From Halomonas sp. LR3S48 (GTDB lineage Bacteria > Pseudomonadota > Gammaproteobacteria > Pseudomonadales > Halomonadaceae), in contig NZ_CP107009.1 in assembly GCF_025725665.1 (NCBI RefSeq), positions 4,216,001 through 4,280,000 of the forward strand: DNA of 64,000 bases, read 5' to 3'. Positions within the stretch are counted from its first letter, which is position 1. Each line of letters starts with the position of its first letter. Shown here one piece after another: positions 1 through 64,000 of this stretch. The position numbers and the translations under genes are program-made. Under the pieces are notes generated by a model. That model did no database searches, had not been told where the DNA came from, and worked only from the letters and a program-made list of their open reading frames with translations.

Positions 1-1190
1 ATCGAGGCAACGATGGCGGCTATCGCCGGACGCGGAATATCGGCCACTTTGGCCCAGAACCTGGCGCCTGCCAGACCGATGAAGACCATGATCGGTACGC
101 TGATCCACAGCGAGACAAAGACCGTATAGGGGATCTGCGGGTTGGTGGTGAACAGCAGGGGCCCGGGCTGTATGCCATGAATCATGAGCGCACCGATCAT
201 GATGGCGGTGGTGGCGGAGCCCGGTATGCCCAGGGCCAGCATCGGGGCAAGCGAACCGGATACCGAGGCATTGTTCGCTGTCTCCGAGGCGGCAATGCCC
301 TCGTAGCTGCCTTTGCCAAACAGCTCGGGCTTCTTGGAAAAACGCTTGGCAACGGCGTAGGAGACGAAGGAGCCGACGGAAGCGCCCGCGCCGGGTATCA
401 CCCCGACAAAGTAGCCGATGAGCGAGCTCCTCAGAAACAGCGTCTTCATCTTGTAGAACGTCTTGAATGGTACGGCCAGGATCCCGCTCATGGGCTGGTT
501 CTTGGTTTTATGGCTGGCCCCCGCCTCGATCATGTACAGCACTTCGGAGAGGGCGAACAGCCCCAGCAGGGCAGGCACCAGGGGCAACCCCTCGAAGAAA
601 TCGGGGTGGTAGCTGAAGCGAGGCACTCCCGTCTGGGTATCCAGGCCGATCGTGGCCAGGGCCAGCCCGATGCCCATGGCCAGCGCTCCTTTCAGCAGCG
701 AGCCGGAGGATAGGCTGGATACCAGGCTAAGGCCAAGCAGGGCGAGAGCAAAGTAAGCGGTAGGGCCGAAGTTGAGCGCATACTCGGAAAGCGGCACAGC
801 GGTAAGGAACAGGAGCACTGCGCTCGCAAAGATACCCACGCCCGAAGAGATGATGGAGATATTCAGCGCAATGCCCGTCTTGCCTTGCTTGGTCAACGGG
901 TAGCCATCCCAGGCCGTGGCAACCGCAGCCGCCGTGCCAGGGGAGTTGAGCAGGATGCCGGATATGGCGCCACCGTACTCGGCCGCGGCAAACAGAGAAA
1001 CCAGCATGACAATGGAAACGATGGGGTCCATGCCGTAGGTAAAGGGAATCATCAATGCAATTCCCAAGCTGGGGCCCAAGCCGGGGATAGCGCCGATCAG
1101 GTAACCGATGAGAGCGCCTGCGACGAGGCCGAGGGGAACCATCGGATTGGTAAAGGCATCCAGGCCTATCAGAAGATTGTCAATCATCAT
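1..1190 (-). CDS. TctA family tripartite tricarboxylate transporter large permease (partial)
   Basis: Large membrane subunit of a TTT carboxylate transporter. The C-terminal part is cut off by the window start, leaving about 397 residues. The protein opens MMIDNLLIGLDAF and has the TctA-typical glycine/proline-rich repeats: GAIPGLGPSLGIALMIPFTYGMDP near residue 35, and GVIPGAGASVGSFVSYAVAKR in the second half. Many hydrophobic segments run throughout. The ATG at 1190 lies 6 bp after the tctB stop, with a GAGG ribosome site overlapping that stop, so the two are translationally coupled. It is the last visible gene of the minus-strand operon that starts near 10774. The family is certain from the motifs. 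The substrate is unknown, and the CoA genes upstream suggest a small organic acid. Confidence 0.93.
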   Translation of the reverse strand, partial: MMIDNLLIGLDAFTNPMVPLGLVAGALIGYLIGAIPGLGPSLGIALMIPFTYGMDPIVSIVMLVSLFAAAEYGGAISGILLNSPGTAAAVATAWDGYPLTKQGKTGIALNISIISSGVGIFASAVLLFLTAVPLSEYALNFGPTAYFALALLGLSLVSSLSSGSLLKGALAMGIGLALATIGLDTQTGVPRFSYHPDFFEGLPLVPALLGLFALSEVLYMIEAGASHKTKNQPMSGILAVPFKTFYKMKTLFLRSSLIGYFVGVIPGAGASVGSFVSYAVAKRFSKKPELFGKGSYEGIAASETANNASVSGSLAPMLALGIPGSATTAIMIGALMIHGIQPGPLLFTTNPQIPYTVFVSLWISVPIMVFIGLAGARFWAKVADIPRPAIAAIVAS

Positions 1191-1196
1191 CACACC

Positions 1197-1694
1197 TCAC
1201 TCGAAGTAGACGCCAAGCACCAGCACGAAGAGGACGTAAATGCCGACGGATAACAGCGGAGGCAGGCCAAGCAACAGCAGATAGCGTCTTTCTCCCCCCA
1301 GCCACATCAACAACAGTGCAAGCAGTGCGATACCGACAAGGGGCCCGGTCCACGGGAGAGACAGGACCATGGCGAGCAAGACGGCGATCGTCAGCGCGAC
1401 TTGTACCGGTCGATTAATAGCAACGAAGGGCTCCACTTCATCCTTTCGCGCTGTAACCAATGAAACGACGAGAAGCGCCAGCAGCGATGCTCCGATAAGC
1501 AGCGAGACGAGGAGGGGAAAGCCACCGGCCCCCACGCCACGAGCCGATCCCGGCAGGCCCAAGGCCTCCTTGAAGTAAAAGGCATTGAGCAGGAAAAGAA
1601 CGAGGTAAACGAAAATCTCGAAGCCCTTTTTACTTATCCTGATTTCCGAAATGACCTCTTCCTTGGTTTCTGCATCATGTGATAATTCACTCAT
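1197..1694 (-). CDS. TctB family tripartite tricarboxylate transporter small permease
   Basis: Small four-helix membrane subunit of the TTT transporter, 165 residues from the chosen ATG (protein MSELSHDAETK). That start has GGAG seven bases upstream. An in-frame start 24 codons earlier lacks a comparable site. After a charged N-terminus there are hydrophobic stretches: FEIFVYLVLFLLNAFYF, a GVGAGGFPLLVSLLIGASLL segment, a TM pair around AIVLLAMVLSLP, and a C-terminal LLLLGLPPLLSVGIYVLFV. The glycine-rich GAGGFP stretch after TM1 is typical of TctB. It sits directly upstream of tctA. Unusually, the binding-protein gene (tctC at 7080) is separated from it by three CoA-metabolism genes. Confidence 0.88.
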   Translation of the reverse strand: MSELSHDAETKEEVISEIRISKKGFEIFVYLVLFLLNAFYFKEALGLPGSARGVGAGGFPLLVSLLIGASLLALLVVSLVTARKDEVEPFVAINRPVQVALTIAVLLAMVLSLPWTGPLVGIALLALLLMWLGGERRYLLLLGLPPLLSVGIYVLFVLVLGVYFE

Positions 1695-1896
1695 TGGCGT
1701 TCTCCAGAATTCTTGTAATGTGCAACGGCTCATCCAGGCCTTTTCATCATCATGGCGCAGAAACATTTCCGCAGAAACTGACTATTCCTCAGTCTCAGCC
1801 GTCGCAAACGTTAGGGCCAAACTAGACGAAAGATGAATGGATGGAGCCTGTCGTCTAGCCTCTCACCGGATCGGCGCTCACCAGGTCGGCATCGCC

Positions 1897-3930
1897 TTAC
1901 TCATGGCCCCTGCCGCTGACCTCGGCGAGCCAGACAAGCTCCGATGCAAGCCGCTCACGGCCCCACTGGCGCGCAATGAAAAGGGGGCCGCCCCGCCAGC
2001 GCGGGAAGCCGTATCCGTGTACGAGCGCGATATCGATGTCCTCCGGCCGCTGACAGACCCCTTCATCGAGCAACAGCAGTGCCTCGTTGATCAGGGCGAG
2101 CAGCGCTCGCTGCTGGATCTCCTCGTCATCGAACGCCCTCGCCTCGATGCCCTGCTCCCGGCGGTACCGATCGACGATCGCCGCGACTTCCGGGTCGGTG
2201 ACGGGGCGCTTGTCTTCGCCGTAGCGGTAGTAGCCCTTGCCGGTCTTGCGCCCCAGGCGGCCGGCTTCACAGATCATGTCGGGTATCCCGACATAGCGAC
2301 GCAGATGCCGGGTGGCCATGGTCTGCTGACGCATCTTCCAGGCGATATCCAGCCCGGACATGTCGGCCACCTTGAACGGCCCCATGGCAAAGCCATACGC
2401 CTCCAGGGCAACATCGATCCGCTCGGGGCTGGCGCCCTCTTCCAGCATGAATTCACACTGGCGGCGATAGGCCGCGTACAGCCGGTTGCCGACGAACCCC
2501 CAGCTGTTGGCGACCACGATCGCCTTCTTCTTCAGGCGCCGAGAGAACTTGATCGCGGTGCTGAGCGTCTGCTCGCTGGTCGCCTTGCAGCGCACCACCT
2601 CGAGCAGCGCCATACGATGCGCGGGGCTGAAGAAGTGCAGCCCAAGCACGCGCGCCGGATTGGCGATACCCTCCGCGATCCGGTCGATATCGAGATAGGA
2701 GGTATTGGTGGCCAGCAGCGTCTCCTCACCGACCAGGCCGGCAAGGTCGGCAAACAGCGCCCGCTTGACGTCGAGATCCTCGACGATGGCTTCGATCACC
2801 AGATCCGTGCCGACCACCGCCTGGATCTGCTGGGCGGGGCGCAGTCTCGCCAGCAGCTCATCGCGCCGCTCGGTCGTCATGTGCCCGCGCCCGATATCGG
2901 CTTCCAGCTCCTGTGCGATCCGCTTCACCCCCGTCTCGAGGGCCGCGGCATTCAGCTCCAGCAGATCAACCGTATAACCGGCCTGCAGCACGCAGAGGGC
3001 GATTCCGCTGCCCATCGTGCCGGCACCGATCACCGAGACCCGCTCCAGCGTGCGAGGCGCCACGGCCTGGGTCGGCGTGAAGGGCTGCTCGCGCTCGGCG
3101 AAGAAGAGGTAGCGCAGCGCCCGTGCCGGTTCGCTGCCACGCAGGGCGAGGAAGTGCGCCCGCTCCTTGGCTACCGCCTCGGCAAAGCTCGACTTGCCGG
3201 CGCTCATCACCACCTCGGCCGCCACGGCTGCCGCCGGCAAACCGCGGGAGCGTGCCAGGAGCTTTTGCGCCTGCGCCTGCAGCGTCGCTTCCTCGATGGG
3301 GACGACGTCACGCTCGGCCAGGGGCCGCTTGCCGCCCCGGTAGCGGCTTGCGTAGGCCAGGATTTCGGCATTCTGCGCCGCGTCTTCCGTGGCCGTCAGC
3401 AGCTCGTCCACTAGCCCGATCCGGTTGGCCTCGACGGCAGTGATGGGCTTGCCGCCGACGATCATCTCCAGCGCCTTGGGCAGCCCCACGGCGCGTGGCA
3501 GGCGCTGGGTCCCGCCGGCGCCGGGAATGACGCCGACGTTGACCTCGGGCAGCCCCAGCATGGCGGTGGGCGTGGCCAGTCGCACGTCGCAGGCCAGCGC
3601 CAGTTCCAGCCCGCCGCCCAGGGTATGGCCCTTTACGACGGCGATCAGCGGCAGCGGAAAGGAGGCCAGCGCTGCCGTGACTTGCGGCAGCGTCGGCTCG
3701 GTCGGCTCGTTTTCCAGCTCGTGCAGGTCGGCGCCGGCCATCAGGTGCTGGCCCGTTCCCGTCAATACCACAGCGGTGGTGCGCTGCACGTCGATCCGGT
3801 CCAGCGCGGCCAGGATGCCCCTGCGTACCGCATCGGTGCTGCTGTTGACCGGCGGGTTGTCGAGGGTGATGACCGCCACCGCCCCCTCCTGCCGGAGGTG
3901 GACCTGCCCGCTGTTGCGCGGTTCAGCCAT
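1897..3930 (-). CDS. Bifunctional enoyl-CoA hydratase / 3-hydroxyacyl-CoA dehydrogenase (FadB/FadJ-like)
   Basis: Trifunctional-type beta-oxidation enzyme, 677 residues from the ATG at 3930, which overlaps the stop of the upstream ligase gene by 8 bp. Residues about 10-190 are a crotonase fold; [20 protein letters not shown] carries the catalytic glutamate. From about residue 280 comes the Rossmann NAD site [10 protein letters not shown]. Next is the 3HCDH signature with the catalytic histidine in [11 protein letters not shown], then two C-terminal 3HCDH helical domains. It would hydrate a 2-enoyl-CoA and oxidise the 3-hydroxyacyl-CoA in the cytoplasm. The length is nearer peroxisomal-type enzymes than E. 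coli FadB (about 730). No thiolase gene is adjacent, so the last step must be supplied elsewhere, or the acyl chain is cleaved differently. Confidence 0.9.
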
Positions 3931-6037
3931 GGGAGCGTTCCTCCCCGTGCCCCTCTTCGAGGACGAGCACCGCGTCCGCCGCCACAACGCCCTCTCCTTC
4001 CGGCATGACGAACAGCGGGTTGATCTCCGAGGTCACCAGGCGATCGCCCAGCGCCGCCATCAGGGCTGAGAAGTTGACGATCGCCTGCGCCAGCGCTTCG
4101 GTATCGCGCCGCGGTGCGCCGCGATAACCGTCGAGCAGGGGCCAGGTGGTCAGTTGCTGCATCATCTCCCTGGCCTGCTCCAGCGTGAGGCCGCCCTGCA
4201 CCGGCAGGAGCCGGATGGCGGTGTCCTTGAACAGCTCGGCCGTGACCCCGCCGGCCCCCAGCAGAATGGCCGTGCCCAGGGCATCGCGATTGGCACCCAG
4301 GATCAGCTCATGACCGCCGGCCACCATCGCCTCCACCAGATAGGTGTCGGGACGTCGCTCTACATGGGACTCCACTTGGAGCGCCATCTGCTCCAGGCGA
4401 TCGCCGATGGTCTCGGCGTTGAGATGCAGCGCCACACCACCGATGTCGCTCTTGTGCAGCAGGTTGGCATCCAGCACCTTCAGCACCACTGGCGCGCCCA
4501 CTTCGCCGGCGGCGCGTTCGGCCTCCTCGCGGGTGTGCACGACGCGGTTCGGCGGCACGACAATGCCCGCCTCGGCAAACAACTGCTTGGCCGCGGACTC
4601 GTCGATCGCGCCCTGGGGCAGGCCGCTCAGGTCGGGCAGTTGAGCGCTCGGCCGGCTGATGCCAGCGCTCAGTGGTTGACCGGTGAGATACAGGGCTTCC
4701 AGTACCGCGCTGCAGCTTTCCGGCGAGCTGAAGCCGGGAATCGCCGCCCGGTTCAGGCGTTGCAGCGTATTCGGCGCATAGGGGCTGACATAAGCCAGCA
4801 CCGGCTTGTCGCTGGCACCGAGGCTGTCGCTGATCGCGCCGACCACGAGGTCCGGCATGGCCAGGCCAGAGGAGCCGATGATCACGATCAAGGCATCATA
4901 GCTGTCGCTTTCGAGCAGGATGCGAATCGCTTGCCGCAGCAGATCGGGCTGCAACCCCGCCAGGGTCACGTCGATGGGGTTGCGGTCGAGCGCCGTTGGC
5001 GTGTCGCCCTGCAGGGCACGCAGCTTTTCCGCGGTGGCCGGGTCCGGCGGCGGCGTCTCGAAGCCATTCATCCCCAGGCTGTCGGCGATCAGCGTACCGG
5101 CTCCGCCGGTGGAGGTCAGCACGGCGACGCGGCGCCCCGCCAGCTTGCGCCCCGCCACCAGCACGGCGGGCACGTCGAGGAACTCGTCGAAGGTATTGAC
5201 GCGGATGACGCCCAGCTCGCGGAAGAAGGCGTCGTAGACCCTATCCTCCCCCGCGAGTGCGCCGGTGTGCGAGCTGGCGGCGCTGGCGCCCGCCTCGGAG
5301 CGGCCGATCTTGAACACTACCAGCGGCTTGCCTGCTTCGCGGGCCCGCAGCGCCACTTCACGGAAGCGTGCCGGGTGACGAATGCTCTCCAGGTAGAGCG
5401 CAATCACCTTGGTGCTGGGATCGTCGATCAGATACTCGACGAAGTCGCTCACTTCCAGATCCACCTCGTTGCTGGTGGAGATGAGCGAGGAGAGGCCGAT
5501 GCCGCGGCCAGCCGCGCGCGAGAGTAGCGCCCCAAGGATGCCGCCGCTCTGCGAGACGACCGCCACGCTACCGGCAGGCAGCTCGCTGACCTCCAGTGCC
5601 CCGCTGGCGGAAAGGGGGATGCCGGCTGTCAGGTTGACCAGACCGATGGTGTTCGGCCCCAGGATGCGCATGGAGCCGGCGGCCTCCTTCAGTTGCACCT
5701 GAAGATCCTGGCCCTCTTCCCCCGCCTCCGCATAGCCGCTGGCGAGCACCACCGCGGCCTTGCAGCCCAGTTGCGACAGGGAGCGAACCGCATCGATGCT
5801 GCGCCTGGCATTCAGCAGCACCAGGCCGACATCCGGGGCCTCCGGCAGCGCCTCCACATTCGGGTAGCAGGTGAGGCCTTGGATCTCGTCTGCCTTGGGA
5901 TTGACCGGATAGATCGGTCCCTCGAAGCCGTGCTTGATCAGGTAGGAAACGGGCAACCCCGAGGTCTTCTTCGGGTCGGCGGAAGCACCAATCACCGCAA
6001 TACTTTTCGGGTTCAGGAGAGCATCGATCTGGTTCAC
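3923..6037 (-). CDS. ADP-forming acyl-CoA synthetase (acetate-CoA ligase family)
   Basis: A 704-residue fused NDP-forming acyl-CoA ligase that activates a carboxylic acid with ATP and CoA. Order of parts: an N-terminal CoA-binding Rossmann domain ([16 protein letters not shown], about residues 12-130), a succinyl-CoA-ligase-like flavodoxin domain holding the predicted phosphohistidine in [13 protein letters not shown] (about residue 260), a second ligase domain, and a C-terminal ATP-grasp domain ([20 protein letters not shown], from about residue 500). It overlaps the hydratase gene upstream (ATGA) and the fused dehydrogenase gene downstream (8 bp), so it belongs firmly to the operon. Such enzymes often act on acetate, propionate, pimelate or hydroxycinnamates; the substrate here cannot be read from sequence. 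Confidence 0.9.
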
Positions 6038-6831
6038 TGCTGGGCCTCCTTCATGCGGTCGAGAAAGGCCTGCACCGAGCGGCGATGCTCCTCGGAGGTG
6101 TAACAGATGCCCTGCGCCTTGCTGCCCTCGGCGAACACCTGGTGCTCGGACATCTCGTAGCTCTTGTTGATGACCGACTTGGTCAAGGCGATCGCCGTAC
6201 GCGAGCCGCTGCTCATCTCGTCCGCCATTGTCCGAGCCGAGCTCAACAGCTCGTCGGCACTGCAGAGCTGGTCCGCGATGCCCAGCTGCAGAGCCTCCTC
6301 GGCGTTCACCCGGCGACCGCTGAAGATCAGCGCCTTGGCACGCGCCAGGCCGACACGACGGGGCAGGAAGTACATGCCGCCGCCATCCGGTACCAGACCA
6401 CGGGCGATGTAGGCCCAGGTGAAGTGGGCATACTCGGATGCCACGACGAAGTCGCAGGAGAGCGCCAGATCCGCGCCCAGGCCAGCTGCCGCGCCATTCA
6501 CGGCCGCCACGGTGGGAATCGGCAGGTTCAGCAGCAGACTGGCGGCGTAGTGCACGCCTTGCTGTCGCTCCCAGCCGTTGAATCCCACCGTTGCCGGGTC
6601 GGCCTCCATCCGCGTTCTCATGCCGGCGATGTCACCGCCGGCACAAAAACCCTTGCCGCTCCCGGTGATGACCAAGGCGCGAATGGCGCGATCGGTGCGG
6701 ATCGACAGCAGATGCGCCACCAGCTCGGCCCGCATGGCATCGCTCATGGCGTTGCGCTTGTCGGGACGATTCAGCGTCAGCAGGGCAATCCCGTTATCGA
6801 CCGTACAGTTGACCAGCTCGTTCTGGATCAT
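6034..6831 (-). CDS. Enoyl-CoA hydratase/isomerase family protein
   Basis: Single-domain crotonase of 265 residues. The oxyanion-hole segments are visible: ALVITGSGKGFCAGGDIAGM (about residue 65) and NGAAAGLGADLALSCDFVVAS (about residue 115). ARGLVPDGGGMYFLPRRVG follows, where an Asp (VPDGG) occupies the position of the second catalytic acid. The start at 6831 has AAGAGGGG seven bases upstream, and the stop overlaps the synthetase start by 4 bp. A second hydratase in the same operon as a FadB-like fusion suggests two distinct hydration or isomerisation steps, not redundancy. It does not show the sequence features of feruloyl-CoA hydratase-lyase. The exact reaction is unknown. Confidence 0.88.
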   Translation of the reverse strand: MIQNELVNCTVDNGIALLTLNRPDKRNAMSDAMRAELVAHLLSIRTDRAIRALVITGSGKGFCAGGDIAGMRTRMEADPATVGFNGWERQQGVHYAASLLLNLPIPTVAAVNGAAAGLGADLALSCDFVVASEYAHFTWAYIARGLVPDGGGMYFLPRRVGLARAKALIFSGRRVNAEEALQLGIADQLCSADELLSSARTMADEMSSGSRTAIALTKSVINKSYEMSEHQVFAEGSKAQGICYTSEEHRRSVQAFLDRMKEAQQ

Positions 6832-6948
6832 GACTCACCCCTCTTGAATAAAAGCCGTCATGTAAGAAGTTATTTAAAAATCAAGCCCAACGGCTCTCCT
6901 ATAAATACAGGCATTACCTGTCTGAACTTGAATTAAAAGAAAGAAAAG

Positions 6949-7003
6949 GCCCCGCCCATGGCCAAGAAGAAATGCTTCAGAGCCACAGGAGAAAAAACGG
7001 GGC
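6949..7003 (-). terminator. Possible terminator or attenuator after tctC
   Basis: On the minus strand GCCCCG (7003-6998) can pair with CGGGGC (6954-6949) across a long loop, followed by a pyrimidine run CTTTTCTTTC. It lies in the 248-bp gap between tctC and the hydratase gene. It may dampen read-through from a highly expressed binding-protein gene into the CoA genes. The stem is short and the loop long, so the call is weak. Confidence 0.3.
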
Positions 7004-7079
7004 ATAAACAGGACACGTAATTCTTGAACAAGTCAGCGAGGCAGAGACATTAAGATTGCCGCACCGACTTACAAACTTC

Positions 7080-8078
7080 CTAATCGTCAGACTTTTCCAG
7101 CTCGCCCTTGGCGACTTCACTTATCCTTCTTGCAAACTCCGTATACTCCTCCGGCCCCATCCATGAATCGGTGACACCGGCGTTACGTGAATACTCCTGG
7201 TAGTGCTCGGAGCGCATGGCCTCATGGAACGTCTCGGCGATCTTCTGCTGGGTTTCCATCGGGATGCCGGCTGGGCCAAAGACACCGCGCACCTGCACCC
7301 AGCCAGTGTCGATATCGACCCCTTGCTCTGCGAAGGTGGGAACGTCCGGCAGTCCCTCCAGCCTTTCATCCGCAATGACGCCGACCCCCTGGATGCGACC
7401 AGCATCGAAGAAGCTCTTTAGCGCACTGAGGTTGGAGATACCCACATCCACATGGCCGCCCATGACGGCGGCGATGATATCGGGCGTGCCGTTGTAGGCG
7501 ATCCACTCGAATTCGACGTCGGCCTCGTTCTCGAGCATGGAAATGGCGATATTCTGCGTAGAGCCTTCCGGGCCGAACCCCCCGACGCTGATTTTCTCAC
7601 TCCCATTCCCTGCCTTTTCGATCAGCTCGCCAACGCTCTCGATCCCCGTCTCGCTTCTGGAGAAGATGATATGCACGTCCTCCTGGGCCGAGGCGATCCA
7701 GGCAAAGTCATCCAGCTCGAAAACGCCGTTGAGGTTGGTCAGCATTCCGGTGAAGTGGGAAAGCGTATTGATGCCCAGTGTCAGGCCGTCGGGCTTCGCA
7801 CTGCGAACGCGGGACATCTGGGTAGCACCCGCACCGCCTGGCGAGTTGATGATGACGATCTGCTGCCCGATCATGGGCTCCATCGTTTCAGCCAGCGTTC
7901 TGATGAAGACATCGGCCGAACCGCCCGCCTGGGTATGCATGACGAAATTGACGGTGCCTGTCGGCCAGTCGCTATCGGCGGCTACTGCCAAGCTGCCCGT
8001 GGCAGCGGTGGAAAAAAGCGACACGGCAGCAGCGCCAAAGAGAGTTTTCGACACGGCTTTTTTAAACTTGTTATTCAT
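7080..8078 (-). CDS. TctC family (Bug) periplasmic substrate-binding protein
   Basis: Extracytoplasmic receptor of the TTT system, 332 residues. The signal peptide is clear: basic MNNKFKKAVSKT, hydrophobic LFGAAAVSLFSTAATG, cleavage near AVAADS. The mature part has Bug-family features: WPTGTVNFVMHTQAGGSADVFIRTL near the start, INSPGGAGATQMSRV, KPDGLTLGINT, and GGHVDVGISNLSALKSFFDAGRIQGVGVI in the second lobe. A GAGGTGG ribosome site precedes the ATG. It lies between the MmgE/PrpD and hydratase genes on the same strand. It very likely works with TctBA about 6 kb downstream in the same transcription unit. The ligand is probably a mono- or dicarboxylate. Confidence 0.92.
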   Translation of the reverse strand: MNNKFKKAVSKTLFGAAAVSLFSTAATGSLAVAADSDWPTGTVNFVMHTQAGGSADVFIRTLAETMEPMIGQQIVIINSPGGAGATQMSRVRSAKPDGLTLGINTLSHFTGMLTNLNGVFELDDFAWIASAQEDVHIIFSRSETGIESVGELIEKAGNGSEKISVGGFGPEGSTQNIAISMLENEADVEFEWIAYNGTPDIIAAVMGGHVDVGISNLSALKSFFDAGRIQGVGVIADERLEGLPDVPTFAEQGVDIDTGWVQVRGVFGPAGIPMETQQKIAETFHEAMRSEHYQEYSRNAGVTDSWMGPEEYTEFARRISEVAKGELEKSDD

Positions 8079-8203
8079 CTATACCACCTCACTATCTTAT
8101 TTATTCAGGACAAAGCAACTTCTCTGACTCATGCTGGCACGACGCATTAGCTGCTTCCACCGACCATAAATTGGTGCTTGGCCAACCTTTGGTTCAGTGA
8201 ATG

Positions 8204-9550
8204 CTACGTAGATGACAAAAGATTTCCGGGCAGCTCGTTGCCCCACAGGATGTTGCTCTTGATTCGTTCAAGATCAGACTTTGATATAACACCTGAACCC
8301 AGCTCATCGTACTTCTCGATCAGCTCGGCATCCGACATGGGATCTTCCGGATCCCCCTTGCGGGTCTCCTGGAAATGGAGGTACTTCTTACCGTCATCGG
8401 TCGTCACGATGATGTTGGCCATCCGCTTCGCGGGGTACTCTTTGGCGATGTCCGACCTTTCCGATACCGTCACCTTTTTCATCAGGTGACGCACTCGCCT
8501 ATCGCTCAGCATGGGGTTCTCGAACGCCTGCAGCCTGACGTTCCCTGAAACCAGGAAGGCAGCGATGCAATACTGAATACTGAACCTGGCCTCCTGGGCC
8601 GAGCCCGGATCGGGCCGATTGCACATCGAGTAGGTGGCGCCGTATCCCTCGACGTGAATGCCCTTTATCCGATCGAGCGGTATGTCCACTCCTTCCCGGA
8701 GCACTTTCAAACCATCGAGTGCCGGGAAGATATGCCCACAGCAGCCATGATTCTTGATCGTCATGCGTGTGATTGGGGTCCAGTCGCCGATGCCTGCCAG
8801 AGCGGCCTCCCAGTTCCCCGTTGAGTCACTGGTCGCCGCAGCGAAGCCGTTGGGCGCGTGCAGGCTATCGAGCGATGCCGTCACGCCATGAGCGGCCGCC
8901 ATGCCGGCCATGAGTCCGGCATCAGCCGCATGGCCTGCGTGCAGCGGTTTGGCCATGCCTTCGCCCTGCAAGTTCTGCTGGTGTCCGCCGGCGAAGCTGC
9001 TCGAGAGCGCGATGGCGTGGGCAATCCGCTCTCGACTCGCTGCCAGCAGCATCGCCGTGGACACGGCCGCGCCGATGGTCCCCACGGTGGCCGAGGTATG
9101 CCAGTAGGTGTAGTGGCTTGGCTGGATGGCCAGCGCAATGCGGCAGCCGACCTCATAGCCGCCGACGATGGCACGGTGCAGCCGTTCGCGAGACGCGTCG
9201 ATGTCCTGGGCAACGGCAAGCGCCGCTGCAATGGTGGAACTGCCGGGGTGGTAGCCGCCGTCCTTGAAGATATCGTCGAACTCGACGGTATGGCTGGCCG
9301 TGGCGTTCAACAAGGCGGCGTACCTGGGCGCACCCAGCCGCCCATCGACGTAGCACACCGCCTTGCCGGTGCCGCGGGTGGCAGCGAACGCGCGGGAGAG
9401 CAGCGTGGCAGGTGCATGGCGGGTGCCCGGCAGCGTGGTGGCAAACCAGTCCAGCAGCGCCCTGCGCGTCGCCCAGTCGACCTCGGGGGCCAATGGCCGC
9501 TGCTGCCACTCGTCCGCCACCCGTGCCAAGCATTCGATAGGGTGGTTCAT
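8204..9550 (-). CDS. MmgE/PrpD family protein
   Basis: A 448-residue member of the family that includes 2-methylcitrate dehydratase (PrpD) and cis-aconitate decarboxylase. The helical N-terminal domain carries the family hallmark HTVEFDDIFKDGGYHPGSS (about residues 87-105). This is followed by GYEVGCRIALAI and, around residue 195, HQQNLQGEGMAKPLHAGHAADAG; the K-x-LHAGHAA stretch forms the active-site region in PrpD. AGGAG lies ahead of the ATG. It is 9 bp downstream of the CoA-transferase gene. No prpB or prpC is adjacent, so a role in the methylcitrate cycle is unlikely. A dehydration, isomerisation or decarboxylation of a tricarboxylate-like substrate brought in by the TTT transporter fits better, as inference. 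Confidence 0.9.
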   Translation of the reverse strand: MNHPIECLARVADEWQQRPLAPEVDWATRRALLDWFATTLPGTRHAPATLLSRAFAATRGTGKAVCYVDGRLGAPRYAALLNATASHTVEFDDIFKDGGYHPGSSTIAAALAVAQDIDASRERLHRAIVGGYEVGCRIALAIQPSHYTYWHTSATVGTIGAAVSTAMLLAASRERIAHAIALSSSFAGGHQQNLQGEGMAKPLHAGHAADAGLMAGMAAAHGVTASLDSLHAPNGFAAATSDSTGNWEAALAGIGDWTPITRMTIKNHGCCGHIFPALDGLKVLREGVDIPLDRIKGIHVEGYGATYSMCNRPDPGSAQEARFSIQYCIAAFLVSGNVRLQAFENPMLSDRRVRHLMKKVTVSERSDIAKEYPAKRMANIIVTTDDGKKYLHFQETRKGDPEDPMSDAELIEKYDELGSGVISKSDLERIKSNILWGNELPGNLLSST

Positions 9551-9559
9551 TGAGGGCTC

Positions 9560-10774
9560 CTAGCGAATCTCGTCCAATGCACCGCCAATGACCCCTGCGG
9601 CCTTCAGTGCCTGCAGGTCGCCTGTCGAATATCCCAGGCTGGTGAGCAGCTCCGCCGTCTGGGCACCGACCCTTTGCGGCGCCGAGGTGATACCCCGCTC
9701 TCCGGCGGACATCGTGAATGCAGAGACCGGCACGACCAGCTCACGCTCGTCGCTTTCCTCGATGGGCTGGCTATGCAGTATGCCCCTGGCGTCAATCTGC
9801 GGGTCTGCCAGGGTTTCCTCCAGCCGCCTGATTCGCGCCGCCGGGATGCGCCGCTCCTGCAGGAATTTCTCCCAGTAGCTCGCCGTCATGGTGCCGATGA
9901 TTTCCGCGATGACTCTCGCTTCTTCCTCATGGCTATCGAGGCGCTGGTTGTTGTTTTCCTTGATCATGTCCTCGCGCCCCAGCGCCGTCCACAGGCGTTT
10001 CTGCTGGGTCAGATTGGAGGCAGCGATCATCAAGGGCTCATCGGAGGCCTGGTAGCAGCCGATGGTGGCGAAGGGGAACGTATTCCCCTTCGGCTCCGGC
10101 TTTTTGCCGTTCCACAGTAGCGCGGTCAAATAGGGGCTTGTCAGCATCAAGGCCGTATCCAGCATCGACACATCGACGAACTGCCCCTTTCCCCCATTAC
10201 GCTCGCGCTGAAAAAGCGCCGTCGCGATAGCAAAAGCCGCCGTCGTACCCGTGGCATAGTCGACGACCGGTGCACCGCTCTTGAGCGGCCCCGTATGGCG
10301 GTTTCCCGTCATGGCCATCATGCCGGAGAAGGCTTGAATGACGTTATCGTAGGCCGTCAGCTCCCGGCGCGGCCCCGTGGAACCGAAGGCAGAGATGGAG
10401 CAGTAGATCAGTGCCGGGTTAATGGCAGCCAGATCCTCATAGCCCAGCCCCAGCTTTTCCAGGGCGCCCGGCCGATAGTTCTCGACGAATACATCGGCCG
10501 TCGCCAGCAGCTTCTTCATGACTTCTTGCCCTTCGGGCTTCTTGAAATCGACGGCGACAGCCTTCTTGTTGCTAGCCTGCGACATGAAGGCCGTGCCCAT
10601 GCCGATGTCGTTCAGTTTCCGGTCGGATCCTTGCAGGCGCGCCTGATCGGGATCCGACGGCGACTCGACCTTGATGACATCCGCTCCTAGCACGGCGAGT
10701 TGATAAGTGGCAAAGGGGCCAGCCAGAACATGGGTGGCATCAATAACTCGCACGCCTTCAAAGGGGGAAGACAT
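9560..10774 (-). CDS. CaiB/BaiF (class III) CoA-transferase family protein
   Basis: Formyl-CoA-transferase-like enzyme of 404 residues from MSSPFEGVRVIDATHVLAGP. The in-frame extension 30 codons upstream lacks a ribosome site, while AGAGG precedes this ATG. Family marks are the N-terminal VLAGPFATYQLAVLGADVIKVE, then SNKKAVAVDFKKPEG, and DVFVENYRPGALEKLGLGYEDL. The catalytic aspartate is expected in the conserved region near residue 170-180 (GQFVDVSMLDTAL lies just after). It moves CoA between carboxylic acids without ATP. As the first gene of the minus-strand operon it would charge the imported acid, possibly alternating with the ADP-forming ligase further downstream. Confidence 0.92.
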   Translation of the reverse strand: MSSPFEGVRVIDATHVLAGPFATYQLAVLGADVIKVESPSDPDQARLQGSDRKLNDIGMGTAFMSQASNKKAVAVDFKKPEGQEVMKKLLATADVFVENYRPGALEKLGLGYEDLAAINPALIYCSISAFGSTGPRRELTAYDNVIQAFSGMMAMTGNRHTGPLKSGAPVVDYATGTTAAFAIATALFQRERNGGKGQFVDVSMLDTALMLTSPYLTALLWNGKKPEPKGNTFPFATIGCYQASDEPLMIAASNLTQQKRLWTALGREDMIKENNNQRLDSHEEEARVIAEIIGTMTASYWEKFLQERRIPAARIRRLEETLADPQIDARGILHSQPIEESDERELVVPVSAFTMSAGERGITSAPQRVGAQTAELLTSLGYSTGDLQALKAAGVIGGALDEIR

Positions 10775-11453
10775 AACACCTCTTCTCATTACGAAATTAT
10801 TCTCTGCCACAAAAATACTGGCGAGGCTAATAGAAAAATATACAAGTACGGGCCAGACGTGCACTGAAGAAAAATCATGCCAAGGCTAACAAAATGTTTG
10901 TAGCGCCCTCCCGCTTGAGCCCCGACAGATAACGACTGCAGCTAATGTAGGCTGCTATGTACCAGCGCCGCTCGATGAAGGCAAATGACCGGCATCGCCG
11001 CACGTGCCAGGCTGGATGCCGGAATCATCGTACCAAGGCTCGGGAGAGGTGTTCTTTCATGACGAAAGTCTTGTAGATGTTCTTAACCACAAAGACTTCA
11101 CAGAGGTTTCCGAGATATCAGGGTATACAGATCTCGAAAAATCGATAGATCAGATGGGCCACCCGGTTTCCATGCTGCTCATAGAACTGGTCCTCCTGCA
11201 GCCCTGCTGCACCCGCTGGGATCTTGGGGCAGTCAACCATTTGAAATCCGACCATAAGGTCACGGCCACTAGCATCTGGACATAGGGGAACAATAAGATG
11301 CATCATCATCCTCTTACTTAAAAGTTATGCCACGTGCAAAACCCCGACACCTCAGAAAAAGCCATCGAATCATCATTCCTGCGCAAACATTTAATGGCAA
11401 TTATATTGACTCCCGCTCACAAGACGAGAGCTCAAAAATGAAAAGGCCTTTTC
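10775..11453. other. Divergent intergenic region with a possible decayed small ORF
   Basis: A 679-bp gap between the CoA-transferase operon and the divergent LysR gene. It must hold both promoters. No clear terminator or operator palindrome was found. On the minus strand 11309-11118 encodes a 63-residue open frame (MMMHLIVPLCPDASG) with an AAGAGG site just upstream. After a stop, protein-like sequence seems to continue in another frame (KTFVMKEHLSRALV). This may be a decayed gene; I do not recognise the family. The stretch looks poorer in GC than its neighbours. Confidence 0.4.
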
Positions 11454-12272
11454 ATGGATAAAAAGCATATTGATTGGGATGCTCTGGCTCTCTTCATAAC
11501 TGTCGCTCGTGAACAGGGCTTGTCGGCAGCAGCCCGCCGAATCGGCACGAGTGCCCCCACGCTCAGTCGCCGGATGCTGTCCTTGGAACGAAGCCTAGGC
11601 CGCCAGCTGTTTGTGCGAGGCAGGCTGGGTTATTCCCTGACGGAAGACGGCCAAGCGCTGTTGCAAGGGCTCGAGGAGGTCGAGACTCGCGTTGAACAGC
11701 TGACCCAGCCAAGCGAGAAGATCAAGCCAACCGTGAAGGTATCGGCCGGTAGCTGGACGGCTCTTTTCTTGATGGAACGGTTGGACTTGGTTACGGGCCA
11801 GCCGCCTGACATCAAACCCTGTTTCATTACCAGCGAAAAGGTGCTCAGTATACGACACCGGGAGGCGGTGATCGGTTTTCGGAACCAGCGACCCACGGAG
11901 AAGACGCTGGTAGCGCGGAAGCTCAATCCTGTCGAGTTTGCTCCTTACATAGCCGCCGACGCTCCGGAACGCTGGATCAAAGTGCTGGTGGACACGCCAT
12001 CGGCGCGCTGGGTGGATCGTGAAATCAGTGAAGAAGACATCGTTTGTGAAGTCAGCCAGCCTCGCGCCGCTCTTGACCTTGCACTCACAGGTATTGGTAT
12101 CGCGCTTTTGCCTACCTTTATCGGAGATGCACAGGATCGTTTACAGCGCGTTCAGCCTCCGATCGACGAGTTGAGGCATGAGCAGTGGTTGGTTACCCAT
12201 CAGGACGACCGCAACCTGCCGGAGGTTCGGAAGACGATTGATAGGATCTACACATTCATGCGGGATGATTGA
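11454..12272 (+). CDS. LysR family transcriptional regulator
   Basis: DNA-binding regulator of 272 residues. It has the N-terminal LysR helix-turn-helix (WDALALFITVAREQGLSAAARRIGTSAPTLSRRM, about residues 8-42) and a shortened effector domain. Typical LysR proteins are near 300 residues; this one has a compact C-terminal half, and GIGIALLPTFIGDAQDRL near residue 215 is the usual late-domain motif. It is divergent from the CoA-transferase/TTT operon, the standard layout for a LysR activator of the neighbouring operon. The ligand is presumably the transported acid or its CoA ester (inference). It ends 62 bp before the convergent small gene at 12335. Confidence 0.88.
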   Translation: MDKKHIDWDALALFITVAREQGLSAAARRIGTSAPTLSRRMLSLERSLGRQLFVRGRLGYSLTEDGQALLQGLEEVETRVEQLTQPSEKIKPTVKVSAGSWTALFLMERLDLVTGQPPDIKPCFITSEKVLSIRHREAVIGFRNQRPTEKTLVARKLNPVEFAPYIAADAPERWIKVLVDTPSARWVDREISEEDIVCEVSQPRAALDLALTGIGIALLPTFIGDAQDRLQRVQPPIDELRHEQWLVTHQDDRNLPEVRKTIDRIYTFMRDD

Positions 12273-12334
12273 CGGTAACGCTGCAGAGCGGTGGATGCAG
12301 CGAACCGTGGGTGGGTGAGTGAGTAAGTGACTGG

Positions 12335-12703
12335 TTAGACCACCAGACGAGAGAGCATGTAGCTTTCGCCGTCCTCAGCTATGACGCGAACTGAAGACGA
12401 AGCGGCCAAGGTAAGCAGCTCTTCCAGCGAAACCTTGACGGAAGAAAGATCGATCGTCTGCTGCGCAAGATCGCTCGTGTCGATGGGCTGACGCTTGTGG
12501 GGCTCGGATATGATTTGCTTGTTTGAGATCTCTACGCGTCCGGCCATAAGCAATCGCATGTCCCGAATCAGGTACGCGGCAAGCTGGTCGTCCGAGATAT
12601 CTTCGCCAGGAATATCGAGACGGAAGTCCTCTGCAGAAAGACTCCCGCCATTCGTAAAGTGAACGGTGAAATCGAATTTCACACGATAGTCGCCCATACC
12701 CAC
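12335..12703 (-). CDS. Conserved-looking small protein of unknown function
   Basis: Encodes 122 residues, starting MGMGDYRVKFDFTVHFTNGG. The first half looks like an alternating beta-strand domain ending in a basic motif (EISNKQIISEPHKRQ). The second half is acidic and leucine-rich. There is no signal peptide or membrane segment. It lies 32 bp downstream of the cupin gene on the same strand, so the two may be co-transcribed. I recall similar small proteins near metal-dependent cyclase/hydrolase genes, but I cannot assign a function. Coding nature is supported by the complete frame, plausible composition and tight spacing. Confidence 0.65.
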   Translation of the reverse strand: MGMGDYRVKFDFTVHFTNGGSLSAEDFRLDIPGEDISDDQLAAYLIRDMRLLMAGRVEISNKQIISEPHKRQPIDTSDLAQQTIDLSSVKVSLEELLTLAASSSVRVIAEDGESYMLSRLVV

Positions 12704-12735
12704 CCCTGCAGCCTAACTGACAGAATTGGACCAGC

Positions 12736-13101
12736 TCAGATCCAGACGTCGTTCTCGGCGGTCCGCTCGCCCCCGGCCTGACCCGTATTCAGGACCCCGC
12801 GCGGCTCGATCAGCATCACTTCCGCCTCCTGCTCGGCGAAAGGCTTGTGCTCGACGCCCTTCGGGACCACGAACATCTCACCGGCGGCCAGATTGACCGC
12901 GCCATCGCGGAAGTCGATGCGCAGGTTGCCCTTGATCACCAGGAACACCTCATCCGTCTCGGGATGATCGTGCCAGACGAAATCTCCCTCGAGCTTGACC
13001 ACCTTGAACTGGTAGTCGTTCATCTCGGCGATCACCCTGGGTGACCACTGCTCGTGGAGCAGGCCAAGCTTCTGTTGGATATCGATCGCCTTGTAGTCCA
13101 T
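12736..13101 (-). CDS. Cupin domain-containing protein
   Basis: Small single-domain cupin of 121 residues starting MDYKAIDIQQKLGLL. The ATG has GGGAGGGG just upstream; an in-frame extension of 41 codons runs back toward the repeat element and has no such site. The metal-binding cupin motif 1 is visible as WHDHPETDEVFLVIKG, with both histidines and the glutamate. Motif 2 is PKGVEHKPF with the last histidine. It could be a small-molecule isomerase or dioxygenase, or a sensor. Its neighbour at 12335 is uncharacterised, so the context gives no substrate. Confidence 0.88.
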   Translation of the reverse strand: MDYKAIDIQQKLGLLHEQWSPRVIAEMNDYQFKVVKLEGDFVWHDHPETDEVFLVIKGNLRIDFRDGAVNLAAGEMFVVPKGVEHKPFAEQEAEVMLIEPRGVLNTGQAGGERTAENDVWI

Positions 13102-13180
13102 CTTCCCCTCCCCTCGTCGGATACCGTCCGAGTCACCGAATTGGCGCGGCGCTGCTGTCGAGCCGCGATATAGCAACGTC

Positions 13181-13325
13181 AGGCTTCGTCTGAAAAATCG
13201 GCGAGCAAAGGCCAGACAAGGCAAAAACCAGCGAAAAGACGGAGTTTACGTGGTGTAAACGAGTACTTTGAGCTGGTTTTTAACGCAGTATGGGCAAGCG
13301 TAGCCAGTTTTCAGATAAAGCCTAG
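13181..13325. repeat. Palindromic MITE-like element (about 145 bp)
   Basis: The ends are imperfect inverted repeats: AGGCTTCGTCTGAAAA at 13181-13196 against TTTTCAGATAAAGCCTAG at 13308-13325 (15 of 16 matching apart from a C/T change). Inside are nested inverted repeats AAAAACCAGC / GCTGGTTTTT (13223-13232 and 13272-13281) and GTTTAC / GTAAAC around 13244-13259. The whole unit could fold into one long hairpin. CAACG occurs on both sides (13174-13178, 13329-13333) and might be a target duplication. It has no coding capacity. The right 47 bp recur, diverged, at 23013-23059. Confidence 0.7.
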
Positions 13326-13395
13326 CATCAACGAGGCGAGACAAAACAGAGACAGTTATGCACCATTCCGCGCATGACAGTTGAGACCTTGTCCA

Positions 13396-14388
13396 TCACC
13401 ACCCCGGCAACAAGACCAGCTTGCCGAGATAATGCTCGCCCAGGGCTTGGTGGGCATCGGCAGCCCGCTCCAAAGGGAAGGTTTGTGCAATGTGAACCTC
13501 AAAGGGACCTGATGAGATCAAGCGGTTGAGCTTCTCGAAATCCTCAAGACGGGCATCGTCGCCGACATACTGTTTGATATTCATGCCAGGGCGCGCTTTG
13601 GGCTGCGGCTGGACACCCCTGGGATAGGCGATTCGTCCACCATCGCGTAATGTCGCAAGGGCGCGTTCGGCCACTTCGCCGCCAGCGGTGAGCAGCGCCG
13701 CATCGATGCCGTGGGGCGCGAAAGCGCGGGAAGCGGATGCCACATCGTCTTTGCGTCCATCCACCGCCGCATCGGCTCCCAGGCGCCTTACGAGTTCTAC
13801 CCCATCCTCACCCGAGGCGACAGCAAATACACGAGCCCCCATGCGCTTGGCCAGTTGTACCGCCAAGTGGCCGAGACCACCGCCAGCTCCGAAGATCAGC
13901 ACCGTTTCATCCGGCGAAAGGTCGAGAACATTATCGAGCCCCAACAGGGCGGTAATCGCGTCGACTGGCATGGCGCCTGCTTCCTCGACAGTAAGTCCGT
14001 CAGGAATAGGGACCACATGGCCAGCGTCGACAGCGACATACTCGGCATAGAAGCCGCCCTTGGGATTGATGTGGTGGTCGGCATAGACGCGATCGCCCAC
14101 CTGGAAGCGAGTGACGTTGCTTCCCATCGCTACCACAGTGCCTGCCCCCTCGAAGCCGATCACGTAGGGGAATGTCGGTTCGGCGCCATACCGCTCGCAG
14201 AAGAGCTGGCGGAAAGCCCCGTCGCGCTCCCACATGTCCCACACGCCGACACCTATGGCCATGAGTCGAATCAGTACCTCATCGGGGCCGATGTCGGGAA
14301 CGGGCAGAGTTTGCCAAGTGAGTACTTCAGGCCCACCGAATCGGTCGATAGCGACGGCTTGCATGGTGTCCGGAATCGATTGGGACAT
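13396..14388 (-). CDS. Zinc-type alcohol dehydrogenase / quinone oxidoreductase family protein (MDR superfamily)
   Basis: NAD(P)H-dependent medium-chain dehydrogenase/reductase, 330 residues from MSQSIPDTMQAVAIDRFGGPEVLTW. The start has GAGG seven bases upstream; the longer in-frame extension crosses into the neighbouring LysR gene. The catalytic GroES-like domain comes first (GFEGAGTVVAMGSNVTRFQVGDRVY). The nucleotide site follows (ILIFGAGGGLGHLAVQLAKRMGARVFAVAS, about residue 155). Zinc ligands of classic alcohol dehydrogenases are absent, so it is closer to quinone oxidoreductase (QOR) than to a zinc enzyme. It is divergent from a LysR gene 64 bp away that probably controls it. Confidence 0.87.
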   Translation of the reverse strand: MSQSIPDTMQAVAIDRFGGPEVLTWQTLPVPDIGPDEVLIRLMAIGVGVWDMWERDGAFRQLFCERYGAEPTFPYVIGFEGAGTVVAMGSNVTRFQVGDRVYADHHINPKGGFYAEYVAVDAGHVVPIPDGLTVEEAGAMPVDAITALLGLDNVLDLSPDETVLIFGAGGGLGHLAVQLAKRMGARVFAVASGEDGVELVRRLGADAAVDGRKDDVASASRAFAPHGIDAALLTAGGEVAERALATLRDGGRIAYPRGVQPQPKARPGMNIKQYVGDDARLEDFEKLNRLISSGPFEVHIAQTFPLERAADAHQALGEHYLGKLVLLPGW

Positions 14389-14452
14389 GACACACCTCGT
14401 TGGTAGCTGGGATTGAATCCTTACCGTATCCGACGCAGAATCGTTCCGATAT

Positions 14453-15403
14453 ATGAATGAGTGGATAGATAATTTCCGAAAAATGGATAAATCAGATATC
14501 ACGCTGGAGAGGATGCGCAGCTTCGTTCGGGTTGCCGAGCGAGGGAGCCTGTCGGCGGTCGCACGAGAAATAGAAGTCGGGCAATCGACGATCTCACGAC
14601 ACCTGCGGGAACTCGAGGAAGCCGTCGGCGTGCCTCTACTAAGCCGGACCACTCGACGAGTCACGCTTACGGAGGAAGGAGCCCGTTACTATTCAAGCTG
14701 CATTCAGATTCTGCGGCTTCTGGAGCAGGCCAATGACGAGGTGCGCGGCACACGCGGCGCGACGGCCGGTACCATTCGAATCTCCTGCACGGCCGCCTTC
14801 GGCGTCCTGCACCTCAGCCGATTGATCTACGGCTTCCAGGATCAATTTCCCGACATAGGGATTGATCTGAGCTTCACCGACGAGCGGGTCGATCTTGTAC
14901 GGGAGGGAGTGGATATCGCGCTTCGCCTGGGACCGCTCACCGACAGTTCCATGAAGCTGAGAGCCATCGGTGAATGCACGCGCCTGCTCGTGGCCGCACC
15001 CGCGTACCTGGCAAAGCGGCAGATACCGACTGTCCCACAGGATCTGGCTCAGCATGAAGGCGTTCGCATGTCGAACGTGGCAGGTAGCAACACGCTGGTT
15101 CTGCAAGGCCCAGACGGCGAACGCCATGGAGTACCGTTCGGAGGACGCCTACGGGTCGATCATGGGCTCGCCGCGCGAGAAGCCTTTGTCGCCGGGCGTG
15201 GCATTGGACCTGCCCATCAGTGGCTAGTCGACGATCTCCTGGCCGCCGGCAAGCTCAAGACAATCTTGCCGGAATACTCGCTTCCCCCCGTTCCCCTGAG
15301 CATGCTGATCGTCCCGGAACGGGCGAACATCGCCCGGGTCCGGCTGCTGATCGATTTCCTTGTCGAGCGGATTCGCGGTATCCCCGGGGTCAATTCCCCT
15401 TAG
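14453..15403 (+). CDS. LysR family transcriptional regulator
   Basis: Regulator of 316 residues with an N-terminal HTH (LERMRSFVRVAERGSLSAVAREIEVGQSTISRHLRELE) and a LysR substrate-binding domain (IGIDLSFTDERVDLVREGVDIALRLGPL near residue 140). It resembles the large CrgA/DsdC-like LysR group that usually controls an adjacent oxidoreductase. Neither candidate start (14453 or the ATG ten codons later at 14483) has a convincing ribosome site; I kept the upstream one. It is divergent from the MDR gene. Its 3' end overlaps the end of the acyl-CoA synthetase remnant on the other strand. Confidence 0.88.
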   Translation: MNEWIDNFRKMDKSDITLERMRSFVRVAERGSLSAVAREIEVGQSTISRHLRELEEAVGVPLLSRTTRRVTLTEEGARYYSSCIQILRLLEQANDEVRGTRGATAGTIRISCTAAFGVLHLSRLIYGFQDQFPDIGIDLSFTDERVDLVREGVDIALRLGPLTDSSMKLRAIGECTRLLVAAPAYLAKRQIPTVPQDLAQHEGVRMSNVAGSNTLVLQGPDGERHGVPFGGRLRVDHGLAAREAFVAGRGIGPAHQWLVDDLLAAGKLKTILPEYSLPPVPLSMLIVPERANIARVRLLIDFLVERIRGIPGVNSP

Positions 15404-15497
15404 CCTCGCGATAAAGCTCGTCGATGACTGCGGCCCGGTTCTCGAGCGCGGCACGCTGTTTGATTGAGCCCTTGACGATGACGAGTGGGGTCAGCAT
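15390..15497 (-). pseudogene. 3'-terminal remnant of a feruloyl-CoA-synthetase-like gene
   Basis: The minus strand reads MLTPLVIVKGSIKQRAALEN and ends RAAVIDELYREAKGN. This matches the last residues of the intact synthetase at 18847-20685 (DKGSINQRAVLENRADIVDELYRD). By eye, 59 of about 69 aligned bases agree (about 86 percent). Everything upstream of the last 30 codons is missing, so this is a gene scrap. Its stop lies within the 3' end of the LysR gene at 14453. It marks an old duplication or rearrangement flanking the hydrolase-porin-LuxR block. Confidence 0.8.
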
Positions 15498-15653
15498 CGA
15501 CTAGCTCCTGCATGAATGGAGCCCCCGCTCAGCGGTTGTCTGCTGCCATCTCCCTCCCTTGCGGCGACTCCCCCTGCATCTGCAGAGGTTTTTTTCGACT
15601 TTCCCTTCCATAGCATGATCCTCGTACCTCTCCACCCAAGAAAGGACGACCCC

Positions 15654-16883
15654 ATGCGTAGCGCCTACAAGAACAACGTCATCGCCCTTGCTGCACTGGC
15701 CACACTCTATTCGACCGTTGCCCTGGCTTCCCCCTCACAAGCGCCCGACAGCGAGTGGACAACGGAAACGCTGGTCAGCTCCCGGGCCAACATGTTCCAT
15801 CCCGCCCTCAACCACCTGACGTTCCAGTCCTTGGACAAGATGTTCTCCACAAAGGCTGTGGAGGCCTCGTCCGCCCCATGGGGCCTGGAAAAAAGCCCGA
15901 TGGAGATCGACGAGACCTTCACGCTGGAGGGCGAGGACGTCTCCCTCGAGGCGTTTCTGGAAGGGACGAGAACCAATGCCCTGCTCGTTCTCAAGGATGG
16001 GAAGATCGCCTACGAGCGCTATCGCAATGGGCTCGACGAGGCGACCCCGCACGCCGTCTTCTCAGTCTCCAAGTCGATCCTCGCGACCCTGATCGGCTTT
16101 GCCGTCGAGGACGGCAGCATCGCCAGCCTCGACGACAAGGTGGTCGATTATGTGCCGGCCCTGGCTGGCAGCGGCTACGAGGATGTCAGCATTCTCGAGG
16201 TATTGCGCATGCGCTCCGGGGTGGCCTGGGAAGAGGTGTACGAGTTCGGGGGCAGCACCCAGCTCACCGAGGTTCACGACAACGCCCTGGTCGCTTACCG
16301 CTACCGCTGGTGCGACTACGCGGCCTCATCCTCCGAGCGCCAATACGAGCCCGGCGAAAGGTTCAATTACTCCACCCTGGATACCAGCGTGCTCGGCTGT
16401 GTGCTGGAGGGTGCCGTCGGCACGACGGTGGCCAACTACATGACGGAAAAGCTCTGGCAGCCCGCCGGCATGGAGTTCGACGCCTACTGGATCATGGACG
16501 GCCCGGAGCCCGTCGGGAACGAGTTCTACGGCGCCGGCTTCAACGCCACGCTGCGTGACCTCGGGCGCTTCGGCCTCATGATGCTCGACATGGGCGAGGC
16601 CAACGGCGTCCAGGTGCTATCCAGGGATTGGGTGGAAAGCGCCACCGTCTCCGATCCCGGCTACGAGCGCATCTCGGAAGACGCTTCCATCGGTTATCAG
16701 TACCAGTGGTGGACCTTCCCCGAGCGGGAGGCTTACTCCGCCATCGGCATCTACAACCAGTTCGTCTACATCGACCCCCTGAGCCGAACGGTCATCGTCA
16801 AGCTCAGCCACACGCCCGATGCCCAGGGCTGGGAGGACGACACCCTGGCCTTCTTCGAGAAGATTTCACACCTCACCCCTTAG
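15654..16883 (+). CDS. Serine hydrolase, beta-lactamase class C / esterase family
   Basis: Secreted hydrolase of 409 residues. The ATG at 15654 follows AAAGGA and opens a signal peptide (MRSAYKNNVIALAALATLYSTVALAS). The SxxK nucleophile motif is SVSK in HAVFSVSKSILATLIG (about residue 145). The Tyr motif is in FNYSTLDTSVLG (about residue 240), in place of the YxN of true lactamases. This pattern fits esterases or 6-aminohexanoate-dimer-hydrolase-like enzymes rather than AmpC. It is followed on the same strand by a TorF-type porin. The substrate is unknown; an ester whose product is taken up through the porin is one possibility (inference). Confidence 0.88.
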   Translation: MRSAYKNNVIALAALATLYSTVALASPSQAPDSEWTTETLVSSRANMFHPALNHLTFQSLDKMFSTKAVEASSAPWGLEKSPMEIDETFTLEGEDVSLEAFLEGTRTNALLVLKDGKIAYERYRNGLDEATPHAVFSVSKSILATLIGFAVEDGSIASLDDKVVDYVPALAGSGYEDVSILEVLRMRSGVAWEEVYEFGGSTQLTEVHDNALVAYRYRWCDYAASSSERQYEPGERFNYSTLDTSVLGCVLEGAVGTTVANYMTEKLWQPAGMEFDAYWIMDGPEPVGNEFYGAGFNATLRDLGRFGLMMLDMGEANGVQVLSRDWVESATVSDPGYERISEDASIGYQYQWWTFPEREAYSAIGIYNQFVYIDPLSRTVIVKLSHTPDAQGWEDDTLAFFEKISHLTP

Positions 16884-16909
16884 TTGCAGCGAAGCACCAC
16901 GCACTCGGG

Positions 16910-16935
16910 AGGCCTTCTTACCCTGGAAGGCTTTC
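16910..16935 (+). terminator. Possible rho-independent terminator
   Basis: GGCCTTC (16911-16917) pairs with GAAGGC-T (16926-16932) across an eight-base loop, followed by TTTCC. It lies 27 bp after the serine hydrolase stop and before the porin gene. Weak T tract. Confidence 0.4.
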
Positions 16936-17025
16936 CGCCCCCTCATGGGCTCAAGCCTCCCCAGCGCTCACTGCAAGCTCTCGACTTGTCACGACTCGAT
17001 AATTTCAACAACAAGGTAGAAAGAC

Positions 17026-17754
17026 ATGAACAAGACATCGGCCTGGCTGGCTACCGGCGTTTTTTGCGCCGTCTCCCTCTCTGCGCATGCCTGGGAAATC
17101 GATGACGATTTCTCCCTCTATCTCGATATCAAGGCCCTCAGCGACTATCGTGCCGGCGGGGTCTCGATGACGAGCAACAACTCCGCCCTGTGGCTCGATG
17201 CCACCCTGGTCCACAGCAAGAGCGGAGGTCATGCCGGCATCTTCACCTCCAATATCGATTTCGGCACGGATGCCAACCGGGAGTTTGCCTACTACCTCGG
17301 CATCACGCGCCCCATCACGGAGAACTTGCTGGGCTCCTTCACTCGGATCGAGTTCGAATACCCTAGGGACAACCAGTTCAACTTCGGCGAGTGGATCGCG
17401 ACACTCAGCGCTTACGGCGTCACCCTTGGCGTCAAGTACAGCGACGACATGAAGCCCGATGCCAAGCGCACCATCGCCTGGCTGGAGTATGGACACAGCC
17501 TCCCTCACGAGACGACGCTGAGTCTTCGCTACGGGTTGACGGATCAAAGCCGCGACATGTATGTCGACGATGACGGCTCCCGGCGCAGTACCTATTACGA
17601 CTGGGAAATCGGTATCGGCAAGCACCAGTGGGGGCTGGACTGGCGCCTGGCCTATATCGACACCGACCTTTCCAGAACCGAGTGCGCCTCCGCCTTCGGC
17701 GCCAGCAACGTCTGCTCGGCGACGCTTGTGGGATCCATCTCCAAGCTTTTCTAG
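17026..17754 (+). CDS. TorF family putative porin (gcw_chp type)
   Basis: Small outer-membrane beta-barrel protein of 242 residues. The signal peptide is MNKTSAWLATGVFCAVSLSAHA. The mature part has alternating amphipathic strands (FSLYLDIKALSDYRAGGVSMTSNNSALWLDATLVH, then GSFTRIEFEYP and LSLRYGLTDQS) and ends with the C-terminal phenylalanine typical of barrel proteins (SISKLF). A cysteine pair (TECASAFGASNVCSA) near the end is also seen in this family. An AAGGTAGAAAG site precedes the ATG. It probably helps a substrate cross the outer membrane, perhaps a product of the upstream hydrolase. It is convergent with the LuxR gene. Confidence 0.75.
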   Translation: MNKTSAWLATGVFCAVSLSAHAWEIDDDFSLYLDIKALSDYRAGGVSMTSNNSALWLDATLVHSKSGGHAGIFTSNIDFGTDANREFAYYLGITRPITENLLGSFTRIEFEYPRDNQFNFGEWIATLSAYGVTLGVKYSDDMKPDAKRTIAWLEYGHSLPHETTLSLRYGLTDQSRDMYVDDDGSRRSTYYDWEIGIGKHQWGLDWRLAYIDTDLSRTECASAFGASNVCSATLVGSISKLF

Positions 17755-17794
17755 CCCTGGAGGAAAATGAGACTGGGGGAAGGCAACGCTTGGC

Positions 17795-18829
17795 TCACTC
17801 GCCGCCGGGATGACGAAGCGCCGAAATCAGCTCCACCTTGTTGCTGACCCCCAATCGAACGTAGGCATTGCGAAGGTAGGTTCTGGCCGTGGCGGGAGTG
17901 ACGCCCAGCGTACGGGCCACCTCCTTGTAGGAGCTGCCCTGGGAGTAGAGCCTCGCGGCACTGAGCTCCCGCGGAGCGAGCAGGGAAGAGCGTCGGCGGG
18001 AACACATCATCAGGGAGACCAGCTCACCGCAGGGCTGCACCACGATCCCCCTCCGGCTCCCCAGGGACAAGGTGCAGGTCGCACGTCCCAGCATGTCGGA
18101 TAGATTGTCCGGCAGATGGGAGCCCTGCCAGCCGGCATACTCCTCGTTGAGGGCCGCTCCCACTTCCCTGCCGATGTAGAGCAGTTCCCCCTTCCTGCTC
18201 GAGAGCGCATAGTCGTCCCAGTCGTTCGACATGCCATCGGAACGAACTGACATCAAATATGCTTTCCAACAGCGAGCCAGGTGCCGGACGAACTCCTCCA
18301 TCAGGAGCGCATCGACATCGTCGAAGCCGAATCGGGACTTGCCTCGGTTGATCGACACGAAAAACAGCATACCGCTGGGAGGAAAATCCAGCGTCACGGC
18401 CATGCTATGGTAGATGTCATGACGCTCGCAGAACGCCCCCACCGCCGTTCTCGCCTCCTCCGGGCGGTCGCCCTGACACTCCCTGACGGCCTTGCCCAAC
18501 CGAGAGATCGAAGCGTTCGCGAATCGGTCGAGGGTGGAGATGTCGTTCCACTCCTCGGCGAACGAAGGGCTCAGGCCCAGGCTGCCATGCATCAGGTTCT
18601 TCGCTGGCGCGTCCTGCGCGGAAACATACACCTGCCCCCACCACGCCGTATCGAAGCTCACGACATTAGCGAAGCCTTGAACGGCTTCGTGCAACCAGCT
18701 TCTCGATGCCGGGCATCGGGGTATCTCGGCCAACCCAAGCACTTCGTGGCTGAAGCGCTGCAGCACCCTCACATCGACCGCGGAACCACATGCCTTGCTG
18801 TTATTATTGTTCATATTGGTATCGCTCAT
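17795..18829 (-). CDS. LuxR-type HTH transcriptional regulator
   Basis: Regulator of 344 residues from ATG 18829 (MSDTNMNNNN); a TTG seven codons earlier is an alternative. The first 280 residues form a sensor-like region of no recognised family, with few sequence landmarks. The C-terminus is a GerE/LuxR helix-turn-helix: LAPRELSAARLYSQGSSYKEVARTLGVTPATARTYLRNAYVRLGV. It lies 17 bp downstream of the feruloyl-CoA synthetase stop on the same strand, so it is probably co-transcribed. It may control the synthetase or the hydrolase and porin genes facing it. There is no autoinducer-domain signature. Confidence 0.83.
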   Translation of the reverse strand: MSDTNMNNNNSKACGSAVDVRVLQRFSHEVLGLAEIPRCPASRSWLHEAVQGFANVVSFDTAWWGQVYVSAQDAPAKNLMHGSLGLSPSFAEEWNDISTLDRFANASISRLGKAVRECQGDRPEEARTAVGAFCERHDIYHSMAVTLDFPPSGMLFFVSINRGKSRFGFDDVDALLMEEFVRHLARCWKAYLMSVRSDGMSNDWDDYALSSRKGELLYIGREVGAALNEEYAGWQGSHLPDNLSDMLGRATCTLSLGSRRGIVVQPCGELVSLMMCSRRRSSLLAPRELSAARLYSQGSSYKEVARTLGVTPATARTYLRNAYVRLGVSNKVELISALRHPGGE

Positions 18830-18846
18830 GCCATTACTCTGCAGAC

Positions 18847-20685
18847 TCAATCGAACCGCAGTACGCTCGGCGGCGGCGAATCGCGATAAAGCTCGTCGAC
18901 GATGTCGGCCCGGTTCTCCAGCACGGCGCGCTGGTTGATCGAGCCCTTGTCGGTGATCTCGTGTGCATCCAGGCGCGGCGGTTCCTCGAGCAGCACCGCC
19001 CGACGCACCCGAGTGGAGCTGCCCGTGCTGTGGGCGTCCAGGTCACGCAGCATCTGCAGGAATCGCTCGCGCACCGGTTCGCTTGCCAGCACCGTGGCGG
19101 CATCGGTCTCGCTCCCCAGCCCTGACAGTTCGCGACACTTCTCAAGGTCCGGGAACACCATGACCGAGACATAGGGCTTGTCGAGCCCGGCGATCACCAC
19201 GTCCTTCACATGGGGGGCACCGGCTTCGATGATACGCGCCCGCAGCGGCCCGACACTGACCCAGGTGCCGGTATCCAGCTTGAAGTCCTCGGAGATGCGT
19301 CCGTCGAAGCGCATGCCGCGCTGAGGGTCGTCCGGGTCGATGAACTTGACCGCATCGCCCAGGCAGTAGAAGCCTTCCTCGTCGAAGCTCTTCGCGGTGA
19401 CCTCGGGCTGGCGCCAGTAGCCCGGCATCACGTTGGGGCCCTTCACCCGGCACTCCAGCTTGCCGCCGTTGGGCACCAGCTTGATCGTCACCCCGCGGGC
19501 GGGCAGGCCCACCACGCCGGACCTGGACTCCTCCAGCGAGGCGAACATCGCCGAGGGAGCGGTCTCGGTGGCCCCCAGGCCGGTCAGCATGCCCACCTTG
19601 CAGCCCAGGGTCTGGATGGCCAGGCGGTCGAGTTCGTCCCAGATGTGCTGGGAGAGCCCCGCCGCGGCGAAGAACATCAGGTTGAGGCGGGAGAAGAAGG
19701 TCTCGCGCAAGCTGTCCTCGCGCTTCAGGTAATCCACCAGGATCTCGAAGCCCTTGGGCACGTTGAAGTAGACCGTCGGGGCGATCTCGCGCAGGTTGGC
19801 GATGGTGGTCTCGAACTCGCCCGGCACCGGGCGGCCGTCGTCGATATAGAGGCTGCCACCGTTGTAGAGCACGATGCCGATGTTGTGGTTGCCGCCGAAG
19901 GTGTGATTCCACGGCAGCCAGTCCACCAGCACCGGGGGCTCGTCGCGCATGAAAGGCATCAGGGAGGCCAACATCTCCTGATTGGCGCAGAGCATGCGGT
20001 GGGTATTGATGACCCCCTTGGGCATGCCGGTGGAGCCGGAGGTGAACAGGAACTTGACGATGGTGTCGGGGGTGACGGCCCCGCGGGCTTCATCCACCGC
20101 CGCGGTCACGGGCGTATCCAGTAGCGTGTCGAAGGCGCTTATACCTGGAAATCCTGCCGGATCCACAGCCACGCAGTCGCAGTCGGCCGGCTGCACCGCC
20201 GCCAGGGCCGGAGCAAAATCCTCGGCCTTGTCGACCATCAGCAAGCCCGGCGTGAGCAGCTCGACGACATGGCGCAGCTTGCCGAAGTCGCGACTGACCA
20301 GCGAATAGGCCGGCGATACGGGGGCAAAAGGAACACCAACGTACATCGCCGCCAGCGCCATCAGCAGGTGCTCGATGGAGTTGCCGCTGAGGATGGCCAG
20401 GGGCCGCTCGGCGCTCAGGCCGTGGTTCAGCAGCCCTTGCGCCAGGCTACGTACTCGCGTCAGGGTCTCGGCATAGCTCAGGCGCTGCCACTCGCCGCCG
20501 GCATCGCGTCGTGCCACGAAGGTGCGGTCCGGTGCTTCGTGGGCCCAGCGCTCCAGGCAATCGAGCAGGGTGTCGGGATAGGCGCCGAGGGGTTCCTCGA
20601 CGCTGAGAAGTCGGGTTCCGTCATCGCGCAGAGTCAGCTTGGCAGTGGCGGTGCCCAGGTGGACATCGCGAAAGGAGTGAGACAT
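18847..20685 (-). CDS. fcs: Feruloyl-CoA synthetase (AMP-forming)
   Basis: Adenylate-forming ligase of 612 residues that makes feruloyl-CoA (and related hydroxycinnamoyl-CoAs) from the acid, ATP and CoA. The AMP-binding P-loop-like motif is FLFTSGSTGMPKGVINTH (about residue 210). The A5 region is GLGATETAPSAMFAS, and RFDGRISEDFKLDTGTWVS carries the hinge and C-terminal domain start. The last 30 residues include the conserved KGSINQRAVLENR. Length and these motifs match bacterial feruloyl-CoA synthetases rather than general fatty-acyl ligases. No feruloyl-CoA hydratase-lyase (ech) is next to it, but a MarR gene and a vanillin-type aldehyde dehydrogenase follow across a short gap. I favour hydroxycinnamate degradation; a related aryl-acid ligase is possible. 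Confidence 0.85.
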   Translation of the reverse strand: MSHSFRDVHLGTATAKLTLRDDGTRLLSVEEPLGAYPDTLLDCLERWAHEAPDRTFVARRDAGGEWQRLSYAETLTRVRSLAQGLLNHGLSAERPLAILSGNSIEHLLMALAAMYVGVPFAPVSPAYSLVSRDFGKLRHVVELLTPGLLMVDKAEDFAPALAAVQPADCDCVAVDPAGFPGISAFDTLLDTPVTAAVDEARGAVTPDTIVKFLFTSGSTGMPKGVINTHRMLCANQEMLASLMPFMRDEPPVLVDWLPWNHTFGGNHNIGIVLYNGGSLYIDDGRPVPGEFETTIANLREIAPTVYFNVPKGFEILVDYLKREDSLRETFFSRLNLMFFAAAGLSQHIWDELDRLAIQTLGCKVGMLTGLGATETAPSAMFASLEESRSGVVGLPARGVTIKLVPNGGKLECRVKGPNVMPGYWRQPEVTAKSFDEEGFYCLGDAVKFIDPDDPQRGMRFDGRISEDFKLDTGTWVSVGPLRARIIEAGAPHVKDVVIAGLDKPYVSVMVFPDLEKCRELSGLGSETDAATVLASEPVRERFLQMLRDLDAHSTGSSTRVRRAVLLEEPPRLDAHEITDKGSINQRAVLENRADIVDELYRDSPPPSVLRFD

Positions 20686-21021
20686 GGGCGCTCCGGCTGT
20701 TTGTGATCGTTATCAGCATCGAAAGGGGCATCTCGCTACCCTCGGCATGGGAGCCTTGGTAACATGGAGTCCAGTATTTTTTTAAATTGTTGGTGTGTCA
20801 AACATTTCGCCAGCATAACATTATAGTTCGATGAGCCGAAGGCATATAACGAAAGCTTTCCAATCAAAGGGATAGGCGCGGAAAGGCGTATATGGGAGAC
20901 GGTTGTCCTGGCTGAGCTGCGACTAAAGTTGATGCCCTCGCGGGCCTCGCCGACCTGTATCCGATAGGCTATTCGCTGCTTACCGCTTCATGGCTCACCC
21001 AACGTCAGGGCCGACCAACCT
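20686..21021. promoter_or_regulatory. Divergent promoter region fcs / marR
   Basis: A 336-bp AT-richer region between the fcs and marR starts. The imperfect palindrome GTTGGTGTGTCAAAC (20789-20803, arms 4 of 5) is the only operator-like site I see. MarR regulators of hydroxycinnamate genes usually bind a palindrome in this position. There is no ORF worth calling. Confidence 0.35.
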
Positions 21022-21480
21022 ATGAGCAACGACGACCAGAACGGTATCGACTACTCCATGCTGCAATCGCGTCTCGGCTACAAGCTACGCCGAGCGCAGC
21101 TCGTCTACTTCGACGTGTTCTTCGAAGCCTGTGCCCAGGAAGGCATTACCCCGGGGCTGTTCAGCATCCTCGCCATCATCTATCACAACCCGGGGCTTAC
21201 CCAGTCCGCGGTTTCCACGGCCCTGGATGTGGACCGTTCGGCCATGGTGGCGGCCATCGACAAGCTGGAGAGCATGGAGGTAGTGGAGCGTCGCAAGTCG
21301 AAGAACGACCGTCGCTCCTATGCGCTCTACCTGACGGAAAAGGGCAAGACCTTCACCGAACGGCTCAACCGCAAGGTCGCCGCGGGGGAAGACAACTTCG
21401 ACAGCTTCATGAAGGAAGGTGAGCGCGAGTGGCTGCTCGATCTTCTCGACCGCATCATCGCGGCCCGCAAGGGAGGCTGA
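21022..21480 (+). CDS. MarR family transcriptional regulator
   Basis: Winged-helix repressor of 152 residues. The DNA-binding core is LTQSAVSTALDVDRSAMVAAIDKLESMEVVERRKSKNDRRSYALYLTEKG (about residues 65-118), with the wing arginines of DRRSY. The dimerisation helices flank it. It is divergent from fcs and convergent with the aldehyde dehydrogenase, the position held by FerC/FerR-type repressors that release DNA when hydroxycinnamoyl-CoA binds. That role is inferred from context and not visible in the protein. A GGGAGGCT hairpin overlaps its stop. Confidence 0.9.
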   Translation: MSNDDQNGIDYSMLQSRLGYKLRRAQLVYFDVFFEACAQEGITPGLFSILAIIYHNPGLTQSAVSTALDVDRSAMVAAIDKLESMEVVERRKSKNDRRSYALYLTEKGKTFTERLNRKVAAGEDNFDSFMKEGEREWLLDLLDRIIAARKGG

Positions 21481-21492
21481 TGCCAGCCTCCC
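21471..21492. terminator. Hairpin between convergent marR and aldehyde dehydrogenase genes
   Basis: GGGAGGCT (21471-21478) and AGCCTCCC (21485-21492) form a perfect 8-bp stem with a six-base loop. The stem overlaps the marR stop. There is no T tract on either strand, so it may act as a bidirectional barrier more than a classic terminator. Confidence 0.5.
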
Positions 21493-21528
21493 ATCATCAT
21501 CGGATATAGCCAGATCGGCTAAATGGGC

Positions 21529-22980
21529 CTAGATGGGGTAGTGCCGGGGCCCGAGCTGGATCGTGATCCAGCGCAGCTCGGTGAACGCCTCGATGCCCGC
21601 CTTGCCGCCGAAGCGCCCGTAGCCGCTCGACTTGGTGCCGCCGAAGGGCATCTGCGGTTCGTCGTGCACCGTGGGGGCATTGATGTGGCAGATGCCCGAT
21701 TGGATCCGTCCGGCCACCTTCATTGCACGTGCCGTATCGCGACTGAACACCGCCGCCGACAGGCCGTACTCGCTGTCGTTGGCGACCCGAACGGCCTCCT
21801 CCTCGCCCTCGACACGCATCACCGCCACCACCGGCCCGAAGGACTCCTCGCTGTAGAGGCGCATTTGCGGCGTCACGCCATCCACCACCGTAGCCGGCAT
21901 GACCACCCCTTCTGCCTTGCCGCCACTGGCGAGCCGCGCCCCGTGGTTCACGGCATCGTCGAGCAAGCCATTGAGCTTCTGCCCCGACTCGGCGTTGATC
22001 AGGGTGCCCAGCGCATTGCCCTCCCCGCGCGGATCGCCGGCCTTGAGCGCCGCAGCCCGCACGGCCAGCTTGTCGACGAAGGCGTCGGCCACCGAGGCAT
22101 CGACGATCAGCCGCTCGGTGGACATGCAGATCTGCCCCTGGTTGAAGAAGGCACCGAAGATCGCCGCGTCCACGGCGGCGTCCAGGTCGGCATCGTCTAG
22201 TACCAGGAAGGGCGCCTTGCCGCCCAGCTCCAGCAGCACCGGCTTGAGGTGGCGCGCCGCCTTCTCGGCGATGATGCGCCCCACCGGAGTGGAGCCGGTG
22301 AAGTTGATGCGTCGTACGGCGGGATGCGCGATCAGCGCCTCGACCAGCTCGGGCGCGTCGGCCGGGGCGTTGGTGATCACGTTGACCACGCCCTCGCCGA
22401 GCCCCGCCTCCACCAGCACCTCGCCGATCAGGTGATGGGTCGCCGGGCACTGCTCCGAAGCCTTGAGGATCACCGTGTTGCCGCAGGCCAGCGGCGTGGC
22501 CACGGCCCGGGTGCCGAGGATGATCGGCGCGTTCCACGGCGCGATGCCGACCACCACGCCGCAGGGCACCCGCACGCCCATGGCCAGGTTGTCAGGCACG
22601 TTGGAGGGAATCACGTCGCCCTGGATCTGGGTGGTCAGCGAGGCCGCCTCGCGCAACATGCCGGCGGCCACCATCACGTTGAAGCCGGCCCAGGCCGGTG
22701 TGGCGCCGGTCTCGTCCACCATGCGTTCGATGAACTCGGCCTGGCGTGCCTCCATAAGCTCGGCGGCCTTGAGCAGCTTGCCGCGCCGCTCGCCGGGGCC
22801 GCTCTGCGACCAGCTTTCAAACGCCTTTCCTGCAGAATCGGCGGCCGCCTTGGCGTCCGCAACCGAGGCGGCCGCCGCCGTGGTCGTGGTCTGGCCAGTA
22901 AAGGGGCTGGCGCGCTCGAAGGTCGCGGATTCCTGGGCGGGCCGGGATTGGCCGCCAATCAGCAGGTCCAGGGTATTCAT
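21529..22980 (-). CDS. Aryl-aldehyde dehydrogenase (vanillin/benzaldehyde dehydrogenase type)
   Basis: NAD(P)-dependent aldehyde dehydrogenase of 483 residues from MNTLDLLIGGQSRPA, with GAGGAG upstream. The catalytic glutamate is in LLELGGKAPFLVLDDADLD (about residue 250) and the catalytic cysteine in FFNQGQICMSTERLIV (about residue 285). The C-terminus PFGGTKSSGYGRFGGKAGIEAFTELRWITIQ closely resembles vanillin and salicylaldehyde dehydrogenases. It would oxidise vanillin (from feruloyl-CoA) or benzaldehyde (from benzoylformate). Both sources are encoded by neighbours: fcs to the right of it in transcription order and mdlC two genes upstream on the same strand. The same-strand order mdlC, dctP, aldehyde dehydrogenase favours the benzaldehyde role. 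Confidence 0.87.
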   Translation of the reverse strand: MNTLDLLIGGQSRPAQESATFERASPFTGQTTTTAAAASVADAKAAADSAGKAFESWSQSGPGERRGKLLKAAELMEARQAEFIERMVDETGATPAWAGFNVMVAAGMLREAASLTTQIQGDVIPSNVPDNLAMGVRVPCGVVVGIAPWNAPIILGTRAVATPLACGNTVILKASEQCPATHHLIGEVLVEAGLGEGVVNVITNAPADAPELVEALIAHPAVRRINFTGSTPVGRIIAEKAARHLKPVLLELGGKAPFLVLDDADLDAAVDAAIFGAFFNQGQICMSTERLIVDASVADAFVDKLAVRAAALKAGDPRGEGNALGTLINAESGQKLNGLLDDAVNHGARLASGGKAEGVVMPATVVDGVTPQMRLYSEESFGPVVAVMRVEGEEEAVRVANDSEYGLSAAVFSRDTARAMKVAGRIQSGICHINAPTVHDEPQMPFGGTKSSGYGRFGGKAGIEAFTELRWITIQLGPRHYPI

Positions 22981-23012
22981 GGCGAACTCCTCATTGTTGT
23001 AGTGACGATTCC

Positions 23013-23059
23013 TAACGCCGTATGGCCGAGCGCAGGCACCTTTCGGACAGAGCCTAGCA
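23013..23059. repeat. Decayed right-hand half of the 13.2-kb palindromic repeat
   Basis: Ungapped alignment with 13281-13327 gives 37 of 47 identical positions, counted by hand. It begins TAACGC and ends AGCCTAGCA in both copies. Only the right terminal repeat survives. It fills the 80-bp gap between the aldehyde dehydrogenase start and the DctP stop, so a mobile element once sat in this operon. Confidence 0.65.
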
Positions 23060-23060
23060 C

Positions 23061-24080
23061 TTACGCCTCGCACTGCTCGCGCAGGCCCATGGCTTTCTCG
23101 TAGATGGCGCGGGCCTCATCCAGGCCACGCTCCTCGAGCCGCTTGAGGTAGTTCTCGGTGCCCTCCTCAAGCGGACCTGACCATTCAGGGTCATTGAGTG
23201 GGTCTTCGACGACGTGGATGGTATCGCCCTGGGCCACGGCCTCCTCGCGCCCGGCCTTGTCGAGCTCGTCGAAAACCCGCCCCGCCTGCTGGGCCCAGGC
23301 CATGCCACTGTTCTCGTCGATCACCGCCTGCATCTCGGGGGAGAGCCGCTCAAAGCTCGCCTGGCTCATCGTCGCCACGATGGCGCCGGCATAGTACGGC
23401 ACCTGGAGGTGGTACTTCGTCAGCTCGTTGATGCGGAACACCTTCATCGCCTCCCACGGGAAGCTCAGGCCATCCATCACCCCGCGCTGCAGCGAGGTGA
23501 AGATGTCGGGCGCCGGCATGCCCAGGGGCTGGGCGCCCATGCTGGCGAGCATCTCGCCGGCCACCTCGCTGGGGCGACGGATGCGCAGCCCCTCTAGGTC
23601 GGCCGGCGTGCGGATCTCGGTATCGCGGGTATGCAGGTAAGCCGGCCCGGTGGTGAACAGGAACAGCACGCGGGTATCGTCGTACTCCCCGGCGATATCG
23701 CCTTCATCAAAGAGCGTCTGCAGGATGCACGCGCCCTGGGAGGCGCTGTTGACGATCCCGGGTAGCTGCACGATCTCGGTGAGCGGGAACCGCCCGGCGG
23801 TGTAGCCCTGCAGCGTGACGGCGATATCGGCGATGCCGTTGACCGTCGCGTCATAGGCCTGGTCGGCCTTGCTCAAGGTCTGCGAGGGGTACATCTCGAC
23901 CTTGAGTTCGCCGCCGGAATCCTGCTCCACCTGTTCCGCCCAGGCGCGGTAGATCTCCTGGTTGACCGCCGAACCCTCCGGCCACAGATGTGCCATGCGC
24001 AGCGTGGTTTCCGCGCCGGCCGAGGCGCAAAGTCCCAGCGCGGAAGTGGCAAGCAGCAGGCGTGAAATGGCGTGTTTCAT
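23061..24080 (-). CDS. TRAP transporter substrate-binding protein (DctP family), orphan
   Basis: Periplasmic solute receptor, 339 residues. Signal peptide MKHAISRLLLATSALGLCASAGA, then mature TTLRMAHLWPEGSAVNQEIYRAWAEQVEQ. DctP features are visible: VEMYPSQTLSKADQAYDATVNGIADIAV, RTPADLEGLRIRRPSEVAGEML (with the conserved carboxylate-binding arginine region) and DIFTSLQRGVMDGLSFPWEAM. An AAAGAGGA site precedes the ATG. No DctQ or DctM gene lies nearby, so it must borrow a membrane unit from elsewhere. It sits between mdlC and the aldehyde dehydrogenase, which suggests an aryl keto-acid ligand such as benzoylformate or mandelate (inference). Confidence 0.9.
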   Translation of the reverse strand: MKHAISRLLLATSALGLCASAGAETTLRMAHLWPEGSAVNQEIYRAWAEQVEQDSGGELKVEMYPSQTLSKADQAYDATVNGIADIAVTLQGYTAGRFPLTEIVQLPGIVNSASQGACILQTLFDEGDIAGEYDDTRVLFLFTTGPAYLHTRDTEIRTPADLEGLRIRRPSEVAGEMLASMGAQPLGMPAPDIFTSLQRGVMDGLSFPWEAMKVFRINELTKYHLQVPYYAGAIVATMSQASFERLSPEMQAVIDENSGMAWAQQAGRVFDELDKAGREEAVAQGDTIHVVEDPLNDPEWSGPLEEGTENYLKRLEERGLDEARAIYEKAMGLREQCEA

Positions 24081-24122
24081 GACGGTGTCCTCTTTGTCGT
24101 TGTATTGGTTATGTGATGGGGC

Positions 24123-25736
<1,614 letters not shown>

Positions 25737-25771
25737 TCACGCTAGTCGCCGCTGCTACAATCAAGCAAATC

Positions 25772-25786
25772 GATACTCTTTCTATC
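25772..25786. promoter_or_regulatory. Candidate LysR operator before mdlC
   Basis: GATACTCTTTCTATC is a perfect GATA-N7-TATC palindrome 68 bp upstream of the mdlC start and 23 bp before the LysR start. The size and symmetry fit a LysR-type box in a divergent promoter. Confidence 0.4.
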
Positions 25787-25808
25787 AAAAATAAAGTGTG
25801 TCTATGCG

Positions 25809-26723
25809 ATGAATCACATCGACCTCAACCTCATGCGCACCTTCGTGCTGCTGTACGAAACCGGCAGCGTGACCCAGACGGCCGAGCGCCTATACGTCAC
25901 CCAGCCCTCGATCAGCTATGCGCTGGCCCGGCTACGCGACCTCTTCGAGGACCGCCTGTTCGTGCGCACCCGCCAGGGCATGGAACCCACCATTGCCGCC
26001 CGCCAGCTCTACCCCTCGCTGCGCGATGCCCTGCAGCAGCTCCAGGACACCATCGAGAGCAGCCGCGACTTCGACCCGGCGACCTGCACCCGCCGCTTCC
26101 GGCTGGCGCTGACCGACCTGGGGGAAATGGCGCTGCTGCCGAAGCTCATGAGCCACCTGCACGACCAGGCGCCGCAAGCCGAGCTGGAAGTGGTACCGCT
26201 GGAGATCGAGCACGCCGAGGAGTGGCTGGCCGCCGGCCGGGTCAACGCGCTGATCTGCAGCCGCCCGCTGACAGGCGCGGCGATTGCGCGCCATGTGCTC
26301 TTGAGGGATCGCTACGTCTGCCTGCTCAACCAGGAGCGCTTCGGCAAAGGCCCACTGACCCGCGAGCGCTTCATCGCCGCCCGCCACGTCGCCGTGACCT
26401 CCTCTTCCGGGCATGGAATGGCCGAAGAAGTGATGCGCCAAGAGGGTATACAGCGCAAGGTGAGCCTGGAGATCCCACACTTCTCGGTGCTGCCACGGGT
26501 GCTCCACGACAGCGACCTGATCGCCATCATGCCGCTGCAGGTCGCCGCCAGCTTCACCGAAGGCTCGCCGCTGACCATCCATGAACTGCCCTTTCACGTG
26601 CCCGAGTTCGAGGTCGCGCTGCACTGGCAGGCCCAGGCCAGCCGCTCCCCGTCACAGCGCTGGTTCTGCGAGAGCATTATTGAGGCGATCGGGGAGCGGG
26701 AGGGAGCCGCGTTCACCGATTAG
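25809..26723 (+). CDS. LysR family transcriptional regulator
   Basis: Regulator of 304 residues. HTH: LNLMRTFVLLYETGSVTQTAERLYVTQPSISYALARLRDLFEDRLFVRTRQGMEPT, typical of the NodD/LinR-like LysR branch. The effector domain begins TRRFRLALTDLGEMALLPKLM, characteristic of LeuO/PcpR-like members. It is divergent from mdlC with a palindrome between them, so it probably activates the benzoylformate operon. Its last codons overlap the convergent epoxide hydrolase gene by 11 bp. Confidence 0.88.
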   Translation: MNHIDLNLMRTFVLLYETGSVTQTAERLYVTQPSISYALARLRDLFEDRLFVRTRQGMEPTIAARQLYPSLRDALQQLQDTIESSRDFDPATCTRRFRLALTDLGEMALLPKLMSHLHDQAPQAELEVVPLEIEHAEEWLAAGRVNALICSRPLTGAAIARHVLLRDRYVCLLNQERFGKGPLTRERFIAARHVAVTSSSGHGMAEEVMRQEGIQRKVSLEIPHFSVLPRVLHDSDLIAIMPLQVAASFTEGSPLTIHELPFHVPEFEVALHWQAQASRSPSQRWFCESIIEAIGEREGAAFTD

Positions 26724-27894
26724 CAGCCAGCACCACCGCGAGGCCTTCCTGCAGGTCTTTGACGAAATAAGCGGGCACCTCCAGCGACGGAAAATGCCCT
26801 CCCTTTTCGGGCGTCCTCCATCGCACGATCTGCCGATAGCGCTGCTCTGCCCAGGGGCGCGGGCACTTCTCGATGTCGCGGGGGTATATGGTGATGGCTG
26901 AGGGGACATCGACCCGGAGTTCGGGGTCGAGCGCGTTAACTCCGCCGTGGCTTTCATAGTAGATGCGGGCCGCCGAGGCGCCGGTCCGCGTCAGCCAGTA
27001 GAGGGTGACGTCGTCAAGAATGCGATCTCTGGAAATCGTCTCGAACGGGCTATCGTCGGTATCCGTCCACTCGGCAAACTTGTCGAGAATCCAGGCCAGA
27101 AGCCCGATGGGTGAGTCGACAAGCGAGTAGCCGATGGTCTGCGGTCGGGTCGCCTGCTGCTTCGCATACGCCGCGCGGTAGAGCCAGAAGTCGCGGGTGT
27201 CCTCGGCCCATTGGCGCTCGGTCGCCGTCAGGCCGTCCATCGTCAAATCGGGCGGTGCCTGGGCCAACGTTGTGTGGATGCCGAGAACGTTTGCAGGGAA
27301 CTTGCCGCCGAGCACAGTGGTGATGACACCTCCCCAATCGCCGCCGTGGGCGACGAACTTGCCGTAGCCGAGCCTTTCCATCAGTTCCACCCAGGCGGCT
27401 GCGATCTTACCGGCACCCCACCCGGTAGTGGCCGGTTTATCGCTGAAGCCAAAGCCCGGCAGCGACGGGACCACGACGTGGAACGCCGGCGTGTCTGGAT
27501 CTTTCGGCTCTGCCAGTTCGTCGGCGATATCGATGAACTCGGCAATGCTCCCCGGCCAGCCGTGCGTCATGATCAGGGGAGTGGCATCGGCGCGAGCGGA
27601 TCGGCGGTGCAGGAAGTGGATGCCGAGACCGTCAATCGTGGTGCGGAACTGGCCGATACGCTCAAGGCGCGCCTCGAACGACCGCCAATCGTACTCGGTG
27701 CGCCAGTAGTTCACGATATCGACGAGGTCGGCGAGAGGAACACCCTGATCCCAGCGGCGAGGATCGGGCGCGGGGCGATAGACCGTCTCGGTCTCCGGTA
27801 GCCGCGCCGCGGCCAGTCGCGCGCGCAGGTCGTCGAGGTCAGCATCGGTTGCACGGGCTTTGAATGCTTGAACGTCCCTGTTTAGGCGATTCAT
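26713..27894 (-). CDS. Epoxide hydrolase family protein (alpha/beta hydrolase)
   Basis: Hydrolase of 393 residues with the N-terminal EHN cap region (ADLDDLRARLAAARLPETETVY and PLADLVDIVNYWRTEYDWRSFEARL) seen in juvenile-hormone-type epoxide hydrolases. The oxyanion motif HGWPGS follows (about residue 110). The nucleophile aspartate is in VAHGGDWGGVI (about residue 180) and the catalytic histidine near the end in KGGHFPSLEVP. Cap-domain tyrosines are likely in the YYESHGG region. No signal peptide is seen. It is not in an evident operon; the LysR gene converges on it. The natural substrate is unknown. Confidence 0.9.
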   Translation of the reverse strand: MNRLNRDVQAFKARATDADLDDLRARLAAARLPETETVYRPAPDPRRWDQGVPLADLVDIVNYWRTEYDWRSFEARLERIGQFRTTIDGLGIHFLHRRSARADATPLIMTHGWPGSIAEFIDIADELAEPKDPDTPAFHVVVPSLPGFGFSDKPATTGWGAGKIAAAWVELMERLGYGKFVAHGGDWGGVITTVLGGKFPANVLGIHTTLAQAPPDLTMDGLTATERQWAEDTRDFWLYRAAYAKQQATRPQTIGYSLVDSPIGLLAWILDKFAEWTDTDDSPFETISRDRILDDVTLYWLTRTGASAARIYYESHGGVNALDPELRVDVPSAITIYPRDIEKCPRPWAEQRYRQIVRWRTPEKGGHFPSLEVPAYFVKDLQEGLAVVLAANR

Positions 27895-28188
27895 GAGTTT
27901 GTCCCTTCACTCTCAATGTTGGCACCGACGGTGACGGAACCGAAGGCACGACAAAGCGTTGCGCAATCCACGCCTGGCACCGCCAAACAGTTTGGCAAAA
28001 AATGCGGCGCGCAACCGGGCATTGCACCGCTCGATGTCACGCATTTTTGGGTCCGGGTTATGGAAGGCCATGACTGTCACCACTGCTGTATCAAGCACAC
28101 TGGAGGCATAGCATGGGGTCACAGCGCCTGTCGAGACGAGCAGTAGATGCACCCAGCGCTTCCGCCGGCACCCCAGGCGCCTAGCTGC

Positions 28189-29352
28189 TTAGCGCGGTTG
28201 GTCGAGTGCCCTCAACTCCCAGAAAGCCACCACCGCCAACGTGCCGACTACCAATATGGCTAGCGTCAGCACCGTCAGCCCGGTTGCAGTCAGTGCCAGC
28301 ACGGCCAGCAACGCCAGGCCTACGCAGTGGGATAGCGGTACACGGCCCCAGGCAATGGTCTTGAACAGCAAATTGCCGATCAGATACACCGCCGGGCCGC
28401 CAATCAGTGCGCTGCCCCATTTCCAACCAGCCACATCCTGCGGATGAGCAAGCAGAAACTCAGCCCCCACGGCAGTCAGGATAATACCGGCCACTAATGG
28501 GATATGGGCGTAGGTATAGGCCAGTCGTCCCAGCGCACCAGGATTATCCGAGGTCTTGATCAGCTCTGCCGCACGCTGGTGGCCGAAGCGGAAGTAAATC
28601 CACCACAGCAGAATGGTGGTGACAAACGCCGTGACAAAGGCCAGGAACAGTGTCGGTGAAAGCTCCAACCTGGTCAGGGTATTGCCCATCACCAGAATGG
28701 TTTCGCCAAGGCAGATGATAATAAACAGCGCGCAGCGCTCGGCCATGTGCGCACCGGAAATTTCCCAATCTCGCCCCGTGGAACACCCCAGCACCGGCAG
28801 CCAAAACCCAACGGCGGCAGACAGGTATTCAATGCCCAAGGCTATGCCCCACAGCAACATACGGCGGTCGCCTTCATCCAGCGCCCCGGCCACCCAAAAC
28901 ACTCCGGCCAGTGCCAGCCAACTGGTGATGCGAATAAAATTTTGGTAGTTACGCTCATCCACTCCACGTAGCAGGCACATCACGACTGCCGAACGCCCCA
29001 CCTGCATAACGGCAAAAGCAATACCAAAAATCAGCCCACGCTCGCCAAACGCCTCGGGGATGGAGGTGGAGAGCAGCAGGCCAACCAGCATCAACCCCAG
29101 AAACAGGCAGCGACTGATCCAGTGTTCCGGATTGATCCAGTTGGCCACCCAAGTGGTGTACACCCATACCCACCAGATTGCCAACACCAGCATAATGCCT
29201 TCGATAAACCCGCGAGGGGTGTAATGGTGCGCCAAGGTGTGAGAAAGCTGGATGATGGTAAATACAAATACCAGATCGAAGAAAAGTTCAATAAAAGACA
29301 CATGATCGGCGTCGGCGCTGCCACGCTGGCGAAATAGATGGACAGGGCTCAT
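28189..29352 (-). CDS. Low temperature requirement protein A (LtrA) family membrane protein
   Basis: Polytopic membrane protein of 387 residues, about ten hydrophobic segments. The family signature is at the N-terminus: DHVSFIELFFDLVFVFTIIQLSHTL (about residues 16-40). Later come AERCALFIIICLGETILVMG (about residue 205), an LtrA hallmark, and ISWLALAGVFWVAGALDEGDRR. Its start overlaps the TMEM175-type gene stop (ATGA), so both are made from one message. The molecular function of LtrA is poorly known; it was named from a Listeria cold-growth mutant. Confidence 0.88.
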   Translation of the reverse strand: MSPVHLFRQRGSADADHVSFIELFFDLVFVFTIIQLSHTLAHHYTPRGFIEGIMLVLAIWWVWVYTTWVANWINPEHWISRCLFLGLMLVGLLLSTSIPEAFGERGLIFGIAFAVMQVGRSAVVMCLLRGVDERNYQNFIRITSWLALAGVFWVAGALDEGDRRMLLWGIALGIEYLSAAVGFWLPVLGCSTGRDWEISGAHMAERCALFIIICLGETILVMGNTLTRLELSPTLFLAFVTAFVTTILLWWIYFRFGHQRAAELIKTSDNPGALGRLAYTYAHIPLVAGIILTAVGAEFLLAHPQDVAGWKWGSALIGGPAVYLIGNLLFKTIAWGRVPLSHCVGLALLAVLALTATGLTVLTLAILVVGTLAVVAFWELRALDQPR

Positions 29353-29942
29353 TTACTGGCTTCCTGATGATCGTTCAAGGCACGGGCTATACGCGAATCC
29401 GGCACAAACCACAGCACGGCCACGGTCGCATACAACAGCCAGGACAATACCGGTTGAACGAACGCCAATCCGATACCCACGGCGTAGAGCACCGTTGAGG
29501 TTTTACCCTTCCAGTCGTAGCGAAAGGCATGACGCAGAGGGTGGTCATGCTCGTGCTGGTCGAGAATACGCTTTTGCAGATAAAAATAGGCCAGCGCCGC
29601 CATCAGCAACACCGCGCCATACACCGCGCTGGGCACAGGCGCAAAGGGGTAACTGCCCACCCAGCGCGTGGCAAAGGGAATCAGCGATAGCCAGAACAGC
29701 AGATGCATGTTGCCCCACATCACCGCCGGACTGAGCTTGCGGCAGGCCGAGAGCAAGTAGCTGTGGTTATTCCAGTAAATGGCGATATAGACAAAGCTCA
29801 GCGCAAAGCTTAGCAGCACCGGCCATAAAGCCAGAAGATCCGACAGTTGGTCACCGGTGGTGACAGTAATGTCGAATACCATGATCGTTATAATAATGGC
29901 CAATAGGCCGTCAGTCAGCGCTTCAACTCTTCCGGTATTCAT
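29349..29942 (-). CDS. TMEM175 / DUF1211 family membrane protein
   Basis: Membrane protein of 197 residues with about six hydrophobic segments. It starts MNTGRVEALTDGLLAIIITIMVFDI, the TM1 motif of bacterial TMEM175 potassium channels, but with ALTDG in place of the usual AFSDG. It continues with FALSFVYIAIYWNNHSYL and GNMHLLFWLSLIPFATRWVG, both typical of the family. The gene is coupled by a 4-bp overlap to ltrA. A role in monovalent-cation flux is plausible from the family but is not certain with the altered pore motif. Confidence 0.85.
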   Translation of the reverse strand: MNTGRVEALTDGLLAIIITIMVFDITVTTGDQLSDLLALWPVLLSFALSFVYIAIYWNNHSYLLSACRKLSPAVMWGNMHLLFWLSLIPFATRWVGSYPFAPVPSAVYGAVLLMAALAYFYLQKRILDQHEHDHPLRHAFRYDWKGKTSTVLYAVGIGLAFVQPVLSWLLYATVAVLWFVPDSRIARALNDHQEASK

Positions 29943-30086
29943 CTTGGTCTTTGTTCGCTCTCATGGGATGGAAGAGAATACTGCCTGTCACTCGCGCCGG
30001 ATGACTATCGCTTTATTATTCACAGCCGTACTGCGATTATCGGTTCCAATTACAAATGTACATGTGATCTCAGGCTAGCCGCCTGG

Positions 30087-30125
30087 TCTGGCTTGCACCA
30101 GAGGCTCAAATCAACGCAAGCCAGA
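30087..30125 (-). terminator. Hairpin after the GST gene
   Basis: TCTGGCTTGC (30087-30096) and GCAAGCCAGA (30116-30125) form a perfect 10-bp stem with a 19-base loop. It is 80 bp past the glutathione transferase stop. No T tract follows. Confidence 0.4.
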
Positions 30126-30205
30126 TAGATGATATGCGCAAATGACCACGCACCGAAAGTCGGCCCGTGGTCGTGAAAGGGGTAAGGGATTGAGGCAATG
30201 GCGGC

Positions 30206-30832
30206 CTAGCTCTCCATCGCCGCGAACGCTTCGGCGATGGTGGGCGGCGCCGTGGGGCGGGCGTACATCGCCTTCAGGTAGTCCTTAAGCCTGGGTGCGT
30301 CGCCAAGCATTTCCTCTTCGTTGGCCCAGTCCAGGGTGTAGGCGGCGTTGAAGTCGGCGACGCTGAGCCGGTCGCCGACCACGCACTCGCGCTCCTGCAT
30401 GTGATGTTCGAGCACCGCTACCATCTCCAGGCACTCCTGCCTGGCCAGGTCGACGTCCTTAGGCAGGCGCTTCTCGTCCGGGTAAACGAAGGTGTGGCGA
30501 GCGATACGCCATAGCGGCTGCTCGATCTCCGTCACCAGAAAGAAGTTCCAGCGATACATCTGGGCTCTCTCTTCCACAGTGTTCGGAATGAACCCCGCCT
30601 GTGGATATTTTTCGGCCAGGTAGAGCTGGATCGCGGCCGATTCGGTGATGATCTGGTCACCGTCAACCAGCACGGGGACCTTGGCGGCAGGGTTGAGCGC
30701 GAGGAAATCGGGCTGGAGATGTTCCCCTTGCATAAGGGCCACCGGGACCAGCTCATACTCCAGGCCCAGCTCATTGAGCAGCCAGATGACGCGCAGTACG
30801 CGAGTCGGCGGCGTTCCATAGAGTTTCAACAT
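30206..30832 (-). CDS. Glutathione S-transferase family protein
   Basis: Cytosolic GST of 208 residues. The thioredoxin-like N-terminal domain runs MLKLYGTPPTRVLRVIWLLNELGLEYELVPV, with ALNPAAKVPVLVDGDQIITESAAIQLYLAEKY (cis-proline and the glutathione-binding ES motif, about residues 46-76). The helical C-terminal domain has VVGDRLSVADFNAAYTLDW, the N-capping motif. The catalytic residue may be Ser or Thr near position 8-10 (TPPTR). It stands alone between two hairpins. The substrate is unknown. Confidence 0.88.
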   Translation of the reverse strand: MLKLYGTPPTRVLRVIWLLNELGLEYELVPVALMQGEHLQPDFLALNPAAKVPVLVDGDQIITESAAIQLYLAEKYPQAGFIPNTVEERAQMYRWNFFLVTEIEQPLWRIARHTFVYPDEKRLPKDVDLARQECLEMVAVLEHHMQERECVVGDRLSVADFNAAYTLDWANEEEMLGDAPRLKDYLKAMYARPTAPPTIAEAFAAMES

Positions 30833-30977
30833 TTTCCGGCTCCATCGGTTGGCAGGCCTCTGCTGTTTTGCAGGCCTCCTGATCCTGTCGAGCGGGTGCA
30901 GGGGGAATCGACACTAGTGGGTGGAAGGTATCGCTGCCTGAGAACTCGAGATTCGGCCGCGTGCTCATTCGCAAACG

Positions 30978-31012
30978 AGAAGAGCCAGCGCAATAAATGC
31001 GCTGGCTCTTCT
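30978..31012 (-). terminator. Strong hairpin, terminator of the small gene at 31062
   Basis: A perfect 15-bp stem (30978-30992 with 30998-31012, core GAGCCAGCGC/GCGCTGGCTC) with a five-base loop ATAAA, 50 bp past the small-gene stop. A related but shorter GAGCCAGC/GCTGGCTC hairpin sits at 31336-31358. Confidence 0.6.
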
Positions 31013-31061
31013 TGTCGTGTCATGCTGCCGGGCCGCCCTGGGCCAAGCGCGGCCTTCGCCG

Positions 31062-31220
31062 TTAGAGATAAAAGTTGTTGCGCAAACAGGGCTTGTGCTG
31101 CTGGTAGGCGCGCTCTGTCATCCGTTCTAGCAGACGATAGGCGGCCCGACCGATGCGCTTGATCAGTGGAGCGCTGGTGTTGGGGGCGGTCGCACTGTGG
31201 GGAAGCGTCTGGGTGGTCAT
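31062..31220 (-). CDS. Small basic protein of unknown function (52 aa)
   Basis: A short open frame encoding MTTQTLPHSATAPNTSAPLI then a basic helix and RAYQQHKPCLRNNFYL. GAGAA lies nine bases before the ATG. A strong hairpin follows its stop and a perfect operator-like palindrome (31271-31286) lies 50 bp upstream, so it has a full promoter-gene-terminator layout. There is no membrane segment. I do not recognise the family. It resembles short Arg/Lys-rich DUF1127-like proteins in character only. Confidence 0.55.
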   Translation of the reverse strand: MTTQTLPHSATAPNTSAPLIKRIGRAAYRLLERMTERAYQQHKPCLRNNFYL

Positions 31221-31270
31221 GGTGGCGTTTCTCGGTTATTTCATAAGGATGCTAACAGAATAGCCGAGAT

Positions 31271-31286
31271 TTAGACTTTGGTCTAA
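31271..31286. promoter_or_regulatory. Palindromic operator TTAGAC-N4-GTCTAA
   Basis: TTAGACTTTGGTCTAA is a perfect 6-4-6 palindrome centred about 58 bp upstream of the small gene at 31062-31220. I recall similar TAGACCAAAGTCTA-like sites for CrbR/ErdR-type LuxR response regulators that control acetate genes; this link is tentative. Confidence 0.5.
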
Positions 31287-31365
31287 CCTATTCGCCTTTA
31301 GTCGCACATGCTCGCCAGCGCAGCCTCAAAAACGAGAGCCAGCACAATGCGCTGGCTCCCTTGCT

Positions 31366-31386
31366 GCCGGCCCCCTAAGGGCCGGC
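31366..31386 (-). terminator. Terminator hairpin after pcaG
   Basis: GCCGGCCC (31366-31373) and GGGCCGGC (31379-31386) form a perfect 8-bp GC stem with a five-base loop, 37 bp past the pcaG stop. It marks the end of the pcaHG transcript. Confidence 0.6.
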
Positions 31387-31422
31387 TTCGCTATGGTGCC
31401 GCCGAATCAGAAATCGAAGCGC

Positions 31423-32055
31423 TTAGAAGTCGAAAAAGACGGTCTCGCCTTCGCCCTGCAGCTTGATGTCGAAGCGGTAGCGCACCTTGCCGTCGGCCTC
31501 TTCGCGCTTGGCGATGAGGGTTTGCCGGCGGGTCGGCGATTCGATGCGCGAGAGCACGGGGCACTCGGCGTTGGCGTCGGCTTCGTCCTCGAAGTAGAGG
31601 CGGGTCTGCAGCTGAATGTTCACCCCGCGGGCGAAGATCGCGAGGTTGATGTGCGGCGCCATGAACTGGCCGTTGGGGTGAGCTACCGTGCCAGGCTTGA
31701 TGGTGGTCAGCGACCACTCGCTACCCTCGTCGGCGGTGGTGGCGGTACGCCCGAAGCTGTTGAACGGTTTCTTCAGGTCGAACTCGGGCTGGTAGCAGCC
31801 CTTGCTGTCGGCCTGCCAGGCCTCGAGCAGGGCGTCGCGCACCAGGTCGCCGTTGCCGTCGATCACGGTACCGACCACCTCGATGTGCTCGCCCTCGGCC
31901 TCGGGACTGGCCATTCGGCTCCAGATCTCCTCGTCTCGCTCGGGCAGGCCGGCCACGTGAAGGGCCAGGCCGATGTGCACGTAGGGGCCGGCGGTCTGGG
32001 AGGCGGTCTCGCGCAGCATCAGCTCGCTGCAGGGTTGGGAATTCGGCTGTTTCAT
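31423..32055 (-). CDS. pcaG: Protocatechuate 3,4-dioxygenase alpha subunit
   Basis: Alpha chain of the intradiol ring-cleavage enzyme that turns protocatechuate into 3-carboxy-cis,cis-muconate. 210 residues from MKQPNSQPCSELMLRETASQTAGPYVHIG; AGGGG precedes this ATG. The dioxygenase core is visible: GTVIDGNGDLVRDALLEAWQADSKGCY (about residues 60-86), GSEWSLTTIKPG, and APHINLAIFARGVNIQLQTRLYFEDE. The iron-ligand tyrosines and histidines are, as expected, in the beta chain instead. The gene is 31 bp downstream of pcaH and shares its transcript. Confidence 0.95.
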   Translation of the reverse strand: MKQPNSQPCSELMLRETASQTAGPYVHIGLALHVAGLPERDEEIWSRMASPEAEGEHIEVVGTVIDGNGDLVRDALLEAWQADSKGCYQPEFDLKKPFNSFGRTATTADEGSEWSLTTIKPGTVAHPNGQFMAPHINLAIFARGVNIQLQTRLYFEDEADANAECPVLSRIESPTRRQTLIAKREEADGKVRYRFDIKLQGEGETVFFDF

Positions 32056-32086
32056 CTGGTTGCCCCTTGCTGGTTCTCGAACCCGC

Positions 32087-32827
32087 TTACTGGTTTTCAA
32101 AGAAGGTCTGCAGTTCGCCGCGTACCACCAGGTCGAAGCGGTAGACCAGGCAGTCCATGGGCTTGCTGCGCGCCATGTCGAGGCGCCCGATCATGGTCTC
32201 GACCGCGTCCGGATCCTTGAGGGTGTGGACGATGGGGCACAACGGAATCAGTGGATCGCCCTCGAAATACATCTGGGTGATCAAGCGGGTGGAGATTGAG
32301 GGTCCCATCACCGAGACGTGGATGTGCGAGGGGCGCCAGCTGTTGGGGTCGTTTGGCCAGGGGTAAGGGCCGGGCTTGATGGTGCGGAAGCGGTACCAGC
32401 CCTGCTCGTCGGTCAGGGTGCGGCCCACGCCGCCGAAGCCCGGATCCAGCGGCGCAAGATAGCCATCCTTCTTGTGGCGATAGCGTCCGCCGGCGTTGGC
32501 CTGCCACATCTCCACCAGGGTATGCGGTACCGGCTTGCCGAACTGGTCGACGACACGCCCGAACATGATGATGCGCTCTCCGACCGGCAGGCCAACCGCC
32601 CCTGCCAACGCGGGGTCTTCGCGATAGTTGAGCAGCAGGTCGTTGTCGTGGGGGCCCATGCGCAGGTGGCGAAAGCTCGGACCGGAAAGCTCGGAGGTGC
32701 TGGCTTGCTGCATACTGACCAGCGCCTGCTGCGGCGAGCGGGCCACGCTGGTCTTGTAGCCGGGGGCGTAGGCCGGGGGGTGCCAGTTGCGGTCGCGCTC
32801 TACGAAGCGCTTGTTGTGATCTTGCAT
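32087..32827 (-). CDS. pcaH: Protocatechuate 3,4-dioxygenase beta subunit
   Basis: Catalytic beta chain, 246 residues from [20 protein letters not shown]. The ferric-iron ligands are in place: the first tyrosine in [16 protein letters not shown], the second in [15 protein letters not shown], and the two histidines in [36 protein letters not shown] is the intradiol dioxygenase signature. A PcaQ-type palindrome lies 88 bp upstream of its start. pcaQ is upstream in the same orientation, whereas in many alphaproteobacteria the two are divergent. Confidence 0.96.
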
Positions 32828-32914
32828 GGTGGTCGTCTCTTGGGAGAGTGGTCTTGTCTCGCCCAGTGTGGCGTCTTGTCGCAGGTGCGCCAATTGACGA
32901 CTCGGGCAGCCCCC

Positions 32915-32930
32915 ATAACCGCTGGGTTAT
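32915..32930. promoter_or_regulatory. PcaQ-type operator before pcaH
   Basis: ATAACCGCTGGGTTAT is a perfect palindrome ATAACC-N4-GGTTAT, almost the ATAACC-N4-GGTTAA site described for PcaQ in Sinorhizobium. A further half site ATAAC is at 32945-32949. It sits between pcaQ and pcaH, 88 bp before the pcaH start, consistent with activation by PcaQ. Confidence 0.75.
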
Positions 32931-32951
32931 GCTGCGCTGCCGCTATAACGG

Positions 32952-33893
32952 CTACCTGGCACGGCTACCCGAGCCGCGCCCGGCGCTTACCTCACGCAGC
33001 ACCTCGCAGAAGGCTTCCCGCGCCAGCGAGGCTTCCATGCTGGCATTGAAGCAGAGCCCCACGGAGCCGCCTTGCGCTTCCAGGTCGATGGCTAGCCGAC
33101 ACAGCCGCCCTACCGACACGTCCTCGGCAATGGCCTCCTCGGGGGCGACCCAGATGGCGTCACTCTCCAGGGTGTAGCGTCGGCTGATGGGCAACGAGAG
33201 GGTCTCCAGCCGCTGGCTCATCAATGTCAGCGAATGACGCACGCAGAAGCTGTCGACCTGCTGGCGCAAGGTGGTCTGGGGCGGCGGCAGCACCCAGGGG
33301 AAGTCGCCCAGCCGGGCGGCTTCGAGGGGCGCGGTGCCTGCCAGGGGGTGGCCGCTGCGCACACAGAGTAGCAGCGGCTCGTAGTAGAGGTGCTCGAAGG
33401 CCAGGTCGCGGATTTCGCGGGCCTCGGTCATGCGCCCGACGACCAGATCGAGCTCGCCACGGCGCAGTCGCGAGAGCAAAAAGGCGCTGGAGCCGGTTAC
33501 CACGTTCACACCCACCTCGTTCTGCCCGTCGGGCTCGGCATGCCAGCGCCGGATGGCCTCGGGCAACAGTTGGCTCTCCACCGTGGAGAGCGCACCCACG
33601 CGCAGCCAGCGGTCGCCGCGGTGGGTATCGCCGACGGCAGCCACGCCTTCTTCCAGGGCGCGCATGGCCGGCCCGGCGTGGCGCAGCAGGGTCAGGCCCG
33701 CCTGGGTCAGCGCCACGCCCTGGGGCGTACGTTCGAACAGTGAAGCGCCGAGACTCTCTTCAAGCTCGCGAATGGTCTTGGAGATACCCGGCTGGGTGAT
33801 CGCCAGCCGCTCGGCGGCCCGGGCGAAGCTGCGCTGGCGGGCCACTTCGAGGAAGGCCTGCAGGTGACGCAGCTTGATGCGGGCGTTGAGCAT
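32952..33893 (-). CDS. pcaQ: LysR family regulator of protocatechuate genes
   Basis: LysR activator of 313 residues. The HTH region IKLRHLQAFLEVARQRSFARAAERLAITQPGISKTIRELEESLGASLFERTPQGVALTQAG fits the PcaQ/GbpR branch. The effector domain includes LRVGALSTVESQLLPEAIRRWHAE and LRRGELDLVVGRMTEAREI. In known systems PcaQ responds to beta-carboxy-cis,cis-muconate or related intermediates. It lies between an MFS transporter gene (10 bp upstream) and pcaHG (125 bp downstream), with the palindrome at 32915 in the gap. Confidence 0.87.
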   Translation of the reverse strand: MLNARIKLRHLQAFLEVARQRSFARAAERLAITQPGISKTIRELEESLGASLFERTPQGVALTQAGLTLLRHAGPAMRALEEGVAAVGDTHRGDRWLRVGALSTVESQLLPEAIRRWHAEPDGQNEVGVNVVTGSSAFLLSRLRRGELDLVVGRMTEAREIRDLAFEHLYYEPLLLCVRSGHPLAGTAPLEAARLGDFPWVLPPPQTTLRQQVDSFCVRHSLTLMSQRLETLSLPISRRYTLESDAIWVAPEEAIAEDVSVGRLCRLAIDLEAQGGSVGLCFNASMEASLAREAFCEVLREVSAGRGSGSRAR

Positions 33894-33902
33894 GCGGGTT
33901 TC

Positions 33903-35096
33903 CTACTGACGGGAAGCGAGCAGCCGCGGGGTGACGGCCATGGCCACCAGGCTGATCAGCAGCGTGGGCAGGAAGGCCAGCACCACGGTGCCTGACATGT
34001 CGTTGAGCCAGCCGCCCACCACGGTGATGGCGAATACCAGAAGGTACCCGAAGAACAGCATGCCGGCCATCAATCGGGGCAGCGCCTCGAGGCGCACCAG
34101 CCACGCCGGCAGCGCCAGCACGAAGATGAACAGCGCGCTGGTGAAGAAGCCGAAGACACCGGAAGCCCACACCACGTGGCCCCCCGGCAGCCAAAGCATC
34201 AGCGGCAGGGCCAGCAGCGCCAGGGCGGTGATGCCGATCAGCGGCCGGGGCCGGCCCATCAGCCGGTCGGCGTAGAAGATCAGCAGCGCCGAGGAGAGCA
34301 TCTGGGCGCCGTTGAGCGCGGTGAGGCTGGGCGCCAGCAGCGACAGGCGTTCACTGGCCTCGAGCAGCGGCGGCAGGAAGACGTTGCCGGTGAAGTAGAG
34401 CGCCGCCGCCGCGCCGAGCAGGGCCACAAGGCGCCACATACGCACGTCGCGTGGATCCGGCAGGGTCAGGCTCGCGGCGCGGGAGCCGTTGGCCATGGCC
34501 GGAAGGTGCCGACAGCCGACTCTCAGCGCCAACATCAGCAGCGGCACCGGGGCGACCCACAGGGCAAAGGCCCACTGCCACTGGGCACCGAGCCAGGCCG
34601 CGGCCATCGGCCCGGTGGCGCCCGCCGCCAGCAGCTCGCCCACCAGCAGGCCGTTGGTGTACACCGCCGAGGCGCGCCCGATGCGGCCGGGCGCCCACAG
34701 CTTGGCGATTACCGGCATCGCGGTTTGCATGAAGGCGATGCCCACCCCCATCAGCACGGTCGCCAGCAGGAAGGGCAGGAAGCCCTCCGGCAGGCTACGC
34801 AGTGCGCTGCCGATGGCCATGATCGCCAGCCCCAGCAGCATGCAGGAGCGTGTACCGACCCGCGCCAGCAGCCACCCTGCCAGCAAGGCACCGAAGGCCA
34901 GCGTGACCAGCGGCAGGCTGGTGGCGATTGCCACGTCGCTGCTGGAGAAGCCCAGCACCGCCTTGAGCTGGGGGATCAGCGGCGGCACCACCAGCACCGT
35001 GAGGCGCAGGTAGAGCCCCAGGCACCACAGCAGGCCGTAGGCCAGCAGCGCCTGGCGCAGCTCGCTCGGCGGTGGTGAGGTGGTGTCCTGCGCCAT
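33903..35096 (-). CDS. MFS transporter (CynX/NimT-like)
   Basis: Major facilitator permease of 397 residues with about twelve hydrophobic helices. The ATG at 35096 has GGAGAG upstream; a TTG seven codons earlier is weaker. After a short polar N-terminus come LLAYGLLWCLGLYLRLTVLVVPPLIPQLK, GWLLARVGTRSCMLLGLAIMAIGSALR (loop 2-3 motif of the family) and WAPGRIGRASAVYTNGLLVGELLAAG. It is in one transcription unit with pcaQ and pcaHG, so an aromatic or hydroaromatic acid substrate is likely (inference). It lacks the signature residues of PcaK. Confidence 0.85.
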   Translation of the reverse strand: MAQDTTSPPPSELRQALLAYGLLWCLGLYLRLTVLVVPPLIPQLKAVLGFSSSDVAIATSLPLVTLAFGALLAGWLLARVGTRSCMLLGLAIMAIGSALRSLPEGFLPFLLATVLMGVGIAFMQTAMPVIAKLWAPGRIGRASAVYTNGLLVGELLAAGATGPMAAAWLGAQWQWAFALWVAPVPLLMLALRVGCRHLPAMANGSRAASLTLPDPRDVRMWRLVALLGAAAALYFTGNVFLPPLLEASERLSLLAPSLTALNGAQMLSSALLIFYADRLMGRPRPLIGITALALLALPLMLWLPGGHVVWASGVFGFFTSALFIFVLALPAWLVRLEALPRLMAGMLFFGYLLVFAITVVGGWLNDMSGTVVLAFLPTLLISLVAMAVTPRLLASRQ

Positions 35097-35139
35097 GGCC
35101 TGCTCTCCTGCGTTCAAAATATTCTGCTCCTAAAGCCGA

Positions 35140-35159
35140 AACCGGCCAGAAGGCCGGTT
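35140..35159 (-). terminator. Terminator between the pcaDC gene and the MFS gene
   Basis: AACCGGCC (35140-35147) and GGCCGGTT (35152-35159) form an 8-bp stem with a four-base loop, extended by CCG/CGG outside. On the minus strand a short TTT-rich stretch follows. It lies 46 bp past the pcaDC stop and separates the pcaIJF-pcaDC unit from the MFS-pcaQ-pcaHG unit. Confidence 0.55.
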
Positions 35160-35204
35160 CGGATCATGCCATGCGGCACGCCTTGTTAGCACCCTAACGA
35201 AGGT

Positions 35205-36401
35205 CTAGGGCTTCTCGCCCCAGCCCAGCTCTTTCGCCAACGCAAACGCATGGTTCGCCGCCGGCACGCCGCCATAGACGGCCACGTGCATCAGCACCTG
35301 GCGTAGCTCCGCTTCGCTGAGGCCGATGCGCTTGGCGGTCTTGAGGTGCAGTACCAGCTCCTCGCGCCCCAGCACGGCGAGGATGCCGGTGGTGATCAGG
35401 CTGCGCTCGCGCCGGGTGAGGTCGTCGTTGCTCCACAGCTCGCCCCAGGCCAGCCGGGTGATCATCTGCTGGAAGGGGGCGTCGAGACTGTTGGCGTTTT
35501 CGGTGGAGCGGGCCACGTGCTCCTCGCCAAGCACCTGCTTGCGGGTCTCGAGACCTTCGGCATAGCTCACGCCATGCTCGCCGACGCTTTCACGATCGGC
35601 GGCCATCCACAGCAGCAGTCGCTTGGCCGTGGCGGTGGGGTCCTCCACCGAGGGCACGTGGGCGAAGCCTTCGAGAATTTCCAGCGGCGCGCCGCCGCAC
35701 TCGGCCGCCAGCGCCTGCAGGGTCTCGGGCGGCGTGGCTACGTCCTCGCTGCCGCCGAGCAGGTGCACGCTGACGTTCGGATGCTGCGCCAACGGCCCCT
35801 TCAGCTTGCCGCGGAAGTCGGTGCGGCCGAGCATCTCGCAAAGCCGGGCATAGGATTCGCCGTCGGTACGTGCCATCTGGGTGCGCCAGCCGGCTTCCAG
35901 GGCGGGTTCTGCCTTGAGCCTCTGGGCCGAGAACCAGCGCGGCACGATCTCGCCGGACATGGCCGCCAAGCCTTCGTCGCGCACACGCCCGGCGCGGGTG
36001 GTCCATAGTTCGCTGTTGCCGATGACCGCGCCGGTGTTGGTCAGCTTGGCGGAATAGAGCCGCTCGGCATGCTCGGCGATCAGCTGCTGGCCCACCACGC
36101 CGCCGATGGAGGTGCCGACGAAATGAAAGCGCGAGGCGCCGGCATGCTCGGCCAATGCCAGGGCCTCGCGGGCCAGCGCTGCCGGGGTGATCTCTCCGTC
36201 CGCCTCCGGCCAGGCCTGGCTGGCGCCGTGGCCGGGCAGGTCCCAGGTCAGCACTCGGTAGCGCGGCAACAGCGCCGGCAGCAGGTCGTCCCATACCGCC
36301 TGGGTCATGCCCAGCGGATGCGCCAGCACCACCAGCGGCAGCGCCTCGGGGCCGAGCAGGCGATAGGCGACGCTGCGGCCATCGACGTTCAGAAATGCCA
36401 T
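35205..36401 (-). CDS. pcaL: Fused 3-oxoadipate enol-lactonase / 4-carboxymuconolactone decarboxylase
   Basis: A bifunctional PcaD-PcaC fusion of 398 residues catalysing two consecutive steps: decarboxylation of 4-carboxymuconolactone and hydrolysis of the enol-lactone to 3-oxoadipate. Residues 1-260 are an alpha/beta hydrolase: VVLAHPLGMTQAVWDDLL (oxyanion), the nucleophile serine in FVGTSIGGVVGQ (about residue 95), aspartate in LLGGSEDVATP and histidine in LEGFAHVPSVEDP. From about residue 270 comes the carboxymuconolactone decarboxylase domain: LDAPFQQMITRLAWGELWSNDDLTRRERSLITTGILAVLGRE with the catalytic HVAVYGGVPAANHAF stretch. GGGAGAAGG precedes the ATG. The gene follows pcaF on the same strand. 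Confidence 0.94.
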   Translation of the reverse strand: MAFLNVDGRSVAYRLLGPEALPLVVLAHPLGMTQAVWDDLLPALLPRYRVLTWDLPGHGASQAWPEADGEITPAALAREALALAEHAGASRFHFVGTSIGGVVGQQLIAEHAERLYSAKLTNTGAVIGNSELWTTRAGRVRDEGLAAMSGEIVPRWFSAQRLKAEPALEAGWRTQMARTDGESYARLCEMLGRTDFRGKLKGPLAQHPNVSVHLLGGSEDVATPPETLQALAAECGGAPLEILEGFAHVPSVEDPTATAKRLLLWMAADRESVGEHGVSYAEGLETRKQVLGEEHVARSTENANSLDAPFQQMITRLAWGELWSNDDLTRRERSLITTGILAVLGREELVLHLKTAKRIGLSEAELRQVLMHVAVYGGVPAANHAFALAKELGWGEKP

Positions 36402-36426
36402 GTTCCTTCTCCCAGCAGTGCAACGG

Positions 36427-36454
36427 GAAAAGCCGGCAGTTCGTCACCGCCGGC
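36427..36454 (-). terminator. Possible terminator after pcaF
   Basis: GCCGGC (36449-36454) and GCCGGC (36432-36437) pair across an 11-base loop, followed on the minus strand by TTTTCCC. It lies in the 72-bp gap between pcaF and the pcaDC gene. It may only partly stop transcription. Confidence 0.45.
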
Positions 36455-36473
36455 CTGGTTCCACTCTATTCTC

Positions 36474-37676
<1,203 letters not shown>

Positions 37677-37738
37677 AAATAGAATCTCCTGTGATTCACG
37701 CTTAAAACGCGACGAATGCAGCCCGTTTCAAGGCGAAT

Positions 37739-38512
37739 TTATGCGCCCGCGTGCTTACGCTCGGTCCTCGCCTTCAACTCGCGCAGGATCTCGAGTTCGT
37801 GGGCGCTGGGCTCGGGCGTGGTTTCGAGCGTGTCGGCGAAGCGGATCTCCCAGCCGGTGGCCTCGATCACGTCCTCGCGGGAGACGTTCGGGTGCAGCGA
37901 TACGACCACCAGCTCCTTGGTCTCGGGGTCGGGCTTCATCACGCACAGGTCGGTGATGACCCGGGTCGGCCCCTTGCCGATGTTGGGCACGCCGTCGCGG
38001 CCCTTGCCGTCGCGGCCGAAGCCCAGGGTGGTGATGAAGTCGACGTCCTTTACGAAGGCGCGCTTGGAGTGCTTCAGGGTGATGAAGACCTCGCCGGCGT
38101 TGGTGGCGATCTCCGGCGCCCCGCCGCCGCCCGGCAGGCGCACCTTGGGATCATGGTAGTCGCCGATCAGCGTGGTGTTGAGGTTGGCGAAGCGGTCGAT
38201 CTGGGCAGTGCCGAGGAAGCCCACGCTGACCTTGCCGCCCTGCAGCCAGTAGCGGAACATCTCCGGCACCGAGACGGTGGTCAGCGCCGATTCGCACAGC
38301 TCGCCATCGCCGATGGAGAGCGGCAGCACCTCGGGCTTGGTCTGTAGGGTGCCGGATTCGTAGATCAGCACCACCTCTGGCGCGTGGGTCAGGCGCGCCA
38401 GGTTGGCAGCCTCGCTGGGCAGGCCAATGCCGACGAAGCAGGTCATGCCGTTTTCGAGCGCGCGAGCGGCGGTGACGCTCATCATTTCCGCTGAGGTGTA
38501 ATCGAGGCTCAT
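37739..38512 (-). CDS. pcaJ: 3-oxoadipate CoA-transferase subunit B (glutaconate CoA-transferase type)
   Basis: Beta subunit of the succinyl-CoA:3-oxoadipate CoA-transferase, 257 residues. It belongs to the GctB/CatJ-like branch: MTCFVGIGLPSEAANLARLTHAPEVVLIYESGTL contains the expected active-site glutamate (YESG, about residue 52). LRLPGGGGAPEIATNAGEVFITLKH is the typical glycine-rich segment, in this protein starting VRLPGGGG. It is not the SCOT-like PcaJ of Pseudomonas putida. Its ATG overlaps the pcaI stop (TGATG), so the subunits are translationally coupled. Confidence 0.92.
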   Translation of the reverse strand: MSLDYTSAEMMSVTAARALENGMTCFVGIGLPSEAANLARLTHAPEVVLIYESGTLQTKPEVLPLSIGDGELCESALTTVSVPEMFRYWLQGGKVSVGFLGTAQIDRFANLNTTLIGDYHDPKVRLPGGGGAPEIATNAGEVFITLKHSKRAFVKDVDFITTLGFGRDGKGRDGVPNIGKGPTRVITDLCVMKPDPETKELVVVSLHPNVSREDVIEATGWEIRFADTLETTPEPSAHELEILRELKARTERKHAGA

Positions 38513-39342
38513 CAGGCGTTCCCCCCTGCATTCATGACGTTCTCATCGATCCACCGGGTAAAGGTGTCACGGTCGCGAGCGATGGCGTCCCACTCTTTGT
38601 AGAAGGCGTTGTTGCGCGGGTAATAGCCGTGGGCATAGGAGGGCAGCGAGCCCTTCTCGGCCACGGCAATGGCGCTGACCGCCCAGCCCGGAATGATGCA
38701 GGCGTTGGGGTGATAGCCCGGCTCGGCGCGCAGGTCGTCGACGATCTCCTCGACGGTGACGATGCTCTTCTTCGCCGCCAGTACGGCTTCCTTCTGCACG
38801 CCGATGATGCCCTCGACCAGCACGTTGCCGGCGCGGTCGGCCTTCTGTGCGTGGACGATGGAAACGTCGGGGCGCACCGAGGGCACCGCGGCCAGGCGCT
38901 CGCCGGTGAAGGGGCACTCGATGAACTTGATCTGGTCGTTGACGCTGGGCAGCTCGCTGCCCACGTAGCCACGCAGCACGGCCAGCGGCAGCCCGGCGGC
39001 GCCGGCCTCGAAGGCGCAGGCCATGGCGGCGTGGCTGTGCTCGAGGATCTCGACCTTGTGCGGCCAGCCCTTCTCCACGGCATCGCGCAGGCGGTGCAGC
39101 GAACCCACGCCGGGGTTGCCGCCCCAGGAGAAGATCACCTTCTTGGCGCAGCCGGCACCGATCATCTGGTCGTAGACCAGGTCGGGCGTCATGCGGATCA
39201 GGGTGAGGTCGCGCTTGCGCTGACGGATCACTTCGTGACCGGCGGCGAAGGGAATCAGGTGGGTGAAGCCCTCCATGGCCACGGTAGCGCCGTCTTCGAC
39301 GTAGCGTGCCACCGCGTCATGCAGGCTGAGGAACTCGGCCAT
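38512..39342 (-). CDS. pcaI: 3-oxoadipate CoA-transferase subunit A (glutaconate CoA-transferase type)
   Basis: Alpha subunit, 276 residues from MAEFLSLHDAVARYVEDGATVAMEGF; AGGAGG precedes this ATG, and the in-frame extension upstream would cover the PcaR-type operator. GFTHLIPFAAGHEVIRQRKRDLTLIRMTPD and CAKKVIFSWGGNPGVGSLHRLRDAVE are characteristic of the GctA/CatI branch. The enzyme activates 3-oxoadipate with CoA from succinyl-CoA. First gene of the pcaI-J-F-DC unit, with a 15-bp palindrome 32 bp before its start. Confidence 0.93.
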   Translation of the reverse strand: MAEFLSLHDAVARYVEDGATVAMEGFTHLIPFAAGHEVIRQRKRDLTLIRMTPDLVYDQMIGAGCAKKVIFSWGGNPGVGSLHRLRDAVEKGWPHKVEILEHSHAAMACAFEAGAAGLPLAVLRGYVGSELPSVNDQIKFIECPFTGERLAAVPSVRPDVSIVHAQKADRAGNVLVEGIIGVQKEAVLAAKKSIVTVEEIVDDLRAEPGYHPNACIIPGWAVSAIAVAEKGSLPSYAHGYYPRNNAFYKEWDAIARDRDTFTRWIDENVMNAGGNA

Positions 39343-39373
39343 GGTCGTCCTCCTGGCGGGTATTCTCAAATAA

Positions 39374-39388
39374 GTTCGAATAGCGAAC
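39374..39388. promoter_or_regulatory. PcaR-type operator before pcaI
   Basis: GTTCGAATAGCGAAC, a perfect 5-5-5 palindrome very close to the GTTCGATAATCGAAC site known for Pseudomonas PcaR. Another half site GCGAAC follows about 14 bases further on. It lies 32-46 bp upstream of the pcaI ATG. Confidence 0.8.
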
Positions 39389-39451
39389 TTTGTTTTGTGA
39401 TGCGAACAAGTTACCGCCAAGCCAAGGTGCCGTCAAATTCGCCGTATCTGA

Positions 39452-39484
39452 AAAAGCACAAGGGGAGGCCAGGCCTCCCCTTGC
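39452..39484 (-). terminator. Rho-independent terminator after pcaB
   Basis: CAAGGGGAGGCC (39459-39470) and GGCCTCCCCTTG (39472-39483) are perfect complements, folding as a roughly 10-bp stem with a small loop. On the minus strand a CTTTTTC tract follows (about 39456-39450). It lies 35 bp past the pcaB stop and is one of the clearest terminators in the window. Confidence 0.8.
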
Positions 39485-39517
39485 TTGGGACATGCAATAC
39501 CGTGATTTTTCAGCGAA

Positions 39518-40858
39518 TCATTCCCGCTGAAGCCAGGCAATGGCGCGCTGCACCTGGGCTTGGCTGCTACCAAGGTATAAGGCAGGATCCGTCGCCTGAC
39601 GCAGCGCCTCGACCTCAAGCTTGTCCCCGATTTCGGCTTTCACCTCGGCATGCGCTTCAAGCGCCTCGGCATAGGGCATGCCCTGGAGGCGTGCCGTTTC
39701 GGCAGCCTCGGCGCTGATGCGCTTGGCGGCGTCCTGGCCCAGCACCGGCGCCAGCAGGCGCGACACCGGCTCGGCCATGATGCCGCCGCCGGTAGCCGCC
39801 AGGTTGCGGCGCATCGCCTCGGGATTCACCTCGAGCCCCTCGAGCAGCGTGGCGGCCTGCTCCAGCGCACCCTCCAGCAGCAGGGCGCTGTCGACCAGCG
39901 GCGACCACTCGGCGTGCCACTCGCCCAGCCCGCGCTCCAGCGGCTGGGCGGCAGCATTGAGCAGCACCGTGGTGTAACCATGTACCTGCCGCGCCGCACC
40001 GCGGATCATGGCACAGCGTACCGGGTTGCGCTTGTGCGGCATGGAGGAGGACTCACCCATGCCCGGGGCGGAGGGCTCGGCGACTTCCCCTACTTCGGTC
40101 TGGGTCAGCAGCGAGATATCGAGGGCCAGTTTTTCGGCCGCCCCTGCTGCCGCATCCAGTGCCGTTCCCAGGGCATGGATCGGCTGGCGGTCAGTGTGCC
40201 AAGGGAGCACCGGTGCACTCAGACCGAGGCGTTGCGCCAGGGCGTCCATGAAATCGAGGCCCGGCTCGTCCAAACCAGAGTGCACCCCCACGGCGCCACC
40301 GAACTGCACCGGCAGCTCGACCTGCGCCAGGCGGCGGCGCGCCTGCTCCAGGCCGATGGCCCAGTGCGCCACCCTGACGCCGAAGGTGATCGGCAGCGCC
40401 TGCTGCATCAGGGTGCGCCCCACCATGACAGTGCGCTCATGGGTCTTCATCAGCTCGACCGCGGCGACGCGACAACGCACCAGCAAGGCGTCCAGCGCAG
40501 CCAGCCGCGGCTTGAGCAGCAGCATCAGCGCCGAGTCAATCACGTCCTGGCTGGTCGCACCCATGTGCCAGTAGCGCTTGAGTTCGTCCGGCAGCGCGGC
40601 GCGGGCCTGCTTGACGAAGGGAATCGCCGCGTTGCCGCCACTGGCGATACCGGCAGCGATGGCGGCATCATCGAAGGCGTGCTCCGAGAGCACCTGGCGC
40701 ATTTCCTCGCTCGCCCCGACGGGCACGGCGCCATGCTCCTCCTGCACCTCGGCCAGCGCCAGCTCGAAAGCGAGCATGGCCTGGACCATGGCCTGGTCAT
40801 GACACTGTGCCAATGCCGTTTGGCTCATGAAAGGGTGCCGAAGCAGGGCGTCAGGCAT
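39518..40858 (-). CDS. pcaB: 3-carboxy-cis,cis-muconate cycloisomerase
   Basis: Fumarase/aspartase-superfamily enzyme of 446 residues that lactonises 3-carboxymuconate to 4-carboxymuconolactone. The superfamily signature GESSSMPHKRNPV is near residue 275, with the mobile-loop serine. Other marks are MGATSQDVIDSALMLLL (about residue 98), GRTLMQQALPITFGVRVAHW and LPVQFGGAVGVHSGL. GGAGAG lies nine bases before the ATG. It is a single-gene transcript ending at the strong terminator at 39452, divergent from pcaR with a PcaR-type palindrome in between. Confidence 0.95.
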   Translation of the reverse strand: MPDALLRHPFMSQTALAQCHDQAMVQAMLAFELALAEVQEEHGAVPVGASEEMRQVLSEHAFDDAAIAAGIASGGNAAIPFVKQARAALPDELKRYWHMGATSQDVIDSALMLLLKPRLAALDALLVRCRVAAVELMKTHERTVMVGRTLMQQALPITFGVRVAHWAIGLEQARRRLAQVELPVQFGGAVGVHSGLDEPGLDFMDALAQRLGLSAPVLPWHTDRQPIHALGTALDAAAGAAEKLALDISLLTQTEVGEVAEPSAPGMGESSSMPHKRNPVRCAMIRGAARQVHGYTTVLLNAAAQPLERGLGEWHAEWSPLVDSALLLEGALEQAATLLEGLEVNPEAMRRNLAATGGGIMAEPVSRLLAPVLGQDAAKRISAEAAETARLQGMPYAEALEAHAEVKAEIGDKLEVEALRQATDPALYLGSSQAQVQRAIAWLQRE

Positions 40859-40931
40859 ATCATGCTCTCCGCAGAAAGGATTGGCTCATGCTCAGACTTA
40901 AGGCTCAAGCTTAGCCCATAGTCGTACATAT

Positions 40932-40946
40932 GTTCGCAAAACGAAC
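40932..40946. promoter_or_regulatory. PcaR-type operator between pcaB and pcaR
   Basis: GTTCGCAAAACGAAC, a perfect 5-5-5 palindrome in the 112-bp divergent gap, 24 bp before the pcaR start and 74 bp before the pcaB start. The position suggests both autoregulation and activation of pcaB. Confidence 0.78.
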
Positions 40947-40970
40947 ACTATGCTAGATTGAAGGGCTCCG

Positions 40971-41792
40971 ATGGAGCAACTCATCCAAGACGACAACGGA
41001 ACAGAAATGGCACCCGAGGAAGAGGTACTCAGCCCGGACGACCGGGACTTCGTCACCGCCCTGGCCAGCGGCCTGGAGGTCATCCTGGCCTTCGACGAGA
41101 CGCACTCGCGCATGACGCTGAGCGAAGTCGCCAGCCGTACCGGCATGAACCGTGCCCGCGCCCGGCGCTTCCTGCTCACCCTGCATGCCCTTGGCTATGT
41201 GCGCAAGCAAGGCCGAAACTTCGAGCTGGCCCCGCGGGTGCTGCAGCTCGGCTACGCGTTTCTCTCCGCCAACAACTATCGTAGCGTGATCCAGCAGGTG
41301 CTGGAGGACATCACCGCCGAGAGCGGCGAATCCTCTTCCCTGGGCGTGCTCGATGGCGACGAGGTCACCTACGTGGCGCGCTCCTCGGCCCGCCACCGGC
41401 TGATGGCGATTACCCTCTCCGTCGGCACCCGGCTGCCTGCCGCCCATACCTCCATGGGGCGGGCGCTGCTGGCCCAGCTTCCCGATGCCGAACTGGATGC
41501 CTTCCTGGAACGGGTCACGCTTACGCGCTACACCGACAAGACAGTGACCGACAAGGCCGCGCTCAAGAAGTGCATCCTCAAGGTGCGCCAGCAGGGCTAC
41601 GCCATCGCCGACCAGGAGCTGGACTCGGGGCTTCGCTCGCTTGCCGTGCCGGCCTTCGATGCCAACGGCAAGCTGCTCGGCGCCATCAACATCAGCACCA
41701 ATGCCGCCCGGGTGGATCTGGATACCCTGATGAAGGAGTACCTGCCGCTACTCCAGCAGAAGGCACGCGATATACGCGCCACTGTCAGTTGA
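40971..41792 (+). CDS. pcaR: IclR family regulator of the beta-ketoadipate pathway
   Basis: IclR-family regulator of 273 residues of the PcaR/PcaU/PobR subgroup. The winged HTH is VTALASGLEVILAFDETHSRMTLSEVASRTGMNRARARRFLLTLHALGYV (about residues 29-78), with the ARARRFLLTL recognition helix typical of this subgroup. The effector domain carries DGDEVTYVARSSARHRLMAITLSVGTRLPAAHTSMGRALLA. Known relatives respond to 3-oxoadipate (PcaR) or protocatechuate (PcaU). AGGG lies before the ATG. Matching palindromes occur before pcaI, pcaB, and the TTT gene at 62749. Confidence 0.9.
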   Translation: MEQLIQDDNGTEMAPEEEVLSPDDRDFVTALASGLEVILAFDETHSRMTLSEVASRTGMNRARARRFLLTLHALGYVRKQGRNFELAPRVLQLGYAFLSANNYRSVIQQVLEDITAESGESSSLGVLDGDEVTYVARSSARHRLMAITLSVGTRLPAAHTSMGRALLAQLPDAELDAFLERVTLTRYTDKTVTDKAALKKCILKVRQQGYAIADQELDSGLRSLAVPAFDANGKLLGAINISTNAARVDLDTLMKEYLPLLQQKARDIRATVS

Positions 41793-41826
41793 TGAGACGA
41801 GCGGAGGCATGACTTTTCTTGAACAC

Positions 41827-41838
41827 CATTCTAGAATG
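41827..41838. promoter_or_regulatory. Palindrome before second IclR gene
   Basis: CATTCTAGAATG is a perfect 12-bp palindrome 26 bp upstream of the IclR-type gene at 41865. It could be an autoregulatory site. Short palindromes of this size also occur by chance. Confidence 0.3.
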
Positions 41839-41864
41839 CCTTATTTAGCCAGCGAGACATCCAC

Positions 41865-42644
41865 ATGGCGGGCAGTCTGATCGAACGCACCCTCGGGGTG
41901 CTTGAAGCCCTTTCCGAAGATGCCGACGGCCTGCCGCTGTTGATCGTCGCGGAACGCCTGGGCATTCCCAAGAGCGCGGCTCACCGTATCTGCCACGAGC
42001 TGATCCGGCTGGGCCATGTGCGTCAGGACCCGGCCAGCCAGCGCTATCAGCTCACTACCCGGTTGGTGGCACTGAGCTTGCGCTATCTCTCCAGTACCGG
42101 CGCCAGCGACATCGTCCAACCGGTGCTCGATCGACTGGCCGAACAGAGCGGTGAGCTGGTGCGCCTCTCGGTGATCGAGGGCAGCCGACTGACCTGGATC
42201 GCCAAGGCCCAGGGTGCGCGCAGCGGCCTGCGCTACGACCCCGACATGGGCAAGGAGGCGCCGTTGTTCTGCACCGCCAGCGGTCACGCCTGGCTGGCGG
42301 CCCTGAGCGACGAGGAGGCCCTGGCGCTGGTCGACACCCAGGGCATGGAGACCGACCACCCGCTGGGACCCAACGCCCCACGCAGCAAGGAAGCCCTGCT
42401 CGAGCACTTGCAGCAGACACGGCAGCGCGGCTACAGCTGGACTCACGACAGCATGGGGCCCGGTACCGCCGCCATGGCCGCCTTGGTGCGTCATCCCCTG
42501 GATCGCCATCCCCAAGGGGTGCTGAGCATCGCCGGCCCCAGCGTGCGGCTCGACGAGCAGCGCGTGAAGGAACTTGGCCCCGCCCTGGTGACCGCCGCCG
42601 AGGAACTCTCCCAGGCCACGCCCTCCTCGCGCCTCTTTACCTGA
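41865..42644 (+). CDS. IclR family transcriptional regulator
   Basis: A 259-residue regulator. HTH: SLIERTLGVLEALSEDADGLPLLIVAERLGIPKSAAHRICHELIRLGHV (about residues 4-52). The effector domain holds EQSGELVRLSVIEGSRLTWIAKAQGARSGLRYDPDMGKEAPLFCTASGHAWLAAL and ends with an IclR-type GVLSIAGPSVRLDEQRV. It differs clearly from PcaR at 40971 and lies 72 bp behind it in the same direction. The target is unknown. The perfect TGGAA/TTCCA site at 56887 is IclR-like, so this protein is a candidate regulator there. Confidence 0.87.
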   Translation: MAGSLIERTLGVLEALSEDADGLPLLIVAERLGIPKSAAHRICHELIRLGHVRQDPASQRYQLTTRLVALSLRYLSSTGASDIVQPVLDRLAEQSGELVRLSVIEGSRLTWIAKAQGARSGLRYDPDMGKEAPLFCTASGHAWLAALSDEEALALVDTQGMETDHPLGPNAPRSKEALLEHLQQTRQRGYSWTHDSMGPGTAAMAALVRHPLDRHPQGVLSIAGPSVRLDEQRVKELGPALVTAAEELSQATPSSRLFT

Positions 42645-42667
42645 TTTCTTCCTCTTTCTAAAAGCGG

Positions 42668-42691
42668 CTGGCCGGGATAGTTCCCGGCCAG
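42668..42691 (+). terminator. Terminator-like hairpin after IclR gene
   Basis: CTGGCCGGGA (42668-42677) and TCCCGGCCAG (42682-42691) form a perfect 10-bp stem with a four-base loop, 23 bp past the IclR stop. No T tract follows. It lies just before the AEC transporter gene. Confidence 0.55.
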
Positions 42692-42720
42692 GTCGTGGTT
42701 GCCTTGGCACGGAGGCCCGC

Positions 42721-43677
42721 ATGCTCGAAATACTCGCCATTACCACGCCGATCTTCTTGCTGATCGGTGCCGGCTACCTGGCCATGGGCACACGGCTGGT
42801 GAACCGGGAACAACTTCAAGGCGTGGCCACCTTCGTGCTCTACTTCGCCCTGCCGGCCCTGATCATACGTGCCCTGACACAGAACCCTCTCGACCAGGTG
42901 CTTCATACGCCCTACCTGCTGGCCTATGGCCTGGGCTCGGTGGCGGTATTCGCGTTTGCCCTGCTGCTGACGCTGGGCCTGCAGCGCAAATCGCTCAGCG
43001 AGGGCGCCATGCACGCGCTGGGCATGTCCGCCTCCAACAGCGGCTTCATCGGCTACCCGGTTGCCGCCATGGTGCTCGGCAGCTCGCCGGCGGCCATCCT
43101 CATGGCCCTGAACATGGTGATCGAGAACCTGCTGATCATTCCGGCCGCCCTGATCCTGGCCGAGGCAGGTCGCCAGAGCGGCGCCGGTATCGTCACGGTG
43201 GCCCGCAAGACCCTGGTGCGGCTGGTGCGCAATCCCATCCTGATCGGCCTGGCGGCAGGCCTGGCATTGGCCGTGACGGACACTTCCCTGCCGGGCCCCC
43301 TGGCCCAGGTCATCGACATGCTGGCCAGCGCCGCCGGCCCGGCGGCACTGTTCGTCATCGGCGGCACCCTGTTCGGGCTCCAGGTACGCGGCATGGTCAA
43401 CGACGTCGGCCAGATCGTCACCGGCAAGCTGATCCTGCATCCCCTGGCGGTGCTTGGCCTGTTCCTGCTGATGCCGTCGGCGGATCCGGTCCTGCTGGCC
43501 GGTGCCCTGCTGTTCGCCTGTGCGCCGATGGTCAGCATCTATCCGCTGCTCGGTCATCGCTACGGTATGGCCGGTGTCAGCGCCGCCGCGCTGATGGTGG
43601 CTACCCTGGCGGCTTTCGTGACCCTGAGCCTGGCTATCTGGCTGATGAATTCCGCTGGCCTGCTGCCCACGGGGTAG
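42721..43677 (+). CDS. AEC family transporter (auxin efflux carrier / permease fold)
   Basis: Membrane transporter of 318 residues with about ten helices in two halves. It begins MLEILAITTPIFLLIGAGYLAMGTRLVNREQLQGVATFVLYFALPALI, the AEC signature with the NPA-like LPAL bend. The mid-region SASNSGFIGYPVAAMVLG carries the helix-breaking NxGxxGxP motif. The C-terminal half has LFVIGGTLFGLQVRGM and LFACAPMVSIYPLLGHRYGM. Bacterial members move malonate, malate or amino acids. It is downstream of an IclR gene and may be controlled by it. The substrate is unknown. Confidence 0.88.
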   Translation: MLEILAITTPIFLLIGAGYLAMGTRLVNREQLQGVATFVLYFALPALIIRALTQNPLDQVLHTPYLLAYGLGSVAVFAFALLLTLGLQRKSLSEGAMHALGMSASNSGFIGYPVAAMVLGSSPAAILMALNMVIENLLIIPAALILAEAGRQSGAGIVTVARKTLVRLVRNPILIGLAAGLALAVTDTSLPGPLAQVIDMLASAAGPAALFVIGGTLFGLQVRGMVNDVGQIVTGKLILHPLAVLGLFLLMPSADPVLLAGALLFACAPMVSIYPLLGHRYGMAGVSAAALMVATLAAFVTLSLAIWLMNSAGLLPTG

Positions 43678-43744
43678 CGATGTGCCGTAATAGCCAAGAA
43701 TGGAACGTCACACTGCGGAAAGACATCGCGATGCATGTGCACCC

Positions 43745-44296
43745 TCACGAAGCCTGGTCCAGGACCAGGCAGGTCGTACTCGCAAGGGCGTAGAGCTTGC
43801 CGTCCGGTCCGTAGAGCTGGCCTTCCGCCACCGCCATTCGGCGACCACCGTGAACCAGCCGACCTTCCGCGCGAACCAGCGGTATCGCCTCGGTGAGGGC
43901 CCGGACGATATTGAACTTCAGCTCCAGGGTCGTGTACGTCTTGCCAGGCGGCAGTGTCGAATGCACGGCGCATCCCATCGCCGTGTCGAGCATGGTCGCA
44001 AACCAGCCGCCGTGCACCGTACCCATCGGGTTGTAGTATCTGGAGCCCGGCCGTCCCTGGAATACCGCACGTCCAGGCTCGATGCACACCGGGACGCAGC
44101 CGAGTGTGACGACCATCGGGGGGAGCGGCAGCTCGCCGGCAAGGATCGCTTCGAATATCTGCAATCCACTTCGGCCGGCGACCTGATCAGGCGACGCCAC
44201 ACCGGGAACGGTCTGAAGATGGGCACGCACGGCCGCTTCCTCGGCCTGCCAGCGAGCCAGCGTTTCTTCGGAATTCATCGCGTCGGTTGTGGTCAT
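43745..44296 (-). CDS. PaaI-type hotdog thioesterase family protein
   Basis: Hotdog-fold protein of 183 residues. The active region is RYYNPMGTVHGGWFATMLDTAMGCAVHSTL (about residues 87-116); HGG followed by a conserved aspartate is the PaaI/YdiI-type catalytic signature. TTLELKFNIVRAL is the following beta strand. The first 60 residues are a helical extension, longer than usual for the family. The start overlaps the outer-membrane factor stop by 4 bp (ATGA), so a thioesterase is translated from the efflux message. The physiological link is not obvious. Confidence 0.85.
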   Translation of the reverse strand: MTTTDAMNSEETLARWQAEEAAVRAHLQTVPGVASPDQVAGRSGLQIFEAILAGELPLPPMVVTLGCVPVCIEPGRAVFQGRPGSRYYNPMGTVHGGWFATMLDTAMGCAVHSTLPPGKTYTTLELKFNIVRALTEAIPLVRAEGRLVHGGRRMAVAEGQLYGPDGKLYALASTTCLVLDQAS

Positions 44297-45792
44297 TTCG
44301 CATCCCCGTCGACGGTGATGGAGAGATCGCTGTAGAGGCGGTTGCTGCTGGCAGGTCGCGCCTCCCAGCCGCCTCCCAAGGCCCGGAAGGAGGCAATGGC
44401 GGCGCGCGCCGCTTCGGTTTGCGCCTGGGCCTTGGCGTCGCGCACCTGCAGCAGGTTGCCGTCGGCATTGAGTACCTCGATCAGGCTGACGATGCCGCCT
44501 TCGTAGGCGGCAAGCGAGTTCTCGCGGGCACTGGCGAGCGACGCTTCCCCCTGCGCCAAGATGTCGACCTGGGCCTCGCGTTGGACGAGGGCGGAAAAGG
44601 CGTTCTCCACTTCCTCGGCCGCCCGCAGCACGGCCAGCCGGTAGGCCGCGAGCGCTTCGGCCTCCTGGCCACGCGCAGCGGCGATCTGCGCCTCGACGCG
44701 GCCGAAGTCGAACAGACGCCAGCGCAGCCCAAGGACACCCTGGGCCTGGCTGGCATCGCCAGAGAAGAGGTTGCCGCTCGAGATCGTAGTGGCGCTGCCA
44801 AGCAGGGCACCGAGCGAGAGCTTGGGATAGTACTCCGACATCGCCACGCCGATACGCGCATTGGCGGCTGCGAGGCGCCGCTCGGCCACGATGAGGTCCG
44901 GCCGGCGCCGAATCATCTCGGCCGGGGTGCCGGTCTCGGCCAGCCCCGGTGCGACCGGAACCGGCTCCGCCGGGCTCAAGTCGGCGCGGTAGGTCCCAGG
45001 CTGCGCGCCAAGCAGCACGTCCAGCGCGTTCATCGCCGCGTCGAGACCCGTTTCCAGGACGGGAATCTGCGCCTCGACTTGAGCGAGCGACCCCTCGGCC
45101 TGGTGCATCTGCAGCTCGGCCGCGATCCCCTGCTCGTACTGGAACCTGATCGTGTCGAGCAGTTGGCGACGGGTCTCGGCCTGTTGCCTGACGATCGCGA
45201 GGCGCTCCTGCAGGCCTCGGATCGTGACGTAGACATCCGCCGTGTGTGCGGCTACGGCCAGCCGTGTCGCGACAGCGCCAGCTTCGGATGCCGCGTACTC
45301 CGCGCGCGCGGCTTCCCGTCCTCGCCGCAGGCCGCCAAACATATCGACCTCCCAGCCCGCCTCGAGGCTGGCCTCGTAGGCACTGCCGCTGCGATCGAAA
45401 TCGGGCGTGGCAGACAGCACCTGCCCCAGCGGGGTCTCGATCGACTGGTATACTTCCGCACCGTGAGCGTTCACGTTGGCCGATGGCAGCAGTGCGGCAT
45501 CGGCCTGGCGCAGCGAGGCACGCGATTGGGCGACACGGGCCGCCGCTTGCGCGATGTCCAGGTTCTGCTCGAGGGCGAGGCTGACAAAGCGCGCCAGCAA
45601 GGGATCGTCGAAGGCGGCCCACCAGGCCTGGAGGTCCGCCTGGCTCTGGACTTCCCGCTGCTCGACGCTCTCCTGCCCGATGAAGCGAGCCGACAGGGCA
45701 GTTTCGGGCGGCCGGTAGTCCGGGCCGACTGCGCAGCCCGTCAAGACGCTGACACTCAGCAGAAGGGCGAGAGAGCGGGGGCGGGCAAGCAT
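44293..45792 (-). CDS. RND efflux outer membrane factor lipoprotein (NodT/OprM family)
   Basis: TolC-like outer-membrane channel of 499 residues from MLARPRSLALLLSVSVLTGCAVGPDY. The lipobox LTGC and the following GPDYRPP are hallmarks of OprM-type lipoproteins. GGAG precedes this ATG; a longer frame upstream would cross the operator. Two OEP repeats are seen: LARFVSLALEQNLDIAQAAARVAQSRASLRQADAALLPS in the first half, and LRRRPD-like EMIRRRPDLIVAERRLAAANARIGVAMSEYYPKLSL in the second. It is divergent from tetR and completes the pump whose other parts start at 46587. An AGTGACT-N12-AGTCACA operator lies 40 bp upstream. Confidence 0.93.
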   Translation of the reverse strand: MLARPRSLALLLSVSVLTGCAVGPDYRPPETALSARFIGQESVEQREVQSQADLQAWWAAFDDPLLARFVSLALEQNLDIAQAAARVAQSRASLRQADAALLPSANVNAHGAEVYQSIETPLGQVLSATPDFDRSGSAYEASLEAGWEVDMFGGLRRGREAARAEYAASEAGAVATRLAVAAHTADVYVTIRGLQERLAIVRQQAETRRQLLDTIRFQYEQGIAAELQMHQAEGSLAQVEAQIPVLETGLDAAMNALDVLLGAQPGTYRADLSPAEPVPVAPGLAETGTPAEMIRRRPDLIVAERRLAAANARIGVAMSEYYPKLSLGALLGSATTISSGNLFSGDASQAQGVLGLRWRLFDFGRVEAQIAAARGQEAEALAAYRLAVLRAAEEVENAFSALVQREAQVDILAQGEASLASARENSLAAYEGGIVSLIEVLNADGNLLQVRDAKAQAQTEAARAAIASFRALGGGWEARPASSNRLYSDLSITVDGDAK

Positions 45793-45831
45793 GGGAGTCT
45801 CCAGAGGGTGGAATTTGTTGAAGTGACTACA

Positions 45832-45857
45832 GTCCAATATAGTCACAAGTTGTCAAA
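45832..45857. promoter_or_regulatory. TetR-type operator, site 1 (outer-membrane factor / tetR)
   Basis: AGTGACT (45832-45838), twelve bases, AGTCACA (45851-45857). The arms match site 2 at 46521 with identical spacing. Located between the divergent outer-membrane factor and tetR genes, within the likely promoters of both. Confidence 0.7.
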
Positions 45858-45883
45858 CCCAAAATATCGAGGTGTGGTGTCTC

Positions 45884-46501
45884 ATGAGTGAAAACGCGTC
45901 TTCCGCCCCCCAATCGCGCGGCCCTGCCGATCACAATGTTCGCGAGCAGATCGTGGAGGCCGCCGAAGAGCACTTCAGCCACTACGGTTACGACAAGACC
46001 GCGGTCTCCGACCTGGCCAAATCAATTGGTTTTTCCAAGGCTTACATCTACAAGTTCTTCGATTCCAAGCAGGCCATCGGCGAGGCCATCTGCGCCAAGA
46101 CCTTGAGCGCCATCATCGTCGCGGTCGAAGAGGCCGTGGCCGACGCGCCCACGGCAACGGAGAAATTCCGCAGAATGTTCAAAAGCTTGGTATCGACTGG
46201 TGTGAGCCTGTTCTTCAATGATCGCAAGCTGTACGACATTGCCGCGCACTCGGCCGGCGAGGGCTGGCCATCTGCCCGCGCCTACGGTGAGCGCATCGAA
46301 CAGATCCTGTTGGAGATCGTCCGCGAGGGGCGCGAGAGCGGCGAGTTCGAGCGTAAGACGCCGCTGGACGAGACGGTGAAAGCGATCTTTCTGGTCATTC
46401 AACCCTACGCGAATCCGCTCCTGCTCCAGTACAACCTCGATCTCGTCGAGGAGGCGCCGGTGCAGCTGTCGAACCTGGTGCTGCGCAGCCTGGCTCCCTA
46501 G
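45884..46501 (+). CDS. TetR/AcrR family transcriptional regulator
   Basis: Repressor of 205 residues from MSENASSAPQSRG; a GTG four codons earlier is possible. The N-terminal HTH is VREQIVEAAEEHFSHYGYDKTAVSDLAKSIGFSKAYIYKFFDSKQAIGEAI (about residues 17-67), with the classic YKFF motif of the recognition helix. The C-terminal ligand domain is variable, as usual. It stands between the outer-membrane factor and the membrane-fusion/permease genes. The twin palindromes at 45832 and 46521 are its likely binding sites, so it should repress both arms of the pump and itself. Confidence 0.9.
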   Translation: MSENASSAPQSRGPADHNVREQIVEAAEEHFSHYGYDKTAVSDLAKSIGFSKAYIYKFFDSKQAIGEAICAKTLSAIIVAVEEAVADAPTATEKFRRMFKSLVSTGVSLFFNDRKLYDIAAHSAGEGWPSARAYGERIEQILLEIVREGRESGEFERKTPLDETVKAIFLVIQPYANPLLLQYNLDLVEEAPVQLSNLVLRSLAP

Positions 46502-46520
46502 TGCCCTAGCGAACCCAGAG

Positions 46521-46546
46521 AGTGACTATTTACAAATTCAGTCACT
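46521..46546. promoter_or_regulatory. TetR-type operator, site 2 (efflux MFP promoter)
   Basis: AGTGACT (46521-46527), twelve bases, AGTCACT (46540-46546): a perfect 7-12-7 palindrome 40 bp upstream of the membrane fusion protein start. It mirrors site 1 at 45832. Confidence 0.75.
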
Positions 46547-46586
46547 CGTCATAAGCTGTGAGATATCCGTCTTCCCGGAGATCTCC

Positions 46587-47708
46587 ATGCTCAAGCGCCG
46601 TGATGTCCCATTCCTTACCGTCATCGCTCTGCTGCCGCTTGCCTTGGCAGCGTGCAGCGATGCCACCTCTTCAATCGATCCGCGGACGGTGAGTCCCCTG
46701 GTGCGGGTAGCGGAGGTGGCGCCTTCCGCCCAGGCGGAGCGTTCGTTCACCGGCGTCATTGCGGCGCGAGTGCAAAGCGACCTCGGCTTCCGCGTACCCG
46801 GCAAGATCCTCGAGCGCCTGGTCGATACCGGGCAGACCGTCGAACGCGGCCAGCCGCTCATGCGCATCGATCCCACGGATCTGCAGCTCGCCACGCGCGC
46901 CTTTGAGGAGGCCGTGGCCGCCGCCAGGGCGCGTGCACGCCAGACCGCGGATGACGAGGCGCGCTACCGCGCTCTCGTTACCCGGGGCGCGGTGTCGGCA
47001 TCGGCCTACGACAACGCCAGGGCGGCCGCCGAGTCGGCACGGGCGGAACTCAATGCAGCCGAGGCCCGGGCCAATGTTGCTCGCAACGAAGCGAACTATG
47101 CGGTCCTGCTCGCCGACGCGGACGGCGTGGTGGTGGAAACCCTGGCGGAGCCGGGCCAGGTCGTCGCGGCCGGCCAGGTGGTCGTACGTGTGGCGCATGC
47201 CGGACACCGCGAGGCGGTCGTCGCGTTGCCCGAGACCCTGCGCCCGACGCTCGGCTCCACCGGCCGTGCGACCTTGTATGGCAATGGACTCACGGGTGCT
47301 GCGACGCTTCGCCAGTTGTCGGATGCCGCCAACTCTCAGACCCGGACCTTCGAGGCCCGCTACGTGCTGGCGGATGGACTGGCGGATGCACCACTGGGCT
47401 CGACCGTTTCCATTCATATTTCTGACCGTCGGTCCGACTCGGCACTGCAGGTACCGATCGGCGCCATCTTCGATCCGGGCAAGGGGCCCGGCGTATGGCT
47501 GGTCGAAGGAGAAACGCCCCGGGTCACTTGGCAGGCCATACAGGTGGCCGGCCTCAGCGATGAAACGGCGTCGATCGTCGGCGACCTCGAAGCGGGCGAT
47601 CGCGTCGTGGCGCTCGGCGCGCATCTGCTGCACGAGGGCGAGCAGGTGCGATTCGCCGAGAGCGAGGTTACACCAGGCTTGGCCGTTAACGGCGGAGAGC
47701 AGCGATGA
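46587..47708 (+). CDS. RND efflux periplasmic adaptor (membrane fusion) lipoprotein
   Basis: HlyD/AcrA-type adaptor of 373 residues. The signal peptide with lipobox is MLKRRDVPFLTVIALLPLALAACSDA. Mature features: TGVIAARVQSDLGFRVPGKILERLVDTGQTVERGQPLMRIDPTDLQ (first half of the lipoyl domain), an alanine-rich coiled-coil hairpin at about residues 105-165, and ADADGVVVETLAEPGQVVAAGQVVVRVAHAG (second lipoyl half). A beta-barrel and the C-terminal membrane-proximal domain follow. It links the inner-membrane permease with the outer-membrane channel. The stop overlaps the permease start by 4 bp. Confidence 0.93.
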   Translation: MLKRRDVPFLTVIALLPLALAACSDATSSIDPRTVSPLVRVAEVAPSAQAERSFTGVIAARVQSDLGFRVPGKILERLVDTGQTVERGQPLMRIDPTDLQLATRAFEEAVAAARARARQTADDEARYRALVTRGAVSASAYDNARAAAESARAELNAAEARANVARNEANYAVLLADADGVVVETLAEPGQVVAAGQVVVRVAHAGHREAVVALPETLRPTLGSTGRATLYGNGLTGAATLRQLSDAANSQTRTFEARYVLADGLADAPLGSTVSIHISDRRSDSALQVPIGAIFDPGKGPGVWLVEGETPRVTWQAIQVAGLSDETASIVGDLEAGDRVVALGAHLLHEGEQVRFAESEVTPGLAVNGGEQR

Positions 47709-50700
47709 GCGGCTTCAATCTCTCCGCCCTCGCGGTACGCGAGCGCTCGGTCACCCTGTTTCTTATGGTGGCGATCTTCATCGCCGGCATCGTGGCCTTC
47801 CTGACGCTGGGCCGGGCAGAGGACCCCGCCTTTACCATCAAGCAGATGACCGTGGTCACGGCCTGGCCCGGGGCCACGGCCCAGGAAATGGAGGAACTGG
47901 TCGCCGAGCCCCTGGAAAAGCGCATGCAGGAACTGCGCTGGTATGACCGGACCGAGACCTTTACGCGACCGGGCCTGGCCTTCACCACGGTGTACCTGCT
48001 CGACAGCACGCCGCCTGCCGAGGTCCCCGAGCAGTTCTACCAGGCGCGCAAGAAACTCGGCGACGAGACCGGCAACCTGCCGCGTGGCGTCATCGGCCCG
48101 ATGGTGAACGACGAATACGCCGATGTGACCTTTGCGCTCTACGCGTTTAAGGCCACGGGCGAGCCTCATCGACATCTCATCCGTGAGGCAGAGAGCCTGC
48201 GCCAGCGCCTGCTTCACGTGCCGGGCGTCAAGAAGGTGAACATCATCGGCGAGCAGGCCGAACGGATCTTCGTCGAATTCTCCCATGACCGCCTCGCGAC
48301 CCTGGGCGTCTCCCCTCAAGCCCTCTTCGCGGCACTGAACGGGCGCAACGTGATGACGCCCGCCGGCTCGATCGAAGCCCAAGGTCCGCAGGTCTTCATC
48401 CGGCTGGACGGGGCGATCGATGACCTCGAAGCGATCCGCAATACCCCGGTCACCGCGCAAGGCCGTACGCTGAAGCTCGGCGACATCGCCGAGGTGAAGC
48501 GGGGCTACGAGGATCCAGCCACCTTCCTCATCCGCAACGACGGCGAACCGACCTTGCTGCTCGGCGTAGTCATGCGCGAGGGGTGGAACGGCCTCGAGCT
48601 CGGCGAGGCACTGGAGGCGGAGGCAGCGGCGATCAACGCCGAGATGCCGCTGGGCATGAGCCTGTCCAAGGTCACGGACCAGTCGGTCAATATCAGTTCG
48701 GCCGTCGATGAGTTCATGCTCAAGTTCTTCGCCGCCCTCGGCGTGGTGATGCTGGTGGGCTTCCTCAGCATGGGCTGGCGCGCCGGCATCGTGGTCTCGG
48801 CAGCGGTGCCCCTGACCCTGGCCGCGGTCTTCATCGTCATGGCGGCCACCGGCAAGGACTTCGACCGGATCACGCTGGGCTCGCTGATCCTGGCGCTGGG
48901 GCTTTTGGTCGACGATGCGATCATCGCCATCGAGATGATGGTGGTGAAGATGGAGGAAGGCTACGACCGCACCCGCGCTGCGGCCTATGCCTGGAGCCAT
49001 ACCGCCGCGCCCATGCTCTCCGGGACCTTGGTGACGGCGATCGGCTTCATGCCGAACGGCTTCGCCAGGTCCACCGCCGGCGAGTACGCCGGCAATATGT
49101 TCTGGATCGTCGGCATGGCGTTGATCGCGTCGTGGATCGTGGCCGTCGTGTTCACGCCCTACCTGGGGGTGAAGCTGCTCCCGAACTTCGAGAAACGTGA
49201 GGGCGGGCACGGGGCGATCTACGATACGCCACGCTACAACAGCTTTCGCCGGTTGCTGGGTTCGGTGATCCGGCGCAAATGGCTGGTTGCGGCGGGCGTG
49301 ATCGGTGCCTTCGTCGTCGCGGTCCTGGGCATGGGCGTGGTCAACAAGCAGTTCTTTCCGACTTCCGATCGGCCCGAGGTGCTGGTCGAAGTGCAGATGC
49401 CGTATGGCACCGCGATCGAGCAGACGAGTGCGGTGACCGCCAAGGTCGAGGCCTGGCTGGCCGAGCAGCCGGAAGCGACGATCGTGACCGCCTACGTCGG
49501 CCAGGGGGCGCCGCGCTTCTACCTCGCCATGGCGCCGGAGCTGCCCGATCCCTCGTTCGCCAAGATCGTCGTCTTGACGGACGACCAGGCGGCGCGTGAG
49601 GCACTCAAGCTCAGGCTGCGACAGGCGGTGGCCAACGGCCTGGCGCCGGAGGCGCGCGTACGGGTGACCCAGTTGGTGTTCGGCCCCCCCTCGCCGTTCC
49701 CCGTGGCCTTCCGCGTGATGGGGCCCGCCCCCGACACGCTGCGCGACATCGCGGCGCAGGTGCGTGCCGTGATGCAGGCCTCTCCCCAGATGAGGACGGT
49801 CAATACCGACTGGGGCGAGCGCGTGCCCACGCTGCGTTTCTCGCTCGATCAGGACCGGCTGCAGAGCCTCGGCCTGACCTCGAGCGACGTGGCCCAACAG
49901 CTGCAATTCCTGTTGAACGGCGTCCCCATTACCGAGGTGCGCGAAGACATCCGGTCGGTGGAGGTCGTAGCCCGCTCTGCCGGAGACTCGCGGCTCGATC
50001 CGAGCAAGATCGACGATTTCACCCTGGTTGGCGCGACCGGTCAGCGGATTCCGCTGTCGCAGATCGGGACGGTGGACGTCCACATGGAAGACCCGATCCT
50101 GCGCCGCCGCGATCGCATGCCGACGATCACCGTGCGCGGCGACATCGCCGAGGGCTTGCAGCCGCCGGACGTGTCCACCGCCGTGTGGAAGGAACTGCAG
50201 CCGATCATCGCCGAACTGCCGACCGGCTACCGGATCGAGCAAGGCGGTTCCATCGAGGAATCCGGCAAGGCGAATCGCGCCATGGCGCCGATCTTCCCCA
50301 TCATGATCGCCCTGACGCTGATCACGATCATCTTCCAGGTCCGCTCGATCTCCGCCATGACGATGGTCTTCGCCACCGCGCCGCTGGGCCTCATCGGGGT
50401 CGTGCCCACCCTGCTGGTGTTCCAGCAGCCGTTCGGCATCAACGCCCTCGTTGGCCTGATTGCGCTGGCCGGCATCCTGATGCGCAACACCCTCATCCTG
50501 ATCGGCCAGATTCACGACAACGAGAAGGCAGGACTCGCGCCCTTCGACGCCGTGGTCGAGGCCACCGTGCAGCGCGCCCGCCCGGTCATCCTGACCGCGC
50601 TCGCCGCCATCCTGGCCTTCATCCCGCTCACCCAGTCGGTGTTCTGGGGAACGCTGGCCTACACCTTGATCGGCGGCACCTTCGCCGGGACGGTGCTGAC

Positions 50701-50791
50701 CCTGGTGTTCCTGCCGGCGATGTACGCCATCTGGTTCAGGATCAAGCCGGCCCCATCGCAAAGCTGGTCGCCATCACCCCAATCCCCCTAA
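47705..50791 (+). CDS. RND family efflux permease (AcrB/MexB superfamily)
   Basis: Inner-membrane proton-driven pump of 1028 residues. TM1 lies after a short cytoplasmic start (LSALAVRERSVTLFLMVAIFIAGIVAFLTLG), followed by a large periplasmic loop. The proton-relay aspartates sit in TM4: LILALGLLVDDAIIAIEMMVVKMEEG (about residue 400). The second half repeats the plan, with INALVGLIALAGILMRNTLILIGQIH and the lysine/arginine region near residue 940. The sequence is closest in style to short-loop HAE1/VexF-type permeases such as MmpL-unlike AcrB relatives; the drug or solute range cannot be told. ATGA-coupled to the adaptor gene. Confidence 0.93.
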   Translation: MSGFNLSALAVRERSVTLFLMVAIFIAGIVAFLTLGRAEDPAFTIKQMTVVTAWPGATAQEMEELVAEPLEKRMQELRWYDRTETFTRPGLAFTTVYLLDSTPPAEVPEQFYQARKKLGDETGNLPRGVIGPMVNDEYADVTFALYAFKATGEPHRHLIREAESLRQRLLHVPGVKKVNIIGEQAERIFVEFSHDRLATLGVSPQALFAALNGRNVMTPAGSIEAQGPQVFIRLDGAIDDLEAIRNTPVTAQGRTLKLGDIAEVKRGYEDPATFLIRNDGEPTLLLGVVMREGWNGLELGEALEAEAAAINAEMPLGMSLSKVTDQSVNISSAVDEFMLKFFAALGVVMLVGFLSMGWRAGIVVSAAVPLTLAAVFIVMAATGKDFDRITLGSLILALGLLVDDAIIAIEMMVVKMEEGYDRTRAAAYAWSHTAAPMLSGTLVTAIGFMPNGFARSTAGEYAGNMFWIVGMALIASWIVAVVFTPYLGVKLLPNFEKREGGHGAIYDTPRYNSFRRLLGSVIRRKWLVAAGVIGAFVVAVLGMGVVNKQFFPTSDRPEVLVEVQMPYGTAIEQTSAVTAKVEAWLAEQPEATIVTAYVGQGAPRFYLAMAPELPDPSFAKIVVLTDDQAAREALKLRLRQAVANGLAPEARVRVTQLVFGPPSPFPVAFRVMGPAPDTLRDIAAQVRAVMQASPQMRTVNTDWGERVPTLRFSLDQDRLQSLGLTSSDVAQQLQFLLNGVPITEVREDIRSVEVVARSAGDSRLDPSKIDDFTLVGATGQRIPLSQIGTVDVHMEDPILRRRDRMPTITVRGDIAEGLQPPDVSTAVWKELQPIIAELPTGYRIEQGGSIEESGKANRAMAPIFPIMIALTLITIIFQVRSISAMTMVFATAPLGLIGVVPTLLVFQQPFGINALVGLIALAGILMRNTLILIGQIHDNEKAGLAPFDAVVEATVQRARPVILTALAAILAFIPLTQSVFWGTLAYTLIGGTFAGTVLTLVFLPAMYAIWFRIKPAPSQSWSPSPQSP

Positions 50792-50806
50792 TAGAGGGAA
50801 ACTACC

Positions 50807-51613
50807 ATGTCAAATTCCAAAGTTGTCGTCGTTACCGGCGTGTCATCGGGCATCGGACGTGCCGCCGCGGTGAAGTTCGTCGAGCAGGGCTGCCGGGTGT
50901 TTGGCACCGCACGCAACACGGCAAAGGCACAGCCAATACCGGGAGTCGAGCTGGTCGAGATGGATATCCGTGACGAAGCGTCAGTTCAACATGGAATCCA
51001 GACCGTCATCGCTCAGGCAAAACGCATCGACGTGCTCGTCAACAGCGCTGGCGTGACCCTGCTCGGCGCAACGGAGGAGACGTCGATTGGCGAAGCCCAG
51101 ACGCTGTTCGACACCAACCTCTTCGGCCTCTTGCGCACGACCAGGGCGGTGCTGCCGCACATGCGCGAGCAGCGTTCTGGTCGCATCGTCAACGTCAGCT
51201 CGGTGTTGGGCTTTCTGCCTGCGCCGTACATGGGACTCTATTCGGCATCCAAGCATGCCGTCGAAGGGCTATCCGAGACCCTGGATCACGAGGTGCGTCA
51301 ATTCGGCATTCGCGTGGCACTTGTCGAACCCTCCTTCACCAAGACCAACCTGGATCTCAATGCGCCCCAGACAGCTTCCAGAATCCCTGACTACAGCAAG
51401 GAGCTAGGCGTCGTTTCCCAAGCCATCCAAAACAATGTCCAAAAAGCGCCTGAGCCCGATGGGGTCGCCACCAAGATTGTCGATGCCGCGTTGGGTGCAT
51501 GGAAGATGCGGCACACGCCGAAAGGCGAGGCTTCTCTTCTGAGGAAATTACGCCGCTTCATGCCCGCTGGCCCGGTCGAGAAAGGCCTCAGAAAAACGTT
51601 TGGGCTCGCCTGA
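50807..51613 (+). CDS. Short-chain dehydrogenase/reductase family oxidoreductase
   Basis: Classical SDR of 268 residues. The cofactor motif TGVSSGIGRAAAVKFVEQGCRVFGTARN is near the N-terminus, NSAG near residue 85, and the catalytic serine and YSASK (Tyr and Lys) in VNVSSVLGFLPAPYMGLYSASKHAVEGL (about residues 130-157). AGAGGG precedes the ATG, 16 bp after the permease stop, so it is the last gene of the efflux operon. The arginine in TARN after the second strand suggests NADP preference. SDR genes behind RND pumps may detoxify the exported compound (inference). Confidence 0.9.
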   Translation: MSNSKVVVVTGVSSGIGRAAAVKFVEQGCRVFGTARNTAKAQPIPGVELVEMDIRDEASVQHGIQTVIAQAKRIDVLVNSAGVTLLGATEETSIGEAQTLFDTNLFGLLRTTRAVLPHMREQRSGRIVNVSSVLGFLPAPYMGLYSASKHAVEGLSETLDHEVRQFGIRVALVEPSFTKTNLDLNAPQTASRIPDYSKELGVVSQAIQNNVQKAPEPDGVATKIVDAALGAWKMRHTPKGEASLLRKLRRFMPAGPVEKGLRKTFGLA

Positions 51614-51683
51614 ATTGCTCCTCTACTTTCTCACCAGAGTATGAGCCTTACAGGCATCACGAATGGCAAACGAGGAATCGAGT

Positions 51684-51832
51684 ATGCGTGAGTTGTGGTG
51701 GCTGGCTTGGGGCTGGTTTCTCCTTTGGCCGTAGGTGTAGAGGCCACCTGGGTCCGGCTCTTGAAGGGAGAGTCCGACATCAGGCACTTGCCCGAAACCA
51801 AGTACGGCACTAGGCATCTGGCTCCTCGTGTC
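51684..51832 (+). pseudogene. 5' fragment of a beta-ketoacyl-ACP synthase II (fabF) gene, frameshifted
   Basis: From 51695 the plus strand reads VVAGLGLVSPLAVGVEATWV, then RLLKGESDIRHLPETKYG and RHLAPRV, which is the N-terminus of FabF-type condensing enzymes. The likely original start ATGCGT is at 51684 with AGGA upstream. One missing base between 51684 and 51695 puts it out of frame (expected MRRVVVAG). After about 45 codons the similarity stops. The catalytic region is absent, so this is a dead gene fragment between the SDR and the GntR genes. Confidence 0.7.
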
Positions 51833-51850
51833 ACTCCAGATACAGAGTCG

Positions 51851-53224
51851 TCAGGCGGCGATGGTCCCCGTCGCCAGGGCGTGCTCCGTTCCGCCCCGCA
51901 GGTGGTGCTGCAGGATTTCCTGCGCACCCTCGGCATCTCGCCGCAGGGTGCAGTCGTAAAGCGCTCGGTGCTCGTCGGCGGCGATGCGGCCCCGGTAGGA
52001 GAGGGCAATGAGCTGATAGCGCAGGTACTTGTCGAAGACCGCGTTGTGCAGATGCATCAGTACCTGGGAGCCGCAGGCCGAGGTCAGCGCTTGGTGAAAC
52101 TGCCAGTCATACCGCTTCCAGAGTTCGGCGACCTGTAGATTGCCGTTCGCCATCTCCGCCTCCATGGTGGCGAGCTTGTGATAGGCCGCTACGACTCTCG
52201 CTTCCCAGTCGATGTCTCCATGCGCAAAGGAGTCCTCCAGCGCCCGCCCCTCCACCAGAAGCCGCAATTCGGCCAGCTCGCGAGCATTCTCGGCCGATAT
52301 CGGCGCGACTTCGAAGCCACGCTGACCCTCGGCGACGACGAATCCTTCCGAGGTCAGCCGGTTGAGAGCTTCGCGCAGTGTGGTCACGCTGGTGTCGTAA
52401 TCCTCCTGCAGGTTGCTCAATTTCAGCTTCTTCCCCGGGGGCAGCTTGCCGGCGATGATGTCGGCGCGTATGCAGCGCCAGGCCGTCTCGCCCACCGAGG
52501 CCAGCGTCTCTGACTTGTTCAGCCTTCCGTGAATTGAGGGCGTTGGGTCCGAAGCGGCGGAGGAGAGCTGACCGGTCTCCACCGTATGTGCCACGCAGGC
52601 TGCGATATGCTGGTGCAATATGCCGGCGGCACGCTCGGCGTCGCGTGCCAGGGCTGCATCCAACAGCATGCGGTGTTCCTGAGCCGCGGGTTTGCCACGA
52701 AAGATGACGGCAACGATCTGGTAACGCTGGTAGCGGTCGAAGATAGCGCCATAAACCTGGAGCAGCTCCGCCGAGCCGCACGCGGAAATCAGGGTATGGT
52801 GGAATTCACGGTCATAGCGCTTCCATTCGGCGCTGCGGCTGGTATCGCCCGCCATCATCAGGCGTTCCATGGACTCGAGCTTGTGGTACGCGCCGACCAC
52901 CCGCCCTTCCCACTCCAGGTCACCCTTGTGGAATGCCTCGCGCAGGGCGTGGCACTCCAGCAGTTCGCGCAGATCGGCGAGTTGCTGAAACTCCTCCTGG
53001 GTGACGGCGGCGACCTCGAAGCCGCGCTGGCCTTCGGAACGAACCAGGCCTTCGGCGGATAGCCGATAGAGGGACTCGCGCAGGGTGCTGACGCTGGCCG
53101 AGTAGCGCTCCTTCAACGCTTCCAGGCGTAGCCGGGAGCACGGCGCCAGACGACCGCCAATGATGTCGCTGCGGATGGACCGGTAAGCGCTTTCACCCGC
53201 CGTTTCCTGTGGTACAGGCAGCAA
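51851..53224 (-). CDS. Tandem-duplicated GntR/FCD transcriptional regulator (two HTH, two FCD domains)
   Basis: A 457-residue protein made of two complete FadR-type GntR units. Unit 1 (about residues 7-225): wHTH AYRSIRSDIIGGRLAPCSRLRLEALKERYSASVSTLRESLYRLSAEGLV, then an FCD domain. Unit 2 (about 245-457): AWRCIRADIIAGKLPPGKKLKLSNLQEDYDTSVTTLREALNRLTSEGFV plus FCD. Both FCD halves keep the Asp and three His metal ligands (YDREFH / EHRML / HQHI and YDWQFH / EHRAL / QHHL). Shared blocks include SEGQRGFEVA-type, RVV.AYHKL and EWKRYD-type. A TTG at 53224 has a strong GGGAGGT site; an ATG at 53305 lacks one. Family members normally have one unit and dimerise. It is divergent from the TRAP genes and probably controls them. 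Confidence 0.88.
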   Translation of the reverse strand: MLPVPQETAGESAYRSIRSDIIGGRLAPCSRLRLEALKERYSASVSTLRESLYRLSAEGLVRSEGQRGFEVAAVTQEEFQQLADLRELLECHALREAFHKGDLEWEGRVVGAYHKLESMERLMMAGDTSRSAEWKRYDREFHHTLISACGSAELLQVYGAIFDRYQRYQIVAVIFRGKPAAQEHRMLLDAALARDAERAAGILHQHIAACVAHTVETGQLSSAASDPTPSIHGRLNKSETLASVGETAWRCIRADIIAGKLPPGKKLKLSNLQEDYDTSVTTLREALNRLTSEGFVVAEGQRGFEVAPISAENARELAELRLLVEGRALEDSFAHGDIDWEARVVAAYHKLATMEAEMANGNLQVAELWKRYDWQFHQALTSACGSQVLMHLHNAVFDKYLRYQLIALSYRGRIAADEHRALYDCTLRRDAEGAQEILQHHLRGGTEHALATGTIAA

Positions 53225-53441
53225 GACCCACCTCCCTTGTTGGTACTGACCATTTTGTTCCTCGCCCGTGAAGCCAGCAAGAGAAAAACTCAATTCAAAT
53301 GACATTATCAAAAATATCGTAAGAAATCGCTAAAAGCAGTTGATCACCGAAATGCGTGATGTAGCATGGAGCTGTCCAGCGTGGGTGCAAGGCATCTCGC
53401 CGCGGGCGCATCACAACGACAAGATAAAAAGGAGGCACTCC

Positions 53442-54431
53442 ATGCCCATTCCCGCCCAATGCCGCGGCTTTCTTGCCGCCGGTGTCATGATGTTCGCAGC
53501 GACCACATCAGCCGTGACCGTCGCGCAAGACAACCCCACGCTGCGTTTCTCGGCGGTGTTCTCCGAGCAGGACATCCGGGCCGAGATGATGCAGCGCTTC
53601 GAAGAAGCCATCGCCGATGACTTCGATATGGAACTGCATTATGGCGGCACGCTCTTCAGCCAGGGCTCGGAATTGGTCGCGCTCCAGCGCGGCAACCTGG
53701 AAATGAGCAACGTCGCGCCGCAGGACGTCGCCAACCAGATCCCGGCCTGGTCCATTCTGACCTCCGCCTACCTCTTCCGTGATGCCGAGCACCTGCTGAC
53801 GTTCTTCGACAGTGAAGCCGGGGAAGAAATGAAGGCCATGGCCGAGGAGCAGTTGGGTGTTCACATCCTGGGCCCGACCTTCTTCGGCACCCGCCATGTA
53901 GGGCTGGTGGACGATGAGCGGATCGAAACTCCCGAGGATATGTCCGGCGTGCGGCTACGCATGCCGCCGGGAGAGTCGTGGCAGTTCCTGGGCGAGGCGC
54001 TCGGCGCGAATCCGACCGCCATGGCTTATGCCGAGGTCTATACAGGCCTGCAGACCGGCGCCATCGACGGTCAGGACAATCCCCTGCCGAACGTCCAGAA
54101 CATGCGTTTCTACGAAGTGATGGATCAGATCGCGCTGACGTCGCATCTCGTGGCGTTCGACCTGCTGATGGTTTCCTCCAGCGTCTGGAACGACATGACG
54201 CCGGAGCAGCAGCAAGCCTTCCAGGCCGCTGCTGACGAGGCGATTGCCTGGAGCACGGCGGAACATCAGCGCAAAGAGCAGGAACTGGCTGACTTTTTCC
54301 GCGAGCAAGGACTCGATGTCTACACGCCGGATATCGATGCCTTCCGCGAGTATGCGCAGCAGCGGTACCTGGAATCCTCGATCTCCGACGCATGGCCGGA
54401 AGGCATGCTCGAGCGCATCAACAACCTTTAA
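53442..54431 (+). CDS. TRAP transporter substrate-binding protein (DctP family)
   Basis: Periplasmic receptor of 329 residues from MPIPAQCRGFLAAGVMMFAA, with AGGAGG upstream. Signal peptide cleavage is near VTVAQD. Mature DctP features: LRFSAVFSEQDIRAEMMQRFEEAI, MELHYGGTLFSQGSELVALQRGNLEMSNV, IETPEDMSGVRLRMPPGESWQFLGEALGANPTAMAYAEVYTGLQTGAIDGQDNPL, which includes the ligand-carboxylate arginine. It heads a complete TRAP operon that continues into aroQ, so shikimate, quinate or dehydroshikimate is the likely ligand (inference from context). Confidence 0.94.
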   Translation: MPIPAQCRGFLAAGVMMFAATTSAVTVAQDNPTLRFSAVFSEQDIRAEMMQRFEEAIADDFDMELHYGGTLFSQGSELVALQRGNLEMSNVAPQDVANQIPAWSILTSAYLFRDAEHLLTFFDSEAGEEMKAMAEEQLGVHILGPTFFGTRHVGLVDDERIETPEDMSGVRLRMPPGESWQFLGEALGANPTAMAYAEVYTGLQTGAIDGQDNPLPNVQNMRFYEVMDQIALTSHLVAFDLLMVSSSVWNDMTPEQQQAFQAAADEAIAWSTAEHQRKEQELADFFREQGLDVYTPDIDAFREYAQQRYLESSISDAWPEGMLERINNL

Positions 54432-54487
54432 TGGCTGATGGATCGGCCGCGTCGCGGTCGATCCCACTCCACCCTGGAGGTACGCAG

Positions 54488-55009
54488 ATGCGCCAAAGGA
54501 TTCTCCGGTGGGCGGCATGGCTGCGCCATGGCGCCGAGGCCGTTGCGGCCGCCATGCTCGCCGTCATGTTCGCTTCGTTCCTGATCACGGTGCTGTTCCG
54601 CTACGTTCTTAACTGGCCGGCGGGCTGGGCCTCGGAACTGAGCACCGTGATGTGGGTCTGGCTGGTGCTGTTCGGTGCGGCCTTTCTGCTCCGCGAGCGT
54701 GACGAGATCCGCTTCGACATCTTCTACAGCAATGTTCCGCCTCCCATTCGCCGTATGATGACGGTGCTTTTCTCCCTTGGCGTCGTCGGCCTTTTCCTGG
54801 TTTCCCTGCCCGCGGTCTACGACTACGTGACCTTCATGAAGGTGCAGCGCACGTCGTATCTGCGTATCCGCTACGACTGGCTGTACTCGATCTACGTGGT
54901 CTTCGCCGTGGCCATCATCATCCGCTACGGCTGGATTGGCACTCGCGCCGCACTGGGGCACGACCCGATGGCCAAACGCGACGCCGACGACGAAACACAG
55001 CGAGGTTAA
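54488..55009 (+). CDS. TRAP transporter small permease (DctQ family)
   Basis: Four-helix membrane protein of 173 residues from MRQRILRWAAWLRHGAEAV, with TGGAGG ahead. Hydrophobic segments: AAAMLAVMFASFLITVLFRYVLN, STVMWVWLVLFGAAFLLRERDEIRFDIFY (with the conserved loop), MMTVLFSLGVVGLFLVSLPAVYDYV and LYSIYVVFAVAIIIRYGWIG. The WASELSTVMWVWLVLFGAA stretch is the DctQ hallmark. It joins DctM in the membrane. Two base pairs separate its stop from dctM. Confidence 0.92.
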   Translation: MRQRILRWAAWLRHGAEAVAAAMLAVMFASFLITVLFRYVLNWPAGWASELSTVMWVWLVLFGAAFLLRERDEIRFDIFYSNVPPPIRRMMTVLFSLGVVGLFLVSLPAVYDYVTFMKVQRTSYLRIRYDWLYSIYVVFAVAIIIRYGWIGTRAALGHDPMAKRDADDETQRG

Positions 55010-55011
55010 GG

Positions 55012-56304
55012 ATGGATCCCTTTACGCTCACGCTTCTGGCAATCATCGCCCTGGCGCTGTTGGGGCTGCCCATCGGGCTGTCGATGATTTCGGGCTCCAT
55101 CGTCTACCTCCTCATGAACGGAATGGACATGGGGCTGGTGGCCGAGCGATTGCTGAACAGCATGTTCACCGGCTACGTCATTCTCGCGGTGCCTCTGTTC
55201 ATCCTCGCCGCGGAATTGATGAACATCGGCACCATGACCAATCGCCTGCTGCATTTCTGTAATGCCCTGGTCGGACGCTTCCGCGGTGGCCTGGCCTACG
55301 TCAACATCGCGCAGTCGATCATCTTCTCCGGCATGTCCGGGTCGGCCTTCGCCGATGCGGCAGGCTCGGGCCGGATCATCGCCAACATGATGATCCAGGA
55401 CGGACGCTACACCCGCAGCTTCGCCGCTGCCCTGACGGCGAGCGCGGCGGTCATCGGGCCGATCATTCCCCCCTCGATTCCGATGGTGCTCTATGCCCTG
55501 GTGTCCAACGCCTCCATCGGCTACCTGTTTCTCGGCGGCATCATTCCCGGCTTGTTGATGGGCGCTATGCTGATGATCGTGGTGATGGTCACGGCGCGGC
55601 GCCGGCGGTTTCCGGTGGAGGAGCCAACACCGGTACGGGAGTTGCCGGGCATTACCGTTCGCGCGTTCCCGGCGCTGATGCTACCGGTGGTACTGCTGGG
55701 CGGGATCTACAGCGGAGCGATGACACCCACCGAGGCAGCCGCCGTCGCCGCGGCCTACGCCTTCCTGATCTCGGTCCTGCTTTACCGCAACGTCAGTGTG
55801 CGACAGGTTTACGATTCTCTCGTCGCCAGCGCCCGCTCCTCCGTCGCCATCGGCATGCTGATCGCGGGGGCACTGGTGTTCAACTACGTGGTGACGTCCG
55901 AGAACATTCCACAGGCACTGCGCATCTTCCTGGCCGATTACGACCTTTCGGCGTTGCAGTTCCTGCTGCTCGTCAATCTCGTGCTGCTTCTGCTGGGCTG
56001 TCTGCTGGAAGGCACGGCCATCATCCTGATCATCGTGCCGGTGTTCATCCCCACGGCGAATGCCCTGGGCGTCGACCTGGTGCATTTCGGCGTCATCGCG
56101 GTGGTGAACATCATGATCGGGCTGGTGACACCGCCTTACGGGCTACTGATCTTCATCATGCAGAGCATTACCCGCGCCCCATTGCGCAGCCTGTTCCGCG
56201 ATCTCGTCCCGTTCATCGCCGCGCTCTTCGTGTCGCTGGCGGTCATCACGCTCTTTCCCGATCTCGTCCTCTGGCTACCGCGACAGTTCGGCTACCAGGG
56301 CTGA
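55012..56304 (+). CDS. TRAP transporter large permease (DctM family)
   Basis: Twelve-helix sodium-coupled transport subunit of 430 residues. It starts MDPFTLTLLAIIALALLGLPIGLSMISGSIVYL. Conserved DctM blocks are FSGMSGSAFADAAGSGRIIANMMIQDGRYTRSFAAALTASAAVIGPIIPPSIPMVLYAL (about residues 102-160), YSGAMTPTEAAAVAAAYAFLISV, and NIMIGLVTPPYGLLIFIM near residue 365. These match the sodium and substrate site region in the P. profundum/H. influenzae structures. Completes the DctPQM set. Confidence 0.95.
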   Translation: MDPFTLTLLAIIALALLGLPIGLSMISGSIVYLLMNGMDMGLVAERLLNSMFTGYVILAVPLFILAAELMNIGTMTNRLLHFCNALVGRFRGGLAYVNIAQSIIFSGMSGSAFADAAGSGRIIANMMIQDGRYTRSFAAALTASAAVIGPIIPPSIPMVLYALVSNASIGYLFLGGIIPGLLMGAMLMIVVMVTARRRRFPVEEPTPVRELPGITVRAFPALMLPVVLLGGIYSGAMTPTEAAAVAAAYAFLISVLLYRNVSVRQVYDSLVASARSSVAIGMLIAGALVFNYVVTSENIPQALRIFLADYDLSALQFLLLVNLVLLLLGCLLEGTAIILIIVPVFIPTANALGVDLVHFGVIAVVNIMIGLVTPPYGLLIFIMQSITRAPLRSLFRDLVPFIAALFVSLAVITLFPDLVLWLPRQFGYQG

Positions 56305-56325
56305 ATAACGATAAGAGGTAATGCC

Positions 56326-56772
56326 ATGCCCAGCCCCATTCACGTTCTCAACGGCCCGAACCTCAACCGGCTCGGCAAGCGCGAACCAGAGATCTATGGC
56401 CATACCACGCTGGCGGAGGTCGAATCTCTGTGCCGGCAGGCCTCCGGCACCCGGCCGGTGGTGTTCCGCCAGTCCGGCTACGAAGGCCAGTTGGTCGAGT
56501 GGATTCATGAGGCCATCGATGAGCCCGCTGCCGCCATCGTCATCAATCCGGCGGGGCTGACCTTCACCTCGATCCCGATCCTCGACGCGCTCAAGATGTT
56601 TCCCGGGCCGATCATCGAGCTGCATATCTCCAACATCCACCGACGCGAGGAGATCTATCATCGCTCGCTCGTCTCGCGCATCGCCACGGCCGTGATCGCG
56701 GGGCTGGGGCCGTCCGGCTATCGGACGGCCGTCGAGGCCGCGCTACGCCTGGTCGAAGGCACCGATCCATAA
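56326..56772 (+). CDS. aroQ: Type II 3-dehydroquinate dehydratase family protein, with active-site substitutions
   Basis: Small dodecameric-type dehydroquinase of 148 residues, interconverting 3-dehydroquinate and 3-dehydroshikimate. The N-terminus IHVLNGPNLNRLGKREPEIYGHTT holds the catalytic Arg and Tyr loop. HISNIHRREE carries the conserved His-Ser-Asn. However, the canonical GGLTHTS loop reads PAGLTFTS (histidine to phenylalanine), and the Arg of EEFRRHS is EEIYHRS. These residues bind or orient substrate in the Mycobacterium enzyme. It is the last gene of the TRAP operon, 21 bp past dctM, with AGAGG before the ATG. A catabolic quinate role, or an altered specificity, is possible. Confidence 0.85.
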   Translation: MPSPIHVLNGPNLNRLGKREPEIYGHTTLAEVESLCRQASGTRPVVFRQSGYEGQLVEWIHEAIDEPAAAIVINPAGLTFTSIPILDALKMFPGPIIELHISNIHRREEIYHRSLVSRIATAVIAGLGPSGYRTAVEAALRLVEGTDP

Positions 56773-56801
56773 CCGTGTCTGGTTAATCAAGCGCCCCAAT
56801 G

Positions 56802-56823
56802 GCGGCCCCTTTTCAGGGGCCGC
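56802..56823 (+). terminator. Terminator of the TRAP-aroQ operon
   Basis: GCGGCCCC (56802-56809) and GGGGCCGC (56816-56823) form a perfect 8-bp stem, loop TTTTCA, followed by TCTCGTTTA. It lies 30 bp past the aroQ stop. Confidence 0.75.
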
Positions 56824-56886
56824 TCTCGTTTAATGGCTCCCATTTCATCCCCCAAGAGTCTCCGGCTTGTCTGGCCATTGCATAAA

Positions 56887-56913
56887 TTGGAACAAAGTTC
56901 TAAATTGTTCCAA
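56887..56913. promoter_or_regulatory. IclR-like palindromic operator before the FAD oxidoreductase
   Basis: TTGGAACA (56887-56894), eleven bases, TGTTCCAA (56906-56913): a perfect 8-11-8 palindrome ending 24 bp before the ATG at 56937. Its TGGAA/TTCCA arms resemble classical IclR sites; an extra GTTC repeat lies between the arms (56897-56900). It probably overlaps the core promoter. Confidence 0.65.
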
Positions 56914-56936
56914 ACAGCTTCTCAGCGAACCTCTAC

Positions 56937-58679
56937 ATGGCCGACATACGACAGGATTACGACCTGGTGGTGGTAGGTTCCGGCGCCGCCGGCCTCGCCG
57001 CCGCCGTCACCGCCGCCTACCAGGGTCTCGAAGTAGCCGTGGTAGAAAAAGCCGATGCGCTGGGCGGCGCTACCGCCTGGTCAGGCGGCTGGATGTGGGC
57101 CCCGCTCAATCCGCTGGCCAAGGCGGCCGGCATCGATGAAGATCCAGAGACCGTGCGTACCTACCTGCGTCATGAGCTGGGTGAACGCTATGACGCGGCG
57201 AAGATCGACGCCTTCCTCGACGCCGCACCGCGGATGGTCGCCTTCTTCCATGAGAAAACCGCGCTGCAGTTCGCCGACGGCAACGCCATCGCCGACATCC
57301 ACGGCGACACGCCCGGGGCCGGCACCGGCGGCCGCTCGGTGATCGCCGCTCCCTTCGACGGACGCCAACTGAGCAGTGCGACATTGGCCAAGCTGCGCAA
57401 GACCATGCCGGAGACAGCCTTCCTCGGCATGCCGATCCAAGCCGGGCCGGACCTCGCGGCCTTCCTGACCGCTACCCGCTCGCTGAAATCCTTCGTGCAC
57501 GTGGCCCGACGCCTCACCCGCCATTGCCTCGACCTGGCCCGCTACGGCCGTGCCATGCAGCTGGTCAACGGGGTGGCCCTGATAGGGCGATTGGCCAAGT
57601 CCGCCGAGAACCTGGGCGTGGAGATGCACGTCTCATCCTCGGCGAAACGCCTGATCAAGGAGGATGAACGGGTCACCGGCGTGGTGGTCGAGGGCTCGCA
57701 GGGGCAGGTGACCCTGCGAGCCCGATGTGGCGTGGTGCTGGCCGCCGGTGGCTTCCCCTGGGACGTCGAGCGCCGCCGGGAACTCTTCCCGCGCACGCCG
57801 ACGGGCCAGGAGCACTGGCCCCTGCCGCCCCCCTCCGCCAATGGCGACGGCCTGCGTCTGGGCGAGTCGGTGGGCGGCACGGTGGCCACCGACCTCCACT
57901 CACCGGTGGCCTGGGCACCGGTGTCGCTGGTGCCCTGGGGTGATGGCCGTGTCGGTCACTTCCCGCATATCATCGACCGCGGCAAGCCGGGCCTGATCGG
58001 CGTCCTGCAAAGCGGCAGGCGCTTCGTCAACGAGGCCGGCGGCTACTACGACTACGTGGACGCCATGGTCAAGGCGGTGCCCGAGGGCGAGGAGGTCTGC
58101 TCCTGGCTGATCTGCACGCACCACTTCCAGCGTCGTTATGGCCTCGGCATCACCCGTCCGGCGCCGGTCCCCTTCAGGCACTGGATCCGCAAGGGCTACA
58201 TCAAGCGCGGCAGGACACTCGCCGAGCTGGCGCAAGCATGCGGTATCGACCCGGACGGCCTCGCGGCCACCGTGGCCGACTACAACCGCCACGCCGCCCG
58301 GGGCGAGGACCCCGAGTTCGGCCGTGGCTCCACTCCCTACAACCGCAAGCAGGGCGACCCTGCCCACGGCCCCAATCCCTGCGTAGCACCCCTGGACCAG
58401 GGTCCTTTCTATGCAGTGAAGGTAGTCCCGGGCTGCTTCGGCACCTTCGCCGGCCTCGAGACCAACGAGCATGCCCAGGTGCTGAACGCCCAGGGCACGC
58501 CGATCGAGGGCCTCTATGCAGCGGGCAGCGATATGGCCAGCCTCATGGGCGGCTTCTACCCGGCCGGCGGCATCAACCTCGGCCCTGCCATGACCTTTGG
58601 CCATATCGCCGGCCTGCATGCCGCGGGACGGATACGGCACGACGCCGCGAACGCCGGAGCCGACACCGCCCATGCGTGA
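56937..58679 (+). CDS. FAD-dependent oxidoreductase (FAD_binding_2 / ketosteroid-dehydrogenase-like)
   Basis: Flavoprotein of 580 residues. The FAD Rossmann motif DYDLVVVGSGAAGLAAAVTAAYQGLEVAVVEKADALGGATAWSGG is at the N-terminus; a second FAD contact GLYAAGSDMASLMGGFYPAGGINLGPAMTFGHIAG is at the C-terminus. Between them is a substrate domain like those of 3-ketosteroid-delta1-dehydrogenases and fumarate reductases, with SGRRFVNEAGGYYDYVDAMVK. No signal peptide or heme motif was seen. Its stop overlaps the TIM-barrel gene by 8 bp. Flanked by quinate/shikimate genes, it could dehydrogenate a hydroaromatic acid such as shikimate or quinate; this is inference. Confidence 0.87.
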   Translation: MADIRQDYDLVVVGSGAAGLAAAVTAAYQGLEVAVVEKADALGGATAWSGGWMWAPLNPLAKAAGIDEDPETVRTYLRHELGERYDAAKIDAFLDAAPRMVAFFHEKTALQFADGNAIADIHGDTPGAGTGGRSVIAAPFDGRQLSSATLAKLRKTMPETAFLGMPIQAGPDLAAFLTATRSLKSFVHVARRLTRHCLDLARYGRAMQLVNGVALIGRLAKSAENLGVEMHVSSSAKRLIKEDERVTGVVVEGSQGQVTLRARCGVVLAAGGFPWDVERRRELFPRTPTGQEHWPLPPPSANGDGLRLGESVGGTVATDLHSPVAWAPVSLVPWGDGRVGHFPHIIDRGKPGLIGVLQSGRRFVNEAGGYYDYVDAMVKAVPEGEEVCSWLICTHHFQRRYGLGITRPAPVPFRHWIRKGYIKRGRTLAELAQACGIDPDGLAATVADYNRHAARGEDPEFGRGSTPYNRKQGDPAHGPNPCVAPLDQGPFYAVKVVPGCFGTFAGLETNEHAQVLNAQGTPIEGLYAAGSDMASLMGGFYPAGGINLGPAMTFGHIAGLHAAGRIRHDAANAGADTAHA

Positions 58680-59496
58680 GCCGATCTTCTCCCTCGCCGC
58701 CCTCACCGTACTCGAGCTGTCGCCACCCGAGATGGTCGAGGTCGCCGCCCAGGCCGGCTATGAGGCCGTGGGCCTGCGGCTGATTCCCGCCACGCCGGAG
58801 GAGCACCACTTCCCGCTGGCCCAGGATGCCGGTCTGTTACGGCGTACCCGGCAGCGCCTGCATGAAACCGGGCTACGAGTGCTTGATATCGAGATCCTGC
58901 GCCTGAAGCCCGACACCGCCGTGGGCCGGGATTTCCGCCAGGTGCTGGAGATCGGCGCCGAGCTGGGCGCCAGCGAGGTGCTGGTGGCGGGGAACGACGA
59001 CGATGAGGCACGTACCGTCGACAACTTTTCCGCCCTGTGCGAGCTGGCCGCCCCGCTGGGCCTGCATCCGCATCTGGAGTTCATGCCCTGGACGGGAGTG
59101 AAGAACCTGGCCCAGGCGCACCGCATCGTCGCCGCCGCGCGCCAGGCCGGGCAGGGCAACGCCTGCCTGCTGGTCGACGCCTTCCATTTCAACCGCTCGG
59201 CCAGCCGCCTGGGGGATCTTGTGCATGTGCCGCCGGACTGGCTGCGCTACGTGCAGCTGTGCGACGTGGCCGGCCCGATTCCGGACAGCATGGAAGCGAT
59301 CCTGCACGAGGCGAGGCAGCAACGCCGCTTCCCCGGTGATGGCGATATCGACCTGGCAGCCCTGCTGGCAGCCCTACCCTCGGGCCGGCCGTTAAGCCTC
59401 GAGATTCCCACTGAATCGCTGCGTCGCCGAGGCGTCACCGCACTGGAGCGGGCACGGCGGGCGCTCGAGGCGGCACGTGCCGTCGTTGTCGGTTGA
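58672..59496 (+). CDS. Sugar phosphate isomerase/epimerase-like TIM-barrel protein
   Basis: AP-endonuclease-2-family TIM barrel of 274 residues from MREPIFSLAALTVLELSPPEMVEVAAQAGYEAVGLR. Metal-site elements of the fold are visible: HLEFMPWTGVKN (glutamate, about residue 140), LLVDAFHFNRS (aspartate and histidine, about residue 167), LRYVQLCDVAGPI, and SLEIPTE near the end (glutamate). 3-Dehydroshikimate dehydratases of the AsbF/QuiC type have this fold, so it may be a second, single-domain dehydratase. An inosose-dehydratase or isomerase role is equally compatible. It is translationally coupled to the FAD oxidoreductase and converges on the dehydrogenase gene. Confidence 0.83.
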   Translation: MREPIFSLAALTVLELSPPEMVEVAAQAGYEAVGLRLIPATPEEHHFPLAQDAGLLRRTRQRLHETGLRVLDIEILRLKPDTAVGRDFRQVLEIGAELGASEVLVAGNDDDEARTVDNFSALCELAAPLGLHPHLEFMPWTGVKNLAQAHRIVAAARQAGQGNACLLVDAFHFNRSASRLGDLVHVPPDWLRYVQLCDVAGPIPDSMEAILHEARQQRRFPGDGDIDLAALLAALPSGRPLSLEIPTESLRRRGVTALERARRALEAARAVVVG

Positions 59497-59530
59497 TACT
59501 GGTTCGCTGAGAAGCGGCGCCGGCGAACGA

Positions 59531-60391
59531 TCATGGCTCCCTGAGCAGCTCACGGCGGTAATGGGCATAGAGGGTGGCGGCCTGCTCGTCGGCAGCGGCG
59601 CGCTTGGCCTCGTCCTCGCAGAAGCGCTTGAAGGCGTCGACACCCTGGAAGACGAATAGCCCGACACCACTCATCACCTCTGCCCCCGCAGCCTTGGCGG
59701 CAGCGACGAACTCGGTGATTGCCGGCACATAAACGGCATCGAAGATCCAGTGGTGCGCCGCGATCAGCTCCGCGGGTAGCGGGCAGCCCGGGCTCTTTTC
59801 GTGGCCGATGGGGGTGCAGTTGACCAGGCCGTCGCAGGCCGGCACCGTCTCGGCCAGTTGTTCCGGGGTAATGGTGGAGGCGGCAAATCCCTGGGCCTTC
59901 AGCTCCTCGGCCAGCTGACGCGACTTCGTCGGGTCCAGGTCCATCAGCACTATCTCTGAAGCGCCGAGCCGGCCCAGGCCGAAGGCGACCGCCTTGCCCA
60001 CGCCTCCGGTACCAAGCAGCAATACCCGCCCCGGCTCACGCTCGCCGAGAGTGGCACGAAAGCCGCTGATGAAACCGGTGAAATCGGTATTCTCGGCGAA
60101 GATGCCATCCTCTTCGAAGACCAGCGTATTGGCGGCTCCGACCATCCGCGCCCCCTCGGAAGCGCGATCGGCAAGGCGCACGGCATCCTCTTTCCAGGGA
60201 TAGGTGACATTGACGCCCCGGTATCCGACGGCCATCACCTTCCTTACCTGACTCTCGAGCGATTCGATCGGCTGCTCGTTGGCGTCGAACAGGTCATAGG
60301 TGGCGGGTATGCCGGTCAACTTACCGAGCCGCACATGCAGATCCGGCGAGCTGGAGTTCATTATTGCCTTGCCGATCAAGCCCAATTTCAT
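59531..60391 (-). CDS. Shikimate/quinate dehydrogenase (AroE family, probably NAD-dependent)
   Basis: AroE-fold dehydrogenase of 286 residues from MKLGLIGKAIMNSSSPDLHV, with AGGAGA before the ATG. Substrate-site elements: SSSP, the catalytic lysine in GVNVTYPWKEDAV (about residue 75), GAANT and ENTDFTGF. The cofactor loop is LLLGTGGVGKAVAFGLGRLGASEIVLMDLD. The acidic MDLD in place of the NRT of biosynthetic NADP enzymes suggests NAD use and a catabolic role, oxidising shikimate or quinate. It lies 80 bp downstream of quiC on the same strand; the gap has GCGAAC/GTTCGC half sites. Confidence 0.9.
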   Translation of the reverse strand: MKLGLIGKAIMNSSSPDLHVRLGKLTGIPATYDLFDANEQPIESLESQVRKVMAVGYRGVNVTYPWKEDAVRLADRASEGARMVGAANTLVFEEDGIFAENTDFTGFISGFRATLGEREPGRVLLLGTGGVGKAVAFGLGRLGASEIVLMDLDPTKSRQLAEELKAQGFAASTITPEQLAETVPACDGLVNCTPIGHEKSPGCPLPAELIAAHHWIFDAVYVPAITEFVAAAKAAGAEVMSGVGLFVFQGVDAFKRFCEDEAKRAAADEQAATLYAHYRRELLREP

Positions 60392-60411
60392 AACGCCGTC
60401 TCCTGAACGGG

Positions 60412-60425
60412 GCGAACGAGTTCGC
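60412..60425. promoter_or_regulatory. GCGAAC/GTTCGC inverted half sites between quiC and the dehydrogenase gene
   Basis: GCGAACGAGTTCGC is a perfect 14-bp palindrome built from the same hexamers as the PcaR-type sites but in the opposite arm order. It lies 21-34 bp before the dehydrogenase start, and could serve as a separate regulated promoter. Confidence 0.4.
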
Positions 60426-60471
60426 ATAGATCGCGAAAATCAATCCCGGAACAACCACTCACTGCTAGTTC

Positions 60472-62316
60472 TCAGCCGGCCTTGGCCTGGGCCGCGAGGC
60501 GGATGCCGGCGTTGGCCTCGCCGAACTTCTGGTAGTCGCCGCGCCGTTCGACGATCTCGAAGAAGAAGCGCCCCGAGAAGGTCTCGGTATAGGCATGCAG
60601 GAAGTCGCCGTCCTCGTTGCGATCGAACAGGATGTTGCGCGAACGCAGGGCGTCGAGCAGTTCCGGGGCGATGTCGAAGCGTGTCTCCAGGTCGTCGTAG
60701 TAGTTGCGCGGAATCTTCAACAGCGGCAGCCCGCGGGCCAGGATTTCGTCCACGGTGGCGATGATGTCGCGGCTCTCGAAGGCGATCTGCTGCACGCCGC
60801 CGCGAAACTCGCTGAGGAAGCGCCCCGGCTGGGTCTCGCGAGCCTGGGAGACGGTGAGCGGCAGGCGAATGCTGCGGTCGGGGCTGACCACCGCCTGGCT
60901 GATCATCATGCCGTGAGGGTCGACGATCTCGTTCTCTGCCTCGGCGGCAAAGCCGAATACGGTGCGGTAGAACAGCTGCCAGCCCAGCAGTTGCGTCGCC
61001 GGCAAAACGTATGAGAGATGGTCGATACGAACCAGGCCCGCTTCGTCGCGGCTCTCCTGGTCGAAAAGCTCGAAGTCGGTGCGCCACTGCAGGTCGTCGG
61101 CGGCCGCCTCGTCCACCAGGTAGATCAGGCTGCCCTCGACGCCACGCAGCGCCGGGATTTCCATCTCCCCCTCCCCCACCTGGCTGCGGAACAGCGGCGC
61201 CTTGAAGGCCCGGGCACGCTCCAGCGCCCGCTCCACGTCGTCGACCCGAAAGCCCACGGCGCACACCGAGGTGCCATGCAGTAGCCGAAAGGTGTGGGCG
61301 AAGCTGTCGGTCTCGAAATTGAGTACCAAGTGGATCTCGCCCTGCTTCCATAGCTCCACGTTCTTGGAGCGATGGCGCCCCACATGGCGAAAACCCAGCG
61401 CATCGATGAACTCGCCCAGGGGGCCGGCGCTCTCCTCGTCGAGGGTGAACTCGATGAAATGCACACCATGGTAGTGTGGCGCGGCTGGCAGCTCGCTCGC
61501 CCAAGGCCCGGCATCGACCAGGTTCTCGAGCCAGATCAGCGAGCGCAGGCCATCCAGGGCAGTCACCTCGGTCGGGGCGGCGCGGAAGGCATCACTGAAG
61601 ATCTCGAGCGAAAGGGGCCCGTCATAGCCCGACTTGCCCAGCTCGGCCATGAAAGCCTGGAGCGGCAGGCGTCCCTGGCCGGGAAAGCAGCGGAAATGTC
61701 GGCTCCACTGCAGGATGTCCATGTCCAGCAGCGGCGCATCGGCCAGTTGGACGAAGAAGATCTTCTCCTTGGGGATCTTGCCGATGGCGGAGAGGTCGTG
61801 CCGGCGAGAGAGGATATGGAAACTGTCGAGTACCACACCAAGATTGGGATGGTCGGCACGGCGAACCACCTCCCAGGCATCACGATAGTCAGAGATATGG
61901 CGCCCCCAGGCCAGTGCCTCGAAACCGATACGAATGCTTCGCCGGGCGGCCCGTTCCGCCAGCTCGCGCAGATCGGCCACGGTGCGATCCATATCGTCGA
62001 TGCTCTGGGGCGAGACGTTGCTGCACACCAGCAGGAAATCGGTGCTGAGCTGCTCCATCAGGTCGAACTTGCGCTCGGCACGCTGAAAGTTGCGGCTACG
62101 CTGTGGCTCGGGCATGGCCTCGAAGTCGCGAAACGGCTGGAAGGCGACGATGGCCAGACCCAGACGCTCGCAGAGCCGACGCACCTCCTCGGGTGAACCG
62201 TCGAACGAGAGCAGGTCGTTCTCGAAGATCTCCACACCCTCGAAGCCCGCACGAGCGATCGCTTCCAGCTTGGTCCTGAGATCGCCGCTCAAGCAGACCG
62301 TGGCAATGGCACGCAT
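60472..62316 (-). CDS. quiC: 3-dehydroshikimate dehydratase (two-domain, TIM barrel plus VOC/HPPD-like)
   Basis: Converts 3-dehydroshikimate to protocatechuate. 614 residues from MRAIATVCLSGDLRTKLEAIARAGFEGVEIFENDLL; GGGAGG lies eight bases ahead, with a second ATG two codons upstream less well spaced. Residues 1-275 are the TIM-barrel dehydratase domain, with metal-site elements GFEALAWG, GVVLDSFHILSR (Asp, His), FVQLADAP and SLEIFSD. From about residue 290 comes a hydroxyphenylpyruvate-dioxygenase-like VOC pair: HFIEFTLDEESAGPLGEFIDALGFRHVGRHRSKNV, IDHLSYVLP, and FFFEIVERRGDY at the end. This matches QuiC1-type fusions of Pseudomonas. Product protocatechuate feeds PcaHG. Confidence 0.92.
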   Translation of the reverse strand: MRAIATVCLSGDLRTKLEAIARAGFEGVEIFENDLLSFDGSPEEVRRLCERLGLAIVAFQPFRDFEAMPEPQRSRNFQRAERKFDLMEQLSTDFLLVCSNVSPQSIDDMDRTVADLRELAERAARRSIRIGFEALAWGRHISDYRDAWEVVRRADHPNLGVVLDSFHILSRRHDLSAIGKIPKEKIFFVQLADAPLLDMDILQWSRHFRCFPGQGRLPLQAFMAELGKSGYDGPLSLEIFSDAFRAAPTEVTALDGLRSLIWLENLVDAGPWASELPAAPHYHGVHFIEFTLDEESAGPLGEFIDALGFRHVGRHRSKNVELWKQGEIHLVLNFETDSFAHTFRLLHGTSVCAVGFRVDDVERALERARAFKAPLFRSQVGEGEMEIPALRGVEGSLIYLVDEAAADDLQWRTDFELFDQESRDEAGLVRIDHLSYVLPATQLLGWQLFYRTVFGFAAEAENEIVDPHGMMISQAVVSPDRSIRLPLTVSQARETQPGRFLSEFRGGVQQIAFESRDIIATVDEILARGLPLLKIPRNYYDDLETRFDIAPELLDALRSRNILFDRNEDGDFLHAYTETFSGRFFFEIVERRGDYQKFGEANAGIRLAAQAKAG

Positions 62317-62748
62317 CCTCATCCCCTCCCGGCCCCTATCACCTGACAGCGATGAGCAGCCTTCTTGTTCGTTCAAGATTCCATCGTCCCGCCTCGCGCA
62401 GAACTGGAACACGGTTTCGATGTTCGCATGACGGCCTTAAGTTCGCAATATCTACGGCTCTCGTCGAGTTCCCATCGGGATGAGCCTTTCTTGGGCTTCG
62501 AGGAATATCATAGAGGTGCACTTTGCCCTTGGCTCCCTTCTTTGCTTTTTGGCGCACCTGCGTTGGCAGCGCCATGTATTAAACCTTCGTCGCAGAAAAC
62601 CCTCTGGGCATTGACAGTATTGGAAGGGAGTTCTAGTGTTCGCAAAAAGCACTATCGTTCGCAAAGCGAACACAAGTTCACTCCTGCCAAGACAGGAAGC
62701 GTCATCGGTCGACATAACAACCAATCACAACACCCCCCGGAGGATTCC
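62317..62748. promoter_or_regulatory. Divergent control region quiC / tctC with several PcaR-type half sites
   Basis: A 432-bp gap without a credible gene. Near quiC two direct GTTCGC half sites start at 62422 and 62441, 19 bp apart. Near tctC there is a full palindrome (62657-62671) and an upstream half site GTTCGC at 62638-62643. PobR/PcaU-type regulators use a palindrome plus an extra direct half site, matching this layout. Confidence 0.6.
62657..62671. promoter_or_regulatory. PcaR-type operator before the second TTT transporter
   Basis: GTTCGCAAAGCGAAC, a perfect 5-5-5 palindrome differing from the pcaB/pcaR site (40932) at one base in the spacer. It lies 78 bp upstream of tctC at 62749. 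It ties transport and quiC to the IclR regulator of the pca genes. Confidence 0.75.
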
Positions 62749-63756
62749 ATGTTCAAACCACTTCTCACATCCCTGACCGTTATCCTCGGCTCGCTGGCCA
62801 TGGTCGGCAGCGCGCTCGCCGACTATCCGGAGCGCAACATTCAAGGCACCATCCAGTGGGGCGCAGGTGGCGCCACCGATAACGTCGCCCGCAGCCTCAC
62901 GCCCCATGTCGAGGAGATCCTGGATACCACCATCGTGCTGACCAACCGCCCTGGCGGCACCGGCGTGATCGGCATGAACCATGTCATGCAACAGCGCCCC
63001 GACGGCTACAACCTGCTGATCGGCGCCGAGAACCCGCAGCTCTATCCGCTGATGGGGCTGGCCGACTTCACCTACGACGACATGCATACCGTCAACATCA
63101 TCGGCCAGGGCCTGGTGGTGATCGCGGCTCCGGCGGATAGTCCCTTCGACAGCTTCGCCGACCTGCTCGAGCATGCCCAGCAGAACCCGAACGAGCTGCG
63201 CATGGGCGGCACCGGCGCCGGCGGCCTGCCAAGCACCGTACACGCCATGATCAATGCCGTGGACGAACTCGACGTGCGAACCGTCACCTTTGGTGGCGAT
63301 GGCCCCGGTATCACCGCCATGCTGGGCGGCCACATCGACTTCATGCCGCTGAGCCTGGCCGCCGCCGGCGAACAGATTCGTGGCGGCAAGATGAAGGGGC
63401 TGGCCGTGCTCACCACAGAGGAGATCGAATTGCTGCCAGGCGTACCGCCGATCACCGAGGCGCTGCCCGACATCGAGGCCTTCCTGCCGTGGGGGCCGTT
63501 CTGGGGCGTCTTCGTCCATCAGGACACTCCGGACGATATCAAGGCCATCCTGGAAGACGCCTATGAGCAGGCCGTTGCCGAGGAGGAGTTCGTCGAATTC
63601 CTGCACAACTTCGGCGCCGAACCGCTGAACCTGCGCGGCGATGAAGCTCAGCAGTACCTGGACAGCTGGCAGTCGGTTACCGCCTGGTCCATGTTCGAAG
63701 CCGATGCCGAGACACTGAAAGCCACGCCTGAAGAGCTCGGCATTCCGCGTCCGTAA
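62749..63756 (+). CDS. TctC family (Bug) periplasmic substrate-binding protein
   Basis: TTT receptor of 335 residues. Signal peptide MFKPLLTSLTVILGSLAMVGSALA; mature start DYPERNIQGTIQWGAGGATDNVARSL. Bug features: TNRPGGTGVIGMNHVMQQRPDGYNLLIGAENPQLYP, LRMGGTGAGGLPSTVHAMINA and GGHIDFMPLSLAAAGEQIRGGKMKGLAVL. CCGGAGG precedes the ATG. It is divergent from quiC, with a PcaR-type palindrome between, and followed by tctB. A hydroaromatic acid such as quinate or shikimate is the likely ligand, by context. Confidence 0.93.
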   Translation: MFKPLLTSLTVILGSLAMVGSALADYPERNIQGTIQWGAGGATDNVARSLTPHVEEILDTTIVLTNRPGGTGVIGMNHVMQQRPDGYNLLIGAENPQLYPLMGLADFTYDDMHTVNIIGQGLVVIAAPADSPFDSFADLLEHAQQNPNELRMGGTGAGGLPSTVHAMINAVDELDVRTVTFGGDGPGITAMLGGHIDFMPLSLAAAGEQIRGGKMKGLAVLTTEEIELLPGVPPITEALPDIEAFLPWGPFWGVFVHQDTPDDIKAILEDAYEQAVAEEEFVEFLHNFGAEPLNLRGDEAQQYLDSWQSVTAWSMFEADAETLKATPEELGIPRP

Positions 63757-63807
63757 CCCATCTTCGCGGTGAAGGGGGTGGCAAAGCCTCCCCCTTGGAG
63801 TCTGTTG

Positions 63808-64000
63808 ATGAGCAAGAAAATCGAGCGCGTACAGGCGGGTGAAAAGGTCTTCGACTGGCTGCTTCTTCTGTTGAGTATCGGTGTACTGGTCGAGGCTTAC
63901 CGCATCGACGGTGGATTGAGGCTCAATTCGGCCGGCTCCTTCCCGGTGGGCCTGGCCCTGGTGATGCTGGCCTCGTCGCTGGCCATTCTGTTCAGCCACC
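63808..64000 (+). CDS. TctB family small permease (partial, cut by window end)
   Basis: First 64 codons of a tctB gene starting MSKKIERVQAGEKVFDWLLL, with TTGGAG ahead. Two hydrophobic segments are visible (FDWLLLLLSIGVLVEAY and SFPVGLALVMLASSLAIL), with the NSAGSFP stretch of TctB between them. It is 51 bp downstream of tctC and presumably followed by tctA outside the window. Confidence 0.88.
   Translation, partial: MSKKIERVQAGEKVFDWLLLLLSIGVLVEAYRIDGGLRLNSAGSFPVGLALVMLASSLAILFSH

Follow-up and report, generated by a model that had tools for sequence, protein, structure and literature searches.

The window, that is, the whole stretch of 64,000 nucleotides of Halomonas sp. LR3S48 that was analysed, encodes on its minus strand a tandem GntR-FCD regulator of 457 amino acids (51851..53224), as supported by the open frame, the Pfam matches of each half and its orthologues. 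This protein is a recurrent single-chain form of a FadR-type paralogue pair tied to shikimate/quinate genes, and it is probably a covalently joined pair of paralogues (a pseudo-heterodimer) that represses the uptake and catabolism of these acids.

Two complete units in one chain

The frame starts with a TTG codon at 53224, preceded by GGGAGGTG, and ends at 51851. Half alignment, column comparison and the structural model delimited, on the same strand, an N-unit of residues 8–222 (52559..53203; wHTH 8–76, FCD 77–212) and a C-unit of residues 243–457 (51854..52498), the latter being the more conserved half. The linker between them (residues 223–242, 52499..52558, minus strand), defined by the alignment of fused homologues and the model, is A/P-rich and ranges from 11 to 27 residues in 118 fused homologues, these being the 120 listed matches of the database search described below minus the fragment P0019 and P0025. 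Both halves carry the GntR wHTH (PF00392) and the FCD domain (PF07729) of the FadR subfamily, with 52.4 and 68.1 bits in the N half and 56.7 and 63.0 bits in the C half (gathering cut-offs 27 and 24.3), and the fold of the unit is that of solved members.

The FCD of each half shows the D/H/H/H residues that, from FCD structures, we take to be metal ligands (D138, H142, H184, and H206 in N; D373, H377, H419, and H441 in C). Six of these positions were invariant in all 118 fused homologues, and the other two were kept in 117 (one R at H377 and one gap at H441). The preliminary description, which had proposed two complete wHTH-FCD units with intact metal-type residues, was thus confirmed by the per-half Pfam matches and by this conservation. 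The alignment of the halves that it had put forward as a check turned out to be gapless, with residues 8–222 and 243–457 sharing 50% identity over 215 residues (E 9e-78 in a two-sequence comparison). At the DNA level, blastn of the N half against the C half gave no match, which indicates that the duplication is old.

The best NCBIfam model, for the whole chain and for each half, was CsiR (NF008576). We rejected this identity, as the halves score 124.4 and 116.3 bits against a cut-off of 218 and the neighbourhood is of the shikimate type. The whole chain, with 229.5 bits, exceeds the 218 required only through the addition of two halves that each fall short of it. An automatic assignment to CsiR would be an artefact, and the case shows how a curated cut-off can be exceeded by a duplicated domain whose two weak halves are added up.

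Predicted structure

The AlphaFold2 model of the window protein, built on the 118 fused rows, had a mean pLDDT of 92.1 and a pTM of 0.90, with residues 232–238 as the only run of three or more below a pLDDT of 50. For P0053, a protein of another fused lineage modelled with 55 rows of its own clade, the values were 88.9 and 0.84, and residues 1–6 and the linker (224–243) fell below 50. One chain was modelled in each run. Such pTM values imply that the two units of one chain have a defined mutual placement. The idea of a regulator that is "its own dimer" therefore stands as far as a covalent double unit packed as one object is concerned, and a dimer-like state is plausible from the prediction.

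In contrast to the two units found here, PmiR (7xp0/7xp1), TM0439 (3fms, 3sxy), Atu1419 VanR (6za3), and similar solved GntR-FCD chains contain one unit per chain. No chain spanning both units was detected among the best 50 of 838 and the best 50 of 813 structure matches (Foldseek, VIA).

Distribution of the fused chain

The Halomonas genome consists of one finished contig of 4.69 Mb, and full-length orthologues were found in three other genomes of the genus (87, 81, and 78% identity). The search for other GntR-FCD chains of about 450 residues, also suggested in the preliminary description, scored 8000 candidates; among the best 120 of 620 matches at E 1e-3, 119 (the window's own among them) were 426–519 aa long. 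Further fused carriers among the matches listed belong to Saccharospirillum, Paracoccus, Tepidamorphus, Azospirillum, and Roseomonas. Two frames of 460 and 557 residues, in G402 and G410, were not counted as fusions, as their contigs match in length those of the loci L045 and L033, in which the frame scan gave two frames separated by a stop.

In the family of the window genome, 5 of 275 genomes gave a match at E 1e-40, four of them full-length (the window's own included) and the other a single unit at 40% identity; the gene is thus rare in this family, and we infer that it reached Halomonas horizontally. For the family of another known carrier, genome G275, 29 of 151 genomes matched at E 1e-60.

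Fused, split, and single loci

Related loci were collected by a contig scan with a 22-row alignment, which yielded at least 591 stretches, and the best 80 were kept and sorted with a unit profile over all frames. Adjacent genes on the same strand made up 60 of these loci, 11 were fused and 9 had a single C-type unit; these are the best-scoring 80, so the ratios between states are not a census. The 60 pairs comprised 38 of an N-type and a C-type gene and 22 of a Rhizobium type, in which a C-type gene is followed by a strongly diverged C-type copy (e.g., L032, 10001–11404). In 20 pairs from Microvirga the units are only 32–35 nt apart, the stop of the N gene falling directly at the end of the unit. 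Separate N-type proteins of about 224 aa also headed the single-unit matches in a search with the N half.

In the 8 single-locus genomes (of 9) that were searched, no N-type unit was found, the next match having at most 40% identity or being absent. One single locus (L073) lies at a contig end, where its partner may have been cut off, and Stappia shows both states, with the N-type missing and present. By eye, the leaders of the single genes at L061 and L070 resemble the N–C junctions of L049 and L064, both of them pair loci, which would suit a deletion of N. As a separate observation, the stretch before the single C-type gene of L050, L054, and L058 and the N–C junction of L019 share similar words (around CGGACATT and ATCGGAAGA), perhaps a second site or a promoter belonging to the C-type gene.

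Age of the duplication and changes between states

A tree of units was obtained from 201 sequences thinned to 87 rows (81 family units and 6 outgroup rows, these on long branches, with a root support of 92/46). One starred clade (99/89) held all C-type units, one unit of the single type and both members of the Rhizobium-type pairs, of which five were in the tree. N-type units fell outside it: 24 of them formed one group (97/79) and 10 another (89/70), with a single row left loose. The window C-unit grouped with the downstream gene of N+C pairs and with units of single loci. Since fused N units group with split N units and fused C units with split C units, the duplication that gave rise to N and C is older than the fusion.

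The "full internal duplication" of the preliminary description holds in that the chain has two units that are 50% identical; it leaves out the central point, namely that the counterparts are two adjacent genes in 60 of the best 80 loci, the N/C duplication predates the fusion, and joining or splitting happened several times. A tree of 51 N+C rows (30 fused, 21 split), from which 22 Rhizobium-type, 9 single, and 15 Microvirga loci, L051, L053, and 3 duplicate proteins were left out, required 4 changes of state, 3 of them forced by starred branches, and a single origin of the fused form was rejected (one fused clade, p-AU 3.7e-38). These about four changes suggested by the sequences may be gains or losses, which are indistinguishable on the tree. 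Single C-type genes appeared scattered among pairs, with 7 changes of state for 44 rows, of which 3 were forced; they cannot be regarded as clustered, because 77 of 500 shuffles reached as low a number of changes.

Comparison of the N and C halves

We compared 68 N and 68 C units from 49 loci and 19 fused proteins. The N and C consensus sequences were 92% identical over the 13 positions of the recognition helix, 83% over the wHTH, and 71% over the FCD. Both halves thus probably read similar DNA, and it is the FCD domains that have diverged more. The earlier proposal of an asymmetric operator, in the sense of halves that read quite different DNA, is made less likely by recognition helices that are 92% identical. 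Residues Q378, H393, and G444 were present in at least 99% of C units vs. 41–53% of N units, and N was the more divergent half in 2046 of the 2278 comparisons made, although these depend on one another.

A shikimate/quinate neighbourhood

On the plus strand, divergent from the regulator, lie genes for the TRAP solute-binding subunit DctP (53442..54431; PF03480, start set by inspection), a DctQ-like small membrane subunit (54392..55009, assigned by position, with an uncertain start), a DctM-like large membrane subunit (55012..56304, also by position), and a type II 3-dehydroquinate dehydratase, AroQ (56326..56772; NF003806 above cut-off). Further on, on the minus strand, are a shikimate dehydrogenase of the AroE type (59531..60427; NF009201 above cut-off) and a frame of 646 aa for a QuiC-like 3-dehydroshikimate dehydratase (60472..62412), which matches NF042435 with 742 bits over residues 34–645, short of the cut-off of 1200. 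Residues 316–634 of the QuiC-like protein also match 4-hydroxyphenylpyruvate dioxygenase, with 201 bits where the cut-off is 277, and a gene for a TctC-type solute receptor (PF03401; 62365–63756) adjoins. Shikimate/quinate-type acids are converted towards protocatechuate by such pathway enzymes, and the neighbouring genes thus point to the uptake and conversion of acids of this type.

In the best 80 loci, several of them shortened by contig ends, tblastn (E 1e-15) detected AroQ near the regulator in 78, the QuiC-like protein in 61, DctP, DctQ, and DctM in 54 each, and AroE in 50. The dctP gene was divergent and less than 600 nt from the regulator in 52 of the 54 DctP loci, the exceptions being L019, with a more distant dctP, and L077, with one that is not divergent. 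None of the 22 Rhizobium-type loci had TRAP genes of the window type; in an annotated Rhizobium example on pRLN2, the pair is followed by genes for a QuiC-like protein, an ABC transporter, 3-dehydroquinate dehydratase, and shikimate dehydrogenase. Downstream of aroQ (56937–59496), the window also encodes a small TIM-barrel protein and an FAD-binding dehydrogenase that scores above the cut-off of NF004789. Each was found by tblastn in only 2 of the 80 loci, and the two are possibly an added branch of the pathway; an SDR of the window was found in 1 of the 80.

A conserved element in the divergent promoter

A conserved element, a candidate operator, was located between the regulator and dctP at 53289..53350 (minus strand) as the best ungapped match of a 62-column model seeded from L091 and refined on 52 regions plus the window; its consensus core is AAATCAATAGGCATTTTnnAAATCATCTGATATTTTTnATTTnATCAT. 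Best matches in the 53 real regions scored from 19.0 to 67.7 (43.8 in the window) and 1060 letter shuffles at most 12.6, a gap that is inflated, as these regions also served to train the model. The exact words ATCAATA and TGATATT occurred together in 23 of the 53 regions, in 21 of these exactly 25 nt apart. The letters T, C, A, and A at columns 7–10 were kept in 51–52 of the 53 and those of TGATATT (columns 31–37) in 40–50. The window copy contains neither of the exact words, and its central dyad is degraded. Part of the element may be promoter rather than operator.

Symmetry on axis 31.0, of eight pairs, was 2.17 in fused (n = 12), 4.80 in split (n = 35), and 3.83 in single loci (n = 6), and on the best axis, 29.5, the values hardly differed (3.75, 4.23, and 4.33, respectively); the lower symmetry of fused loci is only a lead, because the axes were picked post hoc and the loci are related. 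The same element stands ahead of six single C-type genes; a lone C-unit is therefore probably sufficient, and the N+C pair is not strictly required. The case against an obligate pair is strongest in these single C-type loci.

Discussion

The halves of this regulator are often neighbouring genes beside shikimate/quinate genes, and the chain therefore looks like two partner proteins that have been joined. An older duplication produced the N-type and C-type regulators, which in many Alphaproteobacteria have remained separate neighbouring genes. They form one chain in several lineages, among them the one that this Halomonas-type genome has in common with Rhodobacterales. Within such a chain, the N and C units would pack through their FCD domains like an ordinary FadR-type dimer, so that two near-identical recognition helices would sit on the element at 53289–53350. 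There, the chain would repress the divergent dctP operon, and perhaps its own gene as well, until one of the acids of the pathway (shikimate, quinate, 3-dehydroshikimate, or protocatechuate) bound the FCD pockets and the DNA was released. Joining would fix a 1:1 ratio and favour N–C over N–N or C–C pairing. We infer in this scheme the N–C pairing in solution, the repression, the ligand, and the positions of the element that are contacted. The fact that the partner is a second C-type copy and not an N-type in 22 of the 60 pairs, as classified from sequence, counts against a reading in terms of N and C.

More tentatively, the protein could be a recurrent natural covalent heterodimer with divided labour, in which the conserved C half senses the pathway acid, the faster-changing N half provides for a second input or adjusts the response, and the operators of fused lineages are free, owing to the fixed 1:1 ratio, to depart from dyad symmetry.

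It is unlikely that the chain acts instead as a scaffold for two dimers, with N–N and C–C contacts between two chains and a four-unit assembly spanning a long element with boxes 25 bp apart. The length of the element and the 25 nt spacing of both words in 21 of 23 regions would suit such an assembly, a flexible linker would permit the exchange, and C presumably pairs with itself, as it occurs alone; however, the placement within a single chain was confident in two lineages (pTM 0.90 and 0.84), in models of one chain each.

Rather improbable is that the C-unit carries out ordinary regulation of the homodimer type, with an N-unit that is dispensable, being lost or only tuning affinity. The absence of the N-type from several lineages, Stappia with both states, the junction-like leaders of L061 and L070, and the greater divergence of N (2046 of 2278 comparisons) speak for it, but the wHTH and the four metal-type residues are all retained in the N-unit, and the units are joined in one chain in separate lineages. 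Finally, a sequencing or assembly error that merged two genes, with a missed stop near 52550, has a negligible probability: relatives with split pairs do exist, with the units in frame and a stop between them, but the finished single contig, the fused orthologues in many independent records, and the lengths of the homologues refute it.

Regulators of quinate/shikimate catabolism are known, those of the QsuR type, which serve the same pathway as proposed here and belong to a protein family other than GntR; the titles and abstract openings searched yielded no recognisable GntR regulator of this pathway. In keeping with the earlier remark that no well-described example was known, they likewise yielded no recognisable description of a tandem GntR-FCD protein. 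The nearest parallel to our joined paralogue pair is that of ExuR and UxuR of Escherichia coli, paralogous sugar-acid regulators of the GntR family that form heterodimers, according to the parts of the two reports consulted (PMC9369180, PMC12842492). As far as those parts go, the likeness lies in two paralogous GntR units, here joined or adjacent, by the genes of one pathway. The difference is that ExuR and UxuR are separate proteins for hexuronates, whereas here there is one chain beside genes for shikimate-type acids, its physical heterodimer being a predicted packing; the same parts of both reports do not mention a fused form.

The same regulator thus exists in three natural states, as a single C-type gene, an adjacent pair, and a joined chain, in similar gene surroundings, and the element is recognisable beside this three-state family in 52 loci and the window. 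With three states beside like genes, the path from a homodimeric repressor to a paralogue pair and to a single-chain heterodimer becomes testable, which opens the question of how joining affects the ligand response and the symmetry of the operator. For Alphaproteobacteria and Halomonas, the protein is a candidate regulator of shikimate/quinate catabolism.
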